Positions 1 to 64,000 of a stretch of 64,000 nt of DNA are shown piece after piece (the stretch's first letter is position 1; each line of letters starts with the position of its first letter). The DNA lies in assembly GCA_025057155.1 (NCBI GenBank), contig JANWYD010000006.1, forward strand, positions 186,001-250,000, written 5' to 3'. Made by a program: the position numbers and the translations under genes. This DNA comes from Chloroflexaceae bacterium. GTDB lineage: Bacteria; Chloroflexota; Chloroflexia; Chloroflexales; Chloroflexaceae. The notes below the pieces were generated by a model that saw nothing but the letters and a program-made list of their open reading frames with translations, made no database searches and was not told the origin of the DNA.

Positions 1-1002
1 GGTGCCGTTGGGCGGGCCGTAGCGCCCGCCGGGCAAGGTGGTCCACAGACCCACGCCGGGGGCGGCGAGGTCAAGGTAGTCGCCGGTGTTGGAGAAGCCG
101 GTGATGGTATCGGTATTGCCAGTGGCCCCGACGGCGATCACATCAGGGTAGGCCGCCGGGTAGGTGACAGGGTTGCCGATCTCTCGCTCGTTGCCCGAAG
201 CGGCCACGAGCACGATCCCGCGCGCGGCGGCGTAGGCGATGGCCTCGCGTAGCAAGCGGCTGTCGCCCTCGCCGCCGAGGCTCATGTTGATCACCCGGGC
301 GCCGTTGTCGGCGGCCCAGCGGATGCCGGCGGCCAGACTGGCGTCGTTGCCGACTCCCCTGGCGTCAACGACCTTGACCGGCAGGATGCGACATTCCCAG
401 CAAAGGCCGGCTATGCCGGCGTTGTTGTCGGTATTGGCGGCGATCAGTCCGGCCACGGCGGTGCCGTGACCGTTGTCGTCGCGCGCGTCGGGGCTGCCGT
501 TGAGGGTGTTGAAGCCTGGAAGCACCTTGCCCGCCAGGTCGGGGTGGTCGCCGTCCACACCGCTGTCGAGCACTGCGACGACGACCGGCCCGCCGGTGGT
601 GATCGTCCAGGCCTCGGGGGCCTGGATGTTGCGCAGCCCCCACTGCTGGGGAAAGGCCGGGTCATTAGGCATGCGGCTGATCCGGCGGATACGGTTTGGT
701 TCGGCGTAGGCGACCCCCGGGGCGGCCAGGAGGCGGGCAGCGGCGACCTCCGGATCAATGGCGGCTGGCAGGCGCAGGCGGTAGATCGGCGCGTTGGGGG
801 CGAGGGCCTCGGCAGCGGAGACACGGAGCGCGGCAAGGCTAGCGGCCACTTCCGGCGCGGACGGCGTAGCGCCGGGGCGCAGCCACACGATGACCTCGCC
901 GGGCGCCGGGGCGCCGCCAGTCCGAGCGGAGACCGGGCGGGCGGCAAGGGGAACCATCAGGAGAAACAGGGCCAGGACGGCCCCGACGGAGGAGAGACGC
1001 AC
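1..1002 (-). CDS. Subtilisin-like (S8) serine protease, C-terminus cut by window edge
   Basis: This is a secreted S8-family peptidase, seen as 334 codons and open at the left edge. It starts at a GTG (1002-1000) preceded by GGAAGG about 9 nt upstream. Residues 1-26 are a signal peptide ending in an AxA-like PVSA site. An inhibitor-I9-like propeptide follows (about 30-105), ending in VAYAEPNR. The catalytic domain has Asp146 (VLDSGVD), His179 (NGHGT) and the oxyanion Asn271 (AASGNE). The visible part ends with residues PPNGT, exactly where family members continue into the GTSMA motif, so the catalytic serine lies just outside the window. No ATG fits this frame, so a start search limited to ATG would miss the gene. 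Function as an exported protease is confident; the substrate is unknown. Confidence 0.93.
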   Translation of the reverse strand, partial: MRLSSVGAVLALFLLMVPLAARPVSARTGGAPAPGEVIVWLRPGATPSAPEVAASLAALRVSAAEALAPNAPIYRLRLPAAIDPEVAAARLLAAPGVAYAEPNRIRRISRMPNDPAFPQQWGLRNIQAPEAWTITTGGPVVVAVLDSGVDGDHPDLAGKVLPGFNTLNGSPDARDDNGHGTAVAGLIAANTDNNAGIAGLCWECRILPVKVVDARGVGNDASLAAGIRWAADNGARVINMSLGGEGDSRLLREAIAYAAARGIVLVAASGNEREIGNPVTYPAAYPDVIAVGATGNTDTITGFSNTGDYLDLAAPGVGLWTTLPGGRYGPPNGT

Positions 1003-1333
1003 GGCAGATTTCCTTCCACGATGCAGCGCCTACAGGGTTGCGCTCGCCGGGCCGAAGCGCGAGCTGCACCAGTGCTTCGGCCTTAGATTGCCTCGGAGGG
1101 ACGGCAACCCGTCGCGGCTCCATTGTACCCGGTTCGCGGCACCGATTCAGAAACCTCTCGCGGAGGGTGTGAGGGGATGGGAAGATAGCCGCCAAAACCA
1201 CTAAAAATCTGAAGTTTGGGGCTCACCCCCAGGCATAGGCATGAGCCCTGAGAATGCGGAACGCCTCGCTTTGCGCTTCCGCGAAGCGGGCTGTATAATC
1301 GCCACAGGGCCTGTCACAGAAGCACGGCACGCT
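1003..1333. promoter_or_regulatory. Divergent promoter region between protease and flippase-like gene
   Basis: No gene is supported in this 330-bp gap. On the plus strand TTGCGC (1271-1276) and a perfect TATAAT (1294-1299) are separated by exactly 17 bp. This predicts a transcript starting near 1306 and supports the ATG at 1334 for the next gene. On the minus strand the complement of 1122-1127 reads TACAAT and may be the -10 box for the protease, but its -35 box is poor. Confidence 0.7.
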
Positions 1334-2344
1334 ATGTCGTTACGAACCCTGCAGGGCAAACTCCTCGCTGCACTACTGCTCGGCCTGGCAGTGGCGATCG
1401 TGATGGGCCTGGCCAGCGACGCCCGCGCGGTGTGGCGCGATCTGGGCGCGTTTCGCTGGGCCTGGTTGCCCTTCATCCTTGGTCTTACCGCCCTGAACTA
1501 CCTGCTGCGCTGGCTGAAGTGGGAATACTACCTGCGCCGGCTGGGTCTGGGTCACGGGGTTAGTCGCCTGGATAGCGGGTTAATCTTCACCGCTGGCCTG
1601 GTGATGTCGGTGACCCCTGGCAAGCTGGGCGAAGTGTTCAAGTCGGTGTTGCTCAAGCGAGTGAACGGGGCGGCAGTGAGCCGTTCAGCGCCGGTGGTGC
1701 TGGCCGAACGGCTCACCGACGGCCTGGCGATGCTGTTGCTGATGGCCATGGGGCTGATGCTCTATCCTCCGGCGCGATTTGCCTTTGTGGCGCTGGTGGT
1801 AGCGGCGCTGGCCGGGATTCTGGCGCTCCAGCATCGGCGCCTTGTTGGGGGGGTGATTGAGGGCACGGGCCGCTTGCCGTTCGGCGCGAAGGTTGCACCC
1901 CGGCTGCGCGCCACGTATGCCAGCACCCGGGAGTTGTTGGAATGGCGCGTCTTGCTCACCGCCACGCTCATCAGCGTCGTCTCCTGGGGCTGTGAATGCC
2001 TGGCCTTCTACTTTGTGCTGGTCGGCGTCGGAGTGGCAGGCACGCCACTGCTGCTCTTGCAGGCGACATTTATCTTCGCCGCGAGCACCCTGTTCGGGCT
2101 AGTCTCGTTCCTGCCGGGCGGCCTGGGCGTGAGCGAAGCGAGCAGCGCAGGCTTGCTGATGGCAATCGTGGGACTGGCTGCCAGCACGGCCGCCACGGCG
2201 ACGATTATCATACGCTTTTGCACCCTGTGGTTCGGCGTCTTGCTGGGAGTGATCGCTCTGGCCTGGTTCGGTCGCCGCTACCGGATGGACGAGCAAGCTG
2301 AAGCCGCGCGGGAACCGGTGGAAGAGGCGGGGGTCAAGATCTGA
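1334..2344 (+). CDS. Lysylphosphatidylglycerol synthase TM-like / UPF0104 flippase-family membrane protein
   Basis: A 336-residue integral membrane protein with about eight hydrophobic segments. It contains the family pattern of a short cytoplasmic start, a Y-L-R-W-L-K-W-E-Y-Y segment after TM2, a 'TPGKLGEVFKS' loop (around residues 95-105) and a late 'FLPGGLGVSEA' loop (around 260-270). These loops typify the LPG synthase TM/AglD/MprF-N group, which flips or handles lipid-linked substrates. An upstream in-frame ATG at 1241 exists. It lies ahead of the consensus promoter at 1271-1299, so the ATG at 1334 is preferred. The MprF lysyl-transferase domain is absent, so this is the stand-alone membrane module. 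The substrate is unknown. Confidence 0.8.
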   Translation: MSLRTLQGKLLAALLLGLAVAIVMGLASDARAVWRDLGAFRWAWLPFILGLTALNYLLRWLKWEYYLRRLGLGHGVSRLDSGLIFTAGLVMSVTPGKLGEVFKSVLLKRVNGAAVSRSAPVVLAERLTDGLAMLLLMAMGLMLYPPARFAFVALVVAALAGILALQHRRLVGGVIEGTGRLPFGAKVAPRLRATYASTRELLEWRVLLTATLISVVSWGCECLAFYFVLVGVGVAGTPLLLLQATFIFAASTLFGLVSFLPGGLGVSEASSAGLLMAIVGLAASTAATATIIIRFCTLWFGVLLGVIALAWFGRRYRMDEQAEAAREPVEEAGVKI

Positions 2345-2410
2345 GCCGATGGACAGCGGCGCAACCAGGAGGCCTCCGCTTTCAAACGAGTACGCTATGA
2401 TTCTGGCTTG

Positions 2411-2490
2411 TGGATTTCGGATTTTGGATTTATGGTCTCTCAATGAGACCTGGAGATACTGCGCCTGCATCCTGTTCCACAGGAATTGGC
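2411..2490 (+). repeat. Heptad array plus 47-nt tail (repeat family 1, copy a)
   Basis: A degenerate TTTTGGA array (2411-2433) is followed by a 47-nt tail (2444-2490) that starts TGAGACCTGG and ends CACAGGAATTGGC. The same layout is found at 11658-11744, at 25869-25958 (minus strand) and at 52020-52111. Here it lies just in front of the HIT gene, which has its own ribosome-binding site (GAGAGGAG) further downstream. Confidence 0.75.
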
Positions 2491-2509
2491 TGACAGAGAG
2501 GAGAACGGT

Positions 2510-2932
2510 ATGGCCTCGGTCTTCTCGCGGATTGTCAGGGGTGAACTGCCGGCTGCCAAAGTGTATGAGGATGACCTGACCCTGGCGTTTTTAGACATCA
2601 ATCCGGCATCGCGCGGGCATACCCTGGTGATCTGTAAGGACGAATACCCTGATCTGCTCGATCTGCCTCCGGAGCTAGTAGCGGCGGTGGCGCGCACCAC
2701 CCAGATTGTTGCGCGAGGGATCAAGGCCGCGCTGCAACCCGATGGCTTCAATATTATCCAGAACAACGGGGCCGCAGCCGGTCAAGTTGTGTTCCACTAT
2801 CACGTGCACGTCATCCCACGCTGGGCCGGCGACAATGCCGTGCGCGGCTGGCGCCCCGGCACGGCCGTGCACGATGAACTCAACCAGACTGCGGAGTTGA
2901 TCCGGAACCAGATCGGCAAGGAGGGCGCATGA
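2510..2932 (+). CDS. HIT family protein (histidine-triad nucleotide hydrolase)
   Basis: A 140-residue HIT-superfamily protein, a small cytosolic nucleoside-phosphoramidate or dinucleotide hydrolase. The diagnostic histidine triad HYHVHVIP lies at residues 96-103 (His96, His98, His100), and the family's FLDINP (28-33) and NNGAAAGQ (85-92) motifs are present. Length is normal for the HINT/Hit branch. The start at 2510 is chosen because GAGAGGAG lies 7-8 nt upstream; an in-frame ATG at 2486 would fall within the repeat tail and lacks a site. The stop overlaps the start of the next gene by four bases (ATGA), so the two are probably co-translated although they look functionally unrelated. Confidence 0.93.
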   Translation: MASVFSRIVRGELPAAKVYEDDLTLAFLDINPASRGHTLVICKDEYPDLLDLPPELVAAVARTTQIVARGIKAALQPDGFNIIQNNGAAAGQVVFHYHVHVIPRWAGDNAVRGWRPGTAVHDELNQTAELIRNQIGKEGA

Positions 2933-3867
2933 GTGATGGCGGTTCTTCCGAGCCGCGACACCTTGAGTTCGTGACCGAAAACCGGTATCCTATTATGTCA
3001 ATCAGCAACCAGGGTGACAAACGACAGCCAGAGGAACGGCGCACCGGCAGCGGTAGACGCATTGAGCGGACCGCGGGAACGAACCAGCTCCTTCGCTGGG
3101 GACTGCTGCTCCTCGCTGGTCTGGTAGTGCTGCTGCTGCTATGGCTATTGCTGAGCGGGTTAGGCATGGTGCGCCTGCCAGGCCAGGGGGTCGCGCCTGT
3201 ACCCACCCGCGTGCTGCTGGGGGCCGAGGTCCCGCCAGCGCAGGCCGTGACCGTGGGGTTGCAGCCGGCATCGAGCGCGATCAATGCCGGGGTGCCTCCG
3301 GTGGGCGCGCTGGCGTATGCGCTGCCGGAAGTGTCGCCGCGTTTCGCGAGCTACTATGAGACAATGGGAGGCGTGCGGATCTTTGGCCTGCCGCTGGCGG
3401 CCCCGGAGATCGTGAATGGGCGCGAGGTGCAGTGGTTCGAGCGGGCGCGGCTGGAGCACTGGCCGGAATTTGCGGGCACACCTTATGAGGTGCAGCCGGG
3501 TTTGATCGGAAGAGAGTTCACCGAGGGACGCAGCTTCGCCCGCCCGAGTTTTTTTGTCAGCACGCCCGAGCTGCGCTTTGTGCCCGAAACAGGGTATAGT
3601 CTGGGCGGGCGCTTCCTGCAATTCTGGGAGGCGCACGGCGGCCTCCGGGTCTTCGGCTTCCCAATCAGCGAGGAGTTCGACGAAGTGTTGCCCGATGGCC
3701 GCGCCTATCGGGTGCAGTACTTCGAGCGGGCGCGGATGGAGTACCACCCTGAGTTCGCCGGCACACCCGACGAGGTGCAGCTCGGGCTACTGGGCCTGGC
3801 GCTCTACCGTGGCGAGCCGCGCCCCACAACGGTGCAGCCAGTGCCGACGCCGGCGCCGTTGCCGTAG
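2929..3867 (+). CDS. Membrane-anchored protein with duplicated FERARxExxPEFAGTP domain
   Basis: A 312-residue protein with a charged N-terminus, one membrane segment (about residues 62-85, rich in L and V) and an extracellular part. That part contains two copies of a roughly 60-residue unit. The first has GGVRIFGLP, then QWFERARLEHWPEFAGTP and VQPGLIG. The second has GGLRVFGFP, then QYFERARMEYHPEFAGTP and VQLGLLG. I recognise this as a repeat frequent in Chloroflexota surface proteins, resembling LGFP-like repeats, but I know no function. The ATG at 2929 overlaps the HIT stop codon. A second start at 2995 (MSISNQ) would leave only the anchor and repeats and is a real alternative. Confidence 0.75.
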   Translation: MSDGGSSEPRHLEFVTENRYPIMSISNQGDKRQPEERRTGSGRRIERTAGTNQLLRWGLLLLAGLVVLLLLWLLLSGLGMVRLPGQGVAPVPTRVLLGAEVPPAQAVTVGLQPASSAINAGVPPVGALAYALPEVSPRFASYYETMGGVRIFGLPLAAPEIVNGREVQWFERARLEHWPEFAGTPYEVQPGLIGREFTEGRSFARPSFFVSTPELRFVPETGYSLGGRFLQFWEAHGGLRVFGFPISEEFDEVLPDGRAYRVQYFERARMEYHPEFAGTPDEVQLGLLGLALYRGEPRPTTVQPVPTPAPLP

Positions 3868-3873
3868 GGACGT

Positions 3874-4302
3874 ATGCCTGAGAGCGATCGCTTCATTGAG
3901 GTGGCGCGCGCTCACGGCTTCAGCGCCGAGGCCGCCGCAGCGGCGCTGGCGACGCTGCAGGCCCGCCTGGCCGAACGGGGGGTGCAAACGCGCCGCTTCT
4001 ATGGCTACCGAACCACTGGCGGCGCGTCCGGAGCGTCAGAAGGCGGCAGAGAGGCGCCCCGTCCGCGGCTGCTCCTGGTGTTCCCGAGCGCCGATGCCGC
4101 CCTTGGCTTTGCTCAACGCCATCGTCTTGGACGCTCGCCACGCCTGGTCGCTCTGAGTCTCTCCCAGGCTCTGGCTGCGCTGCTCCAACGCCCGGCTATT
4201 CAGGCGCTCTTGATTGCCGACGAACAGGCGGAAGAGGCCGCCCCTGGCCTGCCGCCCGGCCTGCGACTCGAACGCAAGGCGCTGCTTGACCTCCTGCGGT
4301 AA
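3874..4302 (+). CDS. Hypothetical protein, 142 aa
   Basis: A small soluble protein, starting six bases after the previous stop and so probably in the same transcript. Residues 1-45 are predicted helical (repeated Ala and Arg/Glu). A middle section around residues 65-110 alternates hydrophobic beta-like and helical stretches (LLLVFPSADAALGFAQRH, LVALSLSQALAALL), giving the look of a small alpha/beta fold. No catalytic motif, signal peptide or membrane segment is visible and I do not recognise a family. High Ala/Arg codon use matches the neighbours, and antisense frames are less convincing, so it is likely real. Confidence 0.6.
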   Translation: MPESDRFIEVARAHGFSAEAAAAALATLQARLAERGVQTRRFYGYRTTGGASGASEGGREAPRPRLLLVFPSADAALGFAQRHRLGRSPRLVALSLSQALAALLQRPAIQALLIADEQAEEAAPGLPPGLRLERKALLDLLR

Positions 4303-4495
4303 GAACCGGCTCTGCTCGATGGAAAGGCATAGGAGACGATGTCTCCCCGGGGCTGATGCAGCGTCTGGCGCTTCTGACCCTCACCCCTGACTCTCTCCCC
4401 TCGACGACTATGCATTCCCCCCTATGGCGCATCGCCAGCGATGGATGGGAAGGTGGTATACTGCCTCCGTGATGCGCGCGAAAGAGGGACGTTCG

Positions 4496-7400
4496 GTGAT
4501 AACCTTGCTGCGCCTGCTGGCTCGGATCTGGACGGTTGTCCTGGGCGGTACAGCGCTGGCGCTATGGCTGGCCCTGCTGGCGCGGGCCGCCATCCCTCTC
4601 ACACCCTTCGCGCCAGCTCCCACGGTGCTGGCCATCGAGCCGCCGGATCAGGCTGCCGACGTGCTGCCACGCACGTCAATTGCCATCCGCTTTAGCGCTC
4701 CGATGAACCGTGCAGCGACCGCTGCTGCGCTGCGCATCTCCCCGGCGACGCCGGGAAGCCTGACCTGGTCGCCTGATGCAACGACGCTCACTTTTCAACC
4801 AGACACAACCCTGCTACCGGCGGTGACCTACACCGTCAGCCTCGATGAGCGGGCGCTGGGGCGCTGGTGGCGACCGCTGGCCCAACCGGTCAGCGTGCGC
4901 TTCGGCACCGCCCCGCAGCCAGCGGTGGTCGCCGCGCTGCCCGATGGCGCCGGCGTCGCCCCGGATACGTCGCTCGCTGTGGTCTTCAGCCAGCCTATGG
5001 TCCTTCCCGAGGCGGCCGGACAACCAGTGGAGATGCCGCACTTGCAGTTCGATCCGCCTTTCCCGGCGACCTTCCGCTGGCTTGACCAGCATACGCTGCA
5101 GATTCGTCCGATGACGCCGCTGGCGCCGGCCACACCCTACACGGTTACGATTGCCCCCAACCTCGCTGACCTGCGCGGCGCGGAGCTTGGCGCGCCCTTT
5201 GTCTGGCGCTTCAGCACGGCCTGGCCCGAGGTGATCGAGCGCGCCCCCGCCGATGGCGCCCGCTGGGTCGCATCGCGCATGCCGCTGACCCTGCGCCTGG
5301 CCGCCGCGGCGCCCCCGGAGCAAATCGAGCGCGCCCTGCGGATCGAGCCGCCGGTTGAGGGCGATCTCGCCACGGCGATCATCTCCGCAACCCAGGTGGT
5401 GACTTTTACTCCGCGTTCGGGCTGGCAGCCGGGGATCAGCTATACGGTGCGGCTGGCCGATCCGCTCGACGAGGAGGGCGGGATGGCGCCCTGGAGCTTC
5501 ACCGTCGCTCCGGAACCGCGGCTGGAAGCCTTCTTCCCCGGACAGGGGCAGGTTATCGCCCCTGGACAGGAGATTCGTCTGGTCTTTAGTTCTCCGATGA
5601 GCGAGGAGGCGCTACGGGCCGGGCTGCGTTTCGATCCTCCCGTGGGTGAGGTTGCCATCACCATCAGCGAGACGGAGGTGCGCCTGCGCCCTGAGCTGCG
5701 CCCATCCACACGCTATACGATGACTCTGGCGGCGGGCACGCCCGACCTGGCCGGTTCACCGCTGGCAAGCGATGTCGTGATCGGACTGCGCACCGCCCCG
5801 GCGGCGCCCGCGCTCACTGCACCGGCGGCCTTCGATGGGATCATCGTCCTGCCGGAGAAGGCGCCTGCGGCGGTAGAACTGGAGCGCACCAGTCTGACAG
5901 CGCTGGATCTACGCCTCTATGCGCTTGATGAAGCGACCTTGCTGCTGGCGGCGGCGCTGCGCCCCGACGAACGCGAGGGATTCAACCCCGAGCGATACGG
6001 GCAACCGCTGGCGCGGAGCTGGCGAGTGGAGCTGCGCGATCCGTCCGGCGTCCCGGCGCGCTCGCGGGTGCCGGTGGGGTTGAGCGATGGCGAGGCCCTC
6101 GCGCCGGGCGCGTACTTTCTCCGCGCGCGTAGCCCCGAAGGTCCACGGGCTGATCTGTTGTTGCTCGTCTCGACGGTGCGATTGACCCTGCGCGTCGTTG
6201 GAGAGCAGGCGCTGGTATGGGCCACTGACTCCAGGAGCGGCGCGCCGCTGGCCGATCTTCCAGTGGCGCTCTATCGCGGAAGCACGCTGCTTGCGCGTGG
6301 ACGAACCGATGCCGATGGGTTATGGGTCACGACCGTCGCCGAGGGCGCGGGGCCGCTCATCGCAACAGCGGGGAGCGATCGCCCGGCAGTCGTGCGCGCC
6401 GACTGGGCGCCTGTCACCGCAGCTACACCCGCCTACCGCAGCCTGATCTTCATTGATCGGCCCGTCTACGCTCCCGGTGATACGCTCCAGATGAGCGGCC
6501 TCACCCGCAGACGCGATCCCGGCGGCCTGTTCGTCGCGCCCGCGCCGGACGCGCCCTGCCGCATGCAACTGCGCCCGCTAGCCGGCGGCACGGAGTCGAT
6601 CCCGCCGGCAACCTGCGCTATCGAGCCTGTCAGCGGGATCGCGCGCGGAACGCTGACCCTCCCGCCGGATCTCGAACCCGGCGAGTATCGCCTGACGACC
6701 CGGATCGGCGACTCGGCCAGCAGCGTTGTGTTGCGCGTTGCGCCCCGAGACGGCGCGCCGGTCTTCGTCCTTGCCGTCTTCGAGGAACCCGGTGGGCTAC
6801 GGATACGGCTGGAGCGCAACGGCCTGCCACTGGCCGGCGCGGCGCTCAACTGGCGTCTGGGACTGGAACCGCTGGGGCCGCCGCCAACCCCGCCGGGCTA
6901 CCAGCTTGAGAACATAGCCGCCGAGACGGTGACGCTGGCAGGTAGCGGCAGCGCCGACGCCAGGGGAGAATTGCGCATCACCTTCCCGGCGCGTCCCTCC
7001 GTGGCCACGCGTTATCGCCTGTGGGTCGCCCTTGCCGCATCCGGCGGTGAAAGTGGCGTCGCAACCGAAGGCATGCTCGCCGGAGGAGCGCCGCTGGTCG
7101 CGGTGAGTCTTCCCGAACGGTTCATCGTCAGTGACCGGCGCGGCAGCGTGGCCCTGCTGGCCCTCGACGGGCTGGGGCGCCCGGTTCCCGGCGCGCGGGT
7201 GAAGATCGAGGTGACGCGGGCAGGCGGCAGCGCGCCACTGCTGGTGCGCCAGGCCGTCACCGAGGCCGATGGACGCGCCGGGGTGCAATTGCCATTGCTC
7301 AATCCTGGCCACTACCAGATCAGCGCCTCGGCAGGCGGCCCCGCGACCACGACGGAGCTATGGGTGACAGGCGGGCGCTTTGCCAACTGGGGCCTTCCCG

Positions 7401-9868
7401 ACGGCCAAATGGCCCTGATCGCCGACCGTGACCGCTACCGCCCTGGCGAGGTCGCCAGGCTGCTCGTGGCGATCCCGGAGGCCGAGAGCAGGCTGCTGCT
7501 GATGATCGAACGCGGTAAGCTGCTGGAAACCGAGGTGCGCAACGTTCGCGCCGGTCAGGTCATTACGCTGCCGATTACCGACGAGATGACCCCCGGCGTC
7601 AATGTTAGCGCGGTCGCCACGGCGGGCGACACCTGGCGCTGGGGCAGCACAACCATCCTGGTGAACGCCGATGATCCGCCAACGGTGGCTCTTGATGCCG
7701 GAGCGACGCTCCAACCGCCAGGAGCGACAGGCGTCCTGACGATCACCGCCAGCACCGGCGACCTTTCCAGCGCTGAGAATACGCTGCTCACCATCGCTCC
7801 AGCGCCCGAAGAAGAAGGCGCAGAGACCTTCAGCGTCGCGGGCTGGCTGCAACGGTTCCAGCCTGAACTGCTGCCAGCCCCGATTGCCGCTACGCTGCCA
7901 CAACCGGCGATCAGGCTCAGCTCCGCGCCGCGTGGCGTCGCGATCGCCGCGCCGGGCTACGCGCCGCCGGTCGAATGGCTCAACGACACGCCTGGCAGCT
8001 TGAAAATGCCTCTGCCGGTCACTTCCGGGCGGTGGCTGGTCAGCGCGCTGACGGCCAGTTCCACCGGCCCGCCAGCCGGCGCCAGCGTGGTGATCACAAC
8101 AGGTCTGCCACTGGCCTATGATCTGCTGGCCCCGGCGATGCTCCACCCTACGGATCGGGCCGTGATTGCGCTTGATCTCCGCAATGCCGGAATCGGGCGA
8201 CGCCAGGTGCGCGTGCGTCTCAATCGAAGCAACCTGATCCTGGAACGAACCGCGCCGGTTGAACAGCGCCTCGTGCTTGACGAGGGCGCTAGGGGCCGCG
8301 TCGCCTGGCGCGTGCGTCCCGAACCCGGAGCCGCCGAGGCCAGCATCACTCTCAGTATCGTGACCGACGGCCAGCGTGACGTGCTTGAGCGGCGCATTCC
8401 TATTGAGACCGCTTCAGCGCCCACGCTGAACGGCGTGACCATTCCCGCCGTCGGCCCGCTAGACGTAACGGTCGAGCGCCCGGCGACCACAGACCTGCTG
8501 GTGGTCGCCATCGCGCCGGGCGTGCGGGCGGCGTTGGAGGACCAGGCCGAACGCCTGGCCGCTTTGACACCGCGTTCGGTGGACGAGGAGGCCTGTCTGG
8601 CGCTGATCGCCGCGCGGCTGGCCCGCGAGGCCCGGGGGCCGGAGCGCGTGCGCCGGGCCGTGCTCCTGCGCGAGGCGTTGCGCGACCTTGAGGCGGCGCA
8701 GAACGAAGATGGCGGCTGGGGCTGGTGGCCCGCCAGCCCCTCGCGCCCCTTCGTGACTGCGCTGGTGCTGGAGGCGCAGGCGGCAGCCTATGAAGCCCTG
8801 GGCGACAATCGCTCGCCCAACCGGCAGGCGATCACGTATCTAAGCCGCGCCGCGCCGGCTGCCGATCCCGACACCCGGGCCTACGTGGCCTATGCCCTGG
8901 CCCGTGCCTGGCATACCGATCCGGGGACGCTCGCGCTGCTCGACGAGGCCCTCTCTGCCGACGGGCTGGCCTTTCTTAGCCTGGCGCTGCCTCCAGAGCA
9001 GGCAGCGCCAGCCCTGGATCGCCTCCAGGCCCTGGCACGGCGGGAGACGACCACGGCGGGTCAGCCAGACCTGGTGCGCTGGACGGCGGATCGTCCCTCC
9101 GGGTTGCCGGGTGGAAGCGTAGCGGTCACAGCGGCCGCGGTGCAGGCACTGCGGGCGGGCCGGCCTGGCGCGAGCGAACTCCCCGGCGCTGAATGGACGC
9201 TCCTGGCCGCATGGGGGATTGAGGGCTGGCCCAGCCCGTGGGACGCCGCGCGCGTCGCGGCCGCGCTGCCGACAGAGGCGGCGACCGCGGCTGGCCCCCG
9301 GCGTGTGCTCCTCGACGGCGCGCCGCTGCTCGGCGACGGCGCGCCGATCACCACCACCCTTCGGGCCAGCAGCACGCCCGCAACGCCCGCGCCAATCCTG
9401 CGGGTCGAGGCCGGCGCCGCGGCCAGATACCTTGTGGCATATGGCGTTCCCCGGAGAACCACCGACAGCGCCGGGCAGCCAGCCCTCTACCTGGAGCTGG
9501 CCGACCCGGCCACCGGCGCGCCCCTGAGCGATGCCAGCCTCCGTCCGGGTCAGATTGTCGCCCTGCGCCTGACGCTGGTGACGGCGCGCCCCCTCAGCCG
9601 GGCGCGCGTCGTCGTCCCGCTGCCGGCCGGTCTCGAAACCCTGCCCGGCGCGCCCCGCTCACCCTTGCGTCAAACCGCCGTGTTCGCCGAGGGGCGGATC
9701 ACCCTCGAAGCGGCCGATCTTGCTCCCGGAGTATACAACGAGACGATTATCGCCCGAGCCATCGCTTCGGGAACCTACGGCGCGTCCCCGGCCCGGGTTA
9801 CGCCGGTGTTCGCGCCGGAGCTGACAGCCATCGCGCCCGCAGGGGTGACGATAACGGTGGGTGAATGA
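4496..9868 (+). CDS. Alpha-2-macroglobulin-like protein with N-terminal Ig-like repeats
   Basis: A giant exported protein of about 1790 residues. After an N-terminal membrane/signal segment it has about four tandem SbsA/Big_5-type Ig-like domains, each with a 'xIxPxDxAxxVxxxTxIxIxFSxPM' opening and a 'TYTV' ending. An MG2-like domain follows, with FIDRPVYAPGDT. A central A2M core is followed by an alpha-toroid with GGWGWWP. The canonical thioester motif (CxEQ) is missing; the equivalent region reads TPRSVDEEACL, so no covalent trapping is expected, as in YfaS-type bacterial A2Ms. The preferred start is the GTG at 4496 (AGAGGGA 8 nt upstream); ATGs at 4424 and 4472 are in frame, but TATACT (4457-4462) looks like a -10 box. 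It is followed after 3 bp by a glycoside hydrolase. Confidence 0.88.
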   Translation: MITLLRLLARIWTVVLGGTALALWLALLARAAIPLTPFAPAPTVLAIEPPDQAADVLPRTSIAIRFSAPMNRAATAAALRISPATPGSLTWSPDATTLTFQPDTTLLPAVTYTVSLDERALGRWWRPLAQPVSVRFGTAPQPAVVAALPDGAGVAPDTSLAVVFSQPMVLPEAAGQPVEMPHLQFDPPFPATFRWLDQHTLQIRPMTPLAPATPYTVTIAPNLADLRGAELGAPFVWRFSTAWPEVIERAPADGARWVASRMPLTLRLAAAAPPEQIERALRIEPPVEGDLATAIISATQVVTFTPRSGWQPGISYTVRLADPLDEEGGMAPWSFTVAPEPRLEAFFPGQGQVIAPGQEIRLVFSSPMSEEALRAGLRFDPPVGEVAITISETEVRLRPELRPSTRYTMTLAAGTPDLAGSPLASDVVIGLRTAPAAPALTAPAAFDGIIVLPEKAPAAVELERTSLTALDLRLYALDEATLLLAAALRPDEREGFNPERYGQPLARSWRVELRDPSGVPARSRVPVGLSDGEALAPGAYFLRARSPEGPRADLLLLVSTVRLTLRVVGEQALVWATDSRSGAPLADLPVALYRGSTLLARGRTDADGLWVTTVAEGAGPLIATAGSDRPAVVRADWAPVTAATPAYRSLIFIDRPVYAPGDTLQMSGLTRRRDPGGLFVAPAPDAPCRMQLRPLAGGTESIPPATCAIEPVSGIARGTLTLPPDLEPGEYRLTTRIGDSASSVVLRVAPRDGAPVFVLAVFEEPGGLRIRLERNGLPLAGAALNWRLGLEPLGPPPTPPGYQLENIAAETVTLAGSGSADARGELRITFPARPSVATRYRLWVALAASGGESGVATEGMLAGGAPLVAVSLPERFIVSDRRGSVALLALDGLGRPVPGARVKIEVTRAGGSAPLLVRQAVTEADGRAGVQLPLLNPGHYQISASAGGPATTTELWVTGGRFANWGLPDGQMALIADRDRYRPGEVARLLVAIPEAESRLLLMIERGKLLETEVRNVRAGQVITLPITDEMTPGVNVSAVATAGDTWRWGSTTILVNADDPPTVALDAGATLQPPGATGVLTITASTGDLSSAENTLLTIAPAPEEEGAETFSVAGWLQRFQPELLPAPIAATLPQPAIRLSSAPRGVAIAAPGYAPPVEWLNDTPGSLKMPLPVTSGRWLVSALTASSTGPPAGASVVITTGLPLAYDLLAPAMLHPTDRAVIALDLRNAGIGRRQVRVRLNRSNLILERTAPVEQRLVLDEGARGRVAWRVRPEPGAAEASITLSIVTDGQRDVLERRIPIETASAPTLNGVTIPAVGPLDVTVERPATTDLLVVAIAPGVRAALEDQAERLAALTPRSVDEEACLALIAARLAREARGPERVRRAVLLREALRDLEAAQNEDGGWGWWPASPSRPFVTALVLEAQAAAYEALGDNRSPNRQAITYLSRAAPAADPDTRAYVAYALARAWHTDPGTLALLDEALSADGLAFLSLALPPEQAAPALDRLQALARRETTTAGQPDLVRWTADRPSGLPGGSVAVTAAAVQALRAGRPGASELPGAEWTLLAAWGIEGWPSPWDAARVAAALPTEAATAAGPRRVLLDGAPLLGDGAPITTTLRASSTPATPAPILRVEAGAAARYLVAYGVPRRTTDSAGQPALYLELADPATGAPLSDASLRPGQIVALRLTLVTARPLSRARVVVPLPAGLETLPGAPRSPLRQTAVFAEGRITLEAADLAPGVYNETIIARAIASGTYGASPARVTPVFAPELTAIAPAGVTITVGE

Positions 9869-9871
9869 GTT

Positions 9872-11650
9872 ATGACCCGGATCGTTCCCATTCTCCTGGC
9901 GCTCCTCGCGCTTACCGCCGCCGCGGCGCCACAGCCACCGCCGCACCTCGCTCCGGCGCCGCCATCAGGAACGCCGACGCACCCGCCGGTCTTTGGCCTC
10001 AACTCCCACCTGGCCACGCGCTACCCCGACCCGTCCTCGATGGACGTGCCGGCGGCCCTGGTGAGCGAACTGGGCGTCACCTGGGTGCGCGAGGACCTGC
10101 ACTGGCACCGGGTGCAGCCCCGCCCCGACGTGTGGGACTGGACCTTCACCGATGCGGCGCTGCGCGCGCTGCTCAGCCGGGGGATCAACGTGCTAGGGGT
10201 GCTTGGCCCCTCGGTGGGCTGGGCCACGCCTTACCGCAACGACACTCCCAACGACGTCTCCTACTATGCGCCCGACCCGGACGCCTTCGTGAACTACGCG
10301 CGGGGGGTGGTCACCCGCTATCGCCGCTACGTCAAGCACTGGGAGATCTGGAACGAGCCGGACCTGGCAGTCTTCTGGCGGCCCGCACCCGACGCGGCGG
10401 CTTACGCCGACCTGCTCATCCGAACGGCAGCGGCGATCCGCGAGGTAGATCCGGAGGCGACAATCCTCATTGGCGGCGTCAACCCCTTCGATACCACCTT
10501 CTTGCGCGCCGTGGCCGAATACGGAGCCTGGAACAGCTTCGACATCCTGGCCATTCATCCTTATGTCAACCCATATGGTCCGGAGGACGGCAACCTGGCA
10601 GCGGCGGTGGCGGGTGTCCGGGCGCTGGGGCAGCGCTATGGCCCCAAACCGATCTGGGTCACCGAGGTGGGCTGGGCCAGCGGGCCGAGTGACCGGGACA
10701 GCAGCGGGCGCGCCGATGAACAGAGTCAGGCCAACCATCTGCCACGGGCCATGCTGATGCTGTGGGAGGCGGGGGCGGAGCGGATCTTCTGGTACAGCTT
10801 CAAGGACGATCCGGGCAACCCCTACGGGCTGATCCGCCTGGGGCGCGGGCGCACCGACTACAGCGCGCGCAAACCGGCCTTCGACGCCTTCCGCACCCTG
10901 AACCAGCACCTGGCGGACACGACCTACGTTGAGCGGCGGGACCTGTTCGAGCGGCGGGTGCTGGTGGATTTCGAGAGCGTCCAGGGATGGCGGCGGGTCA
11001 GCCAGCCGAACGGCACGCTCCGGCTGAGCGGCAATGCCTACCGGGGCGAGGGCAGCGCCGAACTCAGCTACAACTTCACCACGCGCCAGAACGACTACGT
11101 GGCCTTCGAGCGCGAACCGCGCCTCTCTCTGGAAGGCGCGCCCTACGCGATCGGCGCGTGGGTCTACGGTGACGGCAGCACGCACGGGCTGAAGGTGTGG
11201 ATCCGCGACGCCGAGGGCGAGGTGCTCCAGTTTGTCCTCGGCCCGGTCGGCGCGCCGGGCTGGCACTTCCTGCACACCCCCATCGGCGGCGAGGTCGAGC
11301 CGGGTAATGTGATCGTCCCCGGCGGCAACCAGCGGGTGGACTTCCCGGCGGCTTTGCAAGCCATCGTCCTCGATGACATCGCGGACGCCTTCGTCGGCGG
11401 AGGCACGATCTGGATTGACGACCTGAGCGCCATCCACGGCCACGAAATCTACGACCTGCGGCTGGAGCGCAACGGCGAGGCGCTGGATGTGCTGTGGTCG
11501 CCGCCGGGCGCGCGGGTCACACTGGCCACCCAGAGCGCAGAGGCGCGCCTGATCGGGCGCGACGGCGCCGAGCGCGCCCTGCCGGCGGAAAACGGCCGCC
11601 TGCGCCTGACGGTGGGGCCGGAGCCGATCTATGTGTGGCATCGAAGATGA
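9872..11650 (+). CDS. Secreted clan GH-A glycoside hydrolase with C-terminal carbohydrate-binding-like domain
   Basis: A 592-residue exported hydrolase. A signal peptide (residues 1-19, LLALLALTAAAA) precedes a TIM-barrel domain (about 38-345). The barrel has the clan GH-A acid/base Glu162 in IWNEPD and nucleophile Glu265 in WVTEVGW, plus WVREDLHWHRVQP near strand 2. It resembles GH39/GH5-like enzymes, but I cannot fix the family. Residues about 360-510 form a beta-sandwich beginning RVLVDFESVQGW and ending IWIDDL, typical of a carbohydrate-binding module. The gene starts 3 bp after the A2M stop and is probably translationally coupled to it. The substrate is unknown; both products should act outside the cytoplasm. 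Confidence 0.85.
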   Translation: MTRIVPILLALLALTAAAAPQPPPHLAPAPPSGTPTHPPVFGLNSHLATRYPDPSSMDVPAALVSELGVTWVREDLHWHRVQPRPDVWDWTFTDAALRALLSRGINVLGVLGPSVGWATPYRNDTPNDVSYYAPDPDAFVNYARGVVTRYRRYVKHWEIWNEPDLAVFWRPAPDAAAYADLLIRTAAAIREVDPEATILIGGVNPFDTTFLRAVAEYGAWNSFDILAIHPYVNPYGPEDGNLAAAVAGVRALGQRYGPKPIWVTEVGWASGPSDRDSSGRADEQSQANHLPRAMLMLWEAGAERIFWYSFKDDPGNPYGLIRLGRGRTDYSARKPAFDAFRTLNQHLADTTYVERRDLFERRVLVDFESVQGWRRVSQPNGTLRLSGNAYRGEGSAELSYNFTTRQNDYVAFEREPRLSLEGAPYAIGAWVYGDGSTHGLKVWIRDAEGEVLQFVLGPVGAPGWHFLHTPIGGEVEPGNVIVPGGNQRVDFPAALQAIVLDDIADAFVGGGTIWIDDLSAIHGHEIYDLRLERNGEALDVLWSPPGARVTLATQSAEARLIGRDGAERALPAENGRLRLTVGPEPIYVWHRR

Positions 11651-11657
11651 TGTGATT

Positions 11658-11744
11658 GTGGATTTTGGATTTTGGATTGCCGTATCTGGCGTCCCAGGCA
11701 GATCTGATGATGATGCGCCAGCGCAATTTCCCACAGGAATTGGC
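11658..11744 (+). repeat. Heptad array plus 47-nt tail (repeat family 1, copy b)
   Basis: A TTTTGGA heptad array (11658-11679) is followed, after 18 bp, by the 47-nt tail (11698-11744). The tail ends CCCACAGGAATTGGC and is immediately followed by the ATG of the lipoprotein gene. Here the tail itself supplies the ribosome-binding site (AGGA, 6 nt from the ATG). Confidence 0.75.
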
Positions 11745-12424
11745 ATGAGACGATACACACTATTGCTGGTCGGATTGGCGCTGCTAACGCTTACCGGGTG
11801 TGGACAGGCATCACCCGCACAAAGGACGCATCCTGAACCACACCCATCACCAACGACGTCCTCCGGGGGAGCATCTGATAGCCGCGCTGCTGAAACACGA
11901 AATCCAGCAACTAGGGAACCGGCGTCTGGTCAAGTCTCCACATCAGGGTCAGACATCCAGATTATTCAGTGGCAAGGATTTCAAATCTCTCTCCCCGGCA
12001 ACGCCGTATTCCATGAAGAACAGCCATCCATTTTCATTAACGATTTTCCGGTCAAAATTCGCGAAAAATAATATACGCAGAAACAAGCACAACAGGGTTG
12101 ATTGAGGAACCTGTTGGCCCAATTTTTAGCATTATTGATTTTGATGGCTCGATCCATGATTGGCTTGAACTTGAGCGAAAGAACACAACAAGCATGTCAG
12201 GAAACAGGGTTGATGAACAAACTGTGCATAAGAAAACCATTGCGGATTTGCCTGCGATAATCTATCAACGTCTCGTGATTGGCACAGGCGACATGACCTA
12301 TGCAATCATCGATGTAGATAAGAGTTCAAAAGCTGACAAGGATCAATTGCTGTTGATCGCTTACGATGCTTCATTCGAACCTAATAATTTGATCATTGCT
12401 AATTTAGCACGTACAACTGATTAG
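11745..12424 (+). pseudogene. Lipoprotein gene interrupted by a -1 frameshift at an A-run
   Basis: The first frame (11745-12071) encodes a lipoprotein signal: MRRYTLLLVGLALLTLTGC, with lipobox LTGC, then a Ser/Thr/Pro-rich linker and the start of a folded domain (IIQWQGFQISLPGN). It stops at a TAA right after a run of five A residues (12064-12068). The second frame, read as AAA ATA ATA TAC, continues without a stop to 12424 with similar composition (LIEEPVGPIFSIIDFDG...). Adding one A to the run would join both into a protein of about 226 residues. The downstream half has no ribosome-binding site and only a TTG start. The gene is much more AT-rich than its neighbours, which suggests recent acquisition. 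A sequencing error, phase variation or -1 slippage at AAA-TAA are all possible. Confidence 0.65.
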
Positions 12425-12598
12425 CTCTACCTTGTCACTTGCCGCGGCTTCCGCTGCGAGGAGGTTCGGAGGGATCGCACCCCTCCGCGCTTTCCCCTTC
12501 CAGGTGCAGCGCGGCTTCGCCGCACCAGGAAGGGCGGATCTCCGGGGTCTGCGGCCACCGCAGCCCCCGCCAGGGGCAACGTGACAAAGTAGAGTTAG
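12421..12598. mobile_element. 170-bp MITE-like element with inverted repeats and TTAG duplication
   Basis: The element spans 12425-12594 and is flanked on both sides by TTAG (12421-12424 and 12595-12598), a 4-bp target duplication. The left end reads CTCTACCTTGTCACTTGCC; the right end, on the other strand, reads CTCTACTTTGTCACGTTGC. The two match over 13 of the first 14 bases and again after a one-base shift. The inside holds no gene but several nested hairpins, for example CTGCGG-CCA-CCGCAG at 12549-12564 and paired GCGG/CCGC arms around 12511-12530. The left duplication includes the stop codon of the frameshifted lipoprotein gene. It is non-autonomous, and the transposase that would move it is not in the window. 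Confidence 0.75.
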
Positions 12599-12622
12599 TC
12601 TGTGAATTCAGTTTTTTGCCAA

Positions 12623-12674
12623 CCCTCCCCCGCCGGGGGAGGGCGTCCGGCGCCTCCCCCCAACGGGGGGAGGC
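12623..12674. repeat. Tandem G/C hairpins (REP-like palindromes)
   Basis: Two adjacent perfect palindromes: CCCTCCCCC (12623-12631) pairs with GGGGGAGGG (12635-12643), and GCCTCCCCCC (12652-12661) pairs with GGGGGGAGGC (12665-12674), each with a three-base loop. They lie in the gap between the MITE-like element and the methyltransferase gene. No promoter or gene is obvious in the remaining 12675-12830. Confidence 0.7.
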
Positions 12675-12843
12675 TGGGAGGGGGGCGGAAATGCCAGCAA
12701 ACTTACGTTACAGACTACTGGATTGATCAAGGGATAATAGCATTTGGCTGGAGAAGATTCGCAGAAGACGGCATCCCCCTGCACCTCGCCTGAACGGTAG
12801 TGCAACAGACCACACAGCGAAACAATGTCTAAGGAGATCGCCA

Positions 12844-13458
12844 ATGATCGATCATTTCGACCTGATCGCACCCTTTTACGATCGGCTCATCGGTCCGCCG
12901 GATCTGGAGCGGCTGCGGGAGGTGCTGGACGTGCCGCCGGGGGGGCGCGTGCTCGACGCGGGTGGCGGCACGGGGCGCGTGGCAGTCCATCTGCGCGCTC
13001 TGGCTGGCGAGGTGGTGATCCTCGACCGTTCGGCGCCGATGCTGCGTCAGGCGCGGGCCAGGGGCCTTGAGGCGCTGGCCGGCGATGTGACACGCCTGCC
13101 CTTTCCCGACGCCACGTTTGATCGGGTCGTGGTGGTTGACGCGCTGCATCACTTTACCCGACCGGCGGAGGCCATTCGCGAGTTGTTGCGCGTGTTGCGC
13201 CCCGAGGGCCGCCTGGTGATTGAGGAGCCGGACATTCGCCTGGGAGTAGTGAAACTCGTCGCCCTGGCCGAGCGACTGCTGCTGATGAACAGTAGATTCT
13301 TCGCGCCGGCGGAGATCATCCAGATGATAAAAGCCTGCGGGGTCCCGGCGTGGGCCGTGGCCGACGATCGCTTCGCAGCCTGGGTGATCGCCGATAAGGG
13401 TCTCAGGCCAGAGTCAGGAATACCAGCACGGCAATCAACCCGCCAACCAGCGAACTGA
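12844..13458 (+). CDS. Class I SAM-dependent methyltransferase
   Basis: A 204-residue Rossmann-fold methyltransferase of the Methyltransf_11/UbiE-like type. Motif I is VLDAGGGTGRVAVHL (about residues 35-49), an acidic motif II ends strand 2 (VVILDRS), and LPFPDATFDRVVVVDALHHF is the post-motif region that in this family frames the substrate pocket. The start at 12844 follows AAGGAG by 8 nt. The C-terminus overlaps the opposite-strand DUF92 gene by 56 bp. Such short enzymes methylate small molecules such as quinones or lipids; the substrate cannot be told. Confidence 0.85.
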   Translation: MIDHFDLIAPFYDRLIGPPDLERLREVLDVPPGGRVLDAGGGTGRVAVHLRALAGEVVILDRSAPMLRQARARGLEALAGDVTRLPFPDATFDRVVVVDALHHFTRPAEAIRELLRVLRPEGRLVIEEPDIRLGVVKLVALAERLLLMNSRFFAPAEIIQMIKACGVPAWAVADDRFAAWVIADKGLRPESGIPARQSTRQPAN

Positions 13459-14242
13459 GCAGGTTGACCATATCATTATTCATCCAGCGCCAGCCGCGCA
13501 CAAAAGTGTTGGGCGTGCCGTCTTTGCCAACCGTTTTTTCGGTCTCCTTGCCGTTGGGGTAGCGGTAGATCGCCTGCACCGTCGCGCCCATCAGACTATC
13601 GGCCAGCGAACCGCCCAGACCGCCGAGCACGGCCGCGGGCAGGATCCACCACTGCCATATCAGCGGCTGACCGGCGAGGCTCTGGCCGATCCCCAGGCTC
13701 AAGAACATGACCAGGCCAATCAGCAGCCCGCCAAGGGCCGAAGCCGTGGTGCCCAGGAGCGAGATGCCGCCCGAGGTGCCCGGCTCTACTGGCTTGCCGG
13801 TGGTGATCAGGCGCGGGCGATGGGGGCTGAGCACCCCCAGTTCCGTTGCCCAGGTATCAGCGGTAACGGTCGCCATCACGCCGATAAAGAGGGCCAGCAG
13901 CGCCGGCGGCCCGCCGAGCAGGGCGTAGAGCAAGGCCAGCAGCGCCCCAACGCCGCCATTGGCCAGGGCCTGGGCCAGGTCGCGCCTGCCGCCCTTGGCG
14001 AACTTCTCGGCTGCGCGCTGTTCCTTAACATGCTCCTTGTAGTGCGACAGCGCGCTGCTGCTGACGAAAAACGCGATCAGCGCCAGACCCCAGGCCCAGC
14101 CGCCAAAACCCATGGTCGCCGTGCCGGTGAGAATGGCGCCGGCCCAGCCCCCCATCGTCAGCGACTGGCGCCAGTAGGCCAGCCCGCCGATGGCCGTACT
14201 GAGCAGTAAGCCCAGGCCGATTTGTGAGACATCAACGCCCAC
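13403..14242 (-). CDS. DUF92 / VTE6-like integral membrane protein
   Basis: A 279-residue polytopic protein with about six or seven hydrophobic segments. The DUF92 (TMEM19/VTE6) signatures are visible: GGWAGAILTGTATMGFGGWAW, ANGGVGALLA, the ATVTADTWATELG segment and the GTSGGISLLGTTASALGG segment. Plant and cyanobacterial VTE6 phosphorylates phytyl-phosphate, so a polyprenol or phytol kinase role is plausible if the host is phototrophic, but that is inference. The start is GTG at 14242 with GGAGG five bases upstream. It converges on, and overlaps, the methyltransferase. Confidence 0.85.
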   Translation of the reverse strand: MGVDVSQIGLGLLLSTAIGGLAYWRQSLTMGGWAGAILTGTATMGFGGWAWGLALIAFFVSSSALSHYKEHVKEQRAAEKFAKGGRRDLAQALANGGVGALLALLYALLGGPPALLALFIGVMATVTADTWATELGVLSPHRPRLITTGKPVEPGTSGGISLLGTTASALGGLLIGLVMFLSLGIGQSLAGQPLIWQWWILPAAVLGGLGGSLADSLMGATVQAIYRYPNGKETEKTVGKDGTPNTFVRGWRWMNNDMVNLLSSLVGGLIAVLVFLTLA

Positions 14243-14269
14243 GGAGTCCTCCGGGTTTTATCAGGAATT

Positions 14270-14458
14270 GTAGAGCTGTGGAGGTGTGGAGGTGTGGAGA
14301 TGTAGGCAGCGGGTGGAGCTGCGCCAACGATCCGCTCGGTCTTGCCAGCGGCGAGTGAGTGAGCAGATGTGGAGCTCCAATGTTGAGCTGTGGATCTGTT
14401 CGTACACCTCCACACCTCCACACCTCTACACCCCCACATCTCCACACCTCCACACCGC
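14270..14458. repeat. Opposed 8-bp CTCCACAC arrays (repeat family 2)
   Basis: At 14270-14306 the plus strand reads GTGGAGGT units; at 14404-14458 it reads the complement, as at least six degenerate units of the type ACCTCCAC, ending at the ilvD stop codon. The two arms could pair into a long hairpin around a 100-base spacer. Related arrays occur at 27643-27678 and 46119-46292. The 214-bp gap contains no gene. Confidence 0.8.
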
Positions 14459-16146
14459 TACCAGGCTCCCGGCAGATCGGTCACTGCGCCAAGGCTCGCC
14501 GAAGAGACCAGGCGCGCATACTTGGCCAGCACGCCGCGGGTGTAGCGCGGAGCGGGCGGGGTCCAGGCAGCCCGGCGGCGGGCCAGTTCGTCATCAGAGA
14601 CATTGAGCTGGAGCAGGCGAGCATCAGCGTCAATCGTGATGCTATCACCCTCCTGGACGAGGGCGATGGTTCCCCCAACCGCCGCCTCCGGGGCGACGTG
14701 GCCGACGACCAGGCCGTAGGTGCCGCCGGAGAAGCGCCCATCGGTAATCAGGCCCACGCTGTCACCCAGGCCCGCGCCGATAATCGCCGAGGTAGGCGCC
14801 AGCATCTCGCGCATCCCCGGCCCGCCTTTAGGTCCCTCGTAGCGGATTACCACCACGTCGCCGGCGACGATCTTGCCGGCCAGGATCGCTTCCAGGCAAG
14901 ACTCCTCATTGTCAAAGACGCGCGCCGGGCCAGTGATGCGGCGCTGCTTGATGCCGGTAATCTTGGCCACGCAGCCCTCTTCGGCCAGATTGCCGCGCAG
15001 AATTGCCAGATGCCCCTGGGGATAGATCGGGGCGTCGAAGGGCCGGATCACGTCCTGGCCCTCTGGCGGCGCATCGGGCACGCCAGCGAGCGTCTCGGCA
15101 ATGGTCTGCCCGGTGATTGTTAGCGCGTCGCCATGGAGCAAGCCGGCGTTGAGCAGCAGCTTCATCACTTGCGGCACCCCGCCCACCTGGTGCAGATCAG
15201 TGGCGACATAGCGCCCGGAGGGCTTCAGGTCACAGAGCACCGGCACCCGGGTGCGGATGGTCTCAAAGTCGTCAATACTGAGCGGAACCTCGGCGGCGTG
15301 GGCGATCGCGAGGAGATGCAGCACGGCATTGGTCGAGCCACCCAGAGCCATCACCACGCTGATGGCATTCTCGAAGGCCTTGCGGGTAAGGATCTGGCGC
15401 GCGGTGCGGTTGGCGCGAATGGCCTCGACCAGCACCTCGCCGGAGCGGGCGGCGCTTTCGGCCTTCTCCGGGTCCTCGGCGGCCATCGTAGAGGAGCCGG
15501 GCAGACTAAGCCCCATGGCCTCGATGGCCGAAGACATGGTGTTGGCGGTATACATTCCGCCGCAGGAGCCGGCGCCGGGGCAAGCGTGGCGCTCGATTTC
15601 GAGCAGTTCGTGCTCATCAATACGGCCCGCGCTGAACTCACCGACGGCCTCGAAGGCGCTAACGATAGTCAGATCGCGGCCCTTGTAGTGGCCGGGCTTG
15701 ATCGTGCCGCCGTAGACGAAGATGCTGGGAATATCCAGCCGGGCCATGGCGATCAGCGCCCCGGGCATATTCTTATCGCAGCCCCCAACCGCCAGAATGC
15801 CGTCCATCCGCTGGGCATTGACCACCGTCTCAATCGAGTCGGCAATCACCTCACGGCTGACCAGGGAGAACTTCATGCCCTCGGTACCCATCGAGATCCC
15901 GTCGCTGACGGTGATGGTGCCGAAGATCTGGGGCATGGCCCCGGCGGCACGGATGGCCGCCTCGGCCCGCGCGGCCAGGGCGCCGAGGCCGGCGTTGCAG
16001 GGCGTCAGCGTGCTGTGAGCATTAGCCACCCCGACAATCGGCTTGCTAAAGTCCTCGTCGCGAAAGCCCACGGCGCGCAGCATCGCCCGGTTCGGCGAGC
16101 GCTGGGGGCCTTCGGTGATCAGCCGGCTGCGGCGATTGTCCGTCAT
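14458..16146 (-). CDS. ilvD: Dihydroxy-acid dehydratase
   Basis: This is IlvD (562 residues), which dehydrates 2,3-dihydroxy-isovalerate and -methylvalerate in valine, leucine and isoleucine synthesis. Three cysteines match iron-sulfur ligands of the family: Cys50 (TLTPCNAG), Cys123 (GGCDKNMPG) and Cys195 ([10 protein letters not shown]). The NAHSTLTPC and [15 protein letters not shown] signatures are intact. Length is normal for the family. The start at 16146 is chosen because GAGGAGG precedes it by 7 nt; an upstream GTG at 16161 overlaps that site. No other ilv/leu gene is nearby, so it stands alone. A minus-strand promoter lies upstream. Confidence 0.97.
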
Positions 16147-16241
16147 TGGTCGCCTCCTCACAAAGGATCATCTGTCCTGGCGCACCGGTCAGCGAGCCTG
16201 AGGGCAGGCGCCCTTCCTGCCGCGAGCCGGGGGCGCCCTTT

Positions 16242-16269
16242 ATTGTACCAGTTTCTGCCGCGATGCAAA
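16242..16269 (-). promoter_or_regulatory. Probable ilvD promoter
   Basis: On the minus strand TACAAT (complement of 16242-16247) is preceded, after 16 bp, by TTTGCA (complement of 16264-16269). This lies about 95 bp before the ilvD start. Confidence 0.5.
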
Positions 16270-16680
16270 CACCGGCGACGGGCTGCCGGCCAGCGGCTAT
16301 TCTCCTCTGAGCTGGCCAAAAGTCGAGCCGGGCGACTAGCCGCCTGGCCGATCCAGCTGTGGGCCGCCGGAGCGATACTGCCTGCGGTGCGAAAAAACGA
16401 AACCGGCCAGAAAACGGCCGAACCGTTTTAGTTGCAGCGCGGTGATGACGCCGCGTTGATGCTAAGCGCCAGCGGCAACAGGCTCTACAGTCGCCGAGGG
16501 CGAGATCACCCCGCTGGCGCTGCCGCTTGCATAGCTGTCTGGTGCTGCCTTCTAATGAGCCAGACCTGAGACGGCATACTTATCGTGTGTCCCTGAACCT
16601 CCGTCTGGAGGGCGCCAGGCGTAATTAAAGTCTACAAAGCTGGTCATTCCCCACCCCACATTACTCCTAGTGCCGGCAAG
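16270..16680. other. Gene-free gap upstream of the DUF2382 cluster
   Basis: About 410 bp without a convincing gene. It contains a small GC hairpin (CCGGCC with GGCCG near 16402-16420, followed by GTTTTAG) and a GCGCCAGC/GCTGGCGC inverted pair near 16466 and 16513. The last 60 bp are relatively AT-rich (AATTAAAGTCTACAAAG) and may hold the promoter of the following gene, but no clear -35/-10 pair is seen. Confidence 0.4.
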
Positions 16681-16698
16681 GTGCACGAGACATCTGGT

Positions 16699-17334
16699 AT
16701 GAAACCAGCCAAGGTCATTCATCCTGACGGCCAGGTCGGCACAATCACCGGGCAGATCACGTCTCCAGAGGGCGCCAGCCAGGTTACGATCACCTTTGCC
16801 GACGGCGCGCGTCTGGTGGCGCCCCTCCAGGAACTGATTCGCCAGGATGACGAAACCTACCTGCTTCCCACCGAACTTGCCCGGGCCGTTGACACCGCGG
16901 CCAGCCAGACAGAACTGACCGAAGAGATCGTTATTCCCGTCGTCGCCGAAGAGCTAACGATCAAGCGCCAGCGCGTACAGCGCGGCGCCGTCCGCGTGCA
17001 CAAGCGGGTGGCCACGCGCGAAGAAGTCGTTGACGAGCCGACAATCCGCGAGGAGATCCACGTCGAGCACGTTCCGGTCAACGCGCTGGTCGAGGGTGAG
17101 CCGCCGCAACCCCGCACCGAGGGGGACGTGTTTATCATCCCCATTATCGAGGAGGTGCTGGTGGTCGAGCGACGGCTCTTACTCCGAGAAGAAGTGCATA
17201 TCTCGCGGCGCCGCACCACGATCAGCAACCCCCAGCGTGTCACCCTCCGCCGCGAATATGTCGAGGTTGAGCGTATCCCGGCCGAGCCAGAGGCGACGCC
17301 GGACGCGAACACCGCGTCGCAAGACCTCGCCTGA
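16699..17334 (+). CDS. DUF2382 (YsnF/AvaK-type) protein
   Basis: A 211-residue soluble, very acidic/basic protein. Residues about 1-55 form a small beta-rich region (KVIHPDGQVGTITGQI), resembling a PRC-barrel-like start. Residues about 75-195 carry a DUF2382 domain: alternating stretches such as EEIVIPVVAEELTIKRQRV, RGAVRVHKRV, REEIHVEHVPVN and PIIEEVLVVERRLLLREEVHI. The family is linked to stress response in bacilli, cyanobacteria and actinobacteria; its biochemical role is unknown. A GTG at 16681 is an in-frame alternative; neither start has a strong ribosome-binding site. It is followed by a second DUF2382 gene, with which it probably forms a stress cluster. Confidence 0.8.
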   Translation: MKPAKVIHPDGQVGTITGQITSPEGASQVTITFADGARLVAPLQELIRQDDETYLLPTELARAVDTAASQTELTEEIVIPVVAEELTIKRQRVQRGAVRVHKRVATREEVVDEPTIREEIHVEHVPVNALVEGEPPQPRTEGDVFIIPIIEEVLVVERRLLLREEVHISRRRTTISNPQRVTLRREYVEVERIPAEPEATPDANTASQDLA

Positions 17335-17456
17335 CATCCCCGCACAGGGCGACGTATCCCTTACCGTCACTACGCGCGGCATACGAGCGACCTGACTGCT
17401 CGCGCCGACGCTGGTGAATAAGCGTGACTAAACCTTAAGGAGGAGAGGAGAGAATC

Positions 17457-18440
17457 ATGCGCACCGTAATCGGCCTGTTCGACGACCGTGACGAGGCGAT
17501 GAAGTGCTACAACTACCTGATCGAGGAAGGTGTAGCCAGGGCTGACCTGGACATCCTGACCAACGATGACGTTACTGACCAGCCCAAGCTGGCCCACATG
17601 CGGACCTGGGTGCCTGAGCCTGATGTGAACGTCTACCTCGAGGGCGTGCGCCAGGGTGGCACGCTGATCACCGCCAACGTCGCCGATAGCGCGGCCGCCC
17701 GCGTGGCCGAGATTATGAGCGGCTTCAAGATGGTCAACATCAAGGAGCGCGCTGCCCAGCTCCAGCAGGCCGCCCCGGAGCCCGAAAGGGCCAGGCTGAC
17801 CCTCAGCGACCCTGCCACTAATGAGCAGGTGCTCGAGGTGATCGAGGAGGAGCTCGAAGTCGGCAAGCAGCAGATCGAGCGTGGTCGCATGCGCATCTAC
17901 AGCGTCGTGACCGAGCGCGAGGCCACCCAGGACGTGGCACTGCGCGACGAGACGATCAAGATCCAGCGCCGCCCGGTCAACCGCGCGGTGAGCGCCCGCC
18001 CCGACCTGTTCAAGGAGCGCTCCTTCGAGATGGTCGAGATGGATGAGATCGCCCTGGTCAACAAGGTCGCCCGCGTGATCGAGGAAGTCAGCCTGGGCAA
18101 GGAAGTCAGCGAGCAGATCCAGACGATTAAGGAGACGCTGCGCCGGCAGGACGTCGAGATCGAGGAGATCAAGGCTCTGCCCCCCTTCGAGGCCTACAAC
18201 ACCGACTTCCGCGCCTTCGCCAACGAGAAGCTGGCAGCCAGGGGCCTGACCTGGGAGGATGCCCTGCCTGGCCTGAAGTTCGGCTACCAACTGGCCACTA
18301 CTGAGCCCTTCCGCTCGAGCCCCTGGAGCGCCGTCGAGGCCGACGCTAAGAAGATCTGGGAGCAGAAGAACCCGGGCACCTGGGATCAGAACAAGGCCAT
18401 CGTGCACTACGCGTGGGAGAAGGTGCGCAGCGTGCGCTGA
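17457..18440 (+). CDS. General-stress-protein-like N-terminus fused to DUF2382
   Basis: A 327-residue protein with an excellent ribosome-binding site (AAGGAGGAGAGG, just upstream of the ATG). Residues 1-90 resemble the general stress protein 17M/YsnF N-terminal domain (MRTVIGLFDDRDEAMKCYNYL, then GGTLITANV). Residues about 125-240 are a DUF2382 domain (EVIEEELEVGKQQIERGRMRIY, RDETIKIQRRPVNR, RSFEMVEMDE). The C-terminal 80 residues have the FEAYNTDFRAFANEKL and PWSAVEADAKKIWEQKNPGTW pattern, seen as a tail in similar proteins. The strong translation signal suggests an abundant protein. A hairpin follows the stop codon. Confidence 0.85.
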   Translation: MRTVIGLFDDRDEAMKCYNYLIEEGVARADLDILTNDDVTDQPKLAHMRTWVPEPDVNVYLEGVRQGGTLITANVADSAAARVAEIMSGFKMVNIKERAAQLQQAAPEPERARLTLSDPATNEQVLEVIEEELEVGKQQIERGRMRIYSVVTEREATQDVALRDETIKIQRRPVNRAVSARPDLFKERSFEMVEMDEIALVNKVARVIEEVSLGKEVSEQIQTIKETLRRQDVEIEEIKALPPFEAYNTDFRAFANEKLAARGLTWEDALPGLKFGYQLATTEPFRSSPWSAVEADAKKIWEQKNPGTWDQNKAIVHYAWEKVRSVR

Positions 18441-18459
18441 CGCATCTTACGTGCTCGCT

Positions 18460-18500
18460 CAACGGCGGCCGGGACAGACCCGACCCTGTCCCGGCCGTTG
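18460..18500 (+). terminator. GC-rich hairpin after the second DUF2382 gene
   Basis: CAACGGC-GG-CCGGGACAG pairs with CTGTCCCGGCCGTTG around a short loop, with a two-base bulge. There is no U-tract, so it may attenuate or stabilise the transcript rather than end it; the next start codon lies only 24 bp downstream. Confidence 0.55.
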
Positions 18501-18523
18501 TAGAGGATGAGGAGAAAGAAGGG

Positions 18524-19954
18524 ATGGCAATATCGATCGACTCAATCGCCGGTCTCGATCCAAAGATCAGGAGCCGCCTGCGCGCCGTCGGCATTGAAGA
18601 TATTGAACAGTTGCTCGCGCGAGGAGCAACCTCGGAAGGTCGCGCGCAGCTTATGTCGGCGACCGGACTGAGCGAGGCGGAAATCCAGAAACTCCTGGAT
18701 GCCGCATCACAGATGGGCGGTGCAAGTAAGGTTGGCGTCTACGGGGCGCAGACAACCGCAGATGATTATGGTGCGCGCAAGGTCGGCGTATACGGGGAGA
18801 GCACGCCGCCGCCGGAGCCTGTGCGCGCACAACCTACGCCTGTTCGCACCCCCGCGCCTCAGCCTAGAACGGTTGTCGAGGAGCAAAGGGGCTTTCCATG
18901 GTGGCTCCTGCTCCTGCCGCTGCTTCTGCTTGCCCTGCTTGGGCTGTTCTGGTGGCTCAATCAGCGCCAGCAGGTCGCAACCACGGCGCCAACGCCTGTA
19001 CCGGCTGCTCGAGCCACGGTGGCGCCAACGGTTGTCGCAACTGTCGCGCCAACGGCGGTTCCCACTATAGCGCCCACTGCCCCGCCGGTTGCGACGCTTC
19101 CTGAGATTAAGCCGTTGAGCGGCGGCGCCGCCCTGGCACTCGGCACCACCAGCATCATTGAGGGCAAGGGGAAGCCAGGCGCGGTCCTGGAACTGCTGGA
19201 CGGCGATACGGTGGTGGGAACGACCACCGTTGACGCCAACGGCAACTGGCGCTTCTCTTACACCCCCACGACTCCGGGCGCGCGCACCCTGAGCGTCCGC
19301 GAGCAGGGCGCTACCACGGGTGCGACCATTGACGTGACGGTTGAGGGCGCCCCGCCTGCCGCTGCGATCCCGGAGATCAAGCCCCTGAGCGCAGGCAACA
19401 CCCTGCTCCTCGGCGCCCCTGCCGTCATTGAGGGCAAGGGAACGCCAGGTAAGATTGTGGAACTGCTTGATGGCGACACGGTAGTAGGGACTACTACTGT
19501 TGATGCCAATGGCAACTGGCTGTTCGCCTACACCCCCACCGCTGCGGGCGCGCGCACGCTGAGCGTCCGTGAGCAGGGCGCCACCACGGCTGCGACCATT
19601 GATGTAACGGTCGAAGATGCACCCACGGCGAGCGTCACCGGCGTAGTGGCCGGCATTGACCCGGCGACCCTGCCACCCGGGGCGGTACTGCGCATCCAGA
19701 TGGCCGACTTTACCGGCAGCGGGCCCGCGCCGCTCATCGCCGAGCAGATCATTCCGCTCGACGGTAAAGCCGCGCCATTCCCGTTCAAGTTCATCTACGA
19801 TCCCCGGCGGGTCAACCCTGAGAAGGACTACAACGTCCAGGGCAATATCATTGACGCATCGGGGAAAATGATTTACACCACCAACAAGGAGTTCCTGGTA
19901 GTAACGAAGGGTCGGCCAGGCGACGTCGAGGTGACAATGGTTCCGGCGAGCTAA
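18524..19954 (+). CDS. Membrane protein with DUF4332 helix-hairpin-helix and two Ig-like repeats
   Basis: A 476-residue protein. Residues 1-65 form a DUF4332-type helix-hairpin-helix region (GLDPKIRSRLRAVGIEDIEQLL). Two short VGVYG motifs follow (near 68 and 88), then a membrane segment (about 126-148, PWWLLLLPLLLLALLGLFWW) and a Pro/Ala/Thr linker. Two nearly identical 85-90-residue Ig-like repeats come next, each opening LPEIKPLS or IPEIKPLS and containing LELLDGDTVVGTTTVDANGNW or a close variant. The DNA of the two copies (about 19105-19350 and 19370-19615) is also very similar, so the duplication is recent. A C-terminal domain of about 110 residues is unrecognised. The start at 18524 follows GAGGAGAAAG. 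Confidence 0.82.
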   Translation: MAISIDSIAGLDPKIRSRLRAVGIEDIEQLLARGATSEGRAQLMSATGLSEAEIQKLLDAASQMGGASKVGVYGAQTTADDYGARKVGVYGESTPPPEPVRAQPTPVRTPAPQPRTVVEEQRGFPWWLLLLPLLLLALLGLFWWLNQRQQVATTAPTPVPAARATVAPTVVATVAPTAVPTIAPTAPPVATLPEIKPLSGGAALALGTTSIIEGKGKPGAVLELLDGDTVVGTTTVDANGNWRFSYTPTTPGARTLSVREQGATTGATIDVTVEGAPPAAAIPEIKPLSAGNTLLLGAPAVIEGKGTPGKIVELLDGDTVVGTTTVDANGNWLFAYTPTAAGARTLSVREQGATTAATIDVTVEDAPTASVTGVVAGIDPATLPPGAVLRIQMADFTGSGPAPLIAEQIIPLDGKAAPFPFKFIYDPRRVNPEKDYNVQGNIIDASGKMIYTTNKEFLVVTKGRPGDVEVTMVPAS

Positions 19955-20070
19955 GGCAAAGACAACGCGCCCCGACACGATAGGCATGTTCCGCGACCAG
20001 ACACGGTCTCACTGCGCGGCCTTCTGCATAACCGTTCGAGGAGGTGTAGAGGGCTGCGCTCACTGTGATA

Positions 20071-20131
20071 GTTCCGCCCGCGGCAGCCACGTCCGGTTTT
20101 TGATCGAGCGCGCGTCTGCCGCGGGCGGAAC
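20071..20131. repeat. Perfect 16-bp inverted repeat
   Basis: GTTCCGCCCGCGGCAG (20071-20086) is the exact reverse complement of CTGCCGCGGGCGGAAC (20116-20131), with a 29-base loop that includes a GGTTTTT run. It sits between the Ig-like gene and the DUF937 gene, 76 bp before the latter. It may be a terminator for the upstream gene or a leader structure. The rest of the 252-bp gap shows nothing clear. Confidence 0.7.
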
Positions 20132-20206
20132 CGGGCCTGGGGGGAGTCGCAGCCTCCCGCGTTCGCAACAGCGACCCGGATGTGAACAATAGTTAGGAGG
20201 AGCAAC

Positions 20207-21241
20207 ATGGCCGGGATACTCGACGAACTGACGAAGATGGTGACCCCTGACATGATCAACCAGATCGGCGGCGCCCTTGGCATGGATCCGTCGCAAGTCA
20301 GCAAGGGGCTGGAGGCCGCGGCCCCGGCTGTGCTTGCCAACCTGAACCATCAGGCCAGCACGGCCGGCGGCGCCGAGGCGCTGCTTGGCTCGTTGACCAA
20401 GGCGGGCGCGGCGGGACCCGACAACCCCCTTGGCGGGCTGATGAGCGCCCTCGGAGGCGGTGGCGGCGATGTGCTCGGCGGCCTCCTTGGCGCCGTCGGC
20501 GGCGGCAGCAACGATCTGGTCACCAGTCTCCTCGGTCAGGGTGTCAACGCCTTCAGCGGCTCGCTCTCCAAGAGCCTTGGCTTCGACGTTAAACCCATGC
20601 TGATGATGGCCGTGCCTGTCGTCGCCGGGATGGTGAATAAGGCGATCAAGAGCGGCAACCTCGATGCCGCTGGTCTACAACAGTTGCTTCGGACCGAGGT
20701 GAACGACTTCGAGATGAATCCGGCCAACGCCGAGACTATGAAGATCGTCAAGTCGGCCGTAGCCGCCAGCGAGCAGTTCACCACGCTGCGCAGCAAGTTC
20801 ACCGACGACGAGTGGGAGCAGATCAAACTGGCCCCGGTTGCGGCGCTCTACCTGATCGCCTCCGCCTCGCCCTCAGGCTTTGGCGGGGAAGCCAAAGAGA
20901 TTGCCGCAGCCGCCGCGGCCCTTGCCGAGCAGGCCGGCTACGGCGACGAGGTTTCGGTGCTGCGCAATGCCTTTGCCAACGGCCTCGACACCGCGAAGCT
21001 CGATGCGCTACGGCAGCAGGCCCACAGTCGTGAGGAGATTGTCCACTACCTGCGCAGCGCGGCGGCGATTATCAAGGCCAAAGCCCCCGCCGAGGCCGAG
21101 CGGTTCCGCACGATGCTGGTTGAGGTCGCCACGAAGGCCGCCGAGGCGGCCAAGGAGGGCGGCTTCCTCGGCTTCGGCGGCAAGCTGGTCTCCGAGGCAG
21201 AGTACGCCGCGATTGAGGAGATCCGTCAGGCCATTGCCTGA
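20207..21241 (+). CDS. DUF937-domain protein
   Basis: A 344-residue soluble protein with a strong ribosome-binding site (AGGAGGAGCAAC before ATG). Residues 1-150 match DUF937: MVTPDMINQIGGALGMDPSQVSKGLEAAAPAVLANL, then Gly-rich GGLMSALGGGGGDVLGGLLG and a VPVVAGMVNKAI segment. Residues about 165-345 are a helical domain, including AASEQFTTLRSKFTDDEW and ALYLIASASPSGFGGEAKEI, which looks loosely TerB-like; this is a weak impression. DUF937 proteins have no established biochemical role. Its position behind two DUF2382 genes supports a stress-related cluster. An intrinsic terminator follows. Confidence 0.82.
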   Translation: MAGILDELTKMVTPDMINQIGGALGMDPSQVSKGLEAAAPAVLANLNHQASTAGGAEALLGSLTKAGAAGPDNPLGGLMSALGGGGGDVLGGLLGAVGGGSNDLVTSLLGQGVNAFSGSLSKSLGFDVKPMLMMAVPVVAGMVNKAIKSGNLDAAGLQQLLRTEVNDFEMNPANAETMKIVKSAVAASEQFTTLRSKFTDDEWEQIKLAPVAALYLIASASPSGFGGEAKEIAAAAAALAEQAGYGDEVSVLRNAFANGLDTAKLDALRQQAHSREEIVHYLRSAAAIIKAKAPAEAERFRTMLVEVATKAAEAAKEGGFLGFGGKLVSEAEYAAIEEIRQAIA

Positions 21242-21269
21242 CATCCGTCCTGAGTGTTAGATATGGAAC

Positions 21270-21306
21270 GCGGAGGGCTTGCGCCCTCCGCATTCGTTTG
21301 TTTTTC
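21270..21306 (+). terminator. Intrinsic terminator of the DUF937 gene
   Basis: GCGGAGGGC (21270-21278) pairs with GCCCTCCGC (21283-21291) around a TTGC loop and is followed by a T-rich run (ATTCGTTTGTTTTTC). This is a textbook rho-independent terminator 29 bp after the stop codon. Nothing further is recognised in 21307-21502. Confidence 0.88.
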
Positions 21307-21502
21307 AAGGGCGGGGGCGGGGAGGTGGAGAAACCGGATCTCCCACGTTCCTGCGCCTTGCGGAGCTGTTTACTTCCGATACCACCTGGAGCATAGCCAC
21401 CTCTTGCGCCGCAATCCAACTCTGACAAGTTAGACGGATCGCCGTTCGGCAACGTCACTGCCAGCCGGCGCTCCAGGTTGCGCCGACGCAGTTGCGCGCC
21501 CC

Positions 21503-22705
21503 TCACCGGCCCGCCGCGCCCCGGCGCGCCAGCACCAGCAACACCATGAGCGCCAGGGCCTGCAGGCTCACCGAGAGGACGATCAGCGCCGGCAGCGCCA
21601 GGTCGTAGAGCACCCCCAGCGCCGCGCTGCCAGCGAACCAGGCGACACCATAGACGGTGTTGAATAGACCAAAGGCCGTGCCGCGCCGCTCCGCCGGGGC
21701 CAGCCGGGCAACCGCCGCGCGCAGGATCGACTCCTGCGCGCCGAGGCCCACGCCCCAGAGCGCCATGCCCAGGGCTACCGACGCCGGCCCGCCGAAGAAG
21801 ACCAGCGGCGCGAAAGCCAGCGCGAGCGCCCCCGCCAGCAGCAGCGCGGCATAGCCGACCCGATCAAACAGGGCGCCGAAGAGCAGCGCCGCCCCTGCGT
21901 CCACCGCCATGGCCATGGCGTAGAGCGCCGGGATCCACGCCGACGACACCACGGCGGTCCGTTCGAGATGGAAGGCAATGAGCGGGAAATCGGCGAACCC
22001 GGCGGCGATCAGCCCCACCGCGGTCAGGTACAGCCAGAAGTCGCCCGTGAAGCCGCGCGAGGTCAGCGGCGGCGTTGCGCCGGCCAGGCCATCAGGCTGC
22101 GGAAAGCGCGCCCGCGCCGCCAGCAGCGTCAGGATCGTGAGCACCCCCGGGATCAGCAACAGAGCGAAAGCAAGCCGGTAATCGCCGCGCCAGGCCAGCA
22201 CCGCCGCCAGCGCCAGCGGCGCAGCGATGGCGCCGATCTGGTCGAGGGCCTCGTGCAGTCCGAAGCCCTTGCCGTGACCGATCGAGCGCGTGGCGTAGGA
22301 GAGCAAGGTGTCCTTCGCCGGGCTGCGGAGCGCCTTGCTCATACGCTCCAGCGTCAGCAACACCACTGCCACCTGCCACGTCCCCGCCAGGGCCAGCGCG
22401 GGCACCACTACGGCCGTCGTGGCGTATCCGGCAATGGTGAAGGCCCAGTAGCGCCGGGTCCGATCACTGAGATAGCCGAAGACCAGCCGCAGGCCGTAGG
22501 CGATCAGTTCGCCCGCCCCGGCCACCAGACCCACAATCGTGCCGCTGGCGCCGAGCAACGCCAGGTAGGGGCCGCTGATGCTGCGTCCGCCCTCGTAGAC
22601 CATGTCCGCCAGCAGGCTGACCAGCCCCATCAGCAGGACAAAGTTCAGGGCGCGCTGGCGCAGTTCCGAGGTGTCCGTCACAGTGGATGGGGTTGAGGAT
22701 TGCAT
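21503..22705 (-). CDS. Major facilitator superfamily transporter
   Basis: A 400-residue MFS protein with about 12 membrane segments. The loop after TM2 carries the family motif as LVFGYLSDRTRRYW (about residues 75-88), and a matching second-half loop reads GALFDRVGYAALL. The sequence FVLLMGLVSLLADMVYEGGRSISGPYLALLGAS near the N-terminus is typical of a subgroup of uncharacterised MFS proteins with a MVYEG motif. The substrate cannot be predicted. The ATG at 22705 is taken; a TATCAT on the minus strand 20 bp upstream may be its -10 box. Confidence 0.88.
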   Translation of the reverse strand: MQSSTPSTVTDTSELRQRALNFVLLMGLVSLLADMVYEGGRSISGPYLALLGASGTIVGLVAGAGELIAYGLRLVFGYLSDRTRRYWAFTIAGYATTAVVVPALALAGTWQVAVVLLTLERMSKALRSPAKDTLLSYATRSIGHGKGFGLHEALDQIGAIAAPLALAAVLAWRGDYRLAFALLLIPGVLTILTLLAARARFPQPDGLAGATPPLTSRGFTGDFWLYLTAVGLIAAGFADFPLIAFHLERTAVVSSAWIPALYAMAMAVDAGAALLFGALFDRVGYAALLLAGALALAFAPLVFFGGPASVALGMALWGVGLGAQESILRAAVARLAPAERRGTAFGLFNTVYGVAWFAGSAALGVLYDLALPALIVLSVSLQALALMVLLVLARRGAAGR

Positions 22706-22917
22706 AGGGCTATGATAGCATAGCTCCCCATGGCCGGCGTCGTTCAGGTTTACCGCAGAGGACGCGGAGGACAGGCTTCTTGCAACCCTCTGCGCCCACC
22801 GCGCTCTCTGCGGTGAGAACGTGTTCTGCGCATGTGAACGCTATGCCGGGGAACCCGTTTCCCCACATCTGCGGTACAATACACCCCACGATAGGTACGC
22901 CCCGTGGGAGGCCACGC

Positions 22918-23298
22918 ATGCTTAACCTGGTCGCGATTGCGCTGGGCGCCGCGATTGGCGCCAACCTGCGTTACGGCCTTTCCACCTGGGCCGCGCAGCG
23001 CCTCGGCACCGCCTGGCCCTATGGCACCTTTATCGTGAACGTGCTGGGGTGTCTGGCCATCGGCATTCTGCTGACCCTCGCAGCTACCCGCCTATCCCTC
23101 AGCGAGCCGTTACGTCTTTTCCTGGTAACCGGCCTGCTGGGCGGGTTTACGACCTTCTCGACCTTTGGTTATGAGAGCTTCACCCTGATAACCCGCGGCG
23201 ACTGGCTCGGCGCCGGCCTGTACATTGGCGGCAGCGTGGTCGTTGGATTGGCGGCGGTGTTCCTCGGAGTAGGCCTGGTGCGCGTGTTCGGACCATGA
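22918..23298 (+). CDS. crcB: Fluoride ion channel CrcB/Fluc
   Basis: A 126-residue four-helix membrane protein, the normal size for a Fluc fluoride exporter. Diagnostic residues are GANLRYGLSTW (14-24), the conserved Asn41 in FIVNVLGC, and the GGFTTFSTFGYE segment (75-86), whose phenylalanines line the pore. It has GGGAGG about 7 nt before the ATG at 22918; longer in-frame starts upstream would run through a palindromic repeat (22850s) and are rejected. A TACAAT lies at 22874. The next gene starts 27 bp downstream and carries DUF190, a domain often found beside crcB, so the pair is likely one operon for fluoride tolerance. Confidence 0.95.
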   Translation: MLNLVAIALGAAIGANLRYGLSTWAAQRLGTAWPYGTFIVNVLGCLAIGILLTLAATRLSLSEPLRLFLVTGLLGGFTTFSTFGYESFTLITRGDWLGAGLYIGGSVVVGLAAVFLGVGLVRVFGP

Positions 23299-23325
23299 TC
23301 CGCGATGGCGCGGAAGGAGACCTCC

Positions 23326-24645
23326 ATGGATCAGGAGATGTACCAGCAGGTCTGGGTCTACATTGACGAGAGCGACCGGCTGCGCGGCCGCGCGCTCTCG
23401 CTGCGTATCCTTGACGCCCTGCGCGACGCCGGCTGCCCTGGAGCGACCGTCCTGCGCGGCATTGGCGGTTACGGTGTCCACGGGGTCGTCCACACCGACA
23501 TGGCAGTGGAACTGGCCAGCCATCTGCCCCTGATCATCACCTTCATTGACCGCGCCGAACGGGTCGCCCAGGTTCTGCCGACGCTGCGCGCGTTAGTGAC
23601 CGAAGGGATGATCACCATCACCCCGGTAACGATCGTGCAGGCCGGCCATCGCGCTGCCGGACCATTCCCACGGCATCTGACCGTCGCCGATGTGATGAGC
23701 CGCAACGTGGCGTGGGTGCAGCTTGACACACCGGCCTCGGAGATCGTCAGACTATTGATTGACCGCGCGCTGCGGGCCGTGCCGGTGGTGGATGCTGAGC
23801 GGCGGGTGGTGGGTATTATCACCGATGGCGACCTGTTGAGCCGTGGCGTGACCACCCTGCCGCTGCGCCTCAAGCAGTTGTTGCCGATTGAAGAGCGGGG
23901 TGAACGCATCGCCTCCCTCGCGGCCAAACCGCAGCGCGCCGCCGATCTGATGACCCCCAATCCGATTACGCTGCAAGAAAGCGCCTCTCTTGCCCGAGCC
24001 GCTGCGGTGATGAACGACCACAATCTCAAGCGGCTGCCGGTGGTGGACGATGCGGGACGTCTGGCGGGCATGGTCAGCCGTCTTGACCTGCTCCAGACCG
24101 TGGCTGAGCGGGTGCGCCAGCGCCCGGAGCAGCCGCTGAAATTGCCCCAGGGCGCTCCCGCGACCGTCGGGGAGTTGATGATTACCGATGTGCCTACCGT
24201 CTATCGCGATACACCCCTGGCAGAAACCCTTGAGCGGCTGCTGGAGACGGAAAAACGGCGCGTGGTGGTGATTGATGAGGACCGGCGGGTCGTGGGTATT
24301 ATCACCGATGGCGACGTGCTGCGGCGGGCCGGGCGCCGCGTCCAGCCTGGAGCGGTGCAGCGCCTGGCAGCCTGGTTCGCTGGCGGCGAACGCCCCGAGG
24401 GGCTGGAAGTGGCAGCCCAGGGCCGCACCGCCGCCGATGTGATGAGCAGCCCGGTGTTCACCGTCACCCCGGCGACGCCAACGACCGAAGCCATCCGCCT
24501 GATGATGGCCTACAAAATCAAGCGTCTGCCGGTCGTTGATCAGGAGGGACGTTTGTTAGGCATGATTGGCCGGGCCGCCGTCCTTAGCGCCCTGGCGCAC
24601 AGGGCCGACGATTCGCCGGCAAGCGCCTCGAGCCCGTCCATATAA
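23326..24645 (+). CDS. DUF190 protein fused to four CBS domains
   Basis: A 439-residue cytosolic protein. Residues 1-105 form a DUF190 domain, a PII-like ferredoxin fold (VWVYIDESDRLRGRALSLRILDALRDAGCPGATVLRGIGGYG). Four CBS motifs follow, in two Bateman pairs, each opening like VADVMSRN, AADLMTPNP, VGELMITDVP or AADVMSSPV and closing with VVGIITDGDLL or LAGMVSRLDLL. CBS pairs usually bind adenine nucleotides. The start at 23326 has GGAAGGAG at good spacing; the ATG at 23305 overlaps that signal. Adjacency to crcB suggests it senses nucleotide or regulates fluoride export, but a PII-like partner role has not been shown for this fusion. No membrane segment. Confidence 0.88.
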   Translation: MDQEMYQQVWVYIDESDRLRGRALSLRILDALRDAGCPGATVLRGIGGYGVHGVVHTDMAVELASHLPLIITFIDRAERVAQVLPTLRALVTEGMITITPVTIVQAGHRAAGPFPRHLTVADVMSRNVAWVQLDTPASEIVRLLIDRALRAVPVVDAERRVVGIITDGDLLSRGVTTLPLRLKQLLPIEERGERIASLAAKPQRAADLMTPNPITLQESASLARAAAVMNDHNLKRLPVVDDAGRLAGMVSRLDLLQTVAERVRQRPEQPLKLPQGAPATVGELMITDVPTVYRDTPLAETLERLLETEKRRVVVIDEDRRVVGIITDGDVLRRAGRRVQPGAVQRLAAWFAGGERPEGLEVAAQGRTAADVMSSPVFTVTPATPTTEAIRLMMAYKIKRLPVVDQEGRLLGMIGRAAVLSALAHRADDSPASASSPSI

Positions 24646-24727
24646 CTCCTGCCGAAGAGCGGCACGGCGCCCTCGCCTTCCCCGAGGCAAGGAAAGAGAG
24701 TTGCCGAGAGGCCTCACGACCCGGCGC

Positions 24728-25855
24728 CTACCAGCGCACCTCCAGGGTCTCATCGGGCCGAAGCGCCACCACAACCCCGCCCTTGCGACTGACACGGCTG
24801 AGCCGCCGGGCCAGCCATCCGGCTTCTTCGGCAGTCGCACGCCACAGGCGAAAGCGCCGGCGCCGGAAAGGCAGCAGACGCGTTTCCACGAGACGCCCAT
24901 CAGCATCCAGGGTGGCGAGGATGATGATGCCCAGATCGGGCCGGTACTCCTCGTAGCCGCCGATGCCCTCATAGTCGTTGATCAGGTCGCCGCAGCCGTA
25001 GAGGATCAGACGCTCCCGATAGACCTCGATACCCAGGGGATGGTGCGAAGAGTGCCCGTACACCAGATCAACCCCGGCAACGGTGATCAACTGCCGGGCG
25101 AAATCCCGGTGCTCGGCGGGGACGGCATAGCCCCAGTTACCGCCCCAGTGCAGCGAGACCGCCACCCGGTCGCCTGGCTGGCGCGCGGCGCGAATGTGCT
25201 CGGCGACGCGCGCCAGGCTGCGAGGGGAGAGATCCTCGAGCAGGTTGACGCCCGCCTGCTCCGCGGTGGCGGCCCAACTGAAGGGGATGCCGCTAGAGGG
25301 CAGACCCCAGGCCCACAGCAGCACGCGGCCCCGTCCCGGCCAGGCGAACGCCACGGGCGCGGCGGCCTCAACGCAGTTCAGACCGGCCCCGACGGTGCGC
25401 ATGCCCGCCTCCTGCACGCTGCGCAGCGTCTCGCGCAGCCCCTCGCGGCCCCAGTCGAGCACGTGGTTGTTCGCCAGTACGCAGCAATCCACTCTCGCCA
25501 CCGTCAGGCAGGAGAGATTGGCCGGATGCATGCGGTAGGTGATGCCCTTGTCGGGCCAGGGCGCATCACTGGTCGTGACGGCCGTTTCGAGGTTGATCAG
25601 TAGCGCATCGGGAGCCTCACGCTCAAGCTGCGGCAGCGCATCGCCCCAGATGTACGCCGGATCAACCGGCCGGGGAATAGGACCATTCACCCGCTCGGCT
25701 AAGGCGACGTATACGGTCGCGCTGCGCACGAAAGACTCGTAGATGGTCGGGTCGCCCGGATGCGGAAGCGCCTGATCAATCCCGCGCCCGGTCATCACAT
25801 CACCGCACAGGGCAAGGACGACGCGCGAGGTTAATGCCGGCGCATCCCGGCGCAT
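24728..25855 (-). CDS. CapA-family protein (poly-gamma-glutamate capsule/metallophosphatase fold)
   Basis: A 375-residue protein of the CapA/PGA_cap family, which has a calcineurin-like metallophosphatase fold. Motifs: LCGDVMTGRG (about 17-26), LLINLETAVT (about 85-94), the ANNHVLDWG signature (about 128-136), and GHSSHHPLGIEVY (about 265-277). There is no signal peptide, unlike secreted CapA, so a cytosolic role is possible. Longer in-frame ATGs at 25903, 25900 and 25885 fall inside the conserved tail of repeat family 1 (25869-25915). The ATG at 25855 follows GAAGAGGGT and is preferred. It converges with the DUF190-CBS gene. Confidence 0.8.
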   Translation of the reverse strand: MRRDAPALTSRVVLALCGDVMTGRGIDQALPHPGDPTIYESFVRSATVYVALAERVNGPIPRPVDPAYIWGDALPQLEREAPDALLINLETAVTTSDAPWPDKGITYRMHPANLSCLTVARVDCCVLANNHVLDWGREGLRETLRSVQEAGMRTVGAGLNCVEAAAPVAFAWPGRGRVLLWAWGLPSSGIPFSWAATAEQAGVNLLEDLSPRSLARVAEHIRAARQPGDRVAVSLHWGGNWGYAVPAEHRDFARQLITVAGVDLVYGHSSHHPLGIEVYRERLILYGCGDLINDYEGIGGYEEYRPDLGIIILATLDADGRLVETRLLPFRRRRFRLWRATAEEAGWLARRLSRVSRKGGVVVALRPDETLEVRW

Positions 25856-25868
25856 CTGACCCTCTTCA

Positions 25869-25958
25869 TCCAACTCCTGTTGCATAGACTGCGCGCGCAT
25901 CATCCCCAGGTCTCACCGGAACGCCCCGCAATCCAAAATCCAAAATCCAAAATCCGAA
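25869..25958 (-). repeat. Heptad array plus 47-nt tail (repeat family 1, copy c)
   Basis: The heptad array (complement of 25931-25958) and the 47-nt tail (complement of 25869-25915) read toward the CapA gene. The tail begins TGAGACCTGGGGATGATGCG and ends CAACAGGAGTTGGA. It aligns with copies a and b without gaps. Confidence 0.75.
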
Positions 25959-25981
25959 ACGGGTAGGATTGCCCACATCCA

Positions 25982-26653
25982 TCACCGCAGCCAGCGCGCG
26001 AACCACTCGCCAGCGAGTCGCGCCACCTCCTCCAGCGCGCCTGGCTCCTCGAAGAGATGGGTCGCTCCAGGCACGACTGCCAGCGACGACTGCGGCGGCA
26101 GGGCAGGCAGTACGGCCTGATTCAGCGCGAGCACCTCGCGATCGGCGCCGCCGACGATGAGCAGCGTCGGTGCGCGCACCGCCTTGAGGTGCGCCGCGGC
26201 CAGGTCGGGGCGGCCGCCCCGGGATACAACTGCCGCGACCAGATCCGGACGCTCCGCGGCGGCGATGAGGGCGGCCGCCGCGCCCGTGCTGGCCCCGAAG
26301 TAGCCATACGACAGCGCGCTGGTTTCGGGCAGGGCGCGCATCTGCTCGGTCGCGTTGAGCAGGCGATAGCTCAAGAGCGGAATATCGAAGCGCAGATGGC
26401 GCGTAACCGCATCACGGGCCTCTTCTTCAGCCGAAAGCAAATCGAAGAGCAGAGTGGCAAAACCCGCCTGGTTCAACTGCTGTGCCACGAAGCGGTTGCG
26501 CGGGCTAAAGCGGCTGCTGCCGCTGCCATGGGCAAAAATGACCAGGCCCCGCGCCTCTGCCGGATGCACCAGGCTGCCCGCAAGGGTCAGACGGTCAATC
26601 CGTAGACGCACCGGAACCTCCCTAGCGCCCTGGTCGTACATGCGCTCCGTCAT
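25982..26653 (-). CDS. Alpha/beta hydrolase (dienelactone hydrolase-like)
   Basis: A 223-residue cytosolic alpha/beta-hydrolase. It shows FAHGSGSSRFSPRN (about 38-51) in the oxyanion-hole position, a nucleophile elbow YGYFGASTGAAAAL (Ser about 117), PTLLIVGGADREV carrying the acid, and GATHLFEEPG carrying the catalytic histidine. This arrangement is typical of dienelactone-hydrolase-like proteins that in many bacteria follow or are fused to phosphoribosyltransferase domains; no such domain is present here. The ATG at 26653 is preferred; the ATG at 26641 is possible. The substrate is unknown. Confidence 0.85.
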   Translation of the reverse strand: MTERMYDQGAREVPVRLRIDRLTLAGSLVHPAEARGLVIFAHGSGSSRFSPRNRFVAQQLNQAGFATLLFDLLSAEEEARDAVTRHLRFDIPLLSYRLLNATEQMRALPETSALSYGYFGASTGAAAALIAAAERPDLVAAVVSRGGRPDLAAAHLKAVRAPTLLIVGGADREVLALNQAVLPALPPQSSLAVVPGATHLFEEPGALEEVARLAGEWFARWLR

Positions 26654-26811
26654 GGCGGACCTGCCTTCGTTTTGTGGGTAAGCCAGAAAAGCGGCATAAT
26701 GCCGCCCGCCACCAGGGTAGCACGTCTGAGGGGAGGAAGAGGAGCGAAGAGCTTCACACGGGGTGAGAGTTTTGTCACCGGGGTCGTGAGCATGAAGCCC
26801 GGCATCCCCCC

Positions 26812-26872
26812 ATAACCTGGCTATCAGACAAGGAGATGTGGCCCAACCTTCCACGTTGGGCCACCAGGTTAT
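26812..26872. repeat. Nested inverted repeat in a 548-bp intergenic gap
   Basis: GTGGCCCAAC (26838-26847) pairs with GTTGGGCCAC (26855-26864) around a 7-base loop. An outer pair, ATAACCTGG (26812-26820) and CCAGGTTAT (26864-26872), encloses it. The result is a two-stem structure with a purine-rich bulge (AGACAAGGAGAT). The rest of 26654-27201 holds no gene. Confidence 0.7.
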
Positions 26873-26916
26873 CTTCCTCCACCCCATGCTGACAGGATTC
26901 TAATAAACTTCTTATA

Positions 26917-26945
26917 TTGCGTCCCTCCAGAACAGGTATCATAAT
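26917..26945 (+). promoter_or_regulatory. Probable promoter of the zinc-ribbon gene
   Basis: TTGCGT (26917-26922) and CATAAT (26940-26945) are spaced by 17 bp. CCCTCCA (26923-26929) and TGGAGGG (26953-26959) form an inverted repeat around the -10 box, a possible operator. The predicted leader to the start codon at 27202 is about 250 nt long. Confidence 0.55.
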
Positions 26946-27201
26946 CAGTCGTTGGAGGGTATCGTCCTTCAGGTGACGGCGAGTGGAGCATTGCGTCTGG
27001 CCCGCACTCCGGGGTGATACCTGCCCGACAGCGGTCAATGGCGACATAGTGTGGAGGGAACCTTCTACAAGCCGAGGCTTCGCCCCGACCAGAGTGCTCG
27101 CGGTCCTCAAACGTAGCTAAGGGATGACATGCGCTTGCTTCCAGTGACGCCTCTCCCGGTCTACGCCAGGCTCGCCGTCGATTAGCAAAGGAGGTGGAAC
27201 G

Positions 27202-27609
27202 ATGCAAATCGGCTCGACACTGCTGACTTGCCCGAACTGCGGCGCTGAATGGGCTTCGCCGAGCGCCACGGTATGCCACGTGTGCCATTACGCGCCCGCC
27301 GAGGTTCTCACAGCCCGATCCGCCGCCCCGCGTTCCGCGGCTGAGTTGCACACAGCGCTGGACGAGCTGTTGAACCGGGCCCGCCGCGGCGGGTTGAGCG
27401 CCGAGACGATCCTCAAGGTGTTGCAAGACGAACTGGCCTTCGCTGCCGATCTCCTCCAGCCTGGCCGCCGTCATCTCGTCCAGATCCTCGACCTTGGCCC
27501 CCAGGAAGCGGGACTCCGCGAACCCCTCACTGGCAATCGCCGCACCATGCTGCCGGCCCGACCGGTGGTGACGCAAACCAGGGTGTCCGCCCCGGCAAGG
27601 CGCCTCTAG
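27202..27609 (+). CDS. Small zinc-ribbon protein
   Basis: A 135-residue soluble protein with a clear ribosome-binding site (AAAGGAGGTGG). An N-terminal zinc ribbon has Cys10, Cys13, Cys25 and Cys28 (TCPNCGAEW, then VCHVC). Residues about 48-85 are helical (AELHTALDELLNRARRGGLSAETILKVLQDEL), and the tail is basic and unstructured. The role is unknown; such proteins often bind nucleic acid or act as adaptors. It is followed by CTCCAC-type repeats (27643-27678) and the giant glucan synthase. Confidence 0.75.
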   Translation: MQIGSTLLTCPNCGAEWASPSATVCHVCHYAPAEVLTARSAAPRSAAELHTALDELLNRARRGGLSAETILKVLQDELAFAADLLQPGRRHLVQILDLGPQEAGLREPLTGNRRTMLPARPVVTQTRVSAPARRL

Positions 27610-27642
27610 GGTGTGTTTCAACCGCGCTTGACAGTGTGACCC

Positions 27643-27678
27643 TCACCTCCACATCTCTACAGCTCTACACCTCCACAG
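27643..27678. repeat. CTCCAC array (repeat family 2)
   Basis: Three to four degenerate units (CACCTCCACATCTCTACAG and CTCTACACCTCCACAG) lie directly before the glucan synthase gene, in the same orientation as the 14404-14458 and 46253-46292 arms. An opposing arm is not seen here. Confidence 0.65.
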
Positions 27679-27754
27679 ATTGGTTTTGAGGAACGGCAGA
27701 GCACCTGTCAGGCTGGAACATTCAAGGCCGGAACGAGCCCAGGTCACGTGCGCC

Positions 27755-30700
27755 ATGGATCTTGCTATCCAGTGGGCTGCGCTGAACCGCAGCCTCAAGA
27801 CGATCACGGCCTCGATGCGCCGTACCCTCCCCGCGGCGATTGGCGGCGTGGTGATGCCGCCGGTCGCCCGCGGGCCCGAGCTGTTCAATGTCGAGCAGCT
27901 CGAACAGCATGCCCGCACCCTCGCCAGCAGCCATCGCGTGGGACACCCGCTGCTGAGCCTGCCTGGCGCATTGATGCTTCAGGTGGCCCAGGACGAACGC
28001 GATTTGCTGCGCGCCTACCGCGTGCTCGCCGAGGAGGCCCGCCAGCGCAAGATGACCCTCCCCGCCGCGGAGTGGCTCCTGGACAATATGTACCTGGTAC
28101 GCGACCAGATCCGCGAGATCCGCCAGGATCTTCCCGGCGGCTACTATCGTGAACTGCCGAAGCTGGCTGGCGGTCCCTACCGGGGCCGGCCGCGCGTCTA
28201 TGCCCTGGCGCTGGAGTTGATCCTGCACAGCGATGGCAGAATTGACCATGAGCGCCTATTGCGCTACGTGCTGGCGTATCAGTCGGTCGCCCCGTTGACC
28301 ATGGGTGAGCTGTGGGCCGTGCCGATTATGCTCCGCGTGGGCCTGGTCGAGTATCTGGCGCGGCAGGCGCGTCTGGTGCTCGATGTGCGCGCCCAGTACG
28401 CCGAAGCCGACGCCTGGGCTGAGCGCCTGCTGGCGCGACCGGACGGTCCCGCCGAGACGCACCCGGTGCTGCGCGAACTGGCGCAGCGGCATCCCCACTT
28501 GCTCCTGCCCTTCGCCGTGCAGTTGCTCCGCCGTCTGCGCAATTACGATGGCGAACGCGACGCCTCCGGGCTGATCGCCTGGCTGGAAGGCCAGTTACCC
28601 TCCCGTAGCGCCGAAGAGGTAGTGCACATCGAGCATCAGCGGCAGGCGGCCATTCAGGTCTCGGTGGGCAATACCATCACCAGCATGCGCACCCTCAACG
28701 CTATTGACTGGGCCGACTGGTTCGAGCAGGTCAGCCTGGTCGAGCAGGTGTTGCGCCAGGACCCGGCGGGAGCGTACCCGCGCAGCACCTTCGCTACCCG
28801 CGACCGCTACCGCCACGAGGTTGAGCGTCTGGCGCGAGGGAGCGGGCGTAACGAGGTGGACGTGGCGCGCCAGGCGCTGATCCAGGCCACTCGCGCAGCC
28901 GCTGCCGGCGAGGGGCCGCGCCTGGCCCATGTGGGCTATTACCTGATCGGCCCCGGACGGACGCCGTTCGAGGCCCTGCTCGGCTACCGCGCCGGCCCCG
29001 GCGAAGTGGCTCGGCGAGCGCTGCTGCGCCATCCCGCTCCTGTGTACTTCGGCGCGATCGCCGCCATCACCGGCGCGACTGTCGCGACCGGGCTGCGCCT
29101 GGCCCGACCGTCGCGCCAGACTCCGGACCAGGCGCCGCATCCCGCGCTCCAGGCCCTGGCTGCCGGGCTGCTGGCCCTGCCCGCCAGCACCCTGGCGATC
29201 GAACTGGTCAATCGGGCCGTGGCGCACCTGCTGCCGCCGCGTCTGCTGCCGCGCCTCGACCTGCGGCACGGCATCCCCGTCGACCTGCGCACCATGGTGG
29301 TCGTTCCTACCCTGTTGCTGACCCCGGACAGCGTGCGGCGCCAGCTCGAGTCGCTGGAGGTGCTCTACCTGGCTAACCAGGACCCGCACCTGCACTTCGC
29401 CCTGCTGAGCGACTTCGCCGACGCGCCGCAGCCTCAGATGCCCGAAGACGAGCAACTGCTCGCCGTGGCCCGCGAGGGCATTCTGGCCCTGAACGCGCGC
29501 TACGGCCCCGACCGCTTCTTCTTGCTGCACCGGCGCCGCCTGTGGAATCCCCGGCAGGGGTGCTGGATGGGCTGGGAGCGCAAGCGCGGCAAGCTGGAGG
29601 AGTTCAATCGCCTTCTCGCCGGGGCCACCGACACCACCTATGAACTGCTGCTTGGCGACCTGAGCGTGCTGCCGCAGATCCGCTACGTTATCACGCTCGA
29701 CGCTGACACGCAGCTCCCCCGCGACGCGGCCCGGGCGCTGATAGGCACCCTGGCCCACCCGCTCAATGCCGCAGTGGTAGATCCGCGAACCCGCCGCACC
29801 GTCGAGGGCTACGGCATTCTCCAGCCGCGGGTGGGCATTGACCTGCCGAGCGCACTGGCCAGTCGCTTCGCGCGGATCTTCTCCGGCAATGTGGGCATTG
29901 ACCCCTACACCACTGCCGTGTCCGACGCCTATATGGACCTGTTTGGCGAGGGGATCTTCGTCGGCAAAGGCATCTACGATCCGGCAGTGTTGCGCCAGAC
30001 GCTGCACGCCCGCTTCCCGGAGAACACGCTACTCAGCCACGATCTGATCGAGGGCAACTACGCGCGTGTGGCGCTGCTCTCCGATGTTGAGCTGATTGAC
30101 AGTTACCCGACCACCTACGCAGCCTACGCGGCCCGGCAGCACCGCTGGGTGCGCGGTGACTGGCAGATCGCCTACTGGCTGCTCCCCTGGACGCCGACGG
30201 GCAGCGGGGCATGGGCGCCAAACGTGCTGCCGCCGCTGGCGCGCTACAAGATCTTCGACAACCTGCGGCGCAGCCTGGTCGCGCCGGCCTCGGTGACGCT
30301 GCTGGGTCTGGGCTGGCTGTATCTGCCGGGGCGCGCCTGGGTCTGGACGCTGGCCGCCGCTGCGCCGTTGAGTGTGCCGCTGCTGTTTGAACTGGCCGAC
30401 GCGCGCTTCTGGCTGCTCGGCTGGCGCTCGGCCCAGCGGCGGCAGGCCAAACTGGCGGCCCTGCGCGCCGAGGGGCTGCGGCTGCTGATCAACATCGCCC
30501 TGTTGCCTGACCAGGCGGCGCTCAACGTGGACGCGATCACGCGCACGCTGGCGCGCATGCTGATCACCCGACGCCGGCTGCTGGAGTGGGAGACGGCGGC
30601 CCAGGCCCAGTTGCGCCTGCGGCGCTCCTGGGATCGGGCGCTGCGGCGCACGGCTCCGGCCCTGGCAGTGCTGGGGCTGCTGGGTCTCACCCGGCCCCGG

Positions 30701-33700
30701 CAGGCGCTGGAGGCTCTGCCCGCCGCTGCGCCGGTGCTGGCAGCGTGGGTCGGCTCGCCGGCCCTGGTTGGCTGGCTTGACCGGCCCTACCTGGCGCCGC
30801 AGCCCGAACCGCTCACCGCCGATGACACTGCGCTGCTGCGCCGCCTGGCCCGCACCACCTGGGCCTACTTCGAGCGCTTCGTGGACGAAGAGGGCCATTA
30901 TCTGGCGCCCGACAACTTCCAGGAAACGCCGGCTCCCCTTGTGGCCCCGCGCACCTCGCCGACCAACATCGGCCTGCAATTGCTGGCCGACCTGGCCGCC
31001 TATGATTTCGGGTACGTCTCTTTGAGCGAACTGACCACGCGCAGCGAGCGCGTGTTCGCCACCCTGGGGCGCCTCGAACGCTACCGCGGGCACCTGCTCA
31101 ACTGGTACGACACCCGCACCCTGCGCCCGCTCCCGCCGCTGTACGTCTCCACGGTGGACAGCGGCAATCTGGCCGGTCATCTGATCGCCCTGGCCCAGGG
31201 CTACCTGGGGTTGGAGCAGGCGCCAATCATTGGCCTGGCGGCCCTGGCAGGGCTGCAAGACGCCCTGATGCTCGCGCGCGACCATCTGGAGGAGGATGAC
31301 CCGCTGCGCGGACGGCTGATGGAGGTGGAGCGCCTGCTCGACACGCCTCCCGAAAGCCTGCGCGGCTATCGCGAGCGCCTGACGCAGGTGCTCGAGCGCA
31401 CCGAAGAACTGCGCCTGAGCGGCGCGGCCGCCGACTGGCTGCGTGCTGCGCGGCGCCAGGCCCGCGCCCATCTGGAGGACCTGGAAACCCTGGCCGGCGC
31501 GGAGAGCGAGTCGGACGGACCGGCGCCAACCCTGGGGGAACTGGCGGCGCGCAACGAGGCCGCGGCGCGCCTGCTCGAGCGCCAGGCGGCGATTATCGCC
31601 CAGGCCCGCGAACTGGCCCTGGGCATGGATTTCCGCTTCCTCTACGACGAGACCCGGCGCATCTTCGTCATCGGCTACAACGTCAGCGAGGGACGCCGCG
31701 ACAACTCCTTCTACGATCTGCTGGCCTCCGAGTCGCGGCTGGCGAGCTTTGTGGCCATCGCCAAGGGCGACGTGCCCAAGGAGCACTGGTTCCACATCGG
31801 GCGCACCTTCACTCCCGCTGCCGGGCCGGCGACCCTGATGGCCTGGAGCGGCACTATGTTCGAGTACCTGATGCCGCAACTGGTGATGGCCACCTTCCCC
31901 GAAACGCTGCTCGACGCCACAGTGCGCGGCGCGGTCGCGGCGCAGATCGCCTACGGGGCCCGCAAGGGCGTGCCCTGGGGCATCTCCGAGTCGGCCTTCA
32001 ATAGCCGCGATCTGGCGATGAATTATCAGTACCGCGCCTTCGGCGTGCCGGGCCTGGGGCTGAAGAGCGGCCTGGCCAACGATCTGGTGGTGGCGCCCTA
32101 CGCTACGACGCTGGCCTTGAGCGTGCAGCCGCACGCGGCCGTGGAGAACCTGCGGCGCCTGATTGACCTGGGAATGTGGGGCGCCTATGGCCTCTACGAA
32201 GCGGTGGACTTCACCCCTGAACGGCTCCCGCCGGGCCAGCGGCACGCCATCGTGCGCTCCTTCATGGTTCACCATCAGGGGATGAGCCTGGTGGCCCTCG
32301 ACAACGCGCTCCACAACGAGATTATGCAGCGGCGCTTTCACCAGGAGCCGATCATCCGCGCCACCGAGCCGCTGTTGCACGAGAAGATCCCCGAAAGCGC
32401 GCCGATCCAGTTGCCCGAAGACGTGGCCGAGGCCCCGACAGTGGTTCTGCCTGTGGTCCCCACGTCGCGCCAGTTCGCCAGTCCGGGCACGGCATCGCCG
32501 TACACGCACCTGCTGGGCGGTCCGGTCTACCGTGTGATGCTTACCAATGCTGGCGGCGGCGCCAGTTTTTACAAGGACCTGGCGGTCACCCGCTGGCGCC
32601 CCGATGGCGCCCGCGACTGCTGGGGCAACTTCATCTACCTCCGCGATGCCCGCAGCGGGCTGGCGTGGTCGGCGGGCTACCAGCCCCTGCGCCGCGAGGG
32701 GCAACAGTACCGGGTGCGCTTCAGCCTGGAGAAGGCCGAGTTCCTGCAACAGATCGGCGGCATCGAAACGCGCATGGAGGTAACGGTCTCGCCGGAAGAC
32801 CCGGCGGAGGTGCGGCGCATCACTCTGACGAACCTGGGCGCTGCGCCGCGCGAACTGGAGGTCACCAGCTACGCCGAGCTGGTGCTGGCGCCGCCCATGG
32901 CTGAAATGGCTCACCCGGCCTTCGCCAATCTGTTCGTCGAGACCGAGTTCGTGGCCGAGCGGGGGGCCCTGCTGGCCTCGCGCCGTCCCCGCGCGGCGGA
33001 CGGCGAGCGCCCCTACGCGGTGCACGTGGTGGCGGCCCGTTCCGGGGTGGTGGGCGAGGTGGAGTTTGAAACCGACCGGGCAACCTTCCTGGGGCGGGGT
33101 CACAGCCCTGCCCACCCGGTGGCCCTGGACCGACCCCTCAGCGGCCGCGCGGGCGCGGTGCTGGACCCGATCTTCAGCCTGCGACGGCGCGTGCGCATCG
33201 CTCCGGGGGCCTCGGTGCAACTCTTCTTCACCACCGCCGTGGGCGCTACCCGCGAAGAGGCCCTGCGCCTGGCCGATAAATACTGCGACCCTCTGGTAGG
33301 CGCGCGGGCCTTCGACCTGGCCTGGACCCAGGCCCAGGTCGAACTGCAAAGCCTGAACCTGGACGGTGACGCGGCCCACCGTTATCAGCGCCTGGCGGCC
33401 TTCGCCATCTTCCCCGACCCACTGCGGCGTGCCGCGCCTGAGGTGATCGAGCGCAACCGCAAGGGACAGCCCGGCCTGTGGGCCTACGGCATCTCCGGCG
33501 ATGATCCGATCGTGCTGGCGCGTATTTCCACGCCTGGCGAGCTGGGACTGGTGCAGGAACTGTTGCAGGCCCACGAGTACTGGCGGCTGAAGGGGCTGCG
33601 GGTCGAACTGGTCATCCTCAATGAGGAAACCGGCGGCTACCTGCACGAGTTGCACGAGCAACTGCTGGCGCTGATCCGCAGCGGGCGAGCCGGAGGCTGG

Positions 33701-36337
33701 CTCAACCAGCGCGGCGGCGTCTTTGCGCTGCGGGCCGACCTGATGCCTGAAGAGGACCGCGTGTTGCTCGAAAGCGCCGCGCGGGTGGTGCTGGCGGGCC
33801 GGCGGGGCAGCCTGGCCCAGCATCTGCGGCGCCGCGAAGCGGATACGGCGCCGCTGCCCCAGATCCTTGCCGTCCCCCCCGCGGGACCGGCTCTGCCCCC
33901 TGGCGAATCGCTCGCGCTGCGCGGCCCTTACGGCGGCTTTGCTCGCGACGGCGCCGAATATGTGATTGAACTGGCGCCCGGCCAGTACACGCCCGCGCCG
34001 TGGATCAACGTGATCGCCAATCCGCGCTTCGGCTGCATCGTCTCGGAGCGCGGCGCGGGCTACACCTGGTCAGAGAACAGCCGCGAGAACCGCCTGACGC
34101 CCTGGTCAAACGACCCGGTTGGCGACCCGGCGGGCGAGGCCCTCTACCTGCGCGACGAGCGCGACGGCGCGGTCTGGTCGCCCACCCCCTGGCCGCTGGG
34201 CGCGGGCCACTGGCGCGTGCGCCACGGCTTCGGCTACAGCGTCTTCGAGCACCGCCGCCACGGGATCGGGAGCAGGCTGACCATCGGCGTGGCGCCCGAG
34301 GACCCAGTGAAGTTCTACCGGCTGGAGTTGACCAACGAGAGCGACGACGAGCGCGAGCTGACCCTGACATTTTATGTCGAGTGGGTGCTGGGGGTATTCC
34401 GCGAGCAGATGGCGCCTTTCATCGTGACCATGGCCGACGAGGAGCGCGGGGCGCTGCTGGCGCGTAACGCCTACAACCACGAGTTTGGCGAACGGGTCGC
34501 CTTCATCGCCGCCAGCGAGCCGGCCTCCTTTAGCGGGGATCGCAAGGCCTTTATCGGACGCAACGGCGATCTGACCGGCCCGGCGGCGCTGCTGCGCGGC
34601 GGCCCGCTGGCGGGCCGCGCTGGCGCCGGCCTGGACCCCTGCGGCGCGCTGCGCTGCATGATGCGGCTGGCCCCTGGCGAACGGCGCACGCTGGTGCTGC
34701 TGCTGGGACAGGGCGCCAGCGAGAGTGAGGCATGGGCGCTGATCGAGCGCTACCGCAACCCCGCCGCGGTTAGCGCCGCCCTCGAACAGAGCGCCGCCTC
34801 CTGGAACGCCCGGTTGAGTCAGGTCCGCGTGCGCACACCAAGTGCGGAACTGGACGTGCTGCTCAACGGCTGGCTGCTCTACCAGACCCTGAGTTGCCGC
34901 ATCTGGGCGCGCTCGGCCTTCTACCAGTCGGGCGGGGCCTACGGCTTCCGCGACCAACTGCAAGATGTGCTGGCGCTGCTGCACACCGAACCGGCGCTGG
35001 CTCGCGAGCACCTCCTGCGAGCGGCCGCGCGGCAGTTCGTCGAGGGCGACGTGCAGCACTGGTGGCACCCGCCGACCGGGCGCGGCATCCGCACGCGCTT
35101 CTCTGACGACTACCTCTGGCTACCCTTCGCGACCTGCCACTACGTCCGGCTCACTGGCGACAGCACCGTGCTCGACGAAACGGTCCCCTTCCTCGAAGGC
35201 CGGCCCCTGGCCGACGACGAGGCGGAGTACTACGACTACCCCACCGTCTCCGAGGAGCGAGCCAGTCTCTACGAGCACTGCACGCGGGCAGTGGAGCTGG
35301 CCCTGCGGCGCAAGGGGACGCACGGTCTGCCATTGATGGGCGCCGGAGACTGGAACGACGGGATGAATCTGGTCGGCGCGGGCGGCCGGGGCGAGAGTGT
35401 CTGGGTCGGCTGGTTCCTGATCGTGGTGCTGCGCGCTATGGCCGAAGTGGCCACAGCGCGCGGCGACAGTGAACGTGCCACACGCTACGCGGCGGCGGCG
35501 CGCGAGCAATTGGCGGCGCTGGAGGCCAGCGCGTGGGACGGGGCCTGGTACCTGCGGGCCTTCTACGACGACGGCGCGCCCCTCGGTTCGGCGCGCAACG
35601 ATGAATGTCGGATTGACTTGCTGCCCCAGGCCTGGGCGGTGATCGCCGGCGGCGACCCCATCCGGGCGCGCCAGGCCATCGAGTCGGCAATGGTCCACCT
35701 GGTGGACCGCGAGGCGCAGCTCATCCGGCTCCTGACGCCGCCGTTCGACCGCAGCGAGCAGAACCCTGGCTACATCAAAGGCTACGTGCCGGGCGTGCGC
35801 GAGAATGGCGGACAGTACACCCACGCGGCGACCTGGCTCATCTGGGCCTGCGGGATGCTCGGCGCGCGGGCCGACGCCTATGCCCTGCTCGAGATGATCA
35901 ATCCGGTGCGTCACGCCAACACCCGGCCCGAAACCTACAAGGTCGAACCGTATGTCATCGCCGCCGATGTGTACGCCGCCGAGCAGCACCGCGGGCGTGG
36001 CGGGTGGACCTGGTACACCGGCTCGGCGGGCTGGCTCTATCGCCTGGGGCTGGAAGTGATCCTGGGGCTGCGGCGCGAAGGGGCGAGTCTGCGCGTGCAG
36101 CCCTGCGTGCCGCCTGAGTGGCCGGGCTACGAGGTGGCCTACCGCTACGGCGAGAGCGTGTACCACATCCGCGTGGAACGCCTGCCCGAAGAACCCGGCT
36201 CGGACCTCGAAACCCTGCTCGACGGCGAACTGTTGTCAGACGGGCGCATCCCTCTGCGCGACGATGGAAGGACGCACGAGGTAATCGTGCGAGTCGCCAG
36301 GGTCACAGAGGCCGAGAGCGCTTCTCAGAAAGGTTGA
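27755..36337 (+). CDS. Cyclic beta-1,2-glucan synthase (NdvB/ChvB-like)
   Basis: A 2860-residue membrane enzyme of the cyclic beta-1,2-glucan synthetase family. A GT84 glycosyltransferase region has Asp649-x-Asp651 ([12 protein letters not shown]) and the Q795-H-R-W motif. Hydrophobic segments occur near 430-500, 835-885 and 960-1010. A glucoamylase-like domain begins near 1290 ([19 protein letters not shown]). The C-terminal third is GH94-phosphorylase-like, with tandem beta-sandwich and helical-barrel parts and the [10 protein letters not shown] catalytic segment (candidate acid Asp2535). Length matches ChvB/NdvB (about 2800). The product would be periplasmic or cell-surface glucan; how it acts in this envelope type is unknown. 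The first ATG, 27755, is used; a TTG at 27680 is in frame. Confidence 0.93.
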
Positions 36338-36394
36338 CGCAAAGACGCGACGACGCAAAGCAGGTGTGGAACATCCATAGCCGGCGTGGGAGGT

Positions 36395-39394
36395 TCAGGG
36401 CATATGCGCTGTTGACCTGCGCTCGAAACGCAGCGCCACATCGCTCGCCAGAGGCGCGGGCAAACGCAGTGTCAGACCGGAAGGGCCGGTTGCAACTCTC
36501 TCCGTCAGCGTCACTGTACCCGTGTACGTGTCCCACCAGGTCACGTGATAGACGCCGGGGGCGAGATCGGGGATGGTGATCGTGCCGCTGATGGGTGCGA
36601 TAGGCACGGCATCCACCACATTGCGCCAGGTGTGATGGCGATTGCTGACCCAGAGATGGCCGCGATTGGCGACGCGATCAACCTGTCCCCATGCGCGCAG
36701 GTCAGGGTGCGACGTGACTGCTCGCGCCTCGGCATAGCGCCCATTGTTCAGCGGGATGCCATCCATGAAGTCGCGGTAGGCCTTAAAGTGACCGTAGAGG
36801 TTGTAACGCCGCATGTTCTCAGCATCCCAGTACAACTCGTAGAGGCCGCCGGCGTTGATCTGTCCCCAGATGAAATTGTGGAGCCAGATCCCGCGCGTAT
36901 CGCGGCGCTGGTCGTGGGTGGCATCCCCCCGATAGTCGTTCGCGTCGCCCAGGGCCACCTCCCCGCGGGTGACCGGCTTGCGCGGACCTGAGCGGCTGCG
37001 TCCTCCGATCTGCCAGCTATACGCGGCGGTAAGCAAGGCGGTATCGTGGTTCAAAGGGGTGAGATCAAACGATCCATTCAGGTAAATCGGCTGCCCGTCG
37101 GGCGCGATCAGTTCCGCCTCATCAATCCATGCCGCACCGCCAGTCCCGAACCCATTCTGAAAGTAGATGGCGAGCGTGTGGATTCTGTCGTCGTTGATGA
37201 TGAGGCGCGCCAAGCGTGGCGCGGGAGCGCCGTCAGCCAGGTAGCGGCTATCAAACGTGCGCCAGGAGTAGGTTCCGGCGGGTGCACTGCATAGGAACTC
37301 CTGGCCGTTTGCAGCGGCCGGCACCACATTAGAGCGGCTATCCGGTTGCCCATGATCGAGGATCCACAACAGGCGCGGGCCAGCGAGATCGTTCGGCTGG
37401 TCATAGCCGCAGGCGCCGGTGAAGTTCTCGGCCCGCATGCGATAGCGGATCACCCATTCGCCCGCGCCGCGAATGACCAGGGCGCGGGGCGTGCCACCGG
37501 CGGTGTTAAACTGCTCTACTCCGGGGATGCGCACGGAGGAGCCAGTGCCGCCGAATACATAGTCGGGGCGACTCTCGAAGACCAGGGGAGGGCCAATCTG
37601 CTGCGCCCAGCCCGCGGTAAGCGCCCCGCAACAGGCGTAGGCATGAACATCGGCGTAGTCTACCCCGCTGTAGGTCGGATTGCCCCAGAACTCGGCAATG
37701 GGAAAGCTGTGCCAGGTTGAGGTCGTAACCAGATGGCGCGAGGGATCGTTGGCGCGCACAAAGCGCCCGAAGGCGTCCGCCTGCGCGTAGTGGTTGCTGT
37801 TGTACGGATCACCTTCGTTGAGCAACTCCCAGGAATGCACCGCGCGGGAGTAGCCCCAGCGGGCGATCAGGTAGCGCCAGAAATACTCGTGGTAGCGCCG
37901 CACCGCCGTGTTCGGCGCGGCATAGAAGCGATCGTTGTCGAGATCGTAGTACCCGCCAACCAGGCTGCCATCGAGGGCGATATGATTGGCGATCCAGTCG
38001 TTCTTCTCCAGAACGACCGGGCGGATCGTCACCCCGGCCTGGGCGGCCTGCTCCAGCACATAGTCCCATTGCCAGGAGGGCGCCTGGTCGAAGTAGCGAT
38101 GGTAGGCAAAGCGGTTCTTCCACAACACCTCGCCGCCGACGGTCGTGCGGCCGTTCCACTCCTGCACCGAGACCTCGTCCACGAAAACGTCGCCTCCTGT
38201 GGTATTCTCCAGGATCAGGTAGAAGTTATCGAGGAAGAAGTCGTTCGGCCCGGTAGTAAACGTGCCTGTGAGCTCGGTCCAGCCCGTGGTGCCATTGACA
38301 AACTCGACCAGGCGTGTCGTCCCTGCGGCGGTCGAGGCGGGATCGGCGCACGTCTCGCCCAGCCAGCCCCCGCGCCGGATAGTGAACCCGTATGGGTAGC
38401 GAGCGTCCCGCGGGCCGCTCACGCCAACCGCCCGCACCCGGGCGCGAATGAGGTAGGCGGTGTCTGGCCTGACGGCGATGTTGTTCGAGAAGCCCTGAAA
38501 CATGCACGGGTTGCGCCGGTTTTCCACCGCGGGATCGGCATAATCCCACAGCCGCAGCGCGAACTGATGATCCGCGTAGGCTTTGGCATAGCTCAGGCTC
38601 GACGGGTTGAGGTAACCGCCCTCACCGGGCAGGTGGTGCGAGTGCCAGGGATTCCATGGGGCCATGAAAATGCCGCTACCGCTCATCCACACTCGCAAGA
38701 AATTGATCCGGTAGCGTTCAAACCGCTGCATTTCGGCATCGACGTGGTAAGTGAAGCGCTCGCTGTCGAAGCCCGCGCCGTGCCCCGCAGCGATGAACGG
38801 CGAGCCGTCGGCATACTCGAAATAGCCCGGATCGCGCCGGGCTATGCGAATAAAGCCATGGTTGTGCGGCGAGACCGGCGGTGTGACGGTGAACGTGCCA
38901 ACATCGCTAAAGGCGACGCCGGAAGCATCCCTGGCGCGCAGGCGATAGCGCCAGACACCTGCTTGTTGCGGCGCGAAGCGCACCTTCCAGACCGGTGCGC
39001 CGCGGGGATACAGCCACTCCGAGCCATTCGCGCAGTCGTTGGCCTCGGCGCCGCCAATGCACCGGCGCTCGTAATCCTGGTACAGAAAGCCTGGCTGAGT
39101 AATCACCGTCTTCCAGTCATCCGGACTGAACAGACCGTCCACGCTGATGCCGACCCTGGCGGGCACGCCGGCAGGCGGAGCGGGGTCGAAGGGATAGGCC
39201 GGATGACTGGCTATGGAGCCGTTGACCTCAAAGGTCACTTCAAACTTGCCATACTGCTCAACCCGCGCCGCGCCCGCCCGGACGTTGGCGATGACCAGCC
39301 TTTCCTGCGCCTGGCCCGCGAGCAGCCATGGCCATGGCAGCACCGCAATGCTTATGACAAGGGCAAGAGCAAGGATTAGCAGACGTCTGCCCAT
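36395..39394 (-). CDS. Secreted DUF5060-type glycoside hydrolase with inserted beta-sandwich segments
   Basis: A 999-residue exported enzyme. After a signal peptide (residues 1-29, GRRLLILALALVISIAVLPW) comes a DUF5060-like Ig domain (about 35-165; KFEVTFEVNGS, HPAYPFDP, WRYRLRARD). A (beta/alpha)8 barrel follows. Glu527 in WELLNEGDP is the likely acid/base and Glu812 in VTRGEV the candidate nucleophile. Two beta-rich inserts interrupt the barrel: about 270-400 (FQGFSNNIAV... VFVDEVSV) and about 610-770 (ALVIRGAGEW... AWIDEAEL). Both look like carbohydrate-binding folds. The start at 39394 is preferred: the longer ATG at 39448 would translate a palindromic intergenic repeat. It converges on the glucan synthase gene. 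Confidence 0.82.
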   Translation of the reverse strand: MGRRLLILALALVISIAVLPWPWLLAGQAQERLVIANVRAGAARVEQYGKFEVTFEVNGSIASHPAYPFDPAPPAGVPARVGISVDGLFSPDDWKTVITQPGFLYQDYERRCIGGAEANDCANGSEWLYPRGAPVWKVRFAPQQAGVWRYRLRARDASGVAFSDVGTFTVTPPVSPHNHGFIRIARRDPGYFEYADGSPFIAAGHGAGFDSERFTYHVDAEMQRFERYRINFLRVWMSGSGIFMAPWNPWHSHHLPGEGGYLNPSSLSYAKAYADHQFALRLWDYADPAVENRRNPCMFQGFSNNIAVRPDTAYLIRARVRAVGVSGPRDARYPYGFTIRRGGWLGETCADPASTAAGTTRLVEFVNGTTGWTELTGTFTTGPNDFFLDNFYLILENTTGGDVFVDEVSVQEWNGRTTVGGEVLWKNRFAYHRYFDQAPSWQWDYVLEQAAQAGVTIRPVVLEKNDWIANHIALDGSLVGGYYDLDNDRFYAAPNTAVRRYHEYFWRYLIARWGYSRAVHSWELLNEGDPYNSNHYAQADAFGRFVRANDPSRHLVTTSTWHSFPIAEFWGNPTYSGVDYADVHAYACCGALTAGWAQQIGPPLVFESRPDYVFGGTGSSVRIPGVEQFNTAGGTPRALVIRGAGEWVIRYRMRAENFTGACGYDQPNDLAGPRLLWILDHGQPDSRSNVVPAAANGQEFLCSAPAGTYSWRTFDSRYLADGAPAPRLARLIINDDRIHTLAIYFQNGFGTGGAAWIDEAELIAPDGQPIYLNGSFDLTPLNHDTALLTAAYSWQIGGRSRSGPRKPVTRGEVALGDANDYRGDATHDQRRDTRGIWLHNFIWGQINAGGLYELYWDAENMRRYNLYGHFKAYRDFMDGIPLNNGRYAEARAVTSHPDLRAWGQVDRVANRGHLWVSNRHHTWRNVVDAVPIAPISGTITIPDLAPGVYHVTWWDTYTGTVTLTERVATGPSGLTLRLPAPLASDVALRFERRSTAHMP

Positions 39395-39780
39395 AGTTTC
39401 CGCTTCTTTCCAGACAGACAGGGGCGCGGGGAAACCCAGTTTCCCCATCCTTCTCTAACCAGACAAGGAAAGAGGCTTCGTGGGAGGGCAAACCTCTCTC
39501 GGACCCCCCCACGGTCCGGGCAGGCCCCCACGATACGATGGCGCACGGCACCCTGTTAATGGCCCGCCGGAGCGGGCGGTCGGGATAGGCTGCACAGGCG
39601 GGCAGCGGTAGTTCGTTCATTGGCGCTCCTCTCCGGCGGCGGCGGCAGGAGGAACCAGAGGCAGTATACTCCGCCGGGAACCGCTTGAACGAGAAGAAAT
39701 GACCACCGTGCCGTGGCGGTATGGTCCTCACCCTCCTCCCGGCTCCCTCTCTCTCCACCTGCGGTGGAGAGGGAGGGAGA
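39395..39780. other. Gene-free gap with GGGGAAACC palindrome
   Basis: No gene is supported. At about 39429-39447 a GGGGAAACC-C-AGTTTCCCC palindrome belongs to the same family as the cores of the 90-bp repeat downstream. The remaining sequence is GC-rich, with pyrimidine tracts (CCCTCTCTCTCC) near 39748. Confidence 0.5.
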
Positions 39781-40050
39781 AAAGCGACCTCCTCCCGCCC
39801 ATCAGAGGGGGGTGGGGAAACCGGGTTTCCCCACGCCCCCGCTCGTCGAGGCTCTGGGAGCGGGAGGGGGAAAGCGACCTCCTCCCGCCCATCAGAGGGG
39901 GGTGGGGAAACCAGGTTTCCCCACGCCCCCGCTCGTCGAGGCTCTGGGAGCGGGAGGGGGAAAGCGACCTCCTCCTGCCGATCACCGAATCCAAAGGAGT
40001 ATGGGGAAACGAGGTTTCCTGACGCCCCTGCTCGTCAAGGGTCTGGGAGG
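39781..40050. repeat. 90-bp tandem repeat, two near-identical copies plus a diverged third
   Basis: Unit 1 spans 39781-39870 and unit 2 spans 39871-39960; I see one difference (CCGGG against CCAGG). The third, 39961 to about 40050, is diverged and partly replaced (ATCACCGAATCCAAAGGAGT). Each unit contains a palindrome GTGGGGAAACC-(G/A)-GGTTTCCCCAC and the sequence GCTCGTCGAGGCTCTGGGAG. The unit length is a multiple of three, so frames stay open through it, but it is not convincingly coding. Confidence 0.85.
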
Positions 40051-40149
40051 GCGACGCCTTCCCAGACCTTCCTTGACAATGACTTTGCACACACCGCAAG
40101 ATGCGGTACCATGTCAGCCAACGGACCTGTCAGGGAAGGATCAGGTAGT

Positions 40150-40473
40150 GTGAACAACTCGCTCAGTTTTCTAACCGGGCTGGCCGTCGGAGTCGGGCTG
40201 ACGTTCGCCGCCCGTGATCTCGCGCCGGCCCTGGCGCCCCATGCCCGCACGTTGACCAAGCGCGGGCTGAAACTGGCCGTGCTGGGCTTCGAGCGGGGTC
40301 GTGAGGCCCTGGCGCTCACCGCCGAGTCGCTCAGCGATCTGCTTGCCGAGGTCCAGGCCGAGTTGCAGGCGGAACGGGCTATGCCCCGGCCGGCGCCAGC
40401 AAACAACGGCGGCGACCTGCTGGCCGAACTGCTCGCCGATGAGCAGCCGGCCGATGTGACGCCCGAAGCCTAG
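40150..40473 (+). CDS. Small DUF5132-like membrane protein
   Basis: A 107-residue protein with an N-terminal hydrophobic segment (VNNSLSFLTGLAVGVGLTFAARD), a helical amphipathic middle and an acidic tail. It resembles small DUF5132-type proteins that accompany P-type ATPases and HMA_2 proteins; this assignment is tentative. Start: GTG at 40150, preceded by GGAAGGA. The ATG at 40111 is in frame, but TACCAT at 40107 with a TTGCAC 16 bp upstream looks like a promoter, which would exclude it. The longer open frame starting near 39721 merely reads through the 90-bp repeats. Confidence 0.65.
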   Translation: MNNSLSFLTGLAVGVGLTFAARDLAPALAPHARTLTKRGLKLAVLGFERGREALALTAESLSDLLAEVQAELQAERAMPRPAPANNGGDLLAELLADEQPADVTPEA

Positions 40474-40647
40474 CGCCGCTCCAGGCGACTCGCCCGGACG
40501 CCAGCGCGAGGACGAGCTGGTCCGGATGCACTACGCCCAAGTTGCTCATCGCGCCCAGGGGGGACGCTATGTTTTTCCAGGCGACTCGTTCGGACCACAG
40601 CGCGGAGGTGAGCATGGCCCAATGCACCATAAGCCAGCTACAATCGT

Positions 40648-40675
40648 AAATCCGCAATCCAAAATCCGCAATCAA
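40648..40675 (-). repeat. Short heptad array (repeat family 1, no tail)
   Basis: Degenerate ATCCAAA/ATCCGCA units lie between two small genes. No 47-nt tail is recognisable on either side. TACAAT at 40640-40645 could be a -10 box for the following gene. Confidence 0.6.
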
Positions 40676-40693
40676 ACGCTCCGGGGGGTCGCT

Positions 40694-41170
40694 ATGCTGC
40701 CAGTAGCCTTTGTCGCCCACCAGGCCGGCGAGCGGCTGCGCCTGCGCATTCCGGCGCGCAAGGGTGACGCCGCCTTCTTCGAGCGCGCCGAGCGCGATCT
40801 CGCCGCATGTCCTGGGGTAGCCTACGCCGAGGCCAATCCGCTGACTGCCAGTATCCTGCTGCACTTCCATGGCGACCTTGATGAACTGGCCAGCGCCGCC
40901 AGCGCGAGCCAGCTCTTCACCCTCGAACCGCCCCGAATGCCGGAGTATTCGGTGCTCGATGTGGTGGCAGATCGCATTGATCGCCTTGAACATGCGATCA
41001 AGCACCGCACCCAGGGCGCGCTGGATCTGGAGACGATCCTGTTCCTGGGGCTGGTAGGCGCGGGGGTGGTGCAACTGGCCCGCGGCCAGGCTCTCGGTCC
41101 GGCCAGCACCCTGCTCGCCAATGCCGCTACCATCCTGGCCGTGCATCGCAATCGCCGTAACCGTGGGTGA
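40694..41170 (+). CDS. HMA_2-like (heavy-metal-associated fold) protein
   Basis: A 158-residue protein. Residues 1-75 look like an HMA_2-type ferredoxin fold without metal-binding cysteines (HQAGERLRLRIPARKGDAAFFERAERDLAACPGVAYAEANPLTASILLHF). This resembles residues 239-295 of the P-type ATPase encoded next (VVHRSPGRLRLRI... LTGTLLLRF). The C-terminal part has a hydrophobic segment (about 117-133, LETILFLGLVGAGVVQLA). The ATG at 40694 follows GGGGGG. Together with its neighbours it probably forms a transport locus, possibly as an assembly or docking partner of the ATPase. Confidence 0.72.
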   Translation: MLPVAFVAHQAGERLRLRIPARKGDAAFFERAERDLAACPGVAYAEANPLTASILLHFHGDLDELASAASASQLFTLEPPRMPEYSVLDVVADRIDRLEHAIKHRTQGALDLETILFLGLVGAGVVQLARGQALGPASTLLANAATILAVHRNRRNRG

Positions 41171-41302
41171 TATCTGGGGGAACCCCGTAGCAACCCTCCG
41201 GGTTGCGCTCGAAGGAAATGCCCCCCGCCTGATGCGAGGGTTTAGAATGTCCGCGCCCTCCCGGGGAAACTGTTCGTATGCGGCGCAGCCGGGTAAGCTT
41301 GT

Positions 41303-44300
41303 ATGAGTGGAGTACCATCCCAGCGGGCCGGTGACTGCGGCATGGCCGAATTGAGCGCCTTGCTTGAAGAGGTCTTCGCCGGCGGGGGAACGGCGCGCAC
41401 CCTGCTGGTGGCGCTGACCACGCTGCCCTGCCGCACCATTCCGGGCCACGTGTTTCGCGCTGCTCTCGACCAGTATGGCCTGCGCGCGACGTTTGACACC
41501 ATCCTCCAGGATCGCCAGGTGATCGAGGCCCTTGAGTCGGTGCATCTCCCCACCGACGGCGAGACCCGCACAGTGCTGCTGCGCCTGACCCGCCCGCTCA
41601 CCCTGTACCAGCGCCTGGGCGTGGGGCGTATGCGCCTGCACGTCAACCGCGAACTGCTGCTGGCGATTGATGACCGCAATGAGGTTTCCCTGCGCCGGGG
41701 CGATATCCGCATGTCCTGGATGCGGATGAACGAGGAGGTGCTGGTGCGGCTGCGGCGGGCGCGCGATCGCTCCGGCGCACCGGTGGATATGCTGGCCGTT
41801 TCCGCTGGCCACGTCATCAGCCAGACCTATCCGCTGGACGTGATCACCCTGCCGCCGCGCGTCGCGCGCGAGCGTGTGGCAGCGGAAGCGCCGCCGGCAC
41901 CGGCGCCGCTGCCTGTTGCGCTGCCGGGGCCGGTCATCTCCCCCGCGCCATCCCCGGCGCTCGTTCTGCCCGCCCCGGTGGTCAGTGCGGCCCCGGCGGC
42001 GGGCGTTGCGGTGGTGCATCGCTCGCCGGGCCGACTGCGCCTGCGTATCGCCCAGCTTTACCGCAACGAGGTCGAGAAGGCGCGCCTGGAACGCGCCCTC
42101 CGGGGCCGTGCCGGGATCATCAGCGTGGTTGCCAGCAGTCTGACGGGAACGCTGCTGCTGCGCTTCGCCGCACCGCTTACCCACGCGGAAGTTGAGCGCA
42201 CCGTCGGGCGCATCCTCAGCGGCGAAGACGCCAGCGAGGGCGGGCGCCGCCACCAGGCGCACCATCCCTGGCACATCTTCGACATCGAGCAAACCGCCAC
42301 CCTGCTCGACACCTCGCCTGATCGCGGCCTGAGCCACGCGGTCGCTCTCGAACGGCTCAGTCAGTATGGCCCCAACCTCCTGCCCCAGGCGGTCAGCCGC
42401 TCACCGCTGCAGATCATGCTCGAACAGCTATCCAGCCTGCCCGTGGCCCTGCTCGGCGTCTCGGCGCTGGTGTCAATCGTTACGGGCGGCCTGGTGGACG
42501 GGGTGGTGATCCTGGGTGTGGTGGCCCTGAACGCGGGGATCGGGTTCACCACGGAATACTGGGCCGAGCAGACCATCGCCGGGCTGAACCGGGGCGTGGA
42601 ACCGCATGCCGTGGTGGTGCGCGACGGCCAGGAACGCGAACTGGAGGGCAAACTTGTTGTGCCCGGCGACCTGATCATCCTCCGCCGCGGCATGGCCGTG
42701 CCCGCCGACGCGCGCCTGATCGTCGCCGATCACCTCAGTGTGGACGAATCGGCGCTGACCGGCGAAAGCGTGCCGGTCAACAAGAGCGTCGCGCCGCTCG
42801 ACCAGCGCAATGTGCCCCTGGGAAGCCGCACCAATATGGTCTACCGCGGCACAGTAGTCACCGGCGGCAGCGGCAGGGCCCTGGTGGTGGCGACGGGGGT
42901 CGCCACCGAGATCGGCGAGATCCAGCGGCTGCTGGGCGAGGCCGAGCAGCCCGAAACGCCCTTGCAGCGCCAGCTCCGCACGCTGAGCGGGCAACTGGTT
43001 GCCGGGTCGCTGGCGCTCTGCGGCGTAGTCTTCGGCATCGGTCTGGCGCGGAACCAGGGCCTCCTGGAGATGTTCAAGACCGCTGTGGCCCTGGCTGTGG
43101 CCGCCGTGCCCGAAGGCTTGCCCACTGTCGCCACCACTACCCTGGCCATCGGCCTGCGCCGCCTCGAACAGCAGGGCGTGCTCGTGCGCCGCCTGGTAGC
43201 CGTAGAGACGCTGGGGTCCGTGGAGTTCCTCTGCCTCGACAAGACCGGCACCATCACCCGTAACGAGATGACCCTGGTGATGGTCGTGACAGGCGACCGG
43301 CGCTACGACCACGGCGCGGGCGGCTTCAGCGTCGAGGGCCAGGCCCTGCCCCCCGGCGGCAGCCCCGATCTCGAAGCACTGCTGCGCCTGACGGCCCTCT
43401 GCAGCGAAGTGCGCCTGGAACCCGCTGCGGACGGCCCGCGGCTCCTGGGCACGCCGACGGAGACCGCCCTCGTTCGCGCTGCGCTCGAACAGGGAATTGA
43501 CATCGAGGCCCTGCGCGCGCGCTATCCTCTGCTACGAACGCGCCTCCGCAGCGAGGGGCGCGGGTTCATGGACACGCTCCACCAGGACGGCAGCGGCTAC
43601 TTGCTGGCGGTCAAGGGCAGCCCCGATCAGGTTTTAAGCCTCTGCGACCGGGTGAGCGAAGCCGGGACGGTGCGCCCGCTGACCGAGGAAGACCGCGAGC
43701 GCATTCTGGTGGACAACGAACGCATGGCCGGCCAGGCCCTGCGTGTGCTCGGCGTGGCCTACCTGCCCGACGACGGGGTGCCTGAGGAGCGCCGCGACCT
43801 GATCTGGGTCGGCCTGGCCGGCATCGCCGATCCGCCGCGACCGGAGATCCCCGCCCTCGTCGAACGACTGCGCGCGGCAGGGGTGCGCACAATTATGATC
43901 ACTGGCGACCAGAGCGCCACGGCAACGGCAATCGCCCGGCAGATCGGCCTGGGCCACGAAGGGCACCTGGAAAGCCTCGACGCCGCGCAACTCGAAACCC
44001 TGCCCCCCGACGTGCTGCGCAGCCTGGCCGAGCGGGTGGACATCTTCTCGCGGGTTAGCCCGGCGCACAAACTCTACATTGTGCAGGCCCTGCAACGAGC
44101 CGGGTACGTCGTGGCCATGACTGGCGACGGGATCAACGACGGCCCGGCCCTGCGCGCTGCCGACATCGGCATCGCCATGGGCGTAAGCGGCAGCGAGGTG
44201 GCCCAGGAGGTCGCCGATATGATCGTGCGCGATGACAATCTGGCGACGATCGTTGGAGCCATCGAGCAGGGACGCACGATCTATAGCGACATCAAGAAAG

Positions 44301-44944
44301 CCGTCCACTTCATTCTCGCCAGCAACACCAGCGAAATCGCCATCACGCTGCTGGCGACCGCCGCCGGCGCCGGCGAACCGCTCTCGCCCCTGCAGTTGCT
44401 CTGGATTAACCTGGTCACCGATGTCTTCCCCGAACTGGCCCTGGGGCTGGAACCGCCGGAGTGCGACGTGTTGCGCCAGCCGCCCCGCGACCCTCACGCC
44501 GCCATGTTCAACCGCCGCGACGTGCGGCGCATCGGCGTAGAGAGCGCCGTCCTGACCACCGTCGCCCTCGGCGCCTACGGCTGGGGCCTGGCGCGCTACG
44601 GTATGGGACCGCGGACCAGCACTCTGACCTTCACGACCCTTACCACCTCACAGTTGCTCTACGCCATCAGTTGTCGCTCCGAGAAACGCTGGCTGTTCGA
44701 CCGGCAACCCTCGCCGACAAACCCCTACATGACCTTCGCCGTAGCCGCCGGCCTGGGGCTCCAGAGCATCACCACCTTCATGCCTGGCCTGCGCCAGGTC
44801 CTGGGAACCGCCGCCCTTGGCCCGTCGGACTGGCTGCTGGTGCTGGCGCTGGCCAGCGTGCCCTATCTTGCCAGTGAATTGACGAAGGCCATCGAATGCC
44901 CGCATCGAGTAGACAGGAAAGACGCAACCAGCCATGGCCAGTGA
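41303..44944 (+). CDS. P-type cation-transporting ATPase (P2-like) with unusual N-terminal extension
   Basis: A 1213-residue P-type ATPase. The core has TGES (486-489, actuator domain), VAAVPEGLP (near 600, the P2A-type membrane ion-site motif), the phosphorylated DKTGT (Asp646) and TGDGINDGPA (940-949). VPEGLP favours Ca2+- or Mn2+-type P2 pumps over heavy-metal P1B pumps, which carry CPx. The first 210 residues are unrecognised and precede a Pro/Ala linker (about 195-232) and an HMA_2-like domain without CxxC (about 239-300). Start: ATG at 41303; ATG 41342 (MAELSALL) is an alternative. The last 11 bases overlap metK, so the two are likely co-translated. Confidence 0.9.
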   Translation: MSGVPSQRAGDCGMAELSALLEEVFAGGGTARTLLVALTTLPCRTIPGHVFRAALDQYGLRATFDTILQDRQVIEALESVHLPTDGETRTVLLRLTRPLTLYQRLGVGRMRLHVNRELLLAIDDRNEVSLRRGDIRMSWMRMNEEVLVRLRRARDRSGAPVDMLAVSAGHVISQTYPLDVITLPPRVARERVAAEAPPAPAPLPVALPGPVISPAPSPALVLPAPVVSAAPAAGVAVVHRSPGRLRLRIAQLYRNEVEKARLERALRGRAGIISVVASSLTGTLLLRFAAPLTHAEVERTVGRILSGEDASEGGRRHQAHHPWHIFDIEQTATLLDTSPDRGLSHAVALERLSQYGPNLLPQAVSRSPLQIMLEQLSSLPVALLGVSALVSIVTGGLVDGVVILGVVALNAGIGFTTEYWAEQTIAGLNRGVEPHAVVVRDGQERELEGKLVVPGDLIILRRGMAVPADARLIVADHLSVDESALTGESVPVNKSVAPLDQRNVPLGSRTNMVYRGTVVTGGSGRALVVATGVATEIGEIQRLLGEAEQPETPLQRQLRTLSGQLVAGSLALCGVVFGIGLARNQGLLEMFKTAVALAVAAVPEGLPTVATTTLAIGLRRLEQQGVLVRRLVAVETLGSVEFLCLDKTGTITRNEMTLVMVVTGDRRYDHGAGGFSVEGQALPPGGSPDLEALLRLTALCSEVRLEPAADGPRLLGTPTETALVRAALEQGIDIEALRARYPLLRTRLRSEGRGFMDTLHQDGSGYLLAVKGSPDQVLSLCDRVSEAGTVRPLTEEDRERILVDNERMAGQALRVLGVAYLPDDGVPEERRDLIWVGLAGIADPPRPEIPALVERLRAAGVRTIMITGDQSATATAIARQIGLGHEGHLESLDAAQLETLPPDVLRSLAERVDIFSRVSPAHKLYIVQALQRAGYVVAMTGDGINDGPALRAADIGIAMGVSGSEVAQEVADMIVRDDNLATIVGAIEQGRTIYSDIKKAVHFILASNTSEIAITLLATAAGAGEPLSPLQLLWINLVTDVFPELALGLEPPECDVLRQPPRDPHAAMFNRRDVRRIGVESAVLTTVALGAYGWGLARYGMGPRTSTLTFTTLTTSQLLYAISCRSEKRWLFDRQPSPTNPYMTFAVAAGLGLQSITTFMPGLRQVLGTAALGPSDWLLVLALASVPYLASELTKAIECPHRVDRKDATSHGQ

Positions 44945-46115
44945 GTATGTGTTTACATCCGAGTCCGTTACAGCAGGGCATCCCGACAAGCTCTGCGATC
45001 AGATCAGCGACGCCCTGGTCGGCCATATTCTCTGGCAAGATCCCGCCGCGCGGGTGGTGGCCGAGTGCGCTGTTTCCACGGGCATCCTGTTCGTCTCGTT
45101 GAAGGCGGCGACAACTGCCAGCATTGACATTCCCCGCGTCGCCCGCGAGGTCATCCTGGAGGCCGGCTACGACCGCGGCAGCTTCAACGGCCGCACCTGT
45201 ACGGTCATGACTAACCAGCTTGAAGAGCCGACAGCCTTGCGCGCAAGCCTGCGCGACCGTGAGAGCGCCCTGTCAGAACTGGTCGCCCAGGAGAACGTCA
45301 CGCTCTTTGGCTTCGCCTGCACCCAGACTCCGGTGCTGATGCCGCTGCCGATCTGGCTGGCCAATCGCCTGGCGCAGCGCCTCGACATCGTCTGCCGCGA
45401 GCACCGCGACGATCTCGCGCCCGACGGGAAGGTGCAGGTAGGCATCGTGTACCGCGACCACCAGCCGTTTCGTATTCATAGCCTGACCCTGGTGGCCAGC
45501 CAGCGTCACCCCGATCTGCCCCTGGCCCGGCTGCGCCAGTTGATCATTGAGCAGGTGGTCAAACCGGTGTTCGAACACGAGCCGCTCGTTCCCGATGCGG
45601 AGACGCGCCTGCAGATCAACCCCGAAGGCCCGGTGGTGGAGGGTGGTCCGGCCCTGCACGCGGGCCTGACCGGGCGCAAAACCGGCGCCGACACCTACGG
45701 GGGCTACGCGCGCCAGAGCAGCGCGGCGCTGAGCGGCAAGGACCCGACCCGCATCGACCGCACCGGCGCCTACGCCGCGCGCCACGCGGCCAAGAACGTG
45801 GTGGCGGCGGGCCTGGCCTCCCGCTGCGAGGTGCAACTCAGCTACTCGATCGGCTTCCGCGACCCGGTGAGCGTGCGGGTGGAGACCTTTGGCACCGGTG
45901 CGCTCAGCGACGATGAACTGTCGGAGCGGGTGGCGCGGGCCTTCGATTTTAGCGTGGGCGGGATCATCCGCCGCTTCGATCTGGCCGGCCTGGCCGCCCG
46001 TTCACGAGGCCGGCTCTACCAGCGCGTGGCGGCCCACGGCCACTTCGGGCGGCCCGAACTGGTGTTGCCCTGGGAGGCGACCGATGGGGTGGCGGCGCTG
46101 CGGGAGGCGGGGTAG
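44934..46115 (+). CDS. metK: Divergent S-adenosylmethionine synthetase (methionine adenosyltransferase)
   Basis: A 393-residue MetK homologue, normal in length. Conserved are GHPDKLCDQISDA (15-27, with His16, Asp18, Lys19), PDGK (163-166), LTGRK (245-249), DTYGGYAR (253-260) and SGKDPT-x-x-DR (267-276). Two hallmark motifs are changed. GAGDQG reads AQENVT (118-123), placing Glu120 where E. coli has Asp118. GGPMGDCG reads GGPALHAG (237-244), placing His242 where E. coli has Asp238. GGGAFSGKD reads SSAALSGKD. It may still make AdoMet or be a paralogue with altered activity; no second metK is visible here to decide. Its start overlaps the ATPase gene by 11 bp. Confidence 0.85.
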   Translation: MASEYVFTSESVTAGHPDKLCDQISDALVGHILWQDPAARVVAECAVSTGILFVSLKAATTASIDIPRVAREVILEAGYDRGSFNGRTCTVMTNQLEEPTALRASLRDRESALSELVAQENVTLFGFACTQTPVLMPLPIWLANRLAQRLDIVCREHRDDLAPDGKVQVGIVYRDHQPFRIHSLTLVASQRHPDLPLARLRQLIIEQVVKPVFEHEPLVPDAETRLQINPEGPVVEGGPALHAGLTGRKTGADTYGGYARQSSAALSGKDPTRIDRTGAYAARHAAKNVVAAGLASRCEVQLSYSIGFRDPVSVRVETFGTGALSDDELSERVARAFDFSVGGIIRRFDLAGLAARSRGRLYQRVAAHGHFGRPELVLPWEATDGVAALREAG

Positions 46116-46118
46116 GAC

Positions 46119-46292
46119 GTGGAGGTGTGGAAGTGTGGAGGTTGTGGAGGTTGGAGGTGTCCGAACAGCTCTATCGCCACAGCTCTACATCTCCACCCAG
46201 CTCCCAATCCGGAGATCACAGCCGACGACGCGCAGAGTCCGAACAGCTCCGTAGCTCCAACTCTACACCTCCGCACCTCCACATCTCCACAG
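46119..46292. repeat. Opposed CTCCAC arrays (repeat family 2)
   Basis: A GTGGAGGT-type arm (46119-46161) begins right after the metK stop. Two complementary arms follow, at 46177-46199 and 46253-46292. TCCGAACAGCTC occurs twice (about 46160 and 46238), so part of the block is a direct duplication. No gene is seen between metK and ppc. Confidence 0.75.
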
Positions 46293-46319
46293 ACCGATAA
46301 GGAGAGGAGGACGCGCCCG

Positions 46320-49064
46320 ATGACCGTCCACAACTACCTCACCATTGACCCTGACACTTTCACCGATGAGTGGCGCTTCGTGCTGGAGTGTCTGCACGAA
46401 GTGCTGCGCGAAGCCGGAGAGCCGGAACTGGCCGCGGCGCTCCCCTGGCTGGAAGCAGAAGCTCCCGCGACACCGCCGCTGGAAGCGCCCCCCGAACGGC
46501 TGATCCAGGCCCTCTCAATTGGCTTTCAGTTGCTCAAAATGGTCGAAGAACGAGCCGCGGTGCAGTACCGTCGGCTGACGGAAACGCGCAACGGCCTGGC
46601 TGCTGTGCCGGCGCTGTGGGGCGAGGCCCTCTGTCAGTTGCGCGGACGGGACATCTCCGGCGAAGACATCGCCGCCGCGCTGCCCGAAGTGCGGGTCGAA
46701 CTGGTGCTCACCGCCCACCCCACCGAGGCCAAACGCGCCACCGTGCTCGAGCACCACCGCGCCCTCTACCTGCTGCTGGTCAAACGCGGTGAAACCCGGT
46801 GGACGCCCTATGAGCAGGAGTCAATCCGTGCCGAGGTGCTGGCGCGCCTGACCACGCTCTGGCGCACTGGCGAGATCTTTCTGGAAAAACCCGACGTAGC
46901 CTCCGAACGGCGCAACATCCTGCACTACCTGCGCAACGTCTTTCCCGATATTATCGGGCTGCTCGACGAGCGCCTGCGGCAGGCATGGGCCACAGTGGGC
47001 TTCGATCCGGCCCTGATTGACGGGGTGGAGCGACTGCCCCGGCTGCGCTTCGGCACCTGGGTCGGCGGGGATCGCGATGGGCACCCCCTGGTCACCGCCG
47101 AGGTCACCCGCGAGACCCTGGGCGAATTGCGGCAGCAGGCCCTGAGCATCATCCAGGATCAGTTGCGCGACCTGGCGCGGTCCCTCAGCCTCTCCGACTT
47201 GCTCCAGGCACCCCCGGCGGAACTTCTCGAACGCATCGCTGAAGTGACCGCCGCGATGGGGCCGACGGGCGCGCAGGCGCTGAAGCGCAATCCCAACGAG
47301 GCATGGCGCCAGTGGATCAACCTGATGCTGGCCCGCCTGCCGCTCACATTGCCTCTCGCAACGTATCACTACCGCGCGGCCTCCGAACTCGAGCGCGACC
47401 TGCACCTCCTCGCCACATCTCTCGACGCCGTGGGCGCGCAACGTCTGGCCCGACACTTCGTGCATCCCGTCATCCGCAGCCTCCAGACCTTCGGCTTTCA
47501 CCTCGCCGCTCTGGACGTGCGCCAGAACAGCCACTTCCACGACCTGGCCCTGGGGCAACTGCTGGCCGTCGCCGGCTTTCCCGATCACCACGTCACCCTG
47601 TGGGACGTGCCCCGGCGCATGGCGCTGCTGGAGCGGGAACTGGAGTCGCCGCGGCCCTTCGCCGGCCCGGCGGCGCGCGTGGGCCCCGAAGCCGACGCGG
47701 TGCTCAGTTGCTACCGCGTGCTGCTCGACGAACTCAACACCCACGGGCCGGCGGGTCTGGGGGCGCTGATCGTCAGCATGACCCGCAGTGAGGCCGATCT
47801 GCTTGTGGTCTACCTCTTCGCCCGCGAAGTGGGCCTGTTGCGCGATGCGCCCGACGGCCCGGCCTGCCCCCTGGCAGTCGTCCCGCTGTTCGAGACCATT
47901 GAGGACCTGGAGCGTAGCGCGGCCATCCTGGCCGCCTTTCTCGATCACCCCCTGACCCGCCGGAGCCTGGAGTTGCAGCGGCAGTTGCGGGGCGAGCGCG
48001 ATCTGGTGCAACAGGTGATGATTGGCTACAGTGACAGCAACAAAGATGGCGGTCTGGTAGCCAGCCTGTGGGCGCTGTATCGGGCGCAGAAAGCCATGGC
48101 CGCAGTGGGGCGGGAGCGCGGCGTGCGCATCCGCTTCTTCCATGGCCGGGGCGGCACGATCAGCCGGGGGGCCGGGCCAACCCACCGCTTCATCAAGGCC
48201 CTGCCCGCAGGCGCCCTGGGCGGCGATCTGCGGGTCACCGAACAGGGCGAAGCGATTTCGCAGAAATACGCCAACCGTCTGACCGCCAGCTACAACCTGG
48301 AACTGTACCTGGCGGGCGTGAGCCGCGCCACCGTGCTCGAACGCCACGCGCCGGACGAGACGCACGTCCTCGAACCGGTCATGGACCACCTGGCGACCGT
48401 GAGCCGGGCTGCCTACACCGACCTGATCGGCAGCGCGGGCTTCCTTACCTTCTTCCGCCAGGCCACCCCGATAGATGCCCTGGAACAGAGCCGTATCGGT
48501 TCGCGGCCCACCCGGCGTACCGGCCAGGCCACCCTGGCCGACCTGCGGGCCATCCCCTGGGTGTTCAGTTGGAGCCAGGCACGCTTCTTCCTCTCCGGCT
48601 GGTACGGCGTTGGCAGCGCCCTTGAACACCTCCACCAGAGTGATCCGCCAACCTTCGCAACGCTGCAACAGCACTTCCTGACCTGGGCGCCGTTGCACTA
48701 CATCTTCAGCAACGCCGCCACCAGCATCGCCAGCGCCGACCCGGAGGTGATGGGCTGGTACGCCGGTCTGGTGGAGGACGCCGCGTTGCGCGAGACCCTG
48801 CTGGAGCGCATCCTCACCGAATACCGGCGCACGGTAACGATGCTGGAACGCCTCTATGACGGCCCCCTGGCCCGGCGTCGGCCCAACATCTTCAGCATGA
48901 TCGAGGCCCGCAACCCCGGCCTGCGCGTGCTGCACCGCCAGCAGATCGCTCTGCTGCGCGAGTGGCGGGCGCTGCGCGCGCGCGGCGAGGACGATGGGGC
49001 GCTGCTGCCGCGCCTGTTGCTCACGATTAACGCGATTGCGAATGGTCTGGGTTCAACCGGGTAA
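46320..49064 (+). CDS. ppc: Phosphoenolpyruvate carboxylase
   Basis: A 914-residue PEPC, which adds bicarbonate to phosphoenolpyruvate to make oxaloacetate. Catalytic signatures: [10 protein letters not shown] with His133, [18 protein letters not shown] with Lys575, [11 protein letters not shown] with Arg610 in the glycine-rich loop, and [12 protein letters not shown]. The C-terminus ends [13 protein letters not shown], close to the usual NTG end that takes part in catalysis and regulation. Length fits bacterial PEPCs. The ATG at 46320 follows AGGAGG by 9 nt. Phototrophic Chloroflexota use PEPC in anaplerotic and autotrophic carbon entry; that link is inference. Confidence 0.96.
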
Positions 49065-49134
49065 TGGGTTTCGGGGAAACTGGGGTTGGCGCGTGTGCTC
49101 CGGGTTGCCCGCCCGTCCGGCCCGGGGTGGTGTG

Positions 49135-49157
49135 GAGACGGCCCGGCGGGCCGTCTC
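49135..49157 (+). terminator. Hairpin downstream of ppc
   Basis: GAGACGGCCC (49135-49144) pairs with GGGCCGTCTC (49148-49157) around a GGC loop. It lies about 70 bp after the ppc stop codon, but there is no strong T-tract. Confidence 0.5.
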
Positions 49158-49185
49158 TACCCGCCGGGGTTCCGGGCGTCCCAGG

Positions 49186-49214
49186 TTGCTTGCCTGCCCG
49201 GCCCGGGGTATACT
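49186..49214 (+). promoter_or_regulatory. Promoter of the glutathione peroxidase gene
   Basis: TTGCTT (49186-49191) and TATACT (49209-49214) are separated by exactly 17 bp, 41 bp before the start codon. Confidence 0.65.
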
Positions 49215-49254
49215 ACCTCTGTACAGGTTTTGCACAATTTCAAGGACCACATCA

Positions 49255-49776
49255 ATGACCATCTATGATTTTACGGCCAACCTGATAGACGGAACGCCCC
49301 AGAAACTCGACGCCTACCAGGGCAAAGTGACGTTGATCGTCAACGTCGCCAGCCGCTGCGGCTTCACACCCCAGTACGCGGGGCTGGAGACCCTCTACCG
49401 CCGCTACAGGGACGAGGGCTTCGTCGTGCTCGGCTTCCCCTGCAACCAGTTCGGCTTCCAGGAACCGGGAACCGAGTCCGAGATCCAGCAGTTCTGCAGC
49501 CTGAATTACGACGTCACCTTCCCGATGTTTGCCAAGATTGACGTGAACGGGCCGCGGACCCACCCGCTCTACGCCTATCTCAAGGCCGAGCAGCCCGGCT
49601 TCCTGGGCCTCCCGACGATCAAGTGGAACTTCACCAAGTTTCTGGTAGATCGCAACGGCAACGTGCGCCGGCGCTACGCGCCCACCGACACGCCGGAGTC
49701 CATCGAGCGCGACATCGTCGCCCTGCTGCGCGAACATCCAGCGCCGCAGGCCGTCGCCGACGGCGCGACGCGGTGA
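49255..49776 (+). CDS. Glutathione peroxidase-family thiol peroxidase
   Basis: A 173-residue cytosolic peroxidase of the BtuE/GPx family. The catalytic residues are Cys35 ([12 protein letters not shown]), Gln65 and Asn64 ([12 protein letters not shown]), and a Trp in [12 protein letters not shown] (about 124). A second cysteine, Cys81 ([15 protein letters not shown]), lies where thioredoxin-dependent members place their resolving Cys, so thioredoxin is the more likely reductant. The ATG at 49255 has AAGGA at good spacing and a consensus promoter. It is monocistronic: an inverted repeat follows before a convergent gene. Confidence 0.94.
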
Positions 49777-49812
49777 GTCTGAGGTGAGCATGGGCTGCAG
49801 CCCCTGTAGCCC

Positions 49813-49861
49813 CCGGCTCGCTGATACCGCGCGGCTAAGTCGCGCCGTATCAGCGAGCCGG
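49813..49861. terminator. Inverted repeat between convergent genes
   Basis: CCGGCTCGCTGATAC (49813-49827) is the exact reverse complement of GTATCAGCGAGCCGG (49847-49861), with further GCGCGG/CGCGCC pairing inside. It lies between the ends of the glutathione peroxidase and nucleotidyltransferase genes, as expected for a bidirectional terminator. Confidence 0.7.
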
Positions 49862-49862
49862 T

Positions 49863-50222
49863 TCATGTATGAACATTCCCCACCTCCCCATCGCCCCCCT
49901 CCTCCGCCGCCTGCACGACGACATAGCTACGTTCGATTTCCTGCCTGAAGGTCGGCGGGAGGCGCGCCCAGTCCATAACATCAACGTGAATGGGCAGGTT
50001 GCTCTCCACAAACGCCTCCCGCAGCTCGAAGAGACGCTCGAAGGGCCGTTGCAAGTCGTGCGGATTGCGCACGACGAGATCGAGGTCGCTGGCCTCGTGC
50101 GCCCCGCCGGTGACGCGGCTGCCATAGGCCCAGACATCGCAGGCCGGCGCGTACTGACGCAGAATGGCGCGCACCTGGTCGAGGTAACGCGCTGGCAGGT
50201 TGAGCCTGACGTGAATAGTCAC
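49863..50222 (-). CDS. MNT-type nucleotidyltransferase (HEPN/MNT partner)
   Basis: A 119-residue minimal nucleotidyltransferase. The signature is YGSRVTGGAHEASDLDLVV (33-51): Gly34-Ser35, and Asp46 and Asp48 as metal ligands. A third acidic position probably lies in IHVDVMDW. It starts with GTG at 50222, overlapping the stop of the HEPN gene by four bases (GTGA), so the HEPN gene is translated first. In characterised HEPN/MNT systems the MNT protein AMPylates or otherwise silences the HEPN RNase. Whether this HI0073/HI0074-like pair is a toxin-antitoxin is unproven. Confidence 0.85.
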   Translation of the reverse strand: MTIHVRLNLPARYLDQVRAILRQYAPACDVWAYGSRVTGGAHEASDLDLVVRNPHDLQRPFERLFELREAFVESNLPIHVDVMDWARLPPTFRQEIERSYVVVQAAEEGGDGEVGNVHT

Positions 50223-50662
50223 GGCGCCTCCTCGTCGAGCGTCCGGTCGGCCCGCAGGCGTTCCGCCAGCGCGCGAGCGTCACGGACGAAATCCGGGAGT
50301 AACGTGAGCGTTTCCCGCGCGAACGCCTCGCCGTAGTCGTGGGCCGTATTGTTGCGGTTATCGCGGTAGGTAAACCAGCGCTCGACTTCGTCTGGCGTGA
50401 GCAGACCATGCCGGGCGGCCAGGCGCAGCACTTCCTTGACCGGCGTCGCGTCCAGCACGCGCGCGCCGTAGCCGAAGTCCTTCAACCGGCGCCTGACGAG
50501 TTTGAAGGAGACCTCCTGCGCCAGTTCGAAGCCCTTGATGATAGCCATGCGAAAGATTTCCTGTTCGGTAACCTCCTGGCCGGCAACGGCGCGCTGATAC
50601 AGCGCCAGCGCGGCTTCGAGAGCGCGCAGCGTGTTGGTCAGATGATCCGTGTTGAGGCTCAT
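50219..50662 (-). CDS. HEPN-type nucleotidyltransferase substrate-binding protein (HI0074-like)
   Basis: A 147-residue all-helical protein of the HI0074/HEPN family. The C-terminal Rx4H motif is present as R103-N-N-T-A-H108 in YRDNRNNTAHDYGE. N-terminal helices include TLRALEAALALYQRAV and FRMAIIKGFELAQEVSFKLVRRRL. In RNase-active HEPN toxins the Arg and His of this motif are catalytic. The gene is first in a two-gene unit with the nucleotidyltransferase. Between it and dprA lies a tail-bearing heptad array pointing toward this gene. Confidence 0.87.
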   Translation of the reverse strand: MSLNTDHLTNTLRALEAALALYQRAVAGQEVTEQEIFRMAIIKGFELAQEVSFKLVRRRLKDFGYGARVLDATPVKEVLRLAARHGLLTPDEVERWFTYRDNRNNTAHDYGEAFARETLTLLPDFVRDARALAERLRADRTLDEEAP

Positions 50663-50828
50663 AGGCCGGTTTCTTTCAACCTGGCCGCGCCCCCCGTATC
50701 ACGCCTGGCGGCCCGGGGCTGCCGTTTGCGCGCATGCGCCGTCATCAGGCGGGCCATCTTCGCCTCGAACGGCTTACCAGACGCGCAGGCGTAGCGCCAG
50801 TGCCGCCGAACAGGCCGCACGACCATCA

Positions 50829-50876
50829 TCCCCAGGTTTCAGTAATCCAAAATCCAAAATCCAAAATCCAAAATCG
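50829..50876 (-). repeat. Heptad array with partial tail (repeat family 1, copy e)
   Basis: Four to five TTTTGGA heptads (complement of 50844-50876) are followed on the minus strand by TGAAACCTGGGGATGATG, which matches the first 18 bases of the tail. The later part of the tail is not conserved. The element reads toward the HEPN gene. Confidence 0.65.
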
Positions 50877-50928
50877 AACCTCGTATCTTCCCGCGATACA
50901 GAACGGTACATGCAGAGAAGGAGTTTGC

Positions 50929-52017
50929 ATGTATCCTGATTATACCCGCTACTATCTCGGCTTCAACCTGGCGCCGGGGCTGGGGCCAGCCCGTCTGGCG
51001 CGGCTGATCGCCCACTGCGGCTCGCCGGAGCGCGCCTGGCACGCCGATGCCTTCGACCTGGCCGCCGCCGGCATTGACGCGCGCACCAGCGCGGCATTTC
51101 TCGCCACTCGCGAACGGGTTGACCTCGACCGCGAACTGGAGCGCGCCGCGCGGCTCGGCGTCACCTTGCTGTGTATCGAGGACGCGGCCTACCCCCGGCT
51201 GCTGCGCGAGATCCCCGGCGCCCCGCCCCTGCTGTACATTCGCGGCACGCTGACCCCTGCCGACGAGTGGGCCATCGCCGTGGTTGGCACCCGCTCGCCA
51301 ACCCCCTACGGCCGTGAAGCCGCCCGGCATCTGGCCGGCGACCTGGCTCGCGCCGGAGTGACCATCGTCAGCGGGCTGGCCCTGGGGGTTGACGCCATCG
51401 CCCATGCCGCCGCGCTCGACGCCGGGGGGCGCACCGTGGCGGTGCTGGCCTGCGGCGTGGATCGCCCCTACCCCGAGCGCCACCGCGACCTGGCCGAACG
51501 CATCATCGCTCAGGGCGCCCTGGTGAGCGACTACCCGCTGGGGACCGCCCCCGCCGCGGCCAACTTCCCTCCCCGCAACCGCATCATCAGCGGCCTGAGC
51601 CGCGGCACGCTGGTGGTCGAGGCCGGCGAGCGCAGCGGCGCGCTGATCACCGTCGAGTTCGCGCTGGAACAGGGCCGCGACGTGCTGGCCGTGCCGGGGT
51701 CCATCTTCTCGCGCCAGAGCGCGGGCTGTCTGCAACTCATCCGCGACGGCGCCGCCCTCGTCGCCTCCGCCGACGACGCTCTCGCCGCGCTTAATCTGAC
51801 CGCCGCCAGCGCCCAGTCCGAGGCGCGCATCGAACTGCCTGCCGACCCGGTGGAGGCGGCGCTGCTGGCTGCGCTGAGCCACGAACCGCGTCACATTGAT
51901 GAACTCGGACGAGCGGTTGAACTGCCGGCCCCCACTGTCGCCGCGGCGCTGGCTCTGCTGGAACTCAAGGGCCTGGCGCGCCAGGCCGCGCCGATGCAGT
52001 ACGTGCGGGCGCGCTGA
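50929..52017 (+). CDS. dprA: DNA processing protein DprA/Smf
   Basis: A 362-residue DprA, the loader of RecA onto incoming single-stranded DNA during transformation. An N-terminal helical domain (YLGFNLAPGLGPARLARLI) is followed by the Rossmann-like core. The core has VVGTRSPTPYG (about 118-128), VSGLALGVDAIAHAAAL (about 146-162), and FPPRNRIISGLS with VVEAGERSGALITVEFA. A C-terminal winged-helix DML1-like domain occupies about 305-360. The ATG at 50929 follows AGAAGGAG. Presence suggests natural competence genes elsewhere. It is convergent with the Nudix gene across an inverted heptad pair. Confidence 0.95.
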   Translation: MYPDYTRYYLGFNLAPGLGPARLARLIAHCGSPERAWHADAFDLAAAGIDARTSAAFLATRERVDLDRELERAARLGVTLLCIEDAAYPRLLREIPGAPPLLYIRGTLTPADEWAIAVVGTRSPTPYGREAARHLAGDLARAGVTIVSGLALGVDAIAHAAALDAGGRTVAVLACGVDRPYPERHRDLAERIIAQGALVSDYPLGTAPAAANFPPRNRIISGLSRGTLVVEAGERSGALITVEFALEQGRDVLAVPGSIFSRQSAGCLQLIRDGAALVASADDALAALNLTAASAQSEARIELPADPVEAALLAALSHEPRHIDELGRAVELPAPTVAAALALLELKGLARQAAPMQYVRAR

Positions 52018-52019
52018 TA

Positions 52020-52187
52020 CGATTTTGGACTTTAGATTTTGGTTTTTGGATTTGTGGGGTCACGGGGAGACATGGCGATGCTATGCAGCCCTGTATTCAA
52101 CAGGAAAGGGCATAGGGCGATTGCGGCAGGTGCCGGGGCTCGCGCCAGAGACCAATCCAAAATCTAAAATCCAAAATCCAAAATCGC
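52020..52187. repeat. Inverted pair of heptad arrays between convergent genes (repeat family 1, copies f and g)
   Basis: A plus-oriented heptad array (52020-52054) is followed by the conserved tail in 46 nt (52066-52111, ending CAACAGGAAAGGGC). A minus-oriented array lies at 52153-52187. The arrays could pair over about 30 bases into a long AT-rich hairpin just after the dprA stop and at the end of the Nudix gene, and so may act as a bidirectional terminator. Confidence 0.75.
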
Positions 52188-52188
52188 A

Positions 52189-52662
52189 TCAGCGGTCAAA
52201 GTACGCCTCGGCGCGCCCGGTGAAGGCATCGCGCAGCATGCGTCGCGTGCGCGGCAGGAGGGGGGGCAGATGATCGGGCAAGAAGAAGCCTACATTGACA
52301 TTCTCATGGCCGGCGGGATGCAACTCGCCGCCTACAATGCGCGCGGCGAAGAAGATGGCCAGGATCTGCGCCTGGTCGCCGTTGGGGTAGGTCCAGTGGA
52401 AATCGGGGCCGCCATAGACGCCGATCAGCCGTTCGGCCTCCAGCACCAGACCGGTCTCCTCCTGCACCTCGCGGGTCATGCCACGCGCCGGCACTTCGTC
52501 GAGGCTGATAGTGCCGCCGGGCACGTCCCACAACATCACATCGGCCCGCCGGCAGAGCAGAATGCCGCCCTGCTCGTTGCGGGCAAAGGCGCTCGCGCGC
52601 ACCTGCAGAATGCACTGGTGCCCGACATAGCTGCGCAGCCAACGGGTATACTTGATGGTCAT
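52189..52662 (-). CDS. Nudix hydrolase
   Basis: A 157-residue cytosolic Nudix enzyme. The Nudix box Gx5Ex7REUxEExGU is intact at residues 50-72 (GTISLDEV, then MTREVQEETGL), with the metal-binding glutamates in REVQEE. The region YGGPDFHWTYPNGDQAQILAIFF is typical of ADP-ribose or nucleoside-diphosphate-sugar pyrophosphatases; the substrate is not certain. Its start overlaps the stop of the upstream FGE-like gene by four bases (ATGA), so the two are probably made from one transcript. Confidence 0.92.
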   Translation of the reverse strand: MTIKYTRWLRSYVGHQCILQVRASAFARNEQGGILLCRRADVMLWDVPGGTISLDEVPARGMTREVQEETGLVLEAERLIGVYGGPDFHWTYPNGDQAQILAIFFAARIVGGELHPAGHENVNVGFFLPDHLPPLLPRTRRMLRDAFTGRAEAYFDR

Positions 52663-53474
52663 GCCTTGCTCCCTTCGACCGTCAGGCTCACAGCCAGGCG
52701 AAACCCGGTAAACTCGTTCCGCACCGTTGGCAGCAAGCGAAAGCGACAGGCGCAGCGGGCGTAGCCAGGAGGATTGGCATAGCAGCCCCCGCGCATGATC
52801 CGGCGCCCGGGCGCCGTCAGGTCCTCGCGGCCATCATCAGGGTGGTAGGGATAGGGCGCGTCGAGGCTGGCGGTCCACTCCCAGACATTCCCGGCCATAT
52901 CGAGCACACCGTAGGGACTGGCGCCCGCCGGATAGGCGCCAACCGGCGTAGTGGCCCCTGGCCCGCCATCACGGGTGTTGGCGCGGCGAGGGTCGAACAG
53001 CTCGCCCCAGGGAAAGGCGCGGCCATCACAGCCACGGGCGGCGTGCTCCCACTCCGCTTCGGTGGGCAGCCGCGGCCCGCCGCGCGTCGCGAGGAGGTTG
53101 CCGTTAACATCGCGGAAGGTGACCGGCTGCCGCGCCAGCCAGTCGCAGAAGGCCCGCGCTTCGTTCCAGCTTACATCCACAACAGGGTGATCCAGCCACT
53201 CCGAGGGCGGCGTCGCTCCCCGCCAGGCCAGGGGCGCCGGCGCGCCAGCACTCGCCACGAAGGCCGCGTAGAGGGCGTTCGTGACCGGCGTCTGTGCGAT
53301 GGCGAAGGCTGGCAGCAACACCTCGTGGCGCGGCGCCTCTTCGCGGTAGCTCTCGCGCGTGCCGCCATAGCGCCGCGCCAGCTCGCCCAGGGCCTCTTCC
53401 GGCGTGCCCATCAGAAATGGCACGGCGGGGATCACCACGAAGAGCGGCAGTGGCAGATCAGCTTTCGCGTCCAT
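52659..53474 (-). CDS. FGE-sulfatase-fold (SUMF1-like) protein
   Basis: A 271-residue protein of the formylglycine-generating-enzyme fold. Visible family motifs: VPFLMGTPEE, HEVLLPAFAIAQTPVTNALY, HPVVDVSWNEARAFCDWLA, RLPTEAEWEHAARG, FPWG, YGVLDMAGNVWEW and RIMRGGCYANPPG, ending FTGFRLAVS. The two active-site cysteines of aerobic FGE (SYLCHASYC-type) are not in register; here CAC occurs two residues later. True sulfatase maturation is therefore unlikely, and another SUMF1-domain role is more plausible. No sulfatase gene is nearby. It overlaps genes on both sides (4 bp with Nudix, 17 bp with the unknown gene). Confidence 0.87.
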   Translation of the reverse strand: MDAKADLPLPLFVVIPAVPFLMGTPEEALGELARRYGGTRESYREEAPRHEVLLPAFAIAQTPVTNALYAAFVASAGAPAPLAWRGATPPSEWLDHPVVDVSWNEARAFCDWLARQPVTFRDVNGNLLATRGGPRLPTEAEWEHAARGCDGRAFPWGELFDPRRANTRDGGPGATTPVGAYPAGASPYGVLDMAGNVWEWTASLDAPYPYHPDDGREDLTAPGRRIMRGGCYANPPGYARCACRFRLLPTVRNEFTGFRLAVSLTVEGSKA

Positions 53475-54072
53475 AGATTCGGTTCAACCGCGCCAGTTCC
53501 CGATCATACACCGTTACCGCGAAGTGGTCAATGCTGGTCACACCCTGCAAGGCGTCGTAGCCTTTGACCAGAAACTCGTGGGCCGCCTCCATGGACAGCA
53601 GGCGCGCCAGCAGCCGCGAACGGTGCAGGCCGATGCCCAGCAGGTGCGAGCGCGAGAGCCGGAAGACATTGTACAGGCTGCTGCGAACGAGTTCGAGTTG
53701 TTGCAGGCGGTCGTCATAGTTGTCGGCCAGATAGTAGAACCGCTCGTAGGTCGCCTCGTCGAAATCGGTGCCAACCCCGCGCTCAAGCATCATCAGCGCC
53801 AGGCCATCGTCCAGGCGATTGGTCAGATCGAGCAATTCGAGCACTTCTTCCACATCACGCAGGCGCACGCCCGGCAACGCGTGAATGAACTGGTGCAGCC
53901 GGCGCGCGCCTCGATCGCGCTCGGTGAAGTCGCGCGGTCCGTAGATCTCATTGAAGAAGAACTCGCCAACCGGTTGGTACTGCGGGATCTCGGCCAGGTC
54001 ACGGTAATCGCGGCGGAGACGATTGGATTGAAAGATCTGGAGGGCAATACGATACTGCTTGAACGTGCTCAT
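53458..54072 (-). CDS. Conserved-looking hypothetical protein with FFNEIYGPRDF motif
   Basis: A 204-residue helical protein with no signal peptide or membrane segment. It starts QYRIALQIFQSNRLRRDYRDLAEIP and carries FFFNEIYGPRDFTERDRGARRLH (about 38-60). I recall a similar FFLxEIYG-RDF stretch in uncharacterised bacterial proteins but cannot name the family. Later helices (LSRSHLLGIGLHRSRLLARLL) are basic-hydrophobic. It lies 12 bp behind the giant TPR gene and overlaps the FGE-like gene by 17 bp, so the four genes from 57579 to 52189 are probably one operon. Its function is unknown. Confidence 0.75.
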   Translation of the reverse strand: MSTFKQYRIALQIFQSNRLRRDYRDLAEIPQYQPVGEFFFNEIYGPRDFTERDRGARRLHQFIHALPGVRLRDVEEVLELLDLTNRLDDGLALMMLERGVGTDFDEATYERFYYLADNYDDRLQQLELVRSSLYNVFRLSRSHLLGIGLHRSRLLARLLSMEAAHEFLVKGYDALQGVTSIDHFAVTVYDRELARLNRIYGRES

Positions 54073-54084
54073 ACGACTCGGGAA

Positions 54085-57000
54085 TCAGGTCAGCCGGCTG
54101 ATCTGATCACGCGCCTTGCTGGCGAAGTAGCTGTTCGGGTCAATGCTAATGACCGTCTGGTAGGCGCTGATAGCATCAGCAGTACGTCCCAGATCCTCGG
54201 AAACCAGGCCGATGAAGAACACCGCATCAACATAGGTGGCGTTCAGCTCGAAGGCGCGCCGAAAGCTCTTCAGGGCGGGTTCGAGACGCCCCTGGGCATA
54301 GTAGGCCCGTCCCAGCCAGTAATGCGCTTCGGGGAAGTTCTCCTGCAACCGTATGGCGCGTTGCAGGTCACGGATGGCCCGATCCTCGCGGCCTGCCTGC
54401 ATGAACAGCATGGCCCGCCGGTAGAAGGTTTCAGGGATGCGGTTGTTGGCGCGGATCGAGGCGTCGTAGGCCGCTCTGGCTTCAGCGGTGCGTCCGAGCT
54501 CCTGGTAGAGCTTGCCCTGGAACAGCAAAGCCTCGGCGTAGTCGCCGCGCTGTTGCAGTGCAAGCTGCACTTCTTCCGTGGCCACGCGGATGTCGCCGCG
54601 AGCGCGGTACAGGTGCGCCAGGCCCAGATGGGCCTCTGGAAAGACCGGTTGCAGTTGCAGGGCGCGCCGGTAGGCAGCCTCGGCGCCGGCATAGTCGCCC
54701 TGCCGCAGCAGCCCCTCGGCCAGCCAGAACTGCGCCAGCGGGTCGTCCTGACCGCCGGGGGAATTCGCTGCGGTCTGGAAGTAACTGCTTGCGACGCCCC
54801 AGTTCCCCTGCCCTACGGCGACCAGGCCCAGACCGAGCCGGGCCGGGATGAGCGCGGGGTTGATCTGCAGCGCCTGGTTGTAGCTGTTTACCGCCGACTC
54901 GAAATCCCCGCTGAGCCGTTGCACGTCGCCCAGGGTCACCAGAGCCTCGGCGCGCAGCAACGCCTGGGCCGGATCGCCGAGATCGGGCGTTAGAGCCAGC
55001 ACCATATTCGCGGCCTGAGCCGCGCGCGGCAGTTGCTTGGCGGCGAAGCTGGCCCGGCTGAGGCGGTGCTGGTAGGCCGCCTCGCCTGGTCGGAGGGCTA
55101 CCGCCTCGGTGTAGGCTTCCAGGGCCAGGTTATACTGCTCCTGGGCCATGGCGGCATCGCCGATCGCGACCAGCTTCTCCGCGTCGGCGACGCCCCGATC
55201 CAGCGCGCGGCGATACTCCTGCACCGCCCGCCGCGGGTCGTTCAGCGGGCCGTAGTAGAGATCGGCCAGAGCCAGCCGCGCGGCGACGTTTTGTTCGTCA
55301 ACGCGCGCCGCCTGCCGGAACAGCCGTTCGGCGGTCCGATAGTCATTCTCCGCGACGGCCAGCTTGCCCAACGCCAGCAACGCCGGCGCCGACCGCGGAT
55401 CGAGATCCAGGGCGTCGGCATAGGCATCACGGGCGGCATCAGAGCGACCGGCGGCTTCGTACAACTGGCCGAGTTCTACAGCGGCGACGGCGCTGGACTT
55501 GCTGTACGGGGTCAGGATCTCCTCGGCTTCAAGGTAGAACTCTGGCCCCATCTGCCGCAGGGTGCGCGCCAGGGCCACGGCAGTCTGCGACGACGGGCGC
55601 TGTTCGAGAAGCGCGCGGCGTTGCCCTGCGGCCCCCTGGAGATCACCCTGGGCCTCGGCAATGGCGGCCAGTTCCACCCGCGCGGGGAAAAAGGCGTTAT
55701 TGCGCTCCAGCGCGAGCGAGTAGCGCTCAATTGCCTGCGGCAGATCGCCCCGGGCGCGGGCGACCGCCCCCTGCCCGGCATAACCCTCCGGGGCCTGGGG
55801 CGCAAGTTGCACCGTCTGCGCGTAGGCCCGCTCGGCGGCGTCAAGATCGCCCTGGAGGCGGTAGGCACGCCCGATGGCGGCGGTGATCCGCGGGTCGCCC
55901 GGGCGGCGCCGCTGCAACTCCTCCAGAGTGACCAGGTACGCCGGGCGCGGGGTTGCAGCGGCGACCAGCGCCCTCAGGCCCGAGCGCATCCGCGGACGGA
56001 CGCGGGCCTGTTCCATTTCCACCACCGCCTGGTAAAAGCGCTGCCGATCGGCATGCAGTCTGGCCTGTTCGGCCTGACCGCTCCCGACGAACCCGGCCTC
56101 GCCCGAGCGGGCGCCGTCGGCGATAGCGCGCTGGCGCCACTGCGTCATTGCACGGACGCTCAGATCAGCGGCCCGATCAAGCCCGTCCCGCGCAGCGGTC
56201 AGATCGGCGGAAGACACCTCCGGCCCCGCCTCCAGCTCCCAGAGCAACGGGCCGCGAGCGCCTATGCGGCGAGCCAGGTCGAGCAGGGCGCCCTCCTCGC
56301 TCAGGGCGGCATCAACGCGCTGCCGGTACATCGGGCGATAGATCGGGACGATCACCTGGCTGTCGGGACCACGGGCGCGACGGGCCGCCTCGAGCGCGGC
56401 GGCGGCCTCATCGAGTCGTCCGCTTTCGCGGTACGCCGTCGCCAGAGCGAGGAACAGGGGGGCGTGGGCGGGCAACAGGTTGCGCGCCTGCTCCAGTTCG
56501 GTCTTCGCATCGCCGGGACGGTTCTCGCGCAAAGCGTGCAACGCCAGATTGACGCGCAGCTCGCCCAGGTCGTGCCCTTCCAGCAAGCGGACTGCTTCGG
56601 CGAGGGCGCTGAGCGCCGCCGGGTCCCCGCCATCGAGGAGCACCGCGCCGAGGTTGTTGGCCAGCAGAGCCTGCTCGTCGGAAGGTTCTTGCAGGGCGAG
56701 ACGGTACTCCTCCGCCGCGGCGCTGTAGGCCCGGCGCGCCCACAGCACGTTGCCGCGCAGGGCCCGCGGCAACGGCGCGCGCAACTGCGGGTAGTCCTCC
56801 AACAGGCGTCCGAGGACGGTGAAGGCCCGATCAGCGTCGCCGCGGGCATAGGCGTGCAGGGCGAGGATCAACGGCGTCAGCGTGGCCCGCCCGTTGATTG
56901 GCGCGCTGGCCACCGTGTAGCTCCGTGGCATCGCAAAACGCCCCAGGTACCCATCCCAGCCATTCGGCGCATACGGCCCGGTCGGCTGATAGATCAGGCG

Positions 57001-57579
57001 TGGCTGGAGCGAGGGGCTGTCGAGGACGGCGCCCGGCTCGACCTGCCCCCAGATCAATATGTCAGCGCTGAGGGCGGTGGCCAGTTCCAGCGCCTCCTGG
57101 GTCGTGCCGGGGCGGCGCTCGACCAGGCGGACGACGATGGCCCCCTGCGAACCCGCTTCGATCTCGCGGGCCAGCGTGACGGCGACATTGCGGCCGGTTT
57201 GCCCATCACCGCCATCTTCAAACGGCGCCACCGCCACAATATAGCGCGCGGCGGGAGGAACGAACAGCGGGCTGAGGAGCAGATAGAGGGCCACGCCAAC
57301 GACGAGCGTAAGCGCAGCCATCAGGCCCCAGAGCCAGCGCGGCTGTTCGGCCAGCCATGCGCGCCAGCCCCGGGGACTCTCTGGCTCGGGCAGGGCGGCA
57401 ACCGTGGCGCCTCGCTCGGCGCGCGTTACCAGATCGAGAACGGAGGTGGCTTCCGCCTGGGCAGCCTGCTCGGCAGCGCGATGCTTGCGCACTGACATGC
57501 GCCAGCGATAGGCCAGCACCAGCAGACCGGCGAGGCACAGCCCCAGCAGAACAACAGCGGCAAGGAGCAGCAGGTTCAT
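54085..57579 (-). CDS. Very large membrane-anchored TPR protein
   Basis: A 1164-residue protein. Two membrane segments (about 2-24 and about 83-107) bracket a charged stretch. An alpha/beta region of about 100 residues follows (RYIVAVAPFEDGGDGQTGRNVAVTLAREIEA and ADILIWGQVEPG), resembling a nucleotide- or target-recognising module. The rest is TPR: at least 20 helical pairs with the W/L-G-Y-A-F-A-P pattern, e.g. AYRLQGDLDAAERAYAQTVQLAPQAPEGY and AHYWLGRAYYAQGRLEPALKSFRRAFELN. It should be a scaffold on the outside of the membrane. ATG at 57579; the codon at 57582 is TTG. First gene of a probable four-gene operon, with its own promoter upstream. Confidence 0.88.
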   Translation of the reverse strand: MNLLLLAAVVLLGLCLAGLLVLAYRWRMSVRKHRAAEQAAQAEATSVLDLVTRAERGATVAALPEPESPRGWRAWLAEQPRWLWGLMAALTLVVGVALYLLLSPLFVPPAARYIVAVAPFEDGGDGQTGRNVAVTLAREIEAGSQGAIVVRLVERRPGTTQEALELATALSADILIWGQVEPGAVLDSPSLQPRLIYQPTGPYAPNGWDGYLGRFAMPRSYTVASAPINGRATLTPLILALHAYARGDADRAFTVLGRLLEDYPQLRAPLPRALRGNVLWARRAYSAAAEEYRLALQEPSDEQALLANNLGAVLLDGGDPAALSALAEAVRLLEGHDLGELRVNLALHALRENRPGDAKTELEQARNLLPAHAPLFLALATAYRESGRLDEAAAALEAARRARGPDSQVIVPIYRPMYRQRVDAALSEEGALLDLARRIGARGPLLWELEAGPEVSSADLTAARDGLDRAADLSVRAMTQWRQRAIADGARSGEAGFVGSGQAEQARLHADRQRFYQAVVEMEQARVRPRMRSGLRALVAAATPRPAYLVTLEELQRRRPGDPRITAAIGRAYRLQGDLDAAERAYAQTVQLAPQAPEGYAGQGAVARARGDLPQAIERYSLALERNNAFFPARVELAAIAEAQGDLQGAAGQRRALLEQRPSSQTAVALARTLRQMGPEFYLEAEEILTPYSKSSAVAAVELGQLYEAAGRSDAARDAYADALDLDPRSAPALLALGKLAVAENDYRTAERLFRQAARVDEQNVAARLALADLYYGPLNDPRRAVQEYRRALDRGVADAEKLVAIGDAAMAQEQYNLALEAYTEAVALRPGEAAYQHRLSRASFAAKQLPRAAQAANMVLALTPDLGDPAQALLRAEALVTLGDVQRLSGDFESAVNSYNQALQINPALIPARLGLGLVAVGQGNWGVASSYFQTAANSPGGQDDPLAQFWLAEGLLRQGDYAGAEAAYRRALQLQPVFPEAHLGLAHLYRARGDIRVATEEVQLALQQRGDYAEALLFQGKLYQELGRTAEARAAYDASIRANNRIPETFYRRAMLFMQAGREDRAIRDLQRAIRLQENFPEAHYWLGRAYYAQGRLEPALKSFRRAFELNATYVDAVFFIGLVSEDLGRTADAISAYQTVISIDPNSYFASKARDQISRLT

Positions 57580-57638
57580 CAACGCGGCTCCATCCCGGCG
57601 GGATGCAGGCCCGCGCGGGTCCAGGCGCTCTTGCCCTT

Positions 57639-57666
57639 ATTGTAAGGGGTTTTTCGTGCAGATCAA
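57639..57666 (-). promoter_or_regulatory. Promoter of the TPR operon
   Basis: On the minus strand TTGATC (complement of 57661-57666) and TACAAT (complement of 57639-57644) are 16 bp apart, 60 bp before the start codon. The -10 box lies within the palindrome CCTTACAATAAGG, a possible operator. Confidence 0.6.
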
Positions 57667-57836
57667 GAAGGTGTTCTATTTGTTTTATAAGGAGCCGACT
57701 GGAGCAACGGGCTTCAAAATGCTTACATCCGCCAGAGGTGCGGGCAGCCGGATCTTCCCCGCCTCCGACCGGTGACGGTTCAGCGCCAGACCGACCAGGT
57801 CCAGACACCGTATGCTCAATCCAAAATCGGCGCTCA

Positions 57837-58793
57837 TCAGGGGCCCACCCAGTAGGGCGAGCCATCGGCAGGATCGACCGCGTAGGCGCTGTGGCGGTAG
57901 CGCTTGGCCACCTGCTTCATGGAGGCGGCCCGGCGGCTGAGGTCCTCGACATCGCGGGTCTGTCCGGCGTGATAGACGATCCCGCCAATCGCCAGGCCCA
58001 TCAGCGGGAAGCGCCGCCAGGCGCCGTCGCGATCACGGGTCTCCAGATAGCCGCGCGCCAGTTCCTCACTCTCGTAGAGTTTTGGCACGAGCGCCTCAAA
58101 GCCCGTGATAATGTCGCGACATAGCGCCCGCGTGCGGTCCGGCGGGCAAAGAATGGCGAAGTCATCGCCGCCGATGTGACCAAGAAAGGCGGCCCCTGCC
58201 TCCCGGCGGGTCGCCTCGCCCAGCAACCCGGCGAGTTCGCGGATGGCCATATCACCCCGGACGAAGCCGTAGAAGTCGTTAAAGGCCTTGAAGTTGCCCA
58301 GATCGGCGTGAAGCAGGGTGAAGGGAAGCCGCTGGCCCAGACGCTGCCGCATCTCGCCAAGGAGGAGGGTATTGCCCGGCAGACCCGTAAGCGGGCTATG
58401 CACCGGGTGGCGCGCGGCCCGGCGCAGGTGACCGCGTATCCGGGCGATGAGTTCGGTTCCGATCACTGGCTTGGTAACAAAATCATCGGCGCCGTTCTCA
58501 AAGCCCTTTACCAGGTCACGGGGGGCGCCGCGAACACTTACAATGATCATTGGCAGGTGCGCGGTGCGAGTATCGTTGCGCAGTTGGCGCAATGCCTCGT
58601 ACCCGTCCAGATGCGGCATCACCAGGTCAATCAGGATCAGATCCGGCAGGCGTTCCTGGGCCAGGCGCACCAGGGTATGACCGTCGTGGGCGACAAGGAC
58701 GGCAAAGCCCGCCTCGACCAGCAACAGGGTTATCAACTGGCAGAACTGCCGGTCATCATCGCCGATGAGAATCGTTTGACGCGTTCGTGCCAT
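57837..58793 (-). CDS. Response regulator with GGDEF-family (GGDDF) output domain
   Basis: A 318-residue two-domain regulator. The receiver domain (1-122) has the acidic pair Asp12-Asp13, phospho-acceptor Asp56 (LILIDLVMP), Ser/Thr switch Ser86 (IIVSVRG) and Lys108 (VTKPV). The GGDEF domain (about 130-310) has HADLGNFKAFNDFYGF (162-177). Its active-site loop reads GGDDF (208-212) instead of GGDEF, and no RxxD inhibitory site precedes it. The Glu-to-Asp change keeps an acid, so diguanylate cyclase activity is possible but uncertain. No sensor kinase lies beside it. A single heptad unit (57818-57829) lies just behind the stop. Confidence 0.9.
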   Translation of the reverse strand: MARTRQTILIGDDDRQFCQLITLLLVEAGFAVLVAHDGHTLVRLAQERLPDLILIDLVMPHLDGYEALRQLRNDTRTAHLPMIIVSVRGAPRDLVKGFENGADDFVTKPVIGTELIARIRGHLRRAARHPVHSPLTGLPGNTLLLGEMRQRLGQRLPFTLLHADLGNFKAFNDFYGFVRGDMAIRELAGLLGEATRREAGAAFLGHIGGDDFAILCPPDRTRALCRDIITGFEALVPKLYESEELARGYLETRDRDGAWRRFPLMGLAIGGIVYHAGQTRDVEDLSRRAASMKQVAKRYRHSAYAVDPADGSPYWVGP

Positions 58794-58837
58794 CGGATGA
58801 ACCGCCGTGTTGTGGGGTTTGACGTATCCTCACGAGG

Positions 58838-59803
58838 TCACAGACCGGCGCCTTCCGGCTGGATTCGTAGCAGCACCTTCATCGCTCCCAGGGCCGCGGC
58901 AAAGGCGGCGACGCCATCGCGGAGGTCGTACCGGGCGCTGATAAGCGGGGCGGTTTCGATCAAGCCGCGCTCGAGCAAGCGCAGGGCCGGCGCGAATGGG
59001 CCGCAGCGCGAACCGATCAGGGTGATCTCGTCCACAACCAGCATGCTCAGGTTTAACTCGGAGGGTGCATGAAAGGTGCTTTTCAGCACCAGGCGGCCCC
59101 GTGGCCGCACCAGGGCGCGCGCGGTAGCCAGGCCGGCGGGTTGCCCGGTGCAATCAACCACCACGTCGAACTGCTCGCCGGCAACCTCCGCGGCGCTGAC
59201 GCAGCGCACTCCCTGGCGGCGATAAAGCTCCCAGCGTTCTGGATGCCGCCCTACCAGCGTCACCGCGCAACCCGGCAGCCGGGCAACCTGCACGATCATC
59301 GCTCCGAGCTTGCCGTCGCCAACCACCGCGACCCGGTCTTCGGGGCGAAGGTGGCATTGTTGCAGGATCTCGAGCGCGGCAGCCAGCGGTTCAACCCATA
59401 CCGCCTGCTCATCGCTGAGCGTCTCGGGCACGGGGTGCAAACAGTGAACGGGCAACGCTACCAGGTCGGCCATCGCTCCATCGCGCCGGTCTATGCCCAG
59501 GGTAGTGCGCCGGGGACAATGGGGGTAATCACCGCGCTGGCAGGTGGGGCAGCGCAAACAGGCCGCGTTGATCTCTCCCACCACGCGCCGTCCGAGCCAC
59601 GCCGGGTCCTCACAGGCCGCTACCGTGCCGACAAACTCATGGCCAAGCACCCCGCGAAAGCCCATGTAGCCGCGGGTGATCTCGATATCCGTATTGCAGA
59701 TGCCGGCCAGATGGGGACGAACCAGCGCCTCGCCGGGCGCAAGGGGAGGCTCGGGATAGTCGGTCACGAAGCGGAGCGTTCCGTCAAAGATCAAGGCGTG
59801 CAT
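58838..59803 (-). CDS. Zinc-dependent alcohol dehydrogenase-family oxidoreductase
   Basis: A 321-residue medium-chain dehydrogenase. Catalytic-zinc ligands are Cys36, His55 and Glu56 (AGICNTD, GHEF). The structural-zinc lobe has Cys82, Cys85, Cys88 and Cys96 at the canonical 3-3-8 spacing. The nucleotide-binding segment is VAVVGDGKLGAMIVQVA (about 158-174), followed by VTLVGRHPER; the basic residue after the second strand hints at NADP(H), weakly. It resembles sorbitol/threonine dehydrogenase-like members, but the substrate is not known. It starts next to an AT-rich divergent regulatory region shared with fmt. Confidence 0.88.
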   Translation of the reverse strand: MHALIFDGTLRFVTDYPEPPLAPGEALVRPHLAGICNTDIEITRGYMGFRGVLGHEFVGTVAACEDPAWLGRRVVGEINAACLRCPTCQRGDYPHCPRRTTLGIDRRDGAMADLVALPVHCLHPVPETLSDEQAVWVEPLAAALEILQQCHLRPEDRVAVVGDGKLGAMIVQVARLPGCAVTLVGRHPERWELYRRQGVRCVSAAEVAGEQFDVVVDCTGQPAGLATARALVRPRGRLVLKSTFHAPSELNLSMLVVDEITLIGSRCGPFAPALRLLERGLIETAPLISARYDLRDGVAAFAAALGAMKVLLRIQPEGAGL

Positions 59804-60235
59804 CAGCGCCTCTGTTCATATGCAGACGGCTAACACCGCATCATGGCTTCCAACCGCTTACGTCTACTCATCGGAGATGCTATTGACGGCAATTTCAGTG
59901 AAGATTTTAGCGCATCCAGGAGATTGACATTCTTAGACCATGAGAGAACTGGTAGTGCGTCCGCGCATTTCATTTACAGACCACTTATGACCCGTACATT
60001 ATACTATAATCGTGATATCCTCCGCAACTGCGGCGCCCTGACCTGCCAGGGCCAATCCGACGTCTCCGGGGCAGACCCTGGACGCCGGGTTTCTCGCTGG
60101 TTCTACCGGCGTAGCTGCCAGAACCGGCGAACCCTGTCGAGCGGTCTGGCCGCGTTGCGCTCCACCACCAGCGGTTGAATGGTATGAGCGCTGGCCGCGA
60201 CCTGCCGCGCCGCTGCTCGTAGGAGAGAGCAAGCC
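59804..60235. promoter_or_regulatory. AT-rich divergent regulatory region between adh-like gene and fmt
   Basis: No gene is supported in this 430-bp gap. It has a low-GC core (about 59860-60020) with a perfect TTGACA (59925-59930) and overlapping TATACT and TATAAT at about 60000-60010 (ATTATACTATAATCG). The region from 60020 to 60180 returns to high GC and contains a weak GGTTCT/AGAACC inverted repeat. An open frame on the minus strand here looks non-coding. Confidence 0.5.
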
Positions 60236-61177
60236 ATGCGACTAATTTTTCTAGGCAGCCCGGCCTTCGCCGTCTATCCTCTGGAGGCCCTGGTCGCCGC
60301 TGGCCACACCATCGCCGCGGTCATCACCCAGCCGGACCGGCCGGCCGGCCGCGAGCGGCGGCTGACACCGCCGCCGGTCAAAGTGGCCGCCGAACGGCTG
60401 GGATTGCCCGTACTCCAGCCGGCCACGCTCCGCGACTCGAACGTGGTCGCGCAACTGACCGAGTTGCGCCCCGAAGCGGGCATCGTGGCCGCCTACGGCG
60501 AGATTCTGCGCCGGAACGTGCTGGCCATCCCGCCCCTTGGCTACCTGAACGTGCACCCCTCGCTGTTGCCCCGGCATCGCGGCCCCACCCCCGTGGCCGG
60601 CGCCATTCTGGCCGGCGATGCCGAGACGGGGGTGAGCATTATGCTGCTCGACCAGGGGATGGACAGCGGTCCAATCCTGGCCCAGATCACCGTGCCCCTG
60701 CCGCCCGACGCCCGGACCGGACCGCTCACCGAAGAACTGTTCCGCCTCGGAGCGCGGCTCCTGGTCGAGGCCCTGGAGTCCTATGCCGCTGGCGCGCTCA
60801 CTCCCCAGCCCCAGGATCACGCTCGCGCCACCATCACCCGCCTGCTTAAGAAAGAAGACGGGCAGATTGACTGGTCGTTGCCCGCAGCGCATATCGAACG
60901 CATGACCCGTGCTTACGACCCCTGGCCGGGCGCCTACTCCCACTGGCGCGGCCAGCCCCTGCGCATCCTGAGCGCGGCCGTCCGGCCCGATCCGCCAGGC
61001 GCACCCTCCGCCCCGGGGACCCTGCTTGGCCGCGGTCCGGCGGGGGGGCCGCTGGTGGCCACAGGCCAGGGCGCCCTGGAACTGCTGGAAGTGCAACCCG
61101 CCGGCAAGCGCGCCATGCCGGGCGCCGACTGGTTCAACGGACTCCGCGATCCGACCGGGCGCCTTGGCGACGCATGA
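60236..61177 (+). CDS. fmt: Methionyl-tRNA formyltransferase
   Basis: A 313-residue Fmt, which formylates initiator Met-tRNA using 10-formyl-tetrahydrofolate. The catalytic triad matches the family: Asn105 and His107 (NVHPSLLPRHRG) and Asp143 (LLDQGMDSG). The second part of the folate-binding motif reads GPTPVAGAI. A C-terminal OB-like domain (about 205-310) begins ITRLLKKEDGQIDWS and includes RAYDPWPGAYS. The ATG at 60236 follows AGGAGAG. Def, the usual neighbour, is not next to it. The following gene has its own promoter, so fmt is probably alone. Confidence 0.96.
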   Translation: MRLIFLGSPAFAVYPLEALVAAGHTIAAVITQPDRPAGRERRLTPPPVKVAAERLGLPVLQPATLRDSNVVAQLTELRPEAGIVAAYGEILRRNVLAIPPLGYLNVHPSLLPRHRGPTPVAGAILAGDAETGVSIMLLDQGMDSGPILAQITVPLPPDARTGPLTEELFRLGARLLVEALESYAAGALTPQPQDHARATITRLLKKEDGQIDWSLPAAHIERMTRAYDPWPGAYSHWRGQPLRILSAAVRPDPPGAPSAPGTLLGRGPAGGPLVATGQGALELLEVQPAGKRAMPGADWFNGLRDPTGRLGDA

Positions 61178-61199
61178 CTGACGCGGCGCGTCACCAGTC

Positions 61200-61228
61200 T
61201 TGCAGAGCCACCGCAATTCTCGTATAAT
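61200..61228 (+). promoter_or_regulatory. Consensus promoter of the SCP2-like gene
   Basis: TTGCAG (61200-61205) and a perfect TATAAT (61223-61228) are separated by exactly 17 bp. The predicted leader is about 95 nt. Confidence 0.75.
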
Positions 61229-61329
61229 CGGCACTACGACCCACGGTATAGCGCGCACAGCAACACGCTCGGGCCAGGCCGTATGGCCCGCGGGGGCGAG
61301 TGCGCCATAGCTTCATGAGGAATAAGCCG

Positions 61330-61764
61330 ATGGCCTACTTCAAGGATGAAGCCGAACTGCAGCAGATCCTTGGCGCGCTCTTTGACCAGTTGAAAGCTGA
61401 TGCCCGCGTCGCCCCCAAGATTTCCGAAGCCAAGATCATCATCCGCTGGATCTACGACGAACCCAAGGGTGTGGTAACGATTGACGCCGCTCATCCCCCC
61501 ACCCAGCCGGGAGCGTACATTGATGTCATCTGGGGCGAGTCGGACCTCAAGCCCGATGTCGAGATGAGCATGAAGGCCGACATCGCCCATCGCTTCTGGC
61601 ATGGTCAGGTCAACCTGATGGCCGCGCTTACCCGGCGTCAGATCATCGCCAAGGGGCCAATCCCCAAGATCCTGAAACTGCTCCCCGCCGTTGAACCCGC
61701 CTACACCTTGTATCCGAAGCTCCTGCGCGAGATGGGCCGTGAGGACCTGGTGCTTACGAAGTAA
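61330..61764 (+). CDS. SCP2 sterol-binding-domain-like protein
   Basis: A 144-residue soluble protein with an SCP2-like fold: an N-terminal helix (DEAELQQILGALFDQLKAD), a five-stranded sheet (IIIRWIYDEPKGVVTIDA, YIDVIWGES, VEMSMKADIAHRFWHGQVN) and closing helices (LTRRQIIAKGPIPKILKLLP). Such proteins bind lipids or acyl chains. The ATG at 61330 follows GAGGAATAAG. It has its own consensus promoter and a strong terminator hairpin, so it is a single-gene unit and probably well expressed. The ligand is unknown. Confidence 0.8.
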   Translation: MAYFKDEAELQQILGALFDQLKADARVAPKISEAKIIIRWIYDEPKGVVTIDAAHPPTQPGAYIDVIWGESDLKPDVEMSMKADIAHRFWHGQVNLMAALTRRQIIAKGPIPKILKLLPAVEPAYTLYPKLLREMGREDLVLTK

Positions 61765-61787
61765 CGCCGTTCGCTCGATGCTCCCAT

Positions 61788-61815
61788 GCCGGCACGATCC
61801 GGTGATCGTGCCGGC
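61788..61815 (+). terminator. Terminator hairpin of the SCP2-like gene
   Basis: GCCGGCACGATC (61788-61799) pairs perfectly with GATCGTGCCGGC (61804-61815) around a CGGT loop, 24 bp after the stop codon. The following CTCTCT is not a typical T-run. Confidence 0.7.
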
Positions 61816-61827
61816 GCTCTCTGGACC

Positions 61828-62397
61828 ATGCCGACGAGCAACAGCGAGATGTACGACCGCGGCGTGCGTGACGCCGCCAATGACGAACTGAACCCGTTCT
61901 ACTACCAGCACTATTACTACTATCGTAAAGGCTACGACGATACTCGCCGCCAGCTCCGTCGGCGGCAGCGCCGGTCATCTCCGTTCATCGCCCTGCTTGC
62001 CGCTCTGCTCGTTCTTGGCGGGGCAGGCGCCCTGTACTGGTGGTTGGCGCGCCCACTGAGCGCACCGGTTGCCCCGGTTCCCACTCCCATGGCCCTGCCG
62101 GTTCCCACCCTTCCGCCAACCGTGGCGCCTTCGCCCACAGCTACCCCATCGCCCGCTCGTCTGGCTATAGGCGCGCGCGCGCGGGTGACCAACCTGGGGG
62201 GAGCCGCGTTGCGGGCCCGCGCCGCCCCCGGCCTGTCCAGCCCCATAACGGCCCGCATCCCCGAAGGCCGCGAGGTGACCATCCTCGAAGGCCCGGTCGA
62301 AGCCGACGGCTACGTCTGGTGGCGTGTTGAAGCGACCGAGGGCGCCGGCTGGGTCGCCGAACGTTCTTCAGAGGGCACGGTGTTCCTGTCGCCATAG
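61828..62397 (+). CDS. Membrane protein with C-terminal SH3-like domain
   Basis: A 189-residue protein. Its N-terminus is Tyr-rich (NPFYYQHYYYYRKGYDD), then Arg-rich, followed by one membrane segment (about 52-74, IALLAALLVLGGAGALYWWL) and a Pro/Thr/Ala/Val linker. A bacterial SH3 domain follows (about 115-180; GAALRARAAPGLSSPITARI, then EGAGWVAERSSEG), which usually binds cell-wall or surface polymers. The ATG at 61828 is preferred because the longer start (61786) overlaps the terminator hairpin. Its 3' end overlaps the opposite-strand acyltransferase gene by 88 bp. Confidence 0.72.
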   Translation: MPTSNSEMYDRGVRDAANDELNPFYYQHYYYYRKGYDDTRRQLRRRQRRSSPFIALLAALLVLGGAGALYWWLARPLSAPVAPVPTPMALPVPTLPPTVAPSPTATPSPARLAIGARARVTNLGGAALRARAAPGLSSPITARIPEGREVTILEGPVEADGYVWWRVEATEGAGWVAERSSEGTVFLSP

Positions 62398-63035
62398 GGC
62401 CCATGCCACTCCGCCGGGAGCATAGCCGCAATACGGTACATCATCTCGGCGGTGAGTTGCTCCATCTGGTCGGGTGGAATCTGACCGTTCGGAAACGGCG
62501 CGACGGTGTATGGCTCGCCGATCCGTACCAGGATGGGCCTGCGTCTGAGGGCGCCCCATAGCCCGTGCTCCGTCCCCTGGATAGCGCAGGGGACAATCGG
62601 CACTCCGGCCTGCATCGCCAGACGCACGGCGCCGCCGCGCCCCCGCTGCAACACCCCCGTGCGGCTGCGATGCCCCTCTGGAAAGACCAGCAGCACCGCG
62701 CCGTTGCGCAGCGCCCGCGCCGCGGCATCGAGCGCGGCGGCGTCGCTCTTCCCTCGTTGAATGGGGATCGCGTCCATCCAGCGCAGGAACCAGGCTGCCA
62801 GGGGATTGCGGAACAACTCGGCCTTGGCCAGCCAGGAGAGCCGGTAGCGTAACGGCAGCACCGCGCCGACCACGGGGATGTCCATCCAGTGAATATGGTT
62901 CATCACGAGGACCATCCCCCCTGCCGCGCGCGGCGGCAGGCGCTCCAGGCCCTCGGCCCGCCAGCGAAACCAGCCAATCAACCGGCAGAAGTTCGTAAGG
63001 AAGTAGAGCAGCGTGTAAACAATCGTAACAAACAT
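62310..63035 (-). CDS. 1-acyl-sn-glycerol-3-phosphate acyltransferase (PlsC-like)
   Basis: A 241-residue membrane-associated acyltransferase of the PlsC family, which acylates lysophosphatidic acid in phospholipid synthesis. Catalytic Hx4D is His47-IHWM-Asp52 in MNHIHWMDIPVV. The phosphate-binding FPEGHRSRTG motif is present at about 115-124, and a VPIVPCAIQGT segment follows. An N-terminal hydrophobic segment (MFVTIVYTLLYFLTNF) anchors it. The ATG at 63035 is chosen over longer in-frame starts, which would enter the DUF2231 gene. The two genes are 49 bp apart on the same strand. Confidence 0.9.
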   Translation of the reverse strand: MFVTIVYTLLYFLTNFCRLIGWFRWRAEGLERLPPRAAGGMVLVMNHIHWMDIPVVGAVLPLRYRLSWLAKAELFRNPLAAWFLRWMDAIPIQRGKSDAAALDAAARALRNGAVLLVFPEGHRSRTGVLQRGRGGAVRLAMQAGVPIVPCAIQGTEHGLWGALRRRPILVRIGEPYTVAPFPNGQIPPDQMEQLTAEMMYRIAAMLPAEWHGPYGDRNTVPSEERSATQPAPSVASTRHQT

Positions 63036-63084
63036 CGCCTGGGCTCCGGTGGAGAAGGGAACCTGGACGCCGCAGCGGACGTGA

Positions 63085-63522
63085 TTACAACTGTACTCCA
63101 AGGCCAAACCGGTACACCAGTTGCCCTCCCAGCCAGCCACCCACGACCAGGAGCAGCGCCCCGATGGCGTGGAGCCGTAGATAGCTGCGACGGGCCGTGG
63201 CATCGGCAAGCAGGTCAGACCGCCGCCGCCGGAGTAACAGGGCCCGCCCGTACACGATCAGCGCCGCGATATTGACGAACGCATGGGCGTTAACCCAGCC
63301 GATCAGACCCCGGATCGCTTCGGGGCCGATCAACTGCCGCGCGGCATCGAAGGCGCCGCTGAGCGCCGCCACCACGCCGGCTATCCAGCCGACCAGCAGA
63401 CAATGATAGGCGCTCGTCTCCCAGGCAGCCTCTCCTCGGCGCAGGGCGATCAGGGTGAATAACCCGCTCACCAGGAGCAAGGCGATGGGAAAATGAACCG
63501 TGAACGGGTGCAGCGCGCTCAT
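63085..63522 (-). CDS. DUF2231 membrane protein
   Basis: A 145-residue protein with four hydrophobic segments. It opens SALHPFTVHFPIALLLVSG, the DUF2231 signature with conserved histidines in HPFTVHFP, and has SAYHCLLVGWIAGVVAALSGAFD and a later HAFVNIAALIVY segment. The histidine pattern has led to suggestions of heme or redox association for relatives, but no function is established. The ATG at 63522 (MSALHP) is preferred over 63546. Confidence 0.85.
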   Translation of the reverse strand: MSALHPFTVHFPIALLLVSGLFTLIALRRGEAAWETSAYHCLLVGWIAGVVAALSGAFDAARQLIGPEAIRGLIGWVNAHAFVNIAALIVYGRALLLRRRRSDLLADATARRSYLRLHAIGALLLVVGGWLGGQLVYRFGLGVQL

Positions 63523-63546
63523 ATCCCTGGAATTATAGCACGCCAC

Positions 63547-64000
63547 GGCGCTCGCAGACGGGCCTCATCGCCCCTCCATGCGGGCATGCCCTATCAGGAT
63601 TGCGTCCGGCGCAGCCATGATTTTGCCGCCTCTACGCCGGACGCGGGGCCCGCTGCTGCTACAAAACGCGAATTGATCGCCAGCAGTTCCGCGCGCGCCC
63701 CGCTAGCGGGAGTCGAGTAGCATGAGGCCATGCCGCGCCGCTGATGATCGTCGGTGTTCGAGGCTTCATCTGTCGCAATGCCTATCCAGTATACTTGATC
63801 GGGGCGCGGGGAGACGGTGACCATGCGCTCGCGCTCGCGGCAGCGAAGCCGGGCCCGAGCCCGACACTGGGGGAACAGGACGGATCGCAGAGGGCTGCAC
63901 TCTCTGCCCTTCCCCCTATGGGACTCCAGATGCGGCGATCCAGAACCTACAATCCGCGACGGTATAACGTAAACTCGACCGGTTGTAAAGATTGTGGGAA
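63547..64000. other. Gene-free right end of the window
   Basis: About 450 bp without a convincing gene. Short open frames on both strands (63493-63720 plus, 63594-63824 minus) have no ribosome-binding site and no recognisable features. Near the end, CCTACAATCC (about 63945) and GGTATAACG (about 63961) are -10-like and may belong to a gene beyond the window. Confidence 0.4.

Follow-up and report, generated by a model that had tools for sequence, protein, structure and literature searches.

What are the arrays of heptads with a conserved tail that recur in this stretch of a Chloroflexaceae genome, and do they belong to the genes beside which they lie? The window, by which we mean the whole stretch of 64,000 nucleotides that was analysed, covers positions 186001-250000 of contig 6 in a genome of 5.13 Mb and 189 contigs (G000). 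An earlier note on the sequence had described one layout at four sites, a at 2411-2490 (+), b at 11658-11744 (+), c at 25869-25958 (-) and d at 52020-52111 (+), and had read it as a portable 5' leader. All four sites were found and align with one another; the shared layout is borne out, and the sites are confirmed as copies of one dispersed family. They are very probably old copies of a MITE-like transposable element, non-autonomous and about 95-102 bp in length, that was moved in trans. The copies in the window, with their flanks and neighbours, are the following.

2396-2490 (+): copy a, from the sequence, with an eroded left end (placed by a weak resemblance, 5/8 bases), heptads from 2411, a shortened spacer and the tail; profile match 2407-2491 (+), 66 bits
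Flanks of copy a: left TNA unrecognisable; TGA follows at 2491-2493
11648-11650 (+): TGA to the left of copy b; it is the stop codon that ends the upstream open frame 9872-11650, from the sequence and the open frame
11651-11745 (+): copy b, an element of 95 bp ending ...CACAGGAATTGGCA, from the sequence; profile match C6:197654-197750
11746-11748 (+): TGA to the right of copy b, the second copy of the target triplet, by direct reading
11745-12071 (+): open frame starting MRRYTLLLVGLALLTLTGCG, its start rebuilt by copy b, by direct reading
25869-25965 (-): copy c, heptads and tail upstream of a capA-like gene, from the sequence
Flanks of copy c: left triplet not TNA; TGA follows
Downstream of copy c: the capA-like gene (PGA_cap, PF09587)
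52015-52017 (+): TGA to the left of copy d; it is the stop codon that ends the dprA-like gene 50734-52017 (PF02481)
52018-52112 (+): copy d, an element of 95 bp, by direct reading; profile match 52021-52115
52136-52188 (-): left-end partial copy (heptads), abutting TGA 52189-52191 of a convergent NUDIX gene (PF00293)
50794-50875 (-): diverged copy lying upstream of the likely start of the dprA-like gene, with four heptads and part of a tail; 33 bits

Heptads with little or no tail also occur near 40655 and 57817. At 52012-52195 two elements face each other between the convergent dprA-like and NUDIX genes, the heptad end of each lying at its own gene's stop codon. The window holds further dispersed repeats: at 12414-12600 a G+C-rich one, about 180 bp long, which has dozens of copies among the matches listed, mostly in the same-genus genome G003 and in few cases in G000 and G002; and at 12619-12720 a third, of about 100 bp, with at least about 36 copies in G000 at roughly 83-95% identity and more in G002 and G001, which looks younger than the heptad-tail element.

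A dispersed family of heptad-plus-tail units

Near-heptad 12-mers number 21 in the window where 0.04 are expected, whereas the tail's final 13 bases alone, with up to three mismatches, are not significant there (15 seen, 16.5 expected); significance attaches only to the linked layout of heptads and tail, not to the terminal 13 bases by themselves. Throughout G000 the 17-mer GATTTTGGATTTTGGAT has 128 + 109 = 237 matches, a count that tallies overlapping matches inside one array repeatedly, and its reversed-pattern control has 0. A heptad-plus-tail composite matches at least 43 times (best 40 of 339 candidates scored). A sequence-only profile of 99 positions, a covariance model built from 29 copies of 30 (L032, whose right half is lost, was left out), matches at least 156 times at E <= 0.01 (best 150 of 2777 candidates scored), a figure that takes in partial copies and tandem units and that the true total may exceed. 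The profile search that the earlier note had proposed as a check thus finds copies beyond chance in G000, and the outcome that would have counted against the family, no more copies than chance, is excluded. This is a mobile DNA element of about 95 bases with about 150 or more copies in the genome.

Among 61 genomes the composite search matches 13, G000 included, all of them from family f1, which contributes 37 of the 61. In G004, G006 and G035 the match is short, 20-31 bases comprising heptads and the first tail bases; by their letters, two G004 loci (L111 and L119) also have the AATTGGTAT right end. An exact pattern scan of named genomes gives at least 120 stretches with matches, and the 80 with titles divide into 68 from Candidatus Viridilinea mediisalina, 6 from a Chloroflexi MAG (L.E.CH.39_1), 3 from Candidatus Chloroploca and 3 from other bacteria that resemble chance matches. 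What we call the V. mediisalina set consists of 131 distinct pattern copies from 120 stretches, with the MAG, Chloroploca and a few chance matches included. V. mediisalina (G015) belongs to the same family as the window's genome, and its copies are better preserved than those of G000.

The element has two ends, TACCATTT... on the left and ...AATTGGTA on the right, and the general form [TNA]TACCATTT-(GATTnnn)n-GATTGCCG...AATTGGTA[TNA]; the anchored copies suggest a composite form, made by reading, of TGATACCATTTTGGATTTTGGATTTTGGATTGCCGTATATGGCGTCCCGATGAGACCTGGCGATGATGCGCATGCACTGTGTTCAACAGGAATTGGTATGA. Most copies share GATTGCCGTATATGGCGTCCC between the heptads and the tail. In window copies a, c and d the GCCGTATATGGC part is lost or altered, and because of this the spacer had looked variable: heptads and tail stand as first described, and the variability of the spacer is mainly loss and divergence in these three copies. 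Seen from the other side the right end reads TACCAATT..., an imperfect inverted counterpart of TACCATTT... on the left. The V. mediisalina ends TACCATTTACGATTGTAGA / TACCAATTACCCTTGAACA agree by direct reading at 14/19 bases and are terminal inverted repeats, which are weaker in G000, at about 8 bases.

Ends, target duplications and empty sites

In the V. mediisalina set, where 7/8 bases were required of an end and its position was chosen without use of the flanks, the left end is recognisable in 87 of the 131 copies, the right end in 84 and both in 63. The lengths of 55 of these 63 two-ended copies, V. mediisalina-dominated as the set is, fall on a ladder of 81+7n (88, 95, 102, 109, 116, 123 and 137 bp, and one of 200 bp); the heptad array is part of the mobile unit and varies in 7-bp steps. 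TNA stands on both sides in 57/63, with identical N in 50/57, where 2000 shuffles give a mean of 17.8 and a maximum of 29. The G000 duplications are eroded and weakly significant. At 6/8 bases, 40 of 99 near-full-length copies are two-ended, 15 of the 40 have TNA on both sides and N agrees in 10 of the 15 (shuffles: mean 4.4, maximum 10); at 7/8 bases, 13 are two-ended, TNA flanks both ends of 8 of these, and N agrees in 4 of the 8, not above chance (shuffles: mean 2.7, maximum 8). The TNA duplication rests on the V. mediisalina set. At 50 insertion sites the surrounding base composition is symmetric, with G favoured 3-4 bases before TNA and C 3-4 bases after it, a palindromic preference such as would be expected of a symmetrically read target.

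The earlier note had also proposed a comparison of orthologous loci, and this yields two precise empty sites, both found in G026, of the same genus as G015, from V. mediisalina loci. For five V. mediisalina sites the two flanks were joined and searched for there, and two of the five align without gaps across the junction: L122 (TAA, element of 116 bp; 0.791 identity across 497 bases) and L203 (TTA, element of 102 bp, identity 0.777). By direct reading both triplets are stop codons: that at L122 ends the upstream gene (TAA in V. mediisalina, TGA in G026), and that at L203 ends a gene on the opposite strand, hence a case of the mirror orientation. The other three were uninformative: the flanks lie on different contigs, a single flank matched near a contig end, or there is no match; at L141 the left flank alone aligned. 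No clean empty site was found for the window copies at b (in G001, G002 and G004) or at c (in G002 and G004): the region downstream of b differs in all three relatives, and the locus of c has a diverged and interrupted copy in G002 and none in G004. The evidence for mobility thus comes mainly from the related V. mediisalina rather than from the window's own genome.

Slippage-made heptad arrays, like the tandem repeats of cyanobacteria, with a separate tail repeat landing beside them would be two independent things rather than one, and such an account could draw on the heptad arrays without a recognisable tail at L006 and L019, a tail-only match at C18:80571-80624 (model 44-97) and a tandem array of truncated heptad-plus-tail units at C7:269573-269830. 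Against it, the length differences are whole heptads, matching TNA triplets enclose the whole unit including the heptads, and the empty sites lack both parts; we consider it very unlikely. A MITE-like element, in which heptads and tail move together, is the reading that we prefer. The unit is short and gene-less and has terminal inverted repeats, target-site duplications and precise empty sites in relatives, features by which a MITE is recognised. A transposase supplied in trans would insert it at TNA, with the observed duplication of three bases.

At L335 (G000:C7:268500-270900), at about 1081-1340, three near-identical 62-bp units of heptads and truncated tail are followed by a diverged fourth, so the element unit can also grow in place.

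Gene starts and stop codons

Does the element act as a leader for the genes beside it? At copy b it can. The last A of the element and the TG of the second TGA make up the ATG at 11745-11747 by direct reading, and an AGGA at 11735-11738, inside the element and six bases before this ATG, agrees with the earlier claim that the tail of b supplies the ribosome-binding site. The open frame that starts here, 11745-12071 (+), begins with what looks like a lipoprotein signal and belongs to no Pfam family in a query that began one codon upstream. L276 has a start geometry like that of b, by its predicted start. Tails a, b and c had been described as lying immediately before gene starts; this is exact only for b, with its ATG at 11745, while the tail of a stops 19 nt short of the HIT start at 2510, that of c ends about 13 nt before a capA start at 25855 suggested by the G002 and G004 sequences, and that of d faces a convergent gene.

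A 5' leader with a cis-regulatory role, or a structured RNA, that had spread to positions upstream of genes, its tail serving as ribosome-binding site or for the binding of a regulator, would account for b, where the tail gives both AGGA and ATG, and for the similar L276. In G000 as a whole the placement is otherwise. Of 124 deduplicated entries, partial and tandem ones included, 57 have the tail toward a predicted gene start and 61 toward a gene end, while in 6 it faces none, so that a portable 5' leader does not hold as a rule; the gene predictions come from a home-made codon-score finder that is good for stop codons and rough for starts. Nor was a conserved fold found: RNAalifold on 29 copies gives -0.89 kcal/mol with 3 pairs and no compensatory change, three consensus folds score no better than shuffles (z-scores +0.94, -0.95 and -0.47), and Rfam has no gathering-level match in the window. 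We hold a leader or RNA to be highly improbable as the nature of the family. The earlier suggestion of a mobile regulatory or RNA element survives in its first part, through the TNA duplications, the length ladder and the empty sites, and is not supported in the RNA part. On the preferred reading of a transposable element, consequences for downstream genes, among them the AGGA at b, would be incidental.

The bias that had been predicted, toward positions just upstream of start codons, is not seen; the strong bias is toward stop codons and concerns the heptad end. Predicted genes contain none of the 124 G000 entries and 4 of the 131 copies of the V. mediisalina set. Among G000 copies that have a recognised left end and a co-oriented upstream gene, 24/41 abut the stop codon of that gene exactly (3 of the 24 stops are TAG) versus 4/31 in the mirror case with the right end at the stop (Fisher p 8e-5); the V. 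mediisalina set gives 13/39 for the heptad end and 3/34 for the mirror (p 0.02). Copies that abut stops mostly have the heptad end against the stop, as these statistics show. Stop codons make up 21 of 46 left TNAs in G000 versus 109 of 1665 eligible TNA sites (p 2e-13), a background that is not independent since its loci were chosen for holding elements, and versus 32 of 408 in the window (p 6e-12). In the V. mediisalina set they account for 13 of 87 recognised left ends versus 252 of 12059 eligible sites (p 3e-8), with no significant enrichment at right ends (3/84, p 0.26). Because the left triplet is the original target, the stop codon there preceded the insertion.

Such insertions leave the upstream gene intact. 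An element inserted exactly at a stop codon has a whole stop codon ahead of itself, because TNA includes TAA and TGA, and one inserted at an ATGA overlap of stop and start also restores the ATG, because the final base of the element is A; the latter can be read directly at copy b. On the simplest reading the original junction at b was such an ATGA overlap, of which both parts were rebuilt by the insertion; no relative was found with the empty ATGA junction. The duplication has since decayed at copy d, where the right triplet is TAG and no longer matches the left TGA.

One-way placement at stops could mean active targeting by the transposition machinery instead of retention of harmless insertions. 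The excess of stops among the left TNAs of the G000 loci favours targeting, and the occupation of one and the same stop codon in two genera makes it plausible: in V. mediisalina a relative of the gene upstream of b (68% identity over 557 aligned residues, which reach its end) has at its stop codon, at L130, a right-truncated element in the same orientation as b, and by direct reading each of the two elements has the tail subtype of its own genome. The corresponding stop is free of the element in G001, G002 and G004, all of the window's genus, and the stop shared by b and L130 is possibly a hot site or an old insertion. Retention in turn is made plausible by the left triplets, which taken together hardly favour either strand (TAA+TGA 34 and TTA+TCA 26 of 63 in the V. 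mediisalina set); the right ends of that set, as given above, are not enriched at stops, and selection could yield the same picture. We regard active targeting as possible but rather doubtful. Equally tentative is a fuller reading of the MITE-like element as stop-adapted: it would prefer TAA and TGA at gene ends, insert in one orientation with the heptad arm facing the stop, spare the upstream gene by duplicating its stop codon, and by means of its terminal A and its AGGA be able to rebuild an overlapping downstream start, with both frames surviving an insertion within an operon. If it were true, heptad arrays in this bacterial family would be arms of the element and not free tandem repeats.

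These placements suggest a cheap selfish-DNA strategy in a compact genome, with stop codons as landing sites that are duplicated on insertion, and the orientation bias at stops makes targeting versus retention testable. A class of heptad arrays between genes is thereby accounted for as belonging to a mobile element whose length varies in 7-bp steps, and annotation calls for caution, as a start codon and ribosome-binding site beside a copy, as at b, may come from the element.

Candidate partners and comparison with known repeats

A partner transposase with TACCA ends was sought through four Pfam families. PF01609, sought in four genomes other than G000, has 33 matches there, and none of the 30 loci checked is TACCA-ended; PF13359 was found in 0/6 genomes, PF07592 in 1/6 and PF13358 in 2/6, with no TACCA-ended element. 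The partner may be lost, may lie outside these four families or may reside in unsampled strains. Four pairs of TACCA ends lie 0.5-4 kb apart with equal TNA (L235, L168, L198 and L203); the last three involve ends of copies already counted, and the L235 pair, considered as a larger element, is two copies around a gene that we take to be Uma2-like. Likewise L146 3424-5237, considered as an insertion sequence, proves by reading to be two element copies flanking an ordinary gene. A 789-bp repeat common to L122 and L165 has no TACC ends in its displayed letters, and L300 is a TTA-flanked element with different ends.

Nezha and Correia are among the known MITE names. A close likeness in kind is to BrickBuilt of Porphyromonas gingivalis, presented in the accessible text of PMC4596501 as a MITE with an internal minisatellite: it too is short and gene-less, with a leader and a tail, small inverted ends and an internal tandem array, and it too has dispersed copies and sites with and without it. 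It differs in its 23-nt unit, GAGACC... ends, about 19 copies and flanking duplications of varying length, and in the same text no stop-codon placement is described (PMC4596501); with a 7-nt unit and TACCA ends, the element here is not BrickBuilt. A MITE holding a tandem array is thus already known, so the kind is not new. MITEAba12, as given in the available part of PMC6382973, is similar in its size of about 113 bp, its target duplications and its ability to give a neighbouring gene its first codons, and differs in its 9-bp duplications and known partner ISAba12, with no tandem array described there. The TAACTGA repeats of Beggiatoaceae (PMC4679880, likewise available in part) are also many intergenic arrays of a 7-base unit; they differ in the heptad itself and in lying mostly just upstream of start codons, and that portion of the paper describes neither a linked tail nor mobile-element ends. 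In the accessible text of PMC6180586 the strings 'transpos' and 'mobile' are absent. No such element in Chloroflexi is described in the open-access literature searched, and nowhere in it did a 7-bp array appear together with TNA duplication, a high copy number and oriented placement at stops.

That heptad repeats are known from cyanobacteria, as the earlier note stated, agrees with 19 matching plasmid records, all from cyanobacterial genera. The heptanucleotide tandem repeats of cyanobacteria are known as STRRs. Those on the plasmids are near-identical to the heptads of the Chloroflexales element but do not share its tail and seldom have the TACC end: 0/19 records cover 80% of the query, and 14 pattern places in 5/8 records include 1 exact TACC match, a pattern whose reach does not extend to the TACCAATTTTGG carried by L363 and L364. 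Identity of the two elements is mostly not borne out, given the different tail. In L363 and L364, both Nostoc plasmids, a TACCAATTTTGG heptad array at about 400 directly follows the stop of an annotated gene (TAG and TAA, respectively), a placement beside stops that resembles that of the Chloroflexales element, with a different tail.
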